A stretch of DNA of 25,061 nt, taken from positions 1 to 25,061 of the IMG/VR virus record IMGVR_UViG_3300032116_001224; one strand, written 5' to 3'. The notes beneath the pieces were generated by a model, which worked only from the letters and a program-made list of their open reading frames with translations, had not been told where the DNA came from and did not search any database. Position numbers and translations under genes: made by a program. How positions within the stretch are numbered: the first letter of the stretch is position 1; every line of letters starts with the position of its first letter. The DNA is from a virus. Shown here piece by piece: positions 1 through 25,061 of the stretch.

Positions 1-49
1 ATACTTCTAATGAGTTTCCGTTAATGATTTTATTTAAAAAATTTTCCAT
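1..49 (-). CDS. 5' end of a gene running off the left edge
   Basis: An ATG on the minus strand at 49-47 opens a reading frame without a stop for 16 codons to the window edge (begins MENFLNKIING). A purine-rich AAGGGATGG surrounds the start, after a long A run. The product cannot be identified from so few residues. It lies about 70 bases beyond the attC-like site at 119-206 and reads in the same direction as the cassette gene at 210-470, so by position it could be the gene of the next cassette. It may also be a chance start. Confidence 0.35.
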   Translation of the reverse strand, partial: MENFLNKIINGNSLEV

Positions 50-118
50 CCCTTTTTTTTCTTTTTGTTTTTCTGTTTAGTGTTCCAATTGGGCTTTATC
101 GTAAATAAGTCGGCACTT

Positions 119-206
119 CATATAACACGGGTTTGGCAAAATGGCTTTCAGACACACAAGCCAACGCACACAAGCCACTTCGCCAAGCCCGAAAACGTTA
201 GCAGTA
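119..206 (-). repeat. attC-like site A (cassette recombination site)
   Basis: Read on the minus strand the site runs from TACTGCTAAC (206-197) to GTTATATG (126-119). Between them an inverted repeat pairs CGGGCTTGGC (191-182) with GCCAAACCCG (137-128), with one wobble. An inner TGGCTT/AAGCCA pair lies at 142-147 and 158-163. The end motifs resemble the R box GTTRRRY and its complement in integron attC sites, and the length of about 88 bases is in the usual range. An 11-base direct repeat, CACACAAGCCA, occurs at 153-163 and 167-177. The assignment rests on pattern and structure only. Confidence 0.5.
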
Positions 207-593
207 AGTTTAAAAGGACTTAGTGCCATCATTTAGACTTTTAACTGCCAGACGTTTTCTTTCTGCATCTAACCAATCTTTAGGCGACATACCACTATTA
301 GCAAACTCTTTTGAATTAAGCATATCCAACGCTATTTCGACAGCGTGTAACTGATATTGTTTATCAGCTATCAAACCATCTAAATATTCATAGTAAGCCA
401 TTTGTGCTTCATACTCTGCTTGTGCTTGTCCTGCACATCCCATTTCGTAATCGTGTTGTTCTTGTGTCATTTGTATATTTGTTTTTAAGTTAATAATTCG
501 TGATAAAACCTACTGCTAACAGCACATAAGCAAAAGCCCAAATCCAACCGCACAATGCCAACACTATTTGTGCCTTCGCTTAGCTGCATCACG
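198..593 (-). mobile_element. Integron-like gene cassette
   Basis: On the minus strand this unit starts just inside the GTTAGCAG of site B (520-513), carries one small gene (470-210), and ends with site A a few bases after the stop codon. The first bases of the unit (GTTAGCAGTA, 520-511) are the exact reverse complement of the first arm of its own downstream site (TACTGCTAAC, 206-197). That relation is expected when a circular cassette carries a single attC. Single-gene content and an attC immediately 3' of the gene are also typical. No integron integrase is visible, so this would be an array lacking its integrase, or the edge of one. Confidence 0.45.
210..470 (-). CDS. Hypothetical protein, cassette gene
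   Basis: This 86-residue soluble protein has no recognised family. It is acidic and tyrosine-rich at the N-terminus (residues 8-33, several Y, E, Q and A), followed by a predicted helix and a basic stretch near residues 69-77. No signal peptide or membrane segment is seen. It is the only gene between the two attC-like sites, and its stop codon lies 3 bases before site A. It is separated from the phage operon by site B and by dnaB ending at 631, and it has no phage-type overlap with any neighbour. Its origin is therefore probably cassette rather than phage. Function unknown. Confidence 0.6.
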   Translation of the reverse strand: MTQEQHDYEMGCAGQAQAEYEAQMAYYEYLDGLIADKQYQLHAVEIALDMLNSKEFANSGMSPKDWLDAERKRLAVKSLNDGTKSF

Positions 594-600
594 TTATGCA
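513..600 (-). repeat. attC-like site B (cassette recombination site)
   Basis: On the minus strand the site runs from TGCATAAC (600-593) to GTTAGCAG (520-513). The arms GCAGCTAAGCGAAGGC (587-572) and GCTTTTGCTTATGTGC (537-522) pair over about 12 of 16 positions, with further G-U wobbles, leaving a loop of about 34 bases. Size and end motifs match site A, but the internal sequence differs, as is usual for attC sites, which conserve structure rather than sequence. Only 30 bases separate it from the dnaB stop codon. Confidence 0.5.
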
Positions 601-630
601 AATATAAAACTTGTTTCGATTTTTACAAAC

Positions 631-1944
631 TTAATTTACAAACTTAGTAAATTGATGAACAAATCCAACATTTATAAATCCGGTGCTTCCGTTTCTATTT
701 TTGGCATATATAAACTCAGCACGGCCTAATGTTGAATATCCGTTTTCGTCTTCCTGAATGCCATAATACTCCGGCCTGAATATAAATTGCACAATATCGG
801 CATCCTGCTCAATACTTCCTGATTCACGAAGATCGGAAAGCAATGGCCGTTTATCTCCACGTTTTTCGCACTCGCGGCTTAACTGAGAAAGCGCAATAAC
901 CGGCACATCTAATTCTTTTGCCAACGCTTTCAATCCCCTGGTTATACTTGATATTTCCTGCTCTCGGTTGCCGTTGCGGTCTTTTTCTCCGCGCATCAAT
1001 TGCAAGTAATCCACAACAACCATATCCAATCCGCTGTTTTTGGCTATTTTAATGCAATTGCGCCTCAAATCATGTATGGATAATGCCGGAGTATCGTCAA
1101 TGACCATGCGTAAATCGTACATTGAGCCTATTCGATTGTTCAAAATGTTCCAATCTAACTCAGATAAATTGCCGTTTTTTATCAGTTGCAGGTCAATATC
1201 TGCTTCTGCTGATAGCATCTTTTTTATCAATTGCCGGTCGCCCATTTCCAAACTGAACAACGCAACGGAATATCCATTTTTGGCAGCAAATAGCGCTTCT
1301 TGCAACGCAAATGATGTTTTGCCCATGCCTGGGCGAGCAGCTACAATAATCAAATCTGTTCGATTATACCCACCCATCAATCCATTTACAACGGAAACTG
1401 ATGATGGTATGCCGGTTATGCCTGAGTGCGCTGCACTTGCTTCAATTTCTTTGCGTGTATCAATTAATTGCTGCTTTAGTGTTTTGCGTTGACTTTGAAT
1501 ATTTAGAATGTGCAAAATTCGCTTATCAAAATCTTCAATAATCTGATAAGGATTGGCTGATTCATCGTATGCTATTTTTGAAACTTCGCTTCCAAGTTCA
1601 ATCAACTTGCGCAAAATGTACTTTTCCTGAATAATCCGACTGTGATGTTCAACGTGAGCCGATGATGCCACTCGCTGAGTAAATTGCGTGACCTCATAAG
1701 GGCCACCAACAATCTCCAGCTTGTTCAATTTTTTCAGCTCGTTTACAACTGTAAGAATATCAATTGGCTTTGCCTGATTGAATAATGATGCGCAGGCTTG
1801 GTATATAACCGCGTGCTTTTCAGAATAAAACATATCGGCAGCTAAAAAATCGCTCACTTTCAAATATGCGTCTTTTTCGAGCATAAGTGCGCCAATAACT
1901 GCTTCCTCTAATTCAATGGCCTGTGGTGGTATCTTGTTTATCAT
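631..1944 (-). CDS. dnaB: Replicative DNA helicase DnaB
   Basis: Hexameric 5'-3' helicase that unwinds the phage replication fork. The 437 residues are close to the usual DnaB length. An N-terminal DnaB domain (about residues 5-105) is followed by a linker and a RecA-like ATPase. Walker A is ARPGMGKTS (203-211), Walker B is VVVDYLQLM (309-317), the DLRESGSIEQDAD motif is at 371-383, and AKNRNGSTG at 414-422 holds the arginine finger region. Its ATG overlaps the stop of the DUF1376-type gene (ATGA), so the two are probably translationally coupled. It is the last gene of the leftward operon. The C-terminus is followed by a second copy of TTTACAAACTTA (622-633 and 635-646). A dedicated loader is not obvious; the upstream gene is the best candidate. 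Confidence 0.95.
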   Translation of the reverse strand: MINKIPPQAIELEEAVIGALMLEKDAYLKVSDFLAADMFYSEKHAVIYQACASLFNQAKPIDILTVVNELKKLNKLEIVGGPYEVTQFTQRVASSAHVEHHSRIIQEKYILRKLIELGSEVSKIAYDESANPYQIIEDFDKRILHILNIQSQRKTLKQQLIDTRKEIEASAAHSGITGIPSSVSVVNGLMGGYNRTDLIIVAARPGMGKTSFALQEALFAAKNGYSVALFSLEMGDRQLIKKMLSAEADIDLQLIKNGNLSELDWNILNNRIGSMYDLRMVIDDTPALSIHDLRRNCIKIAKNSGLDMVVVDYLQLMRGEKDRNGNREQEISSITRGLKALAKELDVPVIALSQLSRECEKRGDKRPLLSDLRESGSIEQDADIVQFIFRPEYYGIQEDENGYSTLGRAEFIYAKNRNGSTGFINVGFVHQFTKFVN

Positions 1945-2564
1945 GCTAATGGTTTGTAAAGTGGTTTATTTTGATTTTCGCTTTTAGAAGGCTTATGAGC
2001 CACCCAATTCAAAAAGTGGGACTTCACCTCGCTTGCTGCCTTAAAGTTGTCTGTAATGGCTAATTTAGCGGCAAATTCGTCAAATAGTTTAATTGCCTCG
2101 TCTTTCGATATTTTGTGGACCTTCTGAACGTACAGCCAAAATTCTTTTTGATTCCGGATGTTTGGCACTATGGTATTTTCAAAAAGTTCTCGCGTTACCT
2201 TTATTGTATTATTAATATCATTTATATTTTCATTTTCCATATGTTGAACATATGTAGAAGATATGTTATTGATATGTTTCTTACTTTTCCTATTGTTTGC
2301 TCTTGATTCTGAATACTTTGCGCGTTTTTCGCTTTCCTCTTTTAAGCGCTGATTAAAATAACCTTCCTCTGTTTTGACAAATTTTTCAAAAATGTCTTTA
2401 TCATATGAATTACATATGTAAATCATATCTTTTTCTGAAAGTATGCCTTTTTGGTGCTGAAGGCATAGTAGTCTGATGTACTTACCAACCTGCTCATCGG
2501 TCATTGTTAATGTGCCGGTAAGAAAGTCTGAAGTATATAATAAAAATGCTGGATCTTTTGCCAT
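1941..2564 (-). CDS. DUF1376-like replication protein (possible initiator or helicase loader)
   Basis: The N-terminus (MAKDPAFLLYTSDFLTGTLT, then MTDEQVGKYIRLLCLQHQKG) has the aromatic and leucine pattern of DUF1376-type phage replication proteins, a winged-helix-like domain found beside helicases. The 207 residues comprise this domain (about 1-85), a basic Asn/Lys-rich linker (about 87-120) and a helical C-terminal part (about 122-195). That layout resembles DnaD-type initiators. It is immediately upstream of dnaB with an ATGA overlap, which supports a role in helicase recruitment; that role is inference. The ATG lies only a few bases after the T-run of the hairpin at 2568-2609, and no Shine-Dalgarno is seen. 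Confidence 0.75.
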   Translation of the reverse strand: MAKDPAFLLYTSDFLTGTLTMTDEQVGKYIRLLCLQHQKGILSEKDMIYICNSYDKDIFEKFVKTEEGYFNQRLKEESEKRAKYSESRANNRKSKKHINNISSTYVQHMENENINDINNTIKVTRELFENTIVPNIRNQKEFWLYVQKVHKISKDEAIKLFDEFAAKLAITDNFKAASEVKSHFLNWVAHKPSKSENQNKPLYKPLA

Positions 2565-2567
2565 AAT

Positions 2568-2609
2568 AAAAAAAATGCCCCGAAACGCTTAGGCCTTGCG
2601 AATCGGGGC
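2568..2609 (-). terminator. Intrinsic terminator or attenuator before the dnaB operon
   Basis: On the minus strand a perfect 7-bp stem, GCCCCGA/TCGGGGC (2609-2603 with 2583-2577), is followed by an A and an 8-base T run. The start codon of the next gene is at 2564-2562. Because the T run abuts the ATG, a promoter cannot fit between them, so the operon is expressed only by readthrough. An attenuator is therefore more likely than a simple end-of-operon terminator. Confidence 0.75.
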
Positions 2610-2629
2610 TTAAAAATTACCCAATTGAA

Positions 2630-2661
2630 ATGGCTTGCTTGGGCCTAATCAACCAAGCCAT
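2630..2661 (-). promoter_or_regulatory. Leader hairpin with loop complementary to the attenuator loop
   Basis: An 8-bp perfect stem, ATGGCTTG/CAAGCCAT (2630-2637 with 2654-2661), sits in the leader upstream of the terminator-like hairpin. Its loop contains GGCCTAA (plus strand 2642-2648), the exact complement of TTAGGCC (2589-2595) in the loop of the downstream hairpin. A kissing-loop or antiterminator pairing is possible. Experimental function is unknown. Confidence 0.5.
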
Positions 2662-2674
2662 CGTATTGTTAATG

Positions 2675-2705
2675 CAAATTTAACTATCTGCAATCATTTT
2701 CAAAA
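2675..2705 (-). promoter_or_regulatory. Promoter for the DUF1376-dnaB operon
   Basis: On the minus strand a -33 TTTTG (2705-2701) is followed after 18 bases by the -7 box TAAATTTG (2682-2675), a full match to the Bacteroidetes TAnnTTTG consensus. It overlaps the last codons of the winged-HTH gene. The predicted start is near 2670, giving a leader of about 100 bases that holds both hairpins. Confidence 0.6.
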
Positions 2706-2946
2706 CTTTTTTTGGTGTTTTTTTAGCATCCAAGGTGTAATCAATATAGCACCCGTGCGTACCAAATCTTGTTTTGAATTGCTTACGCTCTGCTTTAAAT
2801 ACCATACCATCACGCCTGAAATCTGCAATCCTGGTGGATAGCTTCATGGTTCCGGTCAATTTAAAAGCCGATAAGATGTTAAGCGTTTTGCCCTGCATAA
2901 ATAGTTTGAGGATCGCTTGTTTCTGTGTTTTTTGTTTCTGTGACAT
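2680..2946 (-). CDS. Small winged helix-turn-helix phage protein
   Basis: This 88-residue basic protein carries a helix-turn-helix over residues 5-50 (QKQAILKLFMQGKTLNILSA, then KLTGTMKLSTRIADFRRDGM). The pattern fits the HTH_39-like family of small phage DNA-binding proteins: an opening helix, a middle helix and a recognition helix ending in LSTRIADFRRDG. A beta wing (about 51-72) and a Lys-rich tail follow. It overlaps the DnaA-like gene by 68 bases in another frame. It probably binds DNA in replication or early gene control. The next promoter overlaps its 3' end. Confidence 0.7.
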   Translation of the reverse strand: MSQKQKTQKQAILKLFMQGKTLNILSAFKLTGTMKLSTRIADFRRDGMVFKAERKQFKTRFGTHGCYIDYTLDAKKTPKKVLKMIADS

Positions 2947-3355
2947 AAATATGTTGGATTAAAGATTTTGTTCTGTCGTAAGATAATTTGTAGTCCCATT
3001 CGTGTTTATAGTGAATTTGGAACATATCAAGCGTATGCAATATGCTGGTACGGTCGCGCTTCAGTATTTGCCCTATTTTTTTGGGATGGATGTGCATTTC
3101 TGAAAAAAGATACTGAGCCACCATTTCTCGGCAATTTGTAATTTCTGTTTTGCGGGATGGCGATATTAGTTTAAACTTTGGCACTTCCATCACATCGCAA
3201 AACATTTGTATCACTTCTGATATTTCCTGCGTTTCATGGGTTGGCTCAACCAATTCATAGTATATGCGCACCGGCTTGCGTGCAATAACGGATAGCTTTA
3301 TTTTTGTGTTAGATATAATCTTGTCAATCTCCTCTTTTTGTCTTTGGGTAATCAT
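2879..3355 (-). CDS. Stand-alone DnaA domain IV-like origin-binding protein
   Basis: The 158-residue protein has, at about 64-115, the signature of the DnaA C-terminal DNA-binding domain: SPSRKTEITNCREMVAQYLF, then IGQILKRDRTSILHTLDM, the last part aligning with the DnaA-box recognition motif RDHTTVLH. The AAA+ domain of full DnaA is absent, so it cannot act as a complete initiator. Phages of Bacteroidota and others carry such domain IV-only proteins, which could mark a phage origin or compete with host DnaA; that is inference. Its start forms an ATGA overlap with the NinB-like gene, and its end overlaps the winged-HTH gene. Confidence 0.8.
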   Translation of the reverse strand: MITQRQKEEIDKIISNTKIKLSVIARKPVRIYYELVEPTHETQEISEVIQMFCDVMEVPKFKLISPSRKTEITNCREMVAQYLFSEMHIHPKKIGQILKRDRTSILHTLDMFQIHYKHEWDYKLSYDRTKSLIQHIYVTETKNTETSDPQTIYAGQNA

Positions 3356-3783
3356 AATTGAATTTGTGTTTGTTCGTTTGGATCAGGCACATGCACGTTA
3401 AATGTAGATGCAGCCCATTGTTGAATTTGTAAAATGTACTCCGCAAATTGCGTGGTGGTAAGTTCAGTTGTGCTTCTGATGCGTTGCGCAACCACCTCAT
3501 CCACGTTCACAATATCCACGGTTAAGAACTTGGCGCGAAGGATGTCATGCGTTTGCTCTCTGCTAAAATCATTGCCAAGTTGATTAAATGTGGCTTGCAT
3601 AATTGGCACAACACAGCCAAAGTAATAGGCGTTTTGCTCCAGGCTGCGCTTTTTCTTTGCCGTTTCAATAGTAACCGTTACGCGCTTGCCGGCCAAGGCA
3701 ACGCACCGCATTTGAATTTGATGGGGTGCGCTGGCCTTGATAATGCCGTCAGCGTTTGCAGTTGTTGTAAAGCTAAACCTCAT
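3352..3783 (-). CDS. NinB-like recombination protein
   Basis: The 143-residue protein carries KKRSLEQNAYYFGCVVPIM (about 44-62), the typical RSxEQNxYYxG motif of phage NinB/Orf-like recombination mediator proteins. A middle region with H79 and TTELTTTQFAEY (about 105-116) follows, then a C-terminal IQQWAASTFNVHVPDP (about 120-135) close to the family ending. NinB of phage lambda binds single-stranded DNA and helps recombination. It sits between an SSB-like gene and a DnaA-like gene, linked on both sides by ATGA overlaps, consistent with an early recombination/replication role. The family assignment is from motif memory. Confidence 0.7.
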   Translation of the reverse strand: MRFSFTTTANADGIIKASAPHQIQMRCVALAGKRVTVTIETAKKKRSLEQNAYYFGCVVPIMQATFNQLGNDFSREQTHDILRAKFLTVDIVNVDEVVAQRIRSTTELTTTQFAEYILQIQQWAASTFNVHVPDPNEQTQIQL

Positions 3784-4247
3784 AAAAGCGTTACAGCTAC
3801 TGAAGTGGTGGATGTTTTTTGTGGAGGATAAAGCGTAACAACGTCTCCGGTTTCTTCATCAATAACAACCTGTTGGCCTGATATTGATTTTAAAAATGTT
3901 TCACGTTGTTTCATTTGCTCTTTAATTTGCGCCTGCTTTATGGCCAATGATGTGTAGATTGTATCGTTTGTATGCGAATAATCATACTTTACGCCAACCT
4001 CTTTTACCTCAAACTTTGCCCCGTATTGCTGAAATGATTTGCCGTTTTTTTGCGCCTCATCAAGTGCATAAGGCATGGCAATTTTAATCATTTGCTCAAG
4101 TGCAGCTTCAATGGCTTTGAGGTTGCGCAATGTTTTGATAGGATCTGAGTAGCCTGATTCCATTTCTTCTTTGAACTTGGCTACAAATGCCCCCACCTCA
4201 TCTTTGGTGGCTGGCATTACTGATAATGTGCTTTCAATTGTTTGCAT
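3780..4247 (-). CDS. Hypothetical early protein (replication module)
   Basis: This 155-residue protein is mostly helical: residues 15-75 and 95-130 are rich in Lys, Glu, Ala and Gln and could form coiled coils. No catalytic motif, signal peptide or membrane segment is seen. Residues 75-90 (FQQYGAKFEVKEVGVKYDYS) look like a short beta hairpin. It lies between an SSB-like and a NinB-like gene, with 2 bases to the former and an ATGA overlap to the latter, so a supporting role in single-strand DNA handling is plausible. Gam-like nuclease inhibitors have comparable helical architecture, but I cannot show homology. Confidence 0.65.
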   Translation of the reverse strand: MQTIESTLSVMPATKDEVGAFVAKFKEEMESGYSDPIKTLRNLKAIEAALEQMIKIAMPYALDEAQKNGKSFQQYGAKFEVKEVGVKYDYSHTNDTIYTSLAIKQAQIKEQMKQRETFLKSISGQQVVIDEETGDVVTLYPPQKTSTTSVAVTLL

Positions 4248-4249
4248 AA

Positions 4250-4882
4250 CTAAAATGGTAAATCATCGTCAGACATTTCAATATTGCTTGAAGGCGCTTC
4301 GGTCACGTGCGGCTGCTTCTTTGCCATGTATTCTTTTGATTGGCGCACCTTGTCTTTTAAAAAATCAGGCAGCGCATCAAATGATTCCTGATCAAACTCC
4401 TCATGACTAAAAACAAATGTTTTGTTTACTTGTGCTGGGCATTGCATACCTTTTGGCATAGTTGACACAGATGCTATTTCAGCATAAGTCTTGCCGGTTG
4501 TTTTCGATGTTTTGTGGATGATGCTAATCATGCAAGGCACGCCAAGAAGTTTTGTAATGTCAAACGATTTGGCCTCATCCTCAGTAAAGCCTTTTCCGCG
4601 CCATGATTCTAAAAACTTGCGCAATGTGGCCTTTTCGTGCATGGAAAGTGTAAACTCTTTACTGATAGCGTGCGGCTGCTCTCCGTTTTCTTCTTTGAAT
4701 ACCTTGGTTTCGGTTGGCAGTTCCCAGGTGATGCGAACTTTGTTCAATTCTTTCTTTTCGCCCATCATGTTTTCAGTAATAGTACCGATGTGTACCATTG
4801 AATAGCAACGGGCAACATAAGTGCCTGCTGCAACCGGTTCGTAATTTGTGCCTCCTGTGGAGGTTGCTGTAATTGCTTTCAT
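4250..4882 (-). CDS. Putative single-strand DNA-binding-type protein with SSB acidic tip
   Basis: The 210-residue protein ends in DDDLPF, nearly identical to the DDDIPF tip by which bacterial SSB recruits replication and repair proteins. The body (about 15-150) is beta-rich (GTYVARCYSMVHIGTI, then KVRITWELP) and resembles phage replication proteins of the DUF669/NGO0469 type rather than a canonical bacterial SSB. A low-complexity tail with charged residues precedes the tip. Position in the early operon, next to NinB-like and DnaA-like genes, supports an SSB role. Single-strand binding itself is inference. Confidence 0.7.
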   Translation of the reverse strand: MKAITATSTGGTNYEPVAAGTYVARCYSMVHIGTITENMMGEKKELNKVRITWELPTETKVFKEENGEQPHAISKEFTLSMHEKATLRKFLESWRGKGFTEDEAKSFDITKLLGVPCMISIIHKTSKTTGKTYAEIASVSTMPKGMQCPAQVNKTFVFSHEEFDQESFDALPDFLKDKVRQSKEYMAKKQPHVTEAPSSNIEMSDDDLPF

Positions 4883-5154
4883 ATTGTATTATTGATAAAA
4901 AGGTTTAATGTGGTGTATTTGTTGCGTAAAAAGTATTCTTCAACACTTTCTTCGTAGGTTTGAGTAATGCCATCGCGGTCTATAAACTCATTCAATTTAT
5001 GTTCCTCGATAAACTTGCAAATCTTTTTCACCGTGGTAAGTTTTTGATAGACTTTATCTGAATTGTCAAAGTCATTCACATACTCAATGGCAATGTCACC
5101 GTTTATTGCAACGTCAAAATCGGTAACTACAAATTGTGGCATTTCAGTAATCAT
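4879..5154 (-). CDS. Hypothetical early protein
   Basis: This 91-residue acidic protein has no recognised family. The N-terminal half (residues 6-25) is beta-like with many Val, Ile and Asp; the rest is predicted helical (TTVKKICKFIEEHKLNEF at about 40-57). No cysteine pairs beyond C46, no signal peptide, no membrane segment. ATGA overlaps on both sides place it firmly in the early operon as its second gene. Function unknown. Confidence 0.6.
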   Translation of the reverse strand: MITEMPQFVVTDFDVAINGDIAIEYVNDFDNSDKVYQKLTTVKKICKFIEEHKLNEFIDRDGITQTYEESVEEYFLRNKYTTLNLFINNTI

Positions 5155-5480
5155 ACAATATCCTCCAACATTCTATTTTGAGGCTTGCGCGGCTTGGTTT
5201 GAAGTTGATTGAACACGATAGTAAAACGCTCCATTGCGCGATTGAATGACGCAAAGGCAAATGTGGTAACTTCTTCGGCTGATACTTCAGTAAGAAAATC
5301 ATCTTCTTTACTTAGCACCATGCTGTCATAACGTTCAACTTGTGCAGCCCAACCACCACTATGCACAGCAAGGCACAAATTTGGCGCGGCAATAATCCAA
5401 TACTTGTCGTGTTGGTCTTTAAAAAATGATGGGTAATGCGTAACCTCGCGCAACTCCCCGTTAATGTTCAATTGTGGCAT
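5151..5480 (-). CDS. Hypothetical early protein, first gene of the early operon
   Basis: This 109-residue protein has no recognised family. It begins with a beta-rich segment (residues 1-45, with KYWIIAAPNLCLAVHSGGW), then an acidic stretch (about 57-70, SKEDDFLTEVSAEEV) and a helical C-terminus ending in a basic patch (KPRKPQNR). It starts about 20 bases after the predicted start site of the promoter at 5504-5541 and is coupled to the next gene by ATGA. First genes of early phage operons often act on the host, but nothing in the sequence shows this. Function unknown. Confidence 0.6.
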   Translation of the reverse strand: MPQLNINGELREVTHYPSFFKDQHDKYWIIAAPNLCLAVHSGGWAAQVERYDSMVLSKEDDFLTEVSAEEVTTFAFASFNRAMERFTIVFNQLQTKPRKPQNRMLEDIV

Positions 5481-5503
5481 ATTTTTTTGATTAATTAGTG
5501 ATG

Positions 5504-5541
5504 CAAATGTACAGCAAGTTTCAGAAAACGCAAACTATTTT
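5504..5541 (-). promoter_or_regulatory. Early operon promoter with palindromic operator
   Basis: Minus strand: -33 TTTG (5534-5531), 19-base spacer, -7 TACATTTG (5511-5504), all matching the Bacteroidetes consensus. A palindrome AGTTT-N10-AAACT covers 5517-5536, overlapping the -33 and half of the spacer, followed by ATTTT (5537-5541). The same block (AAGTTT, ten bases, AAACTATTTT) occurs at the regulator promoter at 6002-6027. A protein bound here would block polymerase. Confidence 0.7.
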
Positions 5542-5583
5542 GTGCAAAAAATTATAACGCGCTGATAAATAGCGTAATATTTT

Positions 5584-5715
5584 TCACAACTTGCCCGTAT
5601 ACTTGCGTGATTTAGGCTGATCCATCATGCTCATAAGCCATCCGGCAGCCAAAACAAATGCGTACATGCCAGCACCTGTGGCCGCACATACAATGAGTAG
5701 TTTAATAAATTCCAT
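5584..5715 (-). CDS. 43-residue single-pass membrane protein
   Basis: Minus-strand ATG 5715-5713, stop 5586-5584. The product begins MEFIKLLIVCAATGAG and continues through a hydrophobic segment (residues 4-29) into a basic tail ending KSRKYTGKL. It therefore has one membrane span with the positive end probably cytoplasmic. It starts 20 bases after the HTH regulator stop, so it is likely cotranscribed with it. Small membrane proteins in phage immunity regions sometimes give superinfection exclusion; that role here is a guess. The start is supported by the operon context rather than by a Shine-Dalgarno. Confidence 0.6.
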   Translation of the reverse strand: MEFIKLLIVCAATGAGMYAFVLAAGWLMSMMDQPKSRKYTGKL

Positions 5716-5734
5716 TTCAATTAGTATTTAGGGG

Positions 5735-5983
5735 TTAACAACTTGATGTTTCAAAACAATCCACCACGCCATGCAGGTAATCAGTACTGCATTGCAATAT
5801 TTGTGCGCACTTGGCCACGTCAATATTGCGCTTGCGGCCGGTAAACATGTGGCTCACCGCTGCCTTTTTTGATGGAATCCATTGTTTGCCATAGTACAGC
5901 TTGCCAAATGCCTGCTGTGTCAATTTGTTCTGTGGGTTGCGCAGGTTATACTCACGCAATGCCTCTTTCAATTTTAGCTTCAT
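5735..5983 (-). CDS. Small Cro/CI-like HTH regulator
   Basis: The 82-residue protein is one helix-turn-helix domain: LTQQAFGKLYYG (21-32) as the first helix pair, KKAAVSHMFTGRKRN (39-53) as the turn and recognition helix, then IDVAKCAQILQCSTDYLHGV (54-73) as the typical closing helices of XRE/Cro-like domains. There is no dimerisation or cleavage domain, so it is Cro-like in size, but it could still act as the repressor. Its promoter at 5989-6020 puts the -7 box 5 bases before the ATG, predicting a leaderless mRNA. Its promoter carries the same palindrome as the early operon, so self-regulation and control of the early genes are likely. Confidence 0.75.
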   Translation of the reverse strand: MKLKLKEALREYNLRNPQNKLTQQAFGKLYYGKQWIPSKKAAVSHMFTGRKRNIDVAKCAQILQCSTDYLHGVVDCFETSSC

Positions 5984-5988
5984 GGGTA

Positions 5989-6027
5989 CAAAGCTAACTG
6001 AAAGTTTTAAAAAATCAAAACTATTTT
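5989..6027 (-). promoter_or_regulatory. Promoter and operator of the HTH regulator
   Basis: Minus strand: -33 TTTTG (6020-6016), 19-base spacer, -7 TAGCTTTG (5996-5989), start codon at 5983. The palindrome AGTTT-N10-AAACT lies at 6003-6022 and is extended by ATTTT (6023-6027), as at the early promoter. The start point falls at or within a base or two of the A of the ATG. The upstream part overlaps the 3' end of the spanin-like gene. Confidence 0.7.
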
Positions 6028-6437
6028 ATCAGAAAACGCAGAAGCAGCGCAACAAGCAATATTAGCCCAAGCCAGGAAAATACCTCTTTGCCGGTATTGT
6101 AAGCCCGTTGCCAAAATGATTGAACAGGCAGCGCACGCGGTACTGATATGCGCTTTTCAATGTAAACCGTATCGCCTTTGCACTCACCTGAAATATAAAC
6201 TATGCTGTCTTTTTTAAAATACCTGATCACTAACTTGTCTTTTGTGATTACCAACGTATCTGTGCGCGGTATGTCAACAAATGCCGTATCATGCTGCACG
6301 GTTTGCGTGCGAATGGTGTCGCGCACAATTAGCGTATCTGTGGTACAATATTTACGCAGTATGCGCTCTTTGTATGCTTTGCATCCGCAAGTCATCCCAT
6401 AAGCCAAAAGAATAAAGAATACGGCTATTTTATTCAT
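6021..6437 (-). CDS. Candidate unimolecular spanin (lipoprotein with C-terminal membrane anchor)
   Basis: The 138-residue protein begins with a hydrophobic export signal (residues 3-14) followed by a cysteine pair, C17 and C19, in MTCGC; this is a weak lipobox. A beta-rich, Asp/Thr-rich middle (30-100, repeated DT-x-x-V pieces) spans the periplasm. A strong membrane helix (about 118-137, FSWLGLILLVALLLRFL) ends in K. A lipid-anchored N-terminus and a membrane-anchored C-terminus are the arrangement of unimolecular spanins such as phage T1 gp11, which disrupt the outer membrane after endolysin action. It follows the endolysin gene with an ATGA overlap. If the lipobox is not used, it would be an ordinary two-anchor envelope protein. 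Confidence 0.6.
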   Translation of the reverse strand: MNKIAVFFILLAYGMTCGCKAYKERILRKYCTTDTLIVRDTIRTQTVQHDTAFVDIPRTDTLVITKDKLVIRYFKKDSIVYISGECKGDTVYIEKRISVPRALPVQSFWQRAYNTGKEVFSWLGLILLVALLLRFLIK

Positions 6438-6871
6438 GCGTTTGCGTATTCTGTTTTGGCATCAAAGCACGGGCAAAGTTTAACCCATTCATCAGGTGTA
6501 ATTTTGCCATCCCCGTTTTTATCAGGGCTAAAATCGCGGTGACCTATCACCTTGGCTGCCGGAAATTGCTTTTTGAGGTTTTTGATAATTTGCAAAAGGG
6601 ATGATTTTTGCTCTGAGGTGCGCGTGTCTTTGCCGTTCCAACCGCCTTTGTAGCAAACGTGGATTGAACTGGCATTATATCCGGCCACGCCATTGGTTGG
6701 GTTTTCAATTGGCGCAAGTTGCTCGTAACTGCCGTTGCCGCTTACCAAAAAATGGTAGCCAACGGTGCGCCAGCGCAGTTTGTTTCTCCAATAGTCAATA
6801 ATGCTTTTTGTGGTTTGCGCTTGCGGCCCTGCGGTGCAATGCACCACAATCCATTTAATCTGTCTCATCAT
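6434..6871 (-). CDS. Endolysin: N-acetylmuramoyl-L-alanine amidase (Amidase_2) with EF-hand loop
   Basis: Zinc amidase that cuts the bond between muramic acid and L-alanine in peptidoglycan during lysis. The 145 residues match the T7 lysozyme-type single domain: IVVHCTAG with zinc ligand H11, TVGYHF with Y39, KVIGHRDF with H111, and LCPCFD with C133 as the likely third ligand. Between H111 and C133 lies DKNGDGKITPDE (117-128), a textbook EF-hand calcium loop (D117, N119, D121, T125, E128). No signal peptide is present, so release depends on a holin. It is flanked by small membrane proteins upstream and the spanin candidate downstream. A second ATG directly follows the first; either could start. 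Confidence 0.93.
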   Translation of the reverse strand: MMRQIKWIVVHCTAGPQAQTTKSIIDYWRNKLRWRTVGYHFLVSGNGSYEQLAPIENPTNGVAGYNASSIHVCYKGGWNGKDTRTSEQKSSLLQIIKNLKKQFPAAKVIGHRDFSPDKNGDGKITPDEWVKLCPCFDAKTEYANA

Positions 6872-7028
6872 TGCCCGCTTTTAATGCCATGCCAATTACA
6901 AGCGCCCAAAAGCCTCCAAAGAATATAGCCCATCCCCAATTTTCACTTACAACGGAATGGTACAGCGTGCCAATGGCCGCCAACAATAGGCAAAACCAAA
7001 AAAATAGCTCGTTAAACTTGTTGTTCAT
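6855..7028 (-). CDS. 57-residue two-span membrane protein, holin candidate
   Basis: Minus-strand ATG 7028-7026, TAA at 6857-6855. The product begins MNNKFNELFFWFCLLLAAIG and has two hydrophobic segments (about 8-22 and 31-49, WGWAIFFGGFWALVIGMAL) with a short polar turn, ending NDETD. Overlaps of 17 bases with both the upstream 81-residue gene and the downstream endolysin support it as a real gene. Two-span proteins of this size directly before an endolysin are typical class II holins or antiholins. Which of the two membrane proteins is the holin cannot be told. Confidence 0.65.
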   Translation of the reverse strand: MNNKFNELFFWFCLLLAAIGTLYHSVVSENWGWAIFFGGFWALVIGMALKAGNDETD

Positions 7029-7257
7029 TTGCTTTCATGTTTTGTAAGGTAGTGAGGCCAAGCAATCCGCCAATAAGCGCAACCAAAGCCCAAATGTACG
7101 CATCGCTGCTGCCCGTTTCGCAACTCATCAGGATGAACTTTAAAAATGCGCCACCGGCCATTATTCTGCGAATGCTCCACTTATTGTCTTTGCCTGTAAA
7201 CAAATGCTCAAACTTGGTAGCCTGAGTAAGAATCCAACTTAAAATTACTTGTATCAT
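7012..7257 (-). CDS. Membrane protein, holin candidate
   Basis: The 81-residue protein has an amphipathic N-terminus (1-14), a basic segment (KDNKWSIRR, 23-31), a first hydrophobic span (about 32-46) and a strong second span (about 53-72, AYIWALVALIGGLLGLTTL), followed by a short polar tail. The size and topology suit a phage holin. It lies in a chain of overlapping small genes leading to the endolysin: ATGA with the 40-residue gene and a 17-base overlap with the 57-residue gene. The pair of adjacent membrane proteins could be holin and antiholin. Confidence 0.6.
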   Translation of the reverse strand: MIQVILSWILTQATKFEHLFTGKDNKWSIRRIMAGGAFLKFILMSCETGSSDAYIWALVALIGGLLGLTTLQNMKANEQQV

Positions 7258-7376
7258 TTACCTTGTCCTTTATATGCCTTTACAGATTCGTGCTTGTTGC
7301 GTTTTTTCTTATGTACGCCAGTTTTGCGCGTGCCAAACGCCTGCTTTTTATTTGCCTTGTTAGTGACCTTTGCCAT
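7254..7376 (-). CDS. 40-residue very basic protein
   Basis: Minus-strand ATG 7376-7374, TGA 7256-7254. The product begins MAKVTNKANKKQAFGTRKTG and ends KAYKGQGK; about 14 of its 40 residues are Lys or Arg, with one central KKKRNK cluster. The stop codon overlaps the next start as ATGA, and its start overlaps the end of the preceding gene by 17 bases, as in the rest of this cassette, which argues that it is translated. It has no membrane segment. It may bind nucleic acid or membrane lipids; function unknown. Confidence 0.55.
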   Translation of the reverse strand: MAKVTNKANKKQAFGTRKTGVHKKKRNKHESVKAYKGQGK

Positions 7377-7743
7377 TTGCTGCTACTTTTATTTCCAAAT
7401 CCTGCAACCGTTGCTCAATTTTAGGGTAGTTTTCAAGCATCTGTTCAATCTTTGAAACGTTAATATTCATTGAGCCAATCTCTTTTGTCAATTGCTCCAT
7501 AGCTGATATTTGCTTTTTCAGCGCTTCGTTAATTTCCTTAAGTTGCTCATTGTTCATGGATTGATAAATATCAGTTGCTTTGATTGCATTACTCAAATTT
7601 AGCGAAATTTCAATGATTTTTTTCTCATTTTCAACCTGCGCTTTTTGAACGTCCTCAAATTTTACATAAGTGCGTTGAAATATAAACCAAAGCACCGTAA
7701 CCAATCCGGCAAACACCGTCAACATAAACCAATCAAATGTCAT
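7360..7743 (-). CDS. Membrane-anchored coiled-coil protein (lysis cassette)
   Basis: The 127-residue protein has one N-terminal membrane span (about residues 5-23, WFMLTVFAGLVTVLWFIF) followed by a long predicted coiled coil (about 28-122) with regular Ile/Leu heptads. This resembles XhlA-like hemolysin/holin accessory proteins or an inner-membrane spanin. It lies between the tail-protein gene group and the holin candidates. With a unimolecular spanin candidate downstream, an XhlA-like role is the more economical reading. Overlap with the 64-residue gene is 11 bases. Confidence 0.6.
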   Translation of the reverse strand: MTFDWFMLTVFAGLVTVLWFIFQRTYVKFEDVQKAQVENEKKIIEISLNLSNAIKATDIYQSMNNEQLKEINEALKKQISAMEQLTKEIGSMNINVSKIEQMLENYPKIEQRLQDLEIKVAANGKGH

Positions 7744-7927
7744 GCTTTACGGGATTAAATTCAATTAACTCGCATTGCTCAATCAATGCCTTAATGTCTG
7801 AAAGCAACGGATCGATTGCACTATCTTGCGATAATATCCAATTACCTGCTGCGTCTTTCACAGGCTGGCAAACGCCTTCAAAGCCTGCAATTTGGTTGTA
7901 TATGGGTGTAACGTTGTAAACTAACAT
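7733..7927 (-). CDS. Small hypothetical protein after the tail gene
   Basis: This 64-residue acidic soluble protein begins MLVYNVTPIYNQIAGFEG. It has a turn-rich middle (AAGNWILSQD) and a helical C-terminus (LLSDIKALIEQCELIEF). No family recognised. It starts one base after the stop of the 627-residue tail protein and overlaps the coiled-coil gene, so it is translated in the same chain. A chaperone or cap for the tail protein is a common use of such small neighbours, but nothing here shows it. Confidence 0.55.
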   Translation of the reverse strand: MLVYNVTPIYNQIAGFEGVCQPVKDAAGNWILSQDSAIDPLLSDIKALIEQCELIEFNPVKHDI

Positions 7928-7928
7928 A

Positions 7929-9812
7929 TTATAGATTAACTTGATATGCTGCCAATGCTGCGTCTAATAATGGTTTATTTATGTTTGATGCCTTGCCAAA
8001 ACCAAACGTTGTTTTGCGTATGTTGCTGCCCATAAAATCAAAGAAATTGTTTGTTTGATATGCGCGGCAAAAAGAGTTAAACTCTTGATTCATCTTGCCG
8101 GTATCGCTTCCATTTGAGAATGGCCCATACTGCGTGCCATTTACCATAATGTAAATATCATTGCCGCTGCGCCACATAATTAATCTTTGAAATGCAGGCT
8201 CTGAATTAGCTGTTGCATATGTTTGTACCCCTGTATTTATATTAAACAAATATTGAACAGTAATCGAAAGTGAATTAAGAATAAAAAACATATCTATCCT
8301 TTTATTAAATGTACTATCAAATACAGATTCAGCAAATCCAACTGGGGCAAACCCTTCATAATAATACAATGCAAACCACAAAAAATCATCTGTTGGTATG
8401 GCGCTTGTGTTAGGGTTAAATGCTTCGCGTATTCTACCGTCAACACCGTTTCCTGAATAGCCTTGATTTATTGTTTTTGTTAATGTATTTACCCGTGTTG
8501 GTATTAATGTACCTGGAGATGACCAGTTGATACCGTCAAAACCTAAATTTGCGGGTATTACACCATGCACAAGGTCATTGCCATACACGCGAATTAATTC
8601 AAAATCAGATATGCCATTGGCTGTTGCTGCCTTTAAATTGGCCATGTAATCACTTTGCAAGACCTTTTGAAAGTTACTTACTGTTGTAAACCCTTGCGCT
8701 GTGGCATAGTTAAGAACGTTGCGGTAATCTGGATCGTACTGTTGAAGTATTATGCATTCTAATTGCTCAGCGGTTAAATTGGTTTCTAAAAAGTCACAAC
8801 TTAAATTTTGAAGCACGCAAATGTTTTGTTCTTCGGTAAGCCCCAAGTATGGGTCTGTCAGTTCTTCGCATGTTGCATCTTGAATAATACAACTGCGTTG
8901 CTCATCAGTAAGGCCATTGTACCTGTCATTTATAAAGCCACACGGCAACGCTTGCAACACACATGATTTTTGATTATCACTAAGCCCTGTGTATGGGTCA
9001 ATCAATTGCTCGCATGTGTATTCTTCTATTGGCTTGCCTACGCACTCACGCTGCTCATCTGTAAGGCCGGTATATTGGTTATTTAAAAATTCGCATGAAA
9101 GGCTTTGCAGCACGCATGTCTTTTGGTCATCAGTCAAACCATTATATGGGTCAATTAATTCTCCACATGTGTATAATTCAATAGGCTTATATGGCAAACA
9201 AGCTAATTGCTCAGTTGTCAATCCCAAATACGGGTCATTTAAAAAGTCACAATCAAATGAGCGAAGCAAGCAACTAAGTTGCGATTCTATTAAGCCTTCC
9301 AACAATTGCGCGCATGAGTAATCAGATAATGGCGGGCCAAAGCAAGCAATTTGCTCATAGGTCAAGTTATCCTTTAAATAGTCGCACGTGAGCGATGCCA
9401 GCACGCAGTTGATTTGTTCAGTTGTTAATCCGGTGTATGGCGTAAGTAAATCTTCGCAGCTGAAATCAATAGGATTAATATCAGGGCATGGGTTGGTAAT
9501 TATTGGGGGCGTGTTAAAGCACGTTTCATCCACAACAATCTTTACCAAATCTGTCATCAGAAAAGTCGCATTTGCCGGATTGGTGTTTACAGGGCTTGTT
9601 TGCTCATACACATTCAAGGTCCATACCCCGCCAAAGCCAAAATCGTGATTGATAACAAATTTTTGGTAATCAGCGCACGTGCTTACGTTTTCAGGTATAA
9701 TGTAAATATTCCCGCATGCCAACCCGCTCACAAACTCAAACAAAAAATATTGCTTAGTAGAGTCAAGGTATAAAATGACCGTGTTGCTTTGTGCGCTGTT
9801 TATAGTTATCAT
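7929..9812 (-). CDS. Large tail or receptor-binding protein with Cys-repeat array
   Basis: The 627-residue protein has three parts. Residues 1-110 are beta-rich and probably attach to the virion. Residues 118-357 hold ten degenerate repeats of 21-28 residues built on C-x2-L-x2-p-Y-x-G-L-T-x-E-Q-x2-C, each with two cysteines. Residues 358-627 are Gly/Asn-rich and aromatic, with beta-type repeats (FLWFALYYYEG, LIMWRSGNDIYIMVNGTQYG) recalling a lectin-like jelly roll. The array could form a disulfide- or metal-linked stalk, with the C-terminal domain as the receptor-binding tip. It is the third gene of the portal operon, after the connector, with a TAATG start. Receptor binding is inferred from size and architecture. 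Confidence 0.6.
   Translation of the reverse strand: MITINSAQSNTVILYLDSTKQYFLFEFVSGLACGNIYIIPENVSTCADYQKFVINHDFGFGGVWTLNVYEQTSPVNTNPANATFLMTDLVKIVVDETCFNTPPIITNPCPDINPIDFSCEDLLTPYTGLTTEQINCVLASLTCDYLKDNLTYEQIACFGPPLSDYSCAQLLEGLIESQLSCLLRSFDCDFLNDPYLGLTTEQLACLPYKPIELYTCGELIDPYNGLTDDQKTCVLQSLSCEFLNNQYTGLTDEQRECVGKPIEEYTCEQLIDPYTGLSDNQKSCVLQALPCGFINDRYNGLTDEQRSCIIQDATCEELTDPYLGLTEEQNICVLQNLSCDFLETNLTAEQLECIILQQYDPDYRNVLNYATAQGFTTVSNFQKVLQSDYMANLKAATANGISDFELIRVYGNDLVHGVIPANLGFDGINWSSPGTLIPTRVNTLTKTINQGYSGNGVDGRIREAFNPNTSAIPTDDFLWFALYYYEGFAPVGFAESVFDSTFNKRIDMFFILNSLSITVQYLFNINTGVQTYATANSEPAFQRLIMWRSGNDIYIMVNGTQYGPFSNGSDTGKMNQEFNSFCRAYQTNNFFDFMGSNIRKTTFGFGKASNINKPLLDAALAAYQVNL
8742..9461 (-). repeat. 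Degenerate coding repeats, ten units of about 72 bases
   Basis: Codes for residues 118-357 of the tail protein. Unit starts are marked by Cys-x2-Leu and unit ends by Glu-Gln-x2-Cys. Units alternate between a short form followed by a tail in VLQSL and a longer form with a Pro-rich insert such as GKPIEEY or PYKPIELY. Third-codon positions differ between units, so the duplication is old or selected at protein level. Confidence 0.8.
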
Positions 9813-10312
9813 TAAAAGAACCCTCCAACCTTGCGGCTATTGATACGGCACTTGTTGCAATCGCTGTTCTTCCACAGCGGGTAAGTATCTTCGTTATCTT
9901 GCAGGAACTTAATCATGAGCGATTCAAATATGCCCGCATCCAACCGGTATTGATTAGCTTGCTTTTCAATGGTCAAAAAGTCAACAAATTCACTTTCGTC
10001 ACTCACCTTGCGAACCACGCTTTCAGCTGTAACGCGTATGGGATGGCGGTAAATAAAATCAGCAAACGCATAGCGCACGTGGATGTCTTTTATGTAGCAC
10101 AATAGCGCTGTGTTTGCTTCAGTTAGCGTGTCATTGTTTATTTGGTTGCACAACTCATCGTACAAATCATCGCAAAGCAATGGTTGAATGTACTGCAATT
10201 GCGTTAATTCAATGCTTGGAGCAATCTGATTGTTTTGGATATTGTGCGTTCCTATTGGCACACGGCCTGTAAAATCGCTAAGGCTTATGAATAAACATTT
10301 GCAGCAACTCAT
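9812..10312 (-). CDS. Probable head-tail connector or head completion protein
   Basis: This 166-residue, mainly helical protein lies immediately after the portal gene (ATGA overlap), where connectors are usual. Residues 31-70 (IAPSIELTQLQYIQPLLCDD, then LYDELCNQ) and 95-145 form helices. Two cysteine pairs at the ends (CCKC at 3-6, and CNKC near 152-155) could bind zinc or pair. The overall pattern recalls the DUF6712-type proteins of Bacteroidota phages, but this is recollection. The next gene starts at its stop (TAATG). Confidence 0.55.
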   Translation of the reverse strand: MSCCKCLFISLSDFTGRVPIGTHNIQNNQIAPSIELTQLQYIQPLLCDDLYDELCNQINNDTLTEANTALLCYIKDIHVRYAFADFIYRHPIRVTAESVVRKVSDESEFVDFLTIEKQANQYRLDAGIFESLMIKFLQDNEDTYPLWKNSDCNKCRINSRKVGGFF

Positions 10313-11589
10313 ATTGTGGTGTCTTGTTGTGATGGTCTTGTTGCGGGATATCCCAATGATGTGCGTATTTCTGATTCGTCAAGGTAAGCAAGAAAATCAG
10401 GATCAAGGTAGCTGATAGGCTTATTGGTAACAAATTCTACTTTTGTGCCGTCATAACCTTCCACGTATTGCAATACGCGGTTAATTTCCTGCTCTACAAA
10501 TTTGATATGCCCTTGTATTTGCGATACATACATCTCAATGCTGTTGGCAATCTCATTTGTGCTACCCAATGCGCCAGGCGTTTCAATGCCGGCCAATAAT
10601 TTAGGCATTTGAAATGCAGATACTATCTTTTTTTCAATAATTTCAGCTAATGTGTTGAACAAATCAGCATTATTGTTGGCTGATATGGGTATCAATTGCG
10701 GTGCGCTTTCGCGGCTTGGGCCAAACAAGTTGAATATTTTACCGCTGTTTTCAGCGCCTTGGAATTGCTCTAAATCTTCTTTTAGCGCATCAACCACATC
10801 ACGGCCATCGGCTGTTTTTTCGCCTGACATGATGCCTGGGTGATACAGAATTACAGACGGGAAAAAGCCATTATCAATGTTGTTTTCGTGAAACTCACCT
10901 ATTTGCCCATCGCAATAAATCCAACTTAAACCAGCAGCCCATACCGGAGATGGGTAAAATGGTTCGCCAGGCTTGTATTGCTTGGTGTAAAACAATTGTC
11001 CATTGTACGAGCCTGTTCCGCGTTGTTTAATATCTTCAACCGCTTGGCGCGCTTTGATTACGTCAAACAATTCAATTTCAATAGGTTTGTATTCCTTTTT
11101 GGTGTACTGCTCCCAATCTTGTGATATCCATGCGGTGCGCACGTCAAACGTGGTTTCATCGTAATTGCCCAAGCGAATGGTACTAAAATCAACATGCACG
11201 ATGCCGCTGCCGTTAAATGAGCGCATAGCAATATTGCCATTGCTGTTAAACCGGCATTGAAAAGCAAACCCGCCAAACATGGCGTAGTCGTAAATGATTT
11301 TTTGCATGAACTCATGCGTGAGCAGGTAATATTGAATCTCACGCGAAAATGGCGTGTCTTGGCTCACTTTTATGCCGTTGCCAAAAATATACGATGCAAA
11401 TGTTTTTACACAGCTTGCGCCATAGCTTGAACGATTAATTGCCCTCAGTATCTCTTGCGGGTAATTATTTTTTGCCCCGTAGTTGATTATTTTGCGCTGC
11501 TTATTGTTTACAGCCGTAAGCGGTTCAGGCGCTTTAGCTTGGATGAGGTAAATCCCCTTTTGCAATTCAGTTATGTTGGCATTTTGCAT
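10309..11589 (-). CDS. Phage portal protein
   Basis: Dodecameric ring at the capsid vertex through which DNA is packaged. The frame can be extended to a TTG at 11592, but the ATG at 11589-11587 is the better start (426 residues). Features of HK97-type portals are an N-terminal stretch with NNYPQEILRAINRSSYG (about 41-57), a helical wing and stem region, the segment FQMPKLLAGIETPGALG (about 330-346) matching the family's conserved xxPxxLLG-type loop, and a C-terminal helical crown. The promoter at 11595-11623 leaves 5 bases between the -7 box and the ATG. Usually a terminase large subunit gene precedes the portal; here a divergent metallophosphoesterase does. Confidence 0.82.
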   Translation of the reverse strand: MQNANITELQKGIYLIQAKAPEPLTAVNNKQRKIINYGAKNNYPQEILRAINRSSYGASCVKTFASYIFGNGIKVSQDTPFSREIQYYLLTHEFMQKIIYDYAMFGGFAFQCRFNSNGNIAMRSFNGSGIVHVDFSTIRLGNYDETTFDVRTAWISQDWEQYTKKEYKPIEIELFDVIKARQAVEDIKQRGTGSYNGQLFYTKQYKPGEPFYPSPVWAAGLSWIYCDGQIGEFHENNIDNGFFPSVILYHPGIMSGEKTADGRDVVDALKEDLEQFQGAENSGKIFNLFGPSRESAPQLIPISANNNADLFNTLAEIIEKKIVSAFQMPKLLAGIETPGALGSTNEIANSIEMYVSQIQGHIKFVEQEINRVLQYVEGYDGTKVEFVTNKPISYLDPDFLAYLDESEIRTSLGYPATRPSQQDTTI

Positions 11590-11594
11590 CAATG

Positions 11595-11633
11595 CAAATA
11601 TACATTACCCATTATTACCCAAATATGCAAATA
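11595..11633 (-). promoter_or_regulatory. Portal-operon promoter with repeated ATTACCC motif
   Basis: Minus strand: -33 TTTG (11623-11620), 17-base spacer, -7 TATATTTG (11602-11595). ATG is at 11589, so the transcript is predicted to be leaderless or nearly so. The spacer contains ATTACCC twice (11604-11610 and 11614-11620), 10 bp or one helical turn apart. ATGCAAATA occurs at 11592-11600 and 11625-11633. These repeats differ from the AGTTT-N10-AAACT palindrome, so control may be by another protein. Confidence 0.6.
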
Positions 11634-11658
11634 ATTTGTAAGCACTTGCAAAATAAAA

Positions 11659-11690
11659 AGTTTTTGTTTTTTAAAACTTTCTTATATTTG
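11659..11690 (+). promoter_or_regulatory. Promoter and operator of the metallophosphoesterase gene
   Basis: Plus strand: -33 TTTG (11663-11666), 16-base spacer, -7 TATATTTG (11683-11690); ATG at 11716. The palindrome AGTTT-N10-AAACT is exact at 11659-11678, in the same place relative to -33 and -7 as at the 5.5 and 6.0 kb promoters, though on the opposite strand. It is back to back with the portal promoter. Confidence 0.7.
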
Positions 11691-11715
11691 TAGCAATAAT
11701 TATAAAATATTAATC

Positions 11716-12732
11716 ATGGGAAAACAATTATCTAAGCGAGATTTGGCGCGTCAAATATTGCTTGAAAACTATCAAATTACCGAAAACAGAACCCTTGCAA
11801 AGCTATTGTTTGCCAAATACAATGCCGTGTTTAAGGATATAGAGGAAGCAAGAAGTTCAATTCGGGCTGTTCAGGGATTAAGCGGGAAAAGGGTTAGAAA
11901 CACAAGCGCAAATGCAATAATTACATTTAAAGAAAGGCTTGATGAAGCGCGCAAGCAGTTCCCCGTTGAACATCGTGATAATTTCAAAGTTGAGCCATAC
12001 GTATTTGCTAAAGCGAATAAAAAGGCACTTGTTATTTCTGACATACACATAGGACATCAAGATGACGCGGCTATTGATATTGCGTTTGAAGAAGGCGATA
12101 AGTTTGGCATCGATACCATAATTATCAATGGTGACTTAATGGATTTCCCACGTTTAGGCAAGTGGTTAGTAAAGCCATCGGCTATGACCGTGCATGATGA
12201 ACTTCAGGAAACAGAAAACTTTTTAAATATGCTCAGAAAGGTTTTTCCAAAACAAACCATTGTGTACCACACTGGCAATCATGATGCTCGTTGGAATAAC
12301 TATATAATTCGCAACGCTGCTGATTTGTTTAATTTGGGATTTATGGAACTCCCCGAAGTATTGAAACTGCGTGAAAAAAGCATAGAGTTTGTACCCGATA
12401 CGCATTGGATGGAATTTGGGCATCTTATGGTTGCGCACGGCCATCACATCGTAAAAGGCATATTTGCACCGGTATCACCTGCTCGTGGCGTACAAATGAA
12501 AACATTTCAGTCAACTATTATAGGCCACTTGCACAAATCATCCGAGCATCTTTGGACAAATATGCAAGGCAAACAATATGGTACATGGAGTACCGGTTGC
12601 TTATCTGATTTAAAACCGGAATACAATCCCCAAGTAGGGCAATGTAACCTTGGTTTCGCATTGGTTGAAAAAGAGCAATCAGGTGATTTTGAAGTGCATA
12701 ACAAAAAAATCATTCAAGGCAAAGTTAGGTGA
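11716..12732 (+). CDS. Calcineurin-like metallophosphoesterase with N-terminal HTH-like segment
   Basis: The 338-residue protein contains all metal-binding blocks of the superfamily: DIHIGH (D109, H111), INGDLMD (D140), TGNHDAR (N188, H189, D190), VAHGHH (H241) and IGHLHK (H271, H273). Residues 1-65 form an added helical, possibly DNA-binding, segment. Substrate is unknown; related enzymes cut phosphodiesters in nucleic acids or nucleotides. It stands on the plus strand against nearly all other phage genes. Its own promoter carries the same palindrome as the regulator gene. It occupies the place beside the portal where a terminase gene would be expected. It is followed by a small gene on the same strand. 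Confidence 0.85.
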   Translation: MGKQLSKRDLARQILLENYQITENRTLAKLLFAKYNAVFKDIEEARSSIRAVQGLSGKRVRNTSANAIITFKERLDEARKQFPVEHRDNFKVEPYVFAKANKKALVISDIHIGHQDDAAIDIAFEEGDKFGIDTIIINGDLMDFPRLGKWLVKPSAMTVHDELQETENFLNMLRKVFPKQTIVYHTGNHDARWNNYIIRNAADLFNLGFMELPEVLKLREKSIEFVPDTHWMEFGHLMVAHGHHIVKGIFAPVSPARGVQMKTFQSTIIGHLHKSSEHLWTNMQGKQYGTWSTGCLSDLKPEYNPQVGQCNLGFALVEKEQSGDFEVHNKKIIQGKVR

Positions 12733-12754
12733 GCCAAATTGCTTAAATTTGTGT

Positions 12755-13009
12755 ATGTCGGGATCGAAAACCAAAGCAAAGCAAATTGAAGAAATGGAGG
12801 CCCCTGTGTTGCATTTGGAAGAAATGCGCGCATGGGCTTCTTTACTTAACGAACTGATGATTTCTCAGGTAATTGATGAAAGCAAGAGTACATTTGGTGG
12901 TGAGCCTGTAATGAAAAATCTATTTGACGAAGGCGAAACATACAGGCTAAAAGGAAAGCTATTTCATTTGCTTGCCTGGATTGATAAAGACACAAGCCTT
13001 ACAGGTTAA
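12755..13009 (+). CDS. Small hypothetical protein after the phosphoesterase
   Basis: This 84-residue protein begins MSGSKTKAKQIEEMEAPVLH at the ATG 12755. An upstream extension of the frame to 12650 overlaps the phosphoesterase gene and is unlikely. A helical, amphipathic body (about 22-45 and 58-79) contains MRAWASLLNELMIS and RLKGKLFHLLAWI. No family recognised. A TAAATTTG box at 12744-12751 precedes the ATG by 3 bases but lacks a clear -33 partner. It converges with the glycosyltransferase at 12999 and overlaps its 3' end by 11 bases. Its pairing with the phosphoesterase suggests shared function. Confidence 0.6.
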   Translation: MSGSKTKAKQIEEMEAPVLHLEEMRAWASLLNELMISQVIDESKSTFGGEPVMKNLFDEGETYRLKGKLFHLLAWIDKDTSLTG

Positions 13010-13766
13010 TGCTAAACACATTAGGGCATTCAATCAAACGCTTCTCATGCCCGAAATAATCCAATACACAGCCTTCTTCAGCATTGAACCATTGCTGCAC
13101 ATGGTCGTCTAATCGGCTGTTAAAGTTTTGCCGTGCAGATGAGTTTTCCAACTTGCGCCTGATGTTGTTGCGCACAAATGAAAAGTGGTGCATTTCAATT
13201 TCTGACCTGCTAAATGGCAAAAACTTAGTCGTGTGCATCCTGCGGGTTGGATCAGAATAAACCGGATAATGGTCAATCATGGCGTGCGATTTATCAATGC
13301 GATGAAACAACGGCACATAATACTCCTCCGGAGGCCACAGCTTTAATGTAGGCCGTTTGTAATACGTTTGCATTTTGCAGGCTGAACCGTCAAAATCTGA
13401 CGCAATAAAACGCTCATAGCAGGTTTGGTACTGGTCTGTATGATAGTACTCATCGCAATCCATGTGAGCCATTACGGTGCAGCCGTTTTTCTTACAATAA
13501 TCAGCGCCTATTTGCCGCTTGGCCTTTTCCTTTTTAATCGGGATGCTGCCATTTGTTTCAACAACCGCAATTTCATCAATTAAGCCCAGTTCACAAAGGC
13601 GCAAACATTCTGAATACCCACCGGTATAAAATTGGCCGTGATTCGAGGTTGTTTGAACCACGGCCACAATGTAATCAGCAATGGGACGCACGCACATGAT
13701 GGAGCCGTCAAGCAGTTCTTCACCGTCAAAAACATTGTATGCAATACCAAGTTTGTGCATTACCAT
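12999..13766 (-). CDS. Glycosyltransferase, GT-A type (last gene of the glycan operon)
   Basis: The 255-residue protein has a GT-A Rossmann-like start (DYIVAVVQTTSNHGQFYTGG), EIAVVETNGS (65-74), and the metal-binding motif MDCDEYY (102-108), with D103 and D105 as the DxD pair that holds the nucleotide-sugar metal ion. The C-terminal part is rich in His and aromatic residues (EIEMHHFSFVRNN). Donor and acceptor cannot be told. It may also start at ATG 13760, which overlaps the previous stop as TAATG. It is the last gene of the operon and meets the plus-strand gene end to end. Confidence 0.7.
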   Translation of the reverse strand: MVMHKLGIAYNVFDGEELLDGSIMCVRPIADYIVAVVQTTSNHGQFYTGGYSECLRLCELGLIDEIAVVETNGSIPIKKEKAKRQIGADYCKKNGCTVMAHMDCDEYYHTDQYQTCYERFIASDFDGSACKMQTYYKRPTLKLWPPEEYYVPLFHRIDKSHAMIDHYPVYSDPTRRMHTTKFLPFSRSEIEMHHFSFVRNNIRRKLENSSARQNFNSRLDDHVQQWFNAEEGCVLDYFGHEKRLIECPNVFSINL

Positions 13767-13978
13767 TTATTTTTTGGGCATTCCTCATCCATTGCCCTGT
13801 GCTTGGCAGGAAGATAGCACCCACACCCGCCATTGCGCAGTTTGCAATATTTGCTTTTGCCAAATTCGCTTACAGGGCAGGCATCACAAATCCCCTTGCG
13901 TTGCTTTGCCACATCTTCAACCAACTCTTTTGTGAACAGCAAATTGGTAAAACCTTCAGCTATTGATTTTAGATTCAT
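13760..13978 (-). CDS. Small Cys-rich protein, possible zinc-binding
   Basis: This 72-residue protein begins MNLKSIAEGFTNLLFTKELV, then CDACPVSEFGKSKYCKLRNG and GCGCYLPAKHRAMDEECPKNKW. Seven cysteines between residues 31 and 67 are spaced as CxxC, C, CxC, C, which suits a zinc ribbon or iron-sulfur site. Similar small Cys-rich proteins are common in phages of this group (recollection). It lies between a methyltransferase and a glycosyltransferase with overlaps on both sides, so it may be an adaptor for one of them. Function unknown. Confidence 0.55.
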   Translation of the reverse strand: MNLKSIAEGFTNLLFTKELVEDVAKQRKGICDACPVSEFGKSKYCKLRNGGCGCYLPAKHRAMDEECPKNKW

Positions 13979-14610
13979 GCAGGCAATATTACAATTACGC
14001 CACGTTTTGCACCGGTTGCCTGGCTGTTGTACTCCACGCGGTATTTACCCGCGCCATATATCGCTTCAATACCGTCTTTGATGTAATCCCATTCATATAC
14101 GATTGAGCCGTATGTATCAAATCCAAGTTCAGCATTGCCAAGTACTTTAAAATCATGTATCGCAATAACAGGCTTAAATCCGTATTCTTTAATCAGTGCC
14201 AGCTCATCAAGCAGCGGGTTGTACTCGCCCCAATGCGCATCCAAAAAAAATAACGTGTTGGGCTTTTTACCTTGCTTTGGCCGTGCTTCAAAAATGGCTT
14301 TTAATACTTCAGCAGAATTGCCAAAGTGCATGTTTACATTTTCAACTCCGGCAAGTGTTTCTTTTGCTGCGGCAAAGTTCTCAGCATTAATTTCAATGGT
14401 GTCAACCTTTGCAGCCATGTTAGCAAAGTGCCGCGTAGTTGCGCCCCTGAAAGTGCCGGTTTCAACAATCCAAGTAATTTTGTTTTCTGTGGTGATTTTT
14501 TCAAACCATTCCTTGAGGAAGGTGTCGCCCTCAAAGCCAAGCGCATTTTGCGCCAAGTATTGTTTATTGTTCATAAGATAAAATTGTTTCAGTTTTGTAA
14601 GTAGGCCCAT
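13975..14610 (-). CDS. SAM-dependent methyltransferase (class I)
   Basis: The 211-residue protein has a class I methyltransferase fold: motif I WIVETGTFRGATTRH (47-61, the SAM-binding Gly loop), acidic E73 at the end of the second strand (VDTIEIN), and the fourth strand TLFFLDAHWG (119-128), followed by IHDFKV. A small N-terminal helical part precedes it. This is the arrangement of Methyltransf_24/TylF-like enzymes acting on sugars or small molecules. Among glycosyltransferases, an O-methylation of a sugar is likely. A GTG at 14613 opens the frame, but the ATG at 14610 overlaps the previous stop as ATGA and is chosen. Confidence 0.75.
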   Translation of the reverse strand: MGLLTKLKQFYLMNNKQYLAQNALGFEGDTFLKEWFEKITTENKITWIVETGTFRGATTRHFANMAAKVDTIEINAENFAAAKETLAGVENVNMHFGNSAEVLKAIFEARPKQGKKPNTLFFLDAHWGEYNPLLDELALIKEYGFKPVIAIHDFKVLGNAELGFDTYGSIVYEWDYIKDGIEAIYGAGKYRVEYNSQATGAKRGVIVILPA

Positions 14611-15284
14611 CACATTCCTTTCATTTTAAAAATGGTTGTATCGGTAACAGGCCAATCTTGCCCAACGTAGCACAAATGCTCAGTAGGCTCATGTAATATG
14701 GGGTTGCTTATTTCAGTATGCACGGCAAGTGATAGGCATGTTTGGTCTTGCCGGTGAAACAAAAAACGCGAGTCTTTGCTGCCCCATCCGTGATGACGAG
14801 GACCGTTAAATATGCCATCTTTTGCTGATTGTAAAAACAATTCGCACACCGCTTCTGCGTCTAAATTGGACAAATCAAGTCCAAAAACGCAACTCCAAAT
14901 CTCAGGTAAATGCTCTGCCGTGTTGCGGCTTATGTTAAAGTATTCCAATGCCTTGTCATTACTTGTTTGCGCGCAGTTGTAGCCCGATTTTATAAAGTAA
15001 TAGCCATCGCGCTCAATAATGTCAAAGATAGGCTGTATGTCTTTTATAGCCCATATTGAACAATCCAACCAAAGGATGCGTGTTGCGCCTTGGTGAATGG
15101 CCGTGTAAATCTCTGCCGCCTTTACCGTGTACGGGCAGGAGTGCAAAAAGTACGGGTTGGTGTCAAGGTTTGTTTTGCTAAATGACAATTCAAAACCTTT
15201 CATGCCTTGCAATGATTCACGCAGGCGTTTTTGCCCATCTGCATACCAACCGTTGCCAGTATAACCGTTAATTACTACATTCAT
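14610..15284 (-). CDS. Probable glycosyltransferase
   Basis: The 224-residue protein begins MNVVINGYTGNGWYADGQKR, with the core strand TRILWLDCSIWAIKD (68-82). Here LDCS places D74 and S76 where GT-A enzymes hold DxD-type metal ligands. The C-terminal half contains a His-rich segment (PRHHGWGSKDSRFLFHRQD). The motif is a variant, so a hydrolytic or a non-canonical GT-A enzyme is possible. Overlaps with both neighbours (ATGA) fix it in the operon. No signal peptide; cytoplasmic. Confidence 0.55.
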   Translation of the reverse strand: MNVVINGYTGNGWYADGQKRLRESLQGMKGFELSFSKTNLDTNPYFLHSCPYTVKAAEIYTAIHQGATRILWLDCSIWAIKDIQPIFDIIERDGYYFIKSGYNCAQTSNDKALEYFNISRNTAEHLPEIWSCVFGLDLSNLDAEAVCELFLQSAKDGIFNGPRHHGWGSKDSRFLFHRQDQTCLSLAVHTEISNPILHEPTEHLCYVGQDWPVTDTTIFKMKGM

Positions 15285-15862
15285 TTGGCTGCTGTTTTAT
15301 GTGAATCGTGTTGGTACAGGTGCAAAACGTGCGGAATGTGATGGCTTGTTTCGCACAAATCATTTATTGCTTGTGAAAATGGCTCATCTTCGCCCCAATT
15401 TGAATCTCCGAATAAGCAATTTTTGGCAATTTCTGTAAGGTAAACATTGCAATGCCATGCGGGCCGCTCAGTAATGCCATTTGAATTAAACGCTTGCAAC
15501 TCGCCTTTGTGCTTAAAATGTACAATGCTATGCGCGGTGTTTATGCGCGCAAGCTGATTGAAGGTGATCAAATCAACATTGGTGTCATGTATCGCGTTGC
15601 AAATCTCGTACACGTAATTGGCGGTCACATAGTCATCATCATCCAACATAGTGCAGTATTTGGCGTTTGCTTTTAAAGCCAAGTTTACCAATTCCTGGCG
15701 CTTTTGTCCAATGCTTAACTGCTTATTGTCAATTAATGTAATTATTTTTACCTGCTCAGGCCGTTCATATTCAGATATTTGGCGCTGCAACTCGTCAAAT
15801 ATTAATTTCAGCTGTTCAATTCTTTCAGGAATAGACGGTATAAGTATAGCTAATGTTTTCAT
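15281..15862 (-). CDS. Family 2 glycosyltransferase (paralog 1)
   Basis: The 193-residue protein begins with KTLAILIPSIPERIEQLKLI, the usual GT2 first strand. It then has IITLIDNKQLSIGQKRQELV (40-59) and the metal motif MLDDDDYV (72-79, D74-D77). Short for GT2 (typically 230 or more), it lacks a membrane anchor. It is clearly related to the next upstream gene at 15859-16461, with shared DNKQ-x2-IG-x-KRQ and DDDD blocks, so the two are tandem duplicates with divergent C-termini. Donor and acceptor are unknown. Confidence 0.78.
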   Translation of the reverse strand: MKTLAILIPSIPERIEQLKLIFDELQRQISEYERPEQVKIITLIDNKQLSIGQKRQELVNLALKANAKYCTMLDDDDYVTANYVYEICNAIHDTNVDLITFNQLARINTAHSIVHFKHKGELQAFNSNGITERPAWHCNVYLTEIAKNCLFGDSNWGEDEPFSQAINDLCETSHHIPHVLHLYQHDSHKTAAK

Positions 15863-16461
15863 TTAGTAAACCCGTATTTTTTATTGTGTGGTATATGTGT
15901 GGTGTACCTATAGTGAAACATGGGCTTATTGATAAACACCTCATCCTTGCACAGCAAGGTCACTTTATCGCTATACTCTTTATCCTCACCAAAACGTTTA
16001 TCAAGAAAGCCTACCAATTTTGCAATGTAAGACTTGACCGGATTGAAATGCGTTACGTTACGCACATAGTCATATCCTGCATAGTTATCTTTCCAGTCAG
16101 GAAATTGCAGGCTGTGGCAGCACATTTGAGGTTGCCGGCCATTGGTGGTCATGCGTATAAGCATACCAATACAATCAGGCTTTGTTTCTAATGCGGCCAC
16201 CACTTCAGCCACATAATACGCCTCCGGCCAATCGTCATCATCAAAGAATACAACGTACTCACCTGCGGCCATGTCAAGCAGCTTTTGCCTTTTTGCGCCA
16301 ATAGTCATTTGCTTATTGTCGCTAATGCTGCACACCTCCACAATGTCTTGATACTTGTTAATCTCAATTTGGCGGTTAAACTCCTGAACCAATTGATTAA
16401 ACTGCTGCTGACGTTCCAGCACCGTTGCTATCAGTATCGATAGTTTTTTGTTTGAGTTCAT
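15859..16461 (-). CDS. Family 2 glycosyltransferase (paralog 2)
   Basis: The ATG at 16461 (MNSNKKLSILIATVLERQQQ) is chosen because it gives the normal GT2 N-terminus; an earlier ATG at 16542 adds 27 residues that look like out-of-place coding. The 200 residues contain CSISDNKQMTIGAKRQKLLD (44-63) and VVFFDDDDWPEAYYV (70-84, D74-D77). It overlaps the 75-residue gene upstream by 65 bases in a different frame, unusual for this phage. C-terminal region is rich in His and Tyr (FHYRYTTHIPHNKK). It may add a second sugar after paralog 1. Confidence 0.75.
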   Translation of the reverse strand: MNSNKKLSILIATVLERQQQFNQLVQEFNRQIEINKYQDIVEVCSISDNKQMTIGAKRQKLLDMAAGEYVVFFDDDDWPEAYYVAEVVAALETKPDCIGMLIRMTTNGRQPQMCCHSLQFPDWKDNYAGYDYVRNVTHFNPVKSYIAKLVGFLDKRFGEDKEYSDKVTLLCKDEVFINKPMFHYRYTTHIPHNKKYGFTK

Positions 16462-16624
16462 CGTATTTCTGTTTGTAAAAGGTGATGATGTTTTGCGCAA
16501 TTTCTGATTGTGGGTCTGCTGCAATGGAAAGCAAATGGCCAACCATTATACGGTTTTGCTCGCTTGCTTTTTCAAATGCTTTCTTCCACTTGTTGCGTTC
16601 TGTTTTAAATGCTTTGCCGCTCAT
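16397..16624 (-). CDS. Small helical hypothetical protein
   Basis: The 75-residue protein is highly charged and helical (MSGKAFKTERNKWKKAFEKA in its first 20 residues, FYKQKYDELKQKT near 49-61), ending in a Ser/Gly/Ala tail. No family recognised. Its ATG overlaps the stop of the preceding glycosyltransferase (ATGA), a strong sign that it is translated. Its 3' part overlaps the next glycosyltransferase by 65 bases. It could mediate assembly of the neighbouring enzymes, but function is unknown. Confidence 0.5.
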   Translation of the reverse strand: MSGKAFKTERNKWKKAFEKASEQNRIMVGHLLSIAADPQSEIAQNIITFYKQKYDELKQKTIDTDSNGAGTSAAV

Positions 16625-17325
16625 ATTTGTTTCAGTTTACTTTTTACCCAATTAATAGTGCCTTGGTCTTGTATTTTGCCAACCGGATTATCGATATCAA
16701 ACCCGCGCTTCCAATAATCCAAAAAAACGCGTTCGCCTTCGTTCCATGTTGCATCAGCCCGTTGGCTTACGCTATCTTTTTTTATGCCATCAGCCTGCGA
16801 ATAGTGCTTATGCCTAAAGTGCAAATTGCTCACAATCTTGCGGCCTAATAAATCAGCCACGCAGGTCATGTGCGTGTCGCAAAACATGTGCTTGTACATG
16901 GGCGGGTAAATGTAGCCAAAGCGGTTATAATACTCCCTATCCATTATTGGCAGCGTAATTATCCACCCTTGCGTGCCGTCTTGCGTTTTTAGAATCCAAT
17001 CTTTGCAGTCGCCTACCTCAGCAGCAATAAGTTCATCCCAATGTACGGCAGGCTCAAAATCATCGCTAATGCAAATAAGCACTTTGCCCTTTGCCACGCC
17101 TGCCGCATTGTTTACCGCTTGCACCGTTGATGATGGCACAGGATTGATAAATACCTGATTGGATGCAAACAAGCGCATGTATTCATGCAATTGCGGGTCA
17201 TCTGCGTCAATGCTCAAAATATACTCATACGTGTGCAGGCTACTAATGTTTGACATCCACTTTTGGTATGTCTTGTACGCCAAATGAGCTCGGCCACGGC
17301 TGGGATGTATTACGCTAAATTTCAT
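16621..17325 (-). CDS. Glycosyltransferase-like protein, GT-A type
   Basis: ATG at 17325-17323 overlaps the previous stop as TAATG; a TTG at 17331 is an artefactual earlier start. The 234 residues begin MKFSVIHPSRGRAHLAYKTY, a GT2-type nucleotide-binding start. Then come EYILSIDADDP (34-44) and VLICISDDFEP (82-92), with SDD (D88, D89) as the metal motif. The C-terminal part includes DRKYYNRFG-like segments, H/Y-rich stretches and a Lys-rich end. The enzyme has no membrane segment. Donor unknown. Confidence 0.7.
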   Translation of the reverse strand: MKFSVIHPSRGRAHLAYKTYQKWMSNISSLHTYEYILSIDADDPQLHEYMRLFASNQVFINPVPSSTVQAVNNAAGVAKGKVLICISDDFEPAVHWDELIAAEVGDCKDWILKTQDGTQGWIITLPIMDREYYNRFGYIYPPMYKHMFCDTHMTCVADLLGRKIVSNLHFRHKHYSQADGIKKDSVSQRADATWNEGERVFLDYWKRGFDIDNPVGKIQDQGTINWVKSKLKQI

Positions 17326-18008
17326 TAGCAAAGGTTTTTTATTTTCTGTGGATGAAAGGCTAAATACGTGCTGAATATACGCTCAGCAATAAAGGCGTGC
17401 ATAGTGTAATAAGGTTTGCCAATGCTGCGCATTAGTTGCGCTTCTGTATTATGGTTGGTATTGCCAACCCTGTACGGCATACGCTTGTTTAACTCATCCT
17501 GCAAATCCTGATGGGTTTCCAATACGTTCACGCATGGAAGCAGCCAATTGTCAACAAAATCTTTATACACGCTTAATTTGGTCACATGCGCGTTTTGATA
17601 CACCACCGGAGTGCGCGGTATGGTGCGCAGGTTAAAATGAAAGCCAATGCGCTTAAACATTTCCTCTGCCATCATAATTATCCCATTGTGCCATACTTCG
17701 CCCTTTTGCCAAATGTTTGGATGCGTAAGCGCTGAAAAAAAGGTGTAGACATCATGCTTATATTCATCCTGCTCAATGCGCAGGCGCAAGTTGCTGATGC
17801 TAATTGGCACTTTCATTTCGAATTTCCATGAAAGCACGCCAAGGTAATCGCAGGCAAAGTCATTGGAAGCAAACAAATCGCAAATAGTACGGCTTTCTAA
17901 TGTAGGGTATGGCTCAAACCGCTTGCTGTTATCAATGCCAATACACCCAGGATGCAGCTTTGCCTTTGTTTCAGGTGAATAGTAAATTTGATACAGGTCT
18001 GTTTTCAT
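17325..18008 (-). CDS. Putative glycan-biosynthesis protein of unknown family
   Basis: The 227-residue soluble protein begins MKTDLYQIYYSPETKAKLHP and has a core FACDYLGVLSWKFEMK (about 52-67). A regular helical/beta mix without a clear DxD follows, and the C-terminus is HPQKIKNLC. Similar pieces (DYLGVLSWKF) occur in bacterial capsular-type glycosyltransferases, as far as I recall, but I cannot name a family. It begins the series of enzymes in the operon, preceded by the 58-residue gene through an ATGA overlap and followed by TAATG. Confidence 0.5.
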   Translation of the reverse strand: MKTDLYQIYYSPETKAKLHPGCIGIDNSKRFEPYPTLESRTICDLFASNDFACDYLGVLSWKFEMKVPISISNLRLRIEQDEYKHDVYTFFSALTHPNIWQKGEVWHNGIIMMAEEMFKRIGFHFNLRTIPRTPVVYQNAHVTKLSVYKDFVDNWLLPCVNVLETHQDLQDELNKRMPYRVGNTNHNTEAQLMRSIGKPYYTMHAFIAERIFSTYLAFHPQKIKNLC

Positions 18009-18181
18009 GAAATTTTAGCCAACCAATCATACGCCTTGTTAAACCTGCAACCGCAACTCTTTGGAATGCCTGCCTTACTTGCTTGGGCAAGGTCAAATAA
18101 TTGCTTCCATAACGGATTGTTGCGCGGCATAGCACGGCCACCGGCAGCATCTATTTGTGTTTTCAGTTCTTGCGGGGTCAT
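18005..18181 (-). CDS. 58-residue first gene of the glycan operon
   Basis: Minus-strand ATG 18181-18179, TGA at 18007-18005. The product begins MTPQELKTQIDAAGGRAMPR, contains NPLWKQLFDLAQ and ends in SCGCRFNKAYDWLAKIS. The CGC motif and basic helix recall small phage proteins of this size with a zinc- or DNA-binding role, but none is certain. It shares an ATGA overlap with the next gene. Its ATG lies 4 bases after the -7 box of the promoter at 18186-18219, so the transcript would be leaderless. Confidence 0.65.
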   Translation of the reverse strand: MTPQELKTQIDAAGGRAMPRNNPLWKQLFDLAQASKAGIPKSCGCRFNKAYDWLAKIS

Positions 18182-18185
18182 GTGC

Positions 18186-18219
18186 CAAAATTAATATGTA
18201 GTTTTTAAAAATACAAACA
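18186..18219 (-). promoter_or_regulatory. Glycan operon promoter with near-consensus operator
   Basis: Minus strand: -33 TTTG (18217-18214), 20-base spacer, -7 TAATTTTG (18193-18186). AGTTT-N10-AAACA at 18200-18219 matches the shared palindrome at nine of ten defined positions, in the same place relative to the -7 box. It follows the terminator of the head operon. The predicted start lies at the ATG. Confidence 0.6.
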
Positions 18220-18230
18220 AATTTTTGCAC

Positions 18231-18261
18231 AAAAAAGAAAAGCCCCACATTCCTGCGGGGC
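18231..18261 (-). terminator. Intrinsic terminator after the head operon
   Basis: Minus strand: GCCCCGC (18261-18255) pairs with GTGGGGC (18248-18242), with one G-U, around a 6-base loop. TTTTCTTTTTT (18241-18231) follows. It sits about 37 bases past the stop of the gene ending at 18298 and before the promoter of the next operon. Confidence 0.85.
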
Positions 18262-18297
18262 ATTTTCCAAACCTAACAATATGAAAACAGAACCTCT

Positions 18298-18870
18298 TTA
18301 CAATAATGATTCAAGGTAATTCAAAGTGTCCTCATAGTTACCGTTTTTCAGCAATTGCGGGGCAAGGCCGTCAACGTTACCTGTGAAGGTAAAGGTGTAG
18401 CCAGCAGCATCGCCAGGTGCTGTACCGGTAGTTTGTGTGGCAGCAGTTAATTCAACACCATCGCCTTGGCCTAACAACCAAAAGCGGTTATTAAAGTCAC
18501 GTGCAACAATGTAGAAATTGCCACCAATAAGGCCATCAATATCCAATCTGCTTTGCGCATCTGACTGAATAAATGAACCCGTGAGCGTTTGAGTGTAGTA
18601 TTTATAGCCACCGTCCGTTACAACAAGCTCATGCGTAATTGCTCCGCTCTGCTTTTTAGTGCAGAACTTATAAGCATTTGCGTATGCGCTAATTGCAAGT
18701 CCGGTAACATAAAAAGGCGCTACACCAGTATAGTAGATTCCATTAATGCCTAATGTTGAATCCACGTCATCGTAATTGATGACGTAGATTTCATTAAACA
18801 ATCCTGACTTTCCACGGATATCGTTGCACGATGCGCAATCCAATCCGGCTGTAATTTTACAAGCTGCCAT
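18298..18870 (-). CDS. Probable tail tube or other major tail protein
   Basis: The 190-residue protein is beta-rich and Gly/Thr-rich, typical of tail tube or head decoration proteins. Its N-terminus (MAACKITAGLDCASCNDIRG) has cysteines at 4, 12 and 15, and GQGDGVELTAATQTTGT lies at about 135-151. It is directly after the capsid gene and before the terminator. It has the only clear Shine-Dalgarno in the window, AGGAGGTAA, suggesting high translation, which fits a major structural protein. The family assignment rests on context and general composition. Confidence 0.5.
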   Translation of the reverse strand: MAACKITAGLDCASCNDIRGKSGLFNEIYVINYDDVDSTLGINGIYYTGVAPFYVTGLAISAYANAYKFCTKKQSGAITHELVVTDGGYKYYTQTLTGSFIQSDAQSRLDIDGLIGGNFYIVARDFNNRFWLLGQGDGVELTAATQTTGTAPGDAAGYTFTFTGNVDGLAPQLLKNGNYEDTLNYLESLL

Positions 18871-18876
18871 ATTGTT

Positions 18877-18884
18877 TACCTCCT
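18877..18884 (-). promoter_or_regulatory. Strong Shine-Dalgarno before the tail tube candidate
   Basis: Minus strand AGGAGGTA (18884-18877), with one more A following, six bases before the ATG at 18870-18868. This is a near-perfect complement of the anti-Shine-Dalgarno. It is unusual because Bacteroidota rarely use such sites and no other gene start I checked in this window has one. Confidence 0.7.
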
Positions 18885-18889
18885 ATTGA

Positions 18890-19870
18890 TTAGTAAGCCA
18901 ACACGGTCAATTCATCGTACATGTACTGAGTTCCAATTTTGAACTCACCATCAATGTAAGTCAATTTGTCTTTGCGCTCGTAGTACATCTCAAAGCTGTT
19001 GGTGTCGCTGATAGCATCAGTTCCCAAGTACAGGTTTGATTTAGCGGTGTAAATCGCGCGGTTAGGGAATGACAGGTTGTAGTGGCTAATAGCGTTGCTC
19101 CATTCAGTTGCTTTGTACACCGGAATGCCACGGAAGTAAACCTGACGTGATCCGTTTTCAAGCATCTGCCATGACATATCACCACAGCAAGCATCTTCAC
19201 GAAGCGCGAGGTAGTTGTAGTACAGGTCGCGGGTAAGTTTGAAATACTTCTCATTGTCAGCAACCTGATCTAACAAATCGCTTGCGTTTTCGTGCATTTC
19301 ACGCAGAACGGTTAATGATTGACCAGCTGTTAAAGTATTGCTTTGGAAAGTGTAAGCACGTTGTACGCCATAAGCTGATACACCATTAATCAGTTTCTTC
19401 CACAATCCATCGCAGGTAGCCAATGTAGCGTTGTTACTTTGTGTGTCGCCAAACCAAAGGATTGTGTAAACGTCACGGGCAAGTGCTTCAGACACTTTGC
19501 GCTCAATGTATGTAGCAACTTCAGTTCCGGTAAGGTCATAAATAGCGTTGCCGGTTTTCAGCCATTCTTCCATGAAGGTATCGGCCAAGTTTTTAGCGCA
19601 TTGCTCCAGGTTGATTTTAGCGTCACATACCTCAAGGAATTTATCGGTTAAGTCGATAACATCACCGGCAGTTGTGCGACCGCAGCCTGAAGATGCACGC
19701 ACGATGTCGCGCAGGTTGGTATCAAGTACTACTTGACGCTTAGATTTAACGCCCAGCATAACTTCCACTTCAGAAGTGATGGACGGGATAAGGAATGCGG
19801 GTTTGATAAATACATCATTCGCCTGTTGTCCTTCCCAAGCAACGTTGTCAAAGTTTAAAATGTTTGCCAT
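18890..19870 (-). CDS. Major capsid protein (HK97-like fold)
   Basis: The 326-residue protein fits the size and order of HK97-type capsid subunits after proteolysis. The N-terminal arm (about 1-40) leads to a helical, charged P-domain (about 85-125), then beta-rich A-domain segments (NGSRQVYFRGIPVYKA near 240-255). The end is EFKIGTQYMYDELTVLAY-like. Cysteines cluster in ASSGCGRT (60-67) and DACCGDM (near 226-232). It lies between the protease/scaffold gene and the tail tube candidate. No cleavage site can be fixed by eye. Confidence 0.8.
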   Translation of the reverse strand: MANILNFDNVAWEGQQANDVFIKPAFLIPSITSEVEVMLGVKSKRQVVLDTNLRDIVRASSGCGRTTAGDVIDLTDKFLEVCDAKINLEQCAKNLADTFMEEWLKTGNAIYDLTGTEVATYIERKVSEALARDVYTILWFGDTQSNNATLATCDGLWKKLINGVSAYGVQRAYTFQSNTLTAGQSLTVLREMHENASDLLDQVADNEKYFKLTRDLYYNYLALREDACCGDMSWQMLENGSRQVYFRGIPVYKATEWSNAISHYNLSFPNRAIYTAKSNLYLGTDAISDTNSFEMYYERKDKLTYIDGEFKIGTQYMYDELTVLAY

Positions 19871-19892
19871 GTCTTTATTTGTGATTAAATGT

Positions 19893-20999
19893 TTATGCTA
19901 CGAAATTCTTTTTGATGTTATCGGCAAGTGAATCCCATGCTGATGGGCTTGCTTTTGTTTTGCTTTTTGCCTCATTTGATACAGCGGCAGTTGCTTTAAC
20001 CTTCACCGGCTCACCAAGAGCAAGTGTTTTAAGGTTTTCAACCTCAGTAACCAATGTGTTCAATGCTTCCTGATGCTTGTTTTGCATTTCAGCAATTTGA
20101 GCATTCATGGTTTCAATCTGATTTTTCAATTGCTCATTCTCAGCAGTCAAAGTGGCTAATTGCTCATCAGTTGACGCTGTTGGTTCAAGCACACGCACAA
20201 CTGTGCCATCAGGTCCAACGGTAATCATTTTGTCATCTTCAAGCATGTGATCGCCTTCAGGAGCAGGTACGGTCATGGCCTCATCGGTGTAAACCTTTTT
20301 ACCTTCTTCTACAAGTTCACCTTCAAAGTACAGGATTGTTTCGGCATCTTTCAGTTTCATCATGCCGTTGGTTGGGTTGGCAAATTCTGCCTTGATTTTT
20401 GCTAACAGGCCATCAATGGCCGAAAGCACTTTGTTATCTTTTTGCTTCATTTTTATGGAATTTAATTTATCGTAAATTGCAGCGATTTTGAGCGATTCAG
20501 TTACTGAATCAGCAAAGCCATAGGCAACGGCCTCATCAGCGGTAAACCAAGTCTCAGCAGCCATCTTTTCGCGTATCTCATCCTCAGGCTTACCTGTTTT
20601 GATAACGTAGGCTGATATAAGTTGGCTCTCAATCTTTTCAAGGATATCAGCAGCTTGCTTCATTTTGGCTGCATCACCACCGGCTTCCATTGATGGATTG
20701 TGAATCATAAATTGGCTGTTGCGCGCCATGTGTATTTCATTAGCGGCCAATGCGATAAGCGTGGCAATAGATGCGCACACGCCTTCAACTTTGGCTGTAA
20801 CGGTAAGGCCGGAATCTTTTAACAGGTTGTAAATGGCAAAGCCCTCAAATACTGAACCGCCTGGGCTATTGATATGCAGCACAATAGAATCAGCCGATAC
20901 CTTGCGAGCATCAGCAATTTCAGCAATCATTTGTTTTGAGGAATAGCCCCAAAACGAATCGATTGGCTCATAGATGTAAATGTGGTGTTCTTTACCCAT
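19893..20999 (-). CDS. ClpP-like prohead protease fused to a scaffolding domain
   Basis: The 368-residue product from ATG 20999 is preferred over a TTG extension to 21023. Residues 7-175 are a ClpP/SppA-type protease: VLHINSPGGSVFEG (40-53), catalytic Ser77 in EGVCASIAT, catalytic His100 in FMIHNPS, and EAVAYGFAD (155-163). After a linker come a small beta domain (about 215-270) and a coiled coil (about 279-327), a scaffold around which the capsid assembles. A short basic Ser/Ala tail ends the protein. Protease-scaffold fusion is common in HK97-like phages. It lies directly upstream of the capsid gene. Confidence 0.85.
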   Translation of the reverse strand: MGKEHHIYIYEPIDSFWGYSSKQMIAEIADARKVSADSIVLHINSPGGSVFEGFAIYNLLKDSGLTVTAKVEGVCASIATLIALAANEIHMARNSQFMIHNPSMEAGGDAAKMKQAADILEKIESQLISAYVIKTGKPEDEIREKMAAETWFTADEAVAYGFADSVTESLKIAAIYDKLNSIKMKQKDNKVLSAIDGLLAKIKAEFANPTNGMMKLKDAETILYFEGELVEEGKKVYTDEAMTVPAPEGDHMLEDDKMITVGPDGTVVRVLEPTASTDEQLATLTAENEQLKNQIETMNAQIAEMQNKHQEALNTLVTEVENLKTLALGEPVKVKATAAVSNEAKSKTKASPSAWDSLADNIKKNFVA

Positions 21000-21051
21000 A
21001 TTGCCTACAAATTTACATTGCAAGCAATTGGCGTAATATGCCGAAAATTTG

Positions 21052-21327
21052 TTACTTACCTTTTACGATGTAGTGAATTTGCCGTGGCTCCTTGCCAAAC
21101 TTATCAGCTAAAATAGGCACAACGCCATCAGGTATTTTTTGATAACACTCGTGGCAAAAACCGCCACGCGCATCGCATAGGTCATTGAACTCTTTGCGTA
21201 TCACATAGCGCTCCATGTTTGACATGTTAAGCACGCCACGGTCATTTAGCAAGTTAAGGATTTCAATAGGTGTTTTGTTTTCAATCTCAGCCAAAAACAG
21301 GCTTTCAAAGGTTTGTACTATTTTCAT
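21052..21327 (-). CDS. Small HTH-like hypothetical protein
   Basis: This 91-residue soluble protein begins MKIVQTFESLFLAEIENKTP. A helical middle, FNDLCDARGGFCHECYQKIP (48-67), carries a CxxC (C58, C61). A C-terminal VVPILADKFGKEPRQIHYIV region looks like a helix-turn-helix recognition end. A DNA-binding or RNA-binding role is possible. Its ATG overlaps the tape measure stop as ATGA. It lies between the tape measure and the protease genes, an odd place for a regulator, so a structural accessory role cannot be excluded. Confidence 0.5.
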   Translation of the reverse strand: MKIVQTFESLFLAEIENKTPIEILNLLNDRGVLNMSNMERYVIRKEFNDLCDARGGFCHECYQKIPDGVVPILADKFGKEPRQIHYIVKGK

Positions 21328-23564
21328 AAGGTTGCTTGTCGGTCAATTACAGATACGCGTGTTTGCACGTCATTTATTTCAGACACGCGCACAACTGGGC
21401 GCATTTGGCTTATTGCTTTTGCCAGGTTGCTGCTTTGCAGGGATGAAGATATTTCATTGCGTATGCCCGTTTGCACAAAGCCACCATCAGCAAAGCCCAC
21501 CAATCCCATTGATGGGTTGCCGCGTCTCATTGGCTCAATAACTTTGGAAACAAAATCAGATACAAATGGATTTTCAAGTGTTTGGTGAGGTATAACATAC
21601 TCGCGCTTGTGGTAAATGTATGGCTTTGGCCCGATAGCATTTGAGCGCTCATGCGGGTCGCCATCACCGGTGTAACCGCCATCATAAAATTGGCGAGGTG
21701 CAGAATTTAATATCGCAGTTGCACGGGCAATATTTGCAAGAATAGTAGCTGATAATGTTGCTATCTTTATTGGAATACTTAAACCACCACTCGCAATAAC
21801 ATCAGCGCCTTGGGTTGATGCTCTTGTTGCGCTTGAAATAGCAGCAGCAGTATCAACTGCAATTTGGAATACAGCAATCCCCTTTTGCAATTCAGCATTC
21901 TTTTCACTATTTAATGCAATTGACTGAGCCAATCCAGTCAATTCTTCAGCAAGCCCAAATGCCGCCTGCAATTCAGCGTCCCTTATCTTTTTCTTTTCTT
22001 CTTCTTCTTCTTTTGCAGCATCTATTTTCTCATCGGCAATTTGATTTTCAAGTTTAACCGTGCTTTCTCCGTAATCTTTTTGAAGTACAAGTTGGCTATC
22101 AAGCGAATCAGTTTGCAATGAATTAATTTTCTCATTGTATTCCTGCTCAGATATTTCGCCATTTAAAAATGCGTTCTTTGCGATAAGCTCTTGTTCTGCA
22201 TAATAATTTTCAAGGTTAGTAAGGCTATCTTCATACTCTTTATTGCGCGTTTCTGTTATCTTCTTTGCATCCGCTTCGGCTTGCTTTTGCCGTTCTTCTT
22301 CGGCCTTGCGTATGTTTTCCGATAACTTCGCGTAAAAGTCTGCATCATCTTTTAGCTGCTTTTCTTTCTCAGCCTTATTTTTTGCAATATCCTCTTGTCT
22401 TTTTTTTGCCGCGGCATCCCTTGCTGCCTGTTCAGATTCAATCAACTGATTAATACGGCCCTGTATGCGCTCTTGTAGCGCAAGGCTTTCACGTTCTAAG
22501 TTTAGCCTGTTTACAGTTGCTTCTGCTGCTTTGTTTTCAAGTTCATCTGTGGTTTGTCCTCTATCCTGCGCGCGCCTCAATTGCTGTTGCGACAATAGTT
22601 CCTCTGTTTTTGCAACTTGTAACCTTGTATTAAAATTATCCTTTTCAATTTTGCCTGCACGTTGCAATAAATCAATGCGCTCTTGTTCTGATTTTGATCT
22701 ATCTTTTGCCTGAGCAAGTAAAACATCTACTTGTTTTGCGGCTTCCGCATTTCTTATTGTAAGAGTACGTTGCACATCATCTAACCTTTGCTGAAATTCA
22801 ACAAACCTTTGCCCCTCTTTAAATGCTGCACTTATAGATGATGATAGCCCAGTAAAACTATTTTTTATCGCATCTATACCGCCTGAAATATTGCCTGATA
22901 AAATTTGTGCTAATCCACCACCAAATTGTCCAACCCTGCTTATGAGTTCAGAAAAAACAGCATTTATACCCCCAAGCGCCCGCTCTACTGGATCAAGTAC
23001 ATCATTAAAGCTGCCAAATATGTCAGCAAGTTTACCAATTGCGGCAATAGCAATAATCAAAGGCCCACCAGCAAACAAACTTACAGCGCTTGACAATCCA
23101 TTTACAGCACCGCCAAATGTTTGCGAGTTTGCTAATGCTTCCTTTAAGGAATCGGCATAGTTACCTACATTTCTGCGGGTGTCACCAATCGCTTTTTCTT
23201 GCGCCTTTAATTGGTCAGATAACGTCTTGATGCGGGAGGTTTGCTCAGCCGTTGGCTTTGCAATCTTTATGTATTCAGCAGTAAGCCGCGCAAGTTCAGC
23301 ACGGTTGGCTGCAATACTGCCCGTTTCAGCCTGTATTTGCTTGTTGACGTTATCAATATCTTTTGTCGTTTGCCGGTACGCACTTTGCAAATCTCTGATG
23401 GCAGCGGCATTGGCCTCAAATTGCACGCGCCCCTCTTGCGTGGATGTATCAAGGTCTTTTTGTCTTCCCTTTAACTCATCAATTGTTTTGCGTAGTTCAG
23501 CCGCTTGACGGGTAAGGTCACCCGTTTCAATTACGACATTATAGATTATTGTTTCGTCTGCCAT
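21324..23564 (-). CDS. Tape measure protein (tail length ruler)
   Basis: The 746-residue, Ala/Lys/Glu-rich protein contains long coiled coils (about 18-145 and 245-545) separated by hydrophobic segments. One is near 158-182 (AVSLFAGGPLIIAIAAIG) and one towards the C-terminus (PIKIATLSATILANIARA), the parts thought to enter the host membrane. A Gly-rich, ordered C-terminal domain follows. This is the standard pattern of siphovirus tape measures. By the usual rule of about 1.5 angstroms per residue the tail would be near 110 nm. Its ATG overlaps the lipoprotein stop as TAATG. Confidence 0.82.
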   Translation of the reverse strand: MADETIIYNVVIETGDLTRQAAELRKTIDELKGRQKDLDTSTQEGRVQFEANAAAIRDLQSAYRQTTKDIDNVNKQIQAETGSIAANRAELARLTAEYIKIAKPTAEQTSRIKTLSDQLKAQEKAIGDTRRNVGNYADSLKEALANSQTFGGAVNGLSSAVSLFAGGPLIIAIAAIGKLADIFGSFNDVLDPVERALGGINAVFSELISRVGQFGGGLAQILSGNISGGIDAIKNSFTGLSSSISAAFKEGQRFVEFQQRLDDVQRTLTIRNAEAAKQVDVLLAQAKDRSKSEQERIDLLQRAGKIEKDNFNTRLQVAKTEELLSQQQLRRAQDRGQTTDELENKAAEATVNRLNLERESLALQERIQGRINQLIESEQAARDAAAKKRQEDIAKNKAEKEKQLKDDADFYAKLSENIRKAEEERQKQAEADAKKITETRNKEYEDSLTNLENYYAEQELIAKNAFLNGEISEQEYNEKINSLQTDSLDSQLVLQKDYGESTVKLENQIADEKIDAAKEEEEEKKKIRDAELQAAFGLAEELTGLAQSIALNSEKNAELQKGIAVFQIAVDTAAAISSATRASTQGADVIASGGLSIPIKIATLSATILANIARATAILNSAPRQFYDGGYTGDGDPHERSNAIGPKPYIYHKREYVIPHQTLENPFVSDFVSKVIEPMRRGNPSMGLVGFADGGFVQTGIRNEISSSLQSSNLAKAISQMRPVVRVSEINDVQTRVSVIDRQATL

Positions 23565-23968
23565 TATTTATAAAACACCCCTGGTGGGATGACGGTATAA
23601 AGTGTGTCGTTTTTAATGTAGTGCGGGCCTGATACAAACTTTGGCTGTGCAATGTCGTTAGTTGTAAAAAAGATGCTATCATTGCGCAACTCGTGCTGTA
23701 TTGTATCGTGGTACTCGCGGTTGTTTACATATGTGTAATGCCTTACATGGTACGTGCGGTGCAAGGCCATTGTGCCATCAATGCGTACAATACCGCTGCG
23801 TGGCGGTTGCAGAGATGTGAAGTAATGAAATTTCCAATAAGTAGGTGAATCCGCATCAATTGGGATGATAATGGTTTTTTGAGGTGCGTCAATGCCTTCA
23901 TCCTTTTGGCAGGATGTAATCGCCATGCTAACGAGCAACGCGAATAAGCTCAACTTCAGTGCTTTCAT
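23564..23968 (-). CDS. Phage-encoded lipoprotein with surface-export-type signal
   Basis: The 134-residue protein has a type II signal peptide: positive start (MKALK), hydrophobic core, lipobox ITSC with C20 lipidated, followed by QKDEG. The QKDDE-like motif after the lipidated Cys is the surface lipoprotein export signal described in Bacteroidota (Capnocytophaga). The mature part is beta-rich with aromatic and His residues (YWKFHYFTS, HRTYHVRHYTY). It lies between the tail gene and the tape measure gene. A superinfection-exclusion role, as in phage-coded lipoproteins that block receptors, is inference. Its 5' end overlaps the tail gene by 41 bases. Confidence 0.7.
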   Translation of the reverse strand: MKALKLSLFALLVSMAITSCQKDEGIDAPQKTIIIPIDADSPTYWKFHYFTSLQPPRSGIVRIDGTMALHRTYHVRHYTYVNNREYHDTIQHELRNDSIFFTTNDIAQPKFVSGPHYIKNDTLYTVIPPGVFYK

Positions 23969-25061
23969 TTGAATTGGGGTTAAATTGTTTTATATTGTTG
24001 ATTATAAAGTACGCACGAAAGTAATCAACATAAACGTATTTTGCAATATCCAATTGTGCAATATCCTGATTATTAAGTGCAAAACGTGCAGTTACCATGC
24101 GGAAATTGTCAATATTTGTCAATTCCTGATTGTAATAGGTTTCAATTAATCCTTTCCCGTTCCATGTGCTTAATGGCTCATTTGCCGGCATATCAAAGGT
24201 TAAGTTTACATCCCAAGTATTAATATCCGCATCATCGTAAATCTTTTTTACCATGTAGGTCATGGGAATAGTTGTTTGCGTAACAGGGGTGGTTTTTATC
24301 TTGATGCTTTGCCGTGTACCATCAGATAGCAAAGATACATCCTGCATGCCTTGGTAAATGAGAATCATTGGGCCGCATGAGTAATTGGCCTGCGTTTGGT
24401 CTTGCCCTTTCTCCCATACGTTAGGGATAATAATGTAGTCAGAAAACTGCGTGCCTGGCACAAGTGAGGCCGTATCGTATGAACGTCCATTGTACACAAT
24501 GCGGAATTTAGAACTCACTACTTCCTCAGCATCGCCATATTTTGTTTTAAGGTTGTATGAGCCATCGCCAAATAAAGTGCCGTTGCTCCATTGCTCATTG
24601 TATTGCAGCAAGCGTCTATCGTTATCAGGCTGCGTCCATGCAAAGTTCCATGTGCTTGGAATATCATCTCCGGTGTATGCAATTACGGGGCTTTCGCTTA
24701 AATCCAGCTTATTACTCCAATCCACAAAATCGCGCCCAAAAAAATCATTGTACGTGTTCATTGTGAGCGTGCGCGTTACGGGATTGTATTGCACCACCAT
24801 ATTGAACAACTGCGCTATTTCTTTTATAAACTCAATTTGTTTCCAACGTGGCAAGCAATACGATAGCTGTACGGTTGATTGGCTATACACCACATCTTGC
24901 GGTGTAATATTCAACTTTAAATCTCTTATAACAATATATCCAGTAAAAAATCCGCCATCAAAGTTTACCGTGGCGCGTAGCTTCCAATTATTTAATAAGT
25001 TGACGGTAACATTTATTTGATAAAATTGAGCAATACTTACATCTTCAATACCTCCGCCTTC
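23928..25061 (-). CDS. Tail protein (5' end beyond the window)
   Basis: The frame is open for 49 further codons to the right edge (visible part begins EGGGIEDVSIAQFYQINVTV), and the internal TTG at 24914 is not a real start. Visible 377 residues are beta-rich with many Asn, Thr and aromatic residues (e.g. RWKQIEFIKEIAQLFN, TWNFAWTQPDNDRRL). This fits a distal tail, baseplate or tail-associated protein, upstream of the tape measure in transcription. An Amidase or hydrolase motif is not seen. It overlaps the lipoprotein gene by 41 bases. Confidence 0.65.
   Translation of the reverse strand, partial: EGGGIEDVSIAQFYQINVTVNLLNNWKLRATVNFDGGFFTGYIVIRDLKLNITPQDVVYSQSTVQLSYCLPRWKQIEFIKEIAQLFNMVVQYNPVTRTLTMNTYNDFFGRDFVDWSNKLDLSESPVIAYTGDDIPSTWNFAWTQPDNDRRLLQYNEQWSNGTLFGDGSYNLKTKYGDAEEVVSSKFRIVYNGRSYDTASLVPGTQFSDYIIIPNVWEKGQDQTQANYSCGPMILIYQGMQDVSLLSDGTRQSIKIKTTPVTQTTIPMTYMVKKIYDDADINTWDVNLTFDMPANEPLSTWNGKGLIETYYNQELTNIDNFRMVTARFALNNQDIAQLDIAKYVYVDYFRAYFIINNIKQFNPNSNESTEVELIRVAR

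Follow-up and report, generated by a model that had tools for sequence, protein, structure and literature searches.

Few systems, namely mycobacteriophages, are so far known to glycosylate phage virions, and glycosyltransferases of phages are as a rule classed as accessory. The capsid and tail tube of mycobacteriophages are glycosylated (PMC12619734), and capsids of the phage Che8 reportedly carry glycans (Freeman 2023, as cited in PMC11256854). The glycosyltransferase genes of Che8 (cluster F) are genes 108–110, and in cluster J phages such as Lucky2013 and LittleE a glycosyltransferase block lies between the capsid and head-to-tail genes. In the algal virus PBCV-1, the capsid glycans are made by virus-encoded, mostly soluble glycosyltransferases, with glycosyltransferase domains joined to a methyltransferase (PMC9614988). 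GtrABC serotype-conversion modules are likewise phage-encoded glycosyltransferases. Here we describe a viral gene cassette that, like those of Che8 and cluster J, has several soluble glycosyltransferases in a row and, as in cluster J, occupies a position between the capsid and head-to-tail genes.

The cassette and its gene neighbourhood

The window, that is, the whole stretch of DNA analysed, is a 25,061-base IMG/VR fragment, and two further fragments, 100% or 99.99% identical to it, belong to the same virus and lengthen its sequence. A search of the phage collection with the window DNA returned no match. Ten open reading frames, g1–g10, run along the minus strand from 18181 to 12999, each overlapping or abutting the next, between the tube-like gene that follows the major capsid protein (MCP) gene and the portal gene, which confirmed the ten overlapping genes that an earlier note on this DNA had placed between a capsid block and a portal block. 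The minus strand also encodes a tape measure protein (23564–21324), a Clp-type protease (21023–19893), the MCP (19870–18890) and the tube-like virion protein, a relative of phrog_19091 (18870–18298), which forms the left boundary of the cassette. The right boundary is the portal gene (11592–10309, minus strand), which is followed by a gene for a neck-type protein (10312–9812, minus strand) and is separated from g10 by an unrelated metallophosphoesterase gene on the opposite strand (11716–12732). The relatives of the portal protein among isolates come from phages of Cellulophaga, Parabacteroides, Phocaeicola, Nonlabens and others. Because the portal relatives infect such hosts and the promoters of the window are of the Bacteroidota kind, the host probably belongs to the phylum Bacteroidota.

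Glycosyltransferases and accompanying genes

For four of the ten minus-strand genes the assignment as glycosyltransferases is well supported, by profile matches for g3, g5 and g6 and by a confident GT-A model for g7. The GT2-family enzyme g5 (16461–15859), which has a DDDD motif, matched PF00535 with 28.3 bits, over the curated cut-off of 23.3, and phrog_14775 with an E-value of 2e-36. Its GT2-family paralogue g6 (15862–15281; 31% identity to g5) matched phrog_8858 (1.4e-24) and scored 20.7 bits against PF00535, under the same cut-off. The GT2-like g3 (17325–16621) matched phrog_14945 (9e-19) and reached 15.4 bits against PF00535, also under the cut-off, while 7 of 13 g3 relatives matched this family, with a best value of 4.3e-8.

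No profile matched g7 (15284–14610). Its structure model, built from a 13-sequence alignment, had a mean pLDDT of 90 and gave more than 230 PDB matches at E ≤ 0.001, and all of the matches listed were GT-A enzymes. The best match was the N-terminal domain (domain 1) of the PBCV-1 capsid glycosyltransferase A064R (E 7.6e-7), with a small margin over blood-group glycosyltransferases, and the modelled likeness is one of fold, not orthology. A W-x-D motif is conserved in g7.

The last gene of the cassette, g10 (13766–12999), encodes a probable GT-A glycosyltransferase with the conserved pattern KR..G..A...G.T...MD.DE.Y; its profile matches to glycosyltransferases were all sub-threshold, and homologues are present in Lak megaphages. 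Profile-profile comparison of g10 or g3 with g5 gave no significant link, that of g7 with g10 gave a weak one (probability 14.5), and a PDB sequence search with g7, g8 and g10 gave no clear match. From the earlier count of four to six GT-A enzymes, four are therefore supported and a fifth is probable, but g2 is unsupported and the count does not reach six.

The other genes are of more varied kinds. The 58-aa, Cys-containing g1 (18181–18005) is followed by the 227-aa g2 (18008–17325), which had no family or profile match even when its 10 relatives were included. The structure model of g2 had a pLDDT of 44, with no assignable fold, and g2 homologues were found only in this cassette; in isolated phages, tblastn found no counterpart of g2, g7 or g8. 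The 75-aa g4 (16624–16397), predicted by eye to be helical, was not seen in relatives of the lineage. A putative class I SAM methyltransferase is encoded by g8 (14613–13975); the sugar-type methyltransferase suggested in the earlier note holds as far as g8 is Methyltransf_24-like, but the Pfam match, at 20.2 bits (E 0.0011), is under the cut-off of 26.3. In relatives, FkbM and/or TylF methyltransferases occupy the variable stretch, with TylF and FkbM matches over the cut-off. The 72-aa g9 (13978–13760) is Cys-rich and zinc-binding-like and corresponds to phrog_13558.

Terminator, promoter and palindrome

An intrinsic terminator on the minus strand (18261–18242; 8-bp stem with 6 G-C pairs, followed by a T tract) separates the capsid genes from the cassette, in agreement with the terminator reported near 18.25 kb. 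Just before g1, on the same strand, lies a consensus match to the Bacteroidota-type promoter TTTG-N20-TAATTTTG (18217–18186). The window has seven such sites where 2.5 would be expected, and several of the seven stand at the start of an operon. A scan for E. coli-type sigma-70 promoters gave only background level, and the Bacteroidota consensus was used instead. Since the -7 box is placed at -12 to -5 (PMC9723704), the transcript from this promoter would begin at or beside the g1 ATG and is predicted to be leaderless. With its own promoter and the intervening terminator, the cassette is its own transcription unit, so its expression need not go with that of the capsid genes.

The palindrome TTTTGNNCAAAA (also written TTTTGTGCAAAA; 18223–18234, no strand) lies just upstream of the g1 promoter, which bears out the earlier claim of a separate cassette promoter accompanied by a palindrome. 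Only two copies occur in the window, at 5538–5549 and 18223–18234, each just upstream of a Bacteroidota-type promoter, and the promoter beside the former serves the genes that lead into the replication block. In simulated sequences, 0.35 copies were expected and at least two copies arose in 5%, whereas a copy directly upstream of a full promoter arose in none of 300. The 12-mer TTTGTGCAAAAA with one mismatch allowed occurred at chance level, and nothing but the exact palindrome beside its promoter stood out; equal palindrome-promoter spacing was ruled out by distances of 26 and 29 bases to the -7 box. As judged from sequence, a palindrome common to the g1 and early/replication operon promoters fits shared regulation. 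The palindrome did not appear upstream of g1 in the tube-g1 gaps of related contigs, and nothing supports the earlier proposal that it is the operator of a repressor. In these gaps, inspection by eye, unscored, showed a hairpin with a T tract in all relatives and, in most of them, a TAnnTTTG-like box ending 2–6 bases before a start codon.

Conservation of the cassette across the lineage

Searches with g2 and the capsid protein yielded nine relatives (L170, L177, L179, L182, L183, L185, L188, L189 and L190), which with the window's virus make ten distinct lineage contigs; L178 and L186 were left out as near-copies of L177 or as ending before the site. The cassette comes right after the tube gene in all ten, with g1 as its first gene, and the portal gene comes after it in all eight contigs long enough to reach the portal. 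All nine relatives have tube, g1, g2, g3 and g5 in that order. The middle of the cassette is variable, with g6 and g7 in most relatives along with TylF/FkbM methyltransferases and g9, and g10 is next in every contig extending far enough, followed by the portal. The operon had been described as inserted among the virion genes; its presence in every lineage contig shows that it is not a one-off insertion and rules out a recent moron insertion. The MCP of the window's virus shares only 24–28% identity with those of the nine relatives, so that, as judged from these sequences, the association of the cassette with virion genes is either old or often re-established.

We then compared pairwise protein identities with those of the portal among the lineage contigs as a measure of co-divergence. 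For g2 the correlation with the portal was r = 0.95 (Spearman 0.81); the window's virus is an outlier that inflates the Pearson values. The corresponding correlations were 0.97 for the neck-type protein, 0.91 for the MCP, 0.86 for g6 and 0.84 for g10, and were lower for g7 (0.42) and FkbM (0.60), which indicates freer variation of these two.

A search with g5 and its relatives retrieved 78 further viral contigs, in most of which a g3 homologue adjoins the g5 homologue, often together with g6, g7 and FkbM-type genes. Seven of the g5-bearing viral contigs have a capsid gene that Pfam detects, and in six of these seven the glycosyltransferase gene lies 3.5–8 kb from the capsid gene and on the same strand. 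A g5 profile made from sequences of this lineage alone matched Che8 gp108 with 106 bits. In Lucky2013, the g5 homologue gp15 comes directly after the MCP gp14 and is followed by more glycosyltransferases and then the head-to-tail adaptor.

Proposed function and alternative explanations

We consider it reasonably likely that the cassette is a soluble, phage-encoded system for the glycosylation of a virion protein. The virion is favoured as the acceptor because the cassette has a fixed site among head genes and co-diverges with the portal, because g5 homologues occur in Che8, whose capsid is reportedly glycosylated, directly behind the cluster J capsid gene and near the capsid gene in six of the seven contigs, and because GtrA, an integrase and a thymidylate-synthase-type enzyme were all missing from the ten, possibly incomplete, records.

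In the mechanism that we propose, the soluble cytoplasmic glycosyltransferases g3, g5, g6, g7 and probably g10 would use host nucleotide sugars to build a short oligosaccharide stepwise. The acceptor would be one of the virus's own structural proteins, most probably the product of a neighbouring gene, such as the capsid, tube or fibre protein. The MCP is a candidate acceptor; alignments of the capsid and tube proteins from cassette-bearing viruses of the lineage revealed neither a tail nor an insertion recognisable as a site for the glycan. A methyltransferase, g8 here and an FkbM or TylF type in the relatives, would cap the glycan, and differences in the variable middle genes would alter the outer sugars and methyl groups, next to a conserved gene core of g1, g2, g3, g5 and g10. 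Since its divergence parallels that of the portal and capsid, g2 may recognise the virion acceptor. The earlier suggestion of a methylated glycan for the virion is upheld as a plausible reading by an operon of glycosyltransferase and methyltransferase genes in the virion gene region. We also advance, tentatively and as a less likely extension, that g1 and g2 might form a phage-only initiation module, in which g2, as a new family of glycosyltransferases or of proteins that recognise the acceptor, would initiate a complex methylated glycan on one of the head proteins, and that the lineage might depend on this coat as a part of core morphogenesis and not as an optional moron.

The main rival, which we judge rather unlikely, is that the cassette alters host surface glycans (O-chain, capsule or S-layer) during infection or lysogeny and thereby excludes other phages, the site being merely tolerant of cargo. 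The tube-portal gap is indeed tolerant in the nearest relatives without a cassette, holding fibre genes in phi46:1 and L009 and small genes in Parabacteroides and Phocaeicola phages; in the distant relative L191, also without a cassette, the portal lies ∼0.5 kb past the tube gene. Phage glycosyltransferases beside tail genes are often, and in other aquatic phages usually, read as modifiers of the host O-chain, for example in pelagimyophages (PMC7029224), and a promoter of its own with a palindrome common to the replication operon suggests early expression of the cassette. However, a GtrA-type flippase was found in none of the ten records, in searches where the positive controls matched, and profile searches of the cassette genes gave no match to a flippase, polymerase or oligosaccharyltransferase. 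The expression during lysogeny that the earlier note had favoured also finds no support, as no tyrosine integrase was found in the window and the nine related records (some of 38–43 kb, possibly incomplete fragments; controls matched), and no prophage relative turned up in two pattern-limited scans with g2 and the MCP, which covered 84,980 genomes of bacteria and archaea. Exclusion cargo would moreover be expected to come and go, yet all ten contigs of the lineage have the cassette, and the divergence of g2 follows that of the portal.

It is improbable that the glycan is placed on a tail fibre or a Cys-repeat appendage protein instead of the capsid or tube. Appendage genes do lie just past the portal and vary between relatives, but there is no sequence signature for this reading, and the cassette core co-diverges with head genes, in a comparison made of cassette genes, the portal, the neck-type protein and the MCP. 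Glycosylation of hypermodified phage DNA is very improbable: phage glycosyltransferases of several folds act in this way (Pyle 2024, as cited in PMC12619734) and g6 has a faint match to the HMC-glucosyltransferase family (E 0.0075), but no thymidylate synthase/hydroxymethylase-type gene was found in the ten records (controls matched; contigs possibly incomplete), a Tet/JBP search in which no positive control matched either gave no match, and five glycosyltransferases with methyltransferases beside capsid genes would be unusual for DNA modification.

Comparison with known systems

Taken together, the cassette is a variant of phage-encoded glycosylation that is conserved in this lineage and defines it, and its target is probably the virion. 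Within the cassette, a conserved core can be told from a variable outer part, and g2 represents an uncharacterised family whose divergence follows that of the portal. The occurrence of several glycosyltransferases with a methyltransferase at one fixed site between tube and portal, across capsids of ∼25% identity, argues that in this lineage the making of the particle includes a sugar coat.

Unlike the cassette, the GtrABC modules work at the membrane through GtrA and GtrB and belong to temperate phages; the cassette virus is without a detected GtrA or integrase. PBCV-1 A064R, a glycosyltransferase-glycosyltransferase-methyltransferase protein whose domain 1 is the fold match of g7, is alike in its working, with viral, mostly soluble glycosyltransferases and a methyltransferase, but PBCV-1 is a eukaryotic virus with an unrelated capsid and fused glycosyltransferase domains. 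Compared with Che8 and cluster J, the cassette belongs to phages of what is probably another host phylum, has a larger gene set that includes a methyltransferase and is preceded by its own Bacteroidota promoter; g1, g2, g7, g9 and g10 are without counterparts in those phages. Finally, the PHROGs families to which g5, g6 and g3 belong by profile (phrog_14775, phrog_8858 and phrog_14945, respectively) are classed there as morons or auxiliary genes, whereas in this lineage they are a fixed part of the proposed virion module.

Glycosyltransferase clusters and g9 homologues in other phages

Glycosyltransferase clusters of the g3-g5-g10 type (two supported and one probable glycosyltransferase of the glycan cassette) were found adjoining the terminase gene in viral contig L100 (53–12465) and between tail-sheath/tape-measure and terminase genes in L168 (6413–11359), all of these neighbors being named by eye. 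Phages of unrelated lineages therefore also carry the glycosyltransferase set close to their virion genes. Homologues of g9, the 72-aa Cys-rich protein, were detected near contig ends in L027, L043, L044, L051 and L056, and in Cyanophage PSS2. Since no glycosyltransferase cluster accompanied any of them in the stretch read, g9 is, to that extent, not restricted to glycan cassettes.

Additional genes in and around the cassette

Among relatives of the same virion lineage, the L183 cassette contained an ISXO2-like transposase gene (15586–16518, identified by eye), with an HNH-type ORF after g10 on the other strand. The L188 cassette contained a membrane/lipoprotein-like ORF (17525–18070) similar to window 6021–6437, which is spanin-like by eye.

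Between g10 and portal, the window encodes a metallophosphoesterase (11716–12732, plus strand; phrog_221, PF00149) on the strand opposite to both; no counterpart was seen there in relatives, where g10 is followed by portal. A 627-aa protein (7929–9812, minus strand) carries many Cys-bearing repeats of about 25–30 aa (LT.EQ..C) and a C-terminal region distinct from them, and matched no family.

Promoter and start of the cassette transcript

The palindrome TTTTGNNCAAAA occurs only twice in the window (5538–5549 and 18223–18234), each copy immediately 5' of a Bacteroidota-type promoter, one on the replication-operon side and the other at the glycan cassette. The −7 box nearly abuts the start codon of g1, the first cassette gene, both in the window (18186–18193) and in the tube-g1 gap of L183, L185, L189 and L190. 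With so little room between box and codon, a leaderless transcript of the cassette is expected in several members of the lineage. Leaderless mRNAs are reportedly rare in Flavobacterium psychrophilum, making up 5.5% of mRNAs (PMC9723704).
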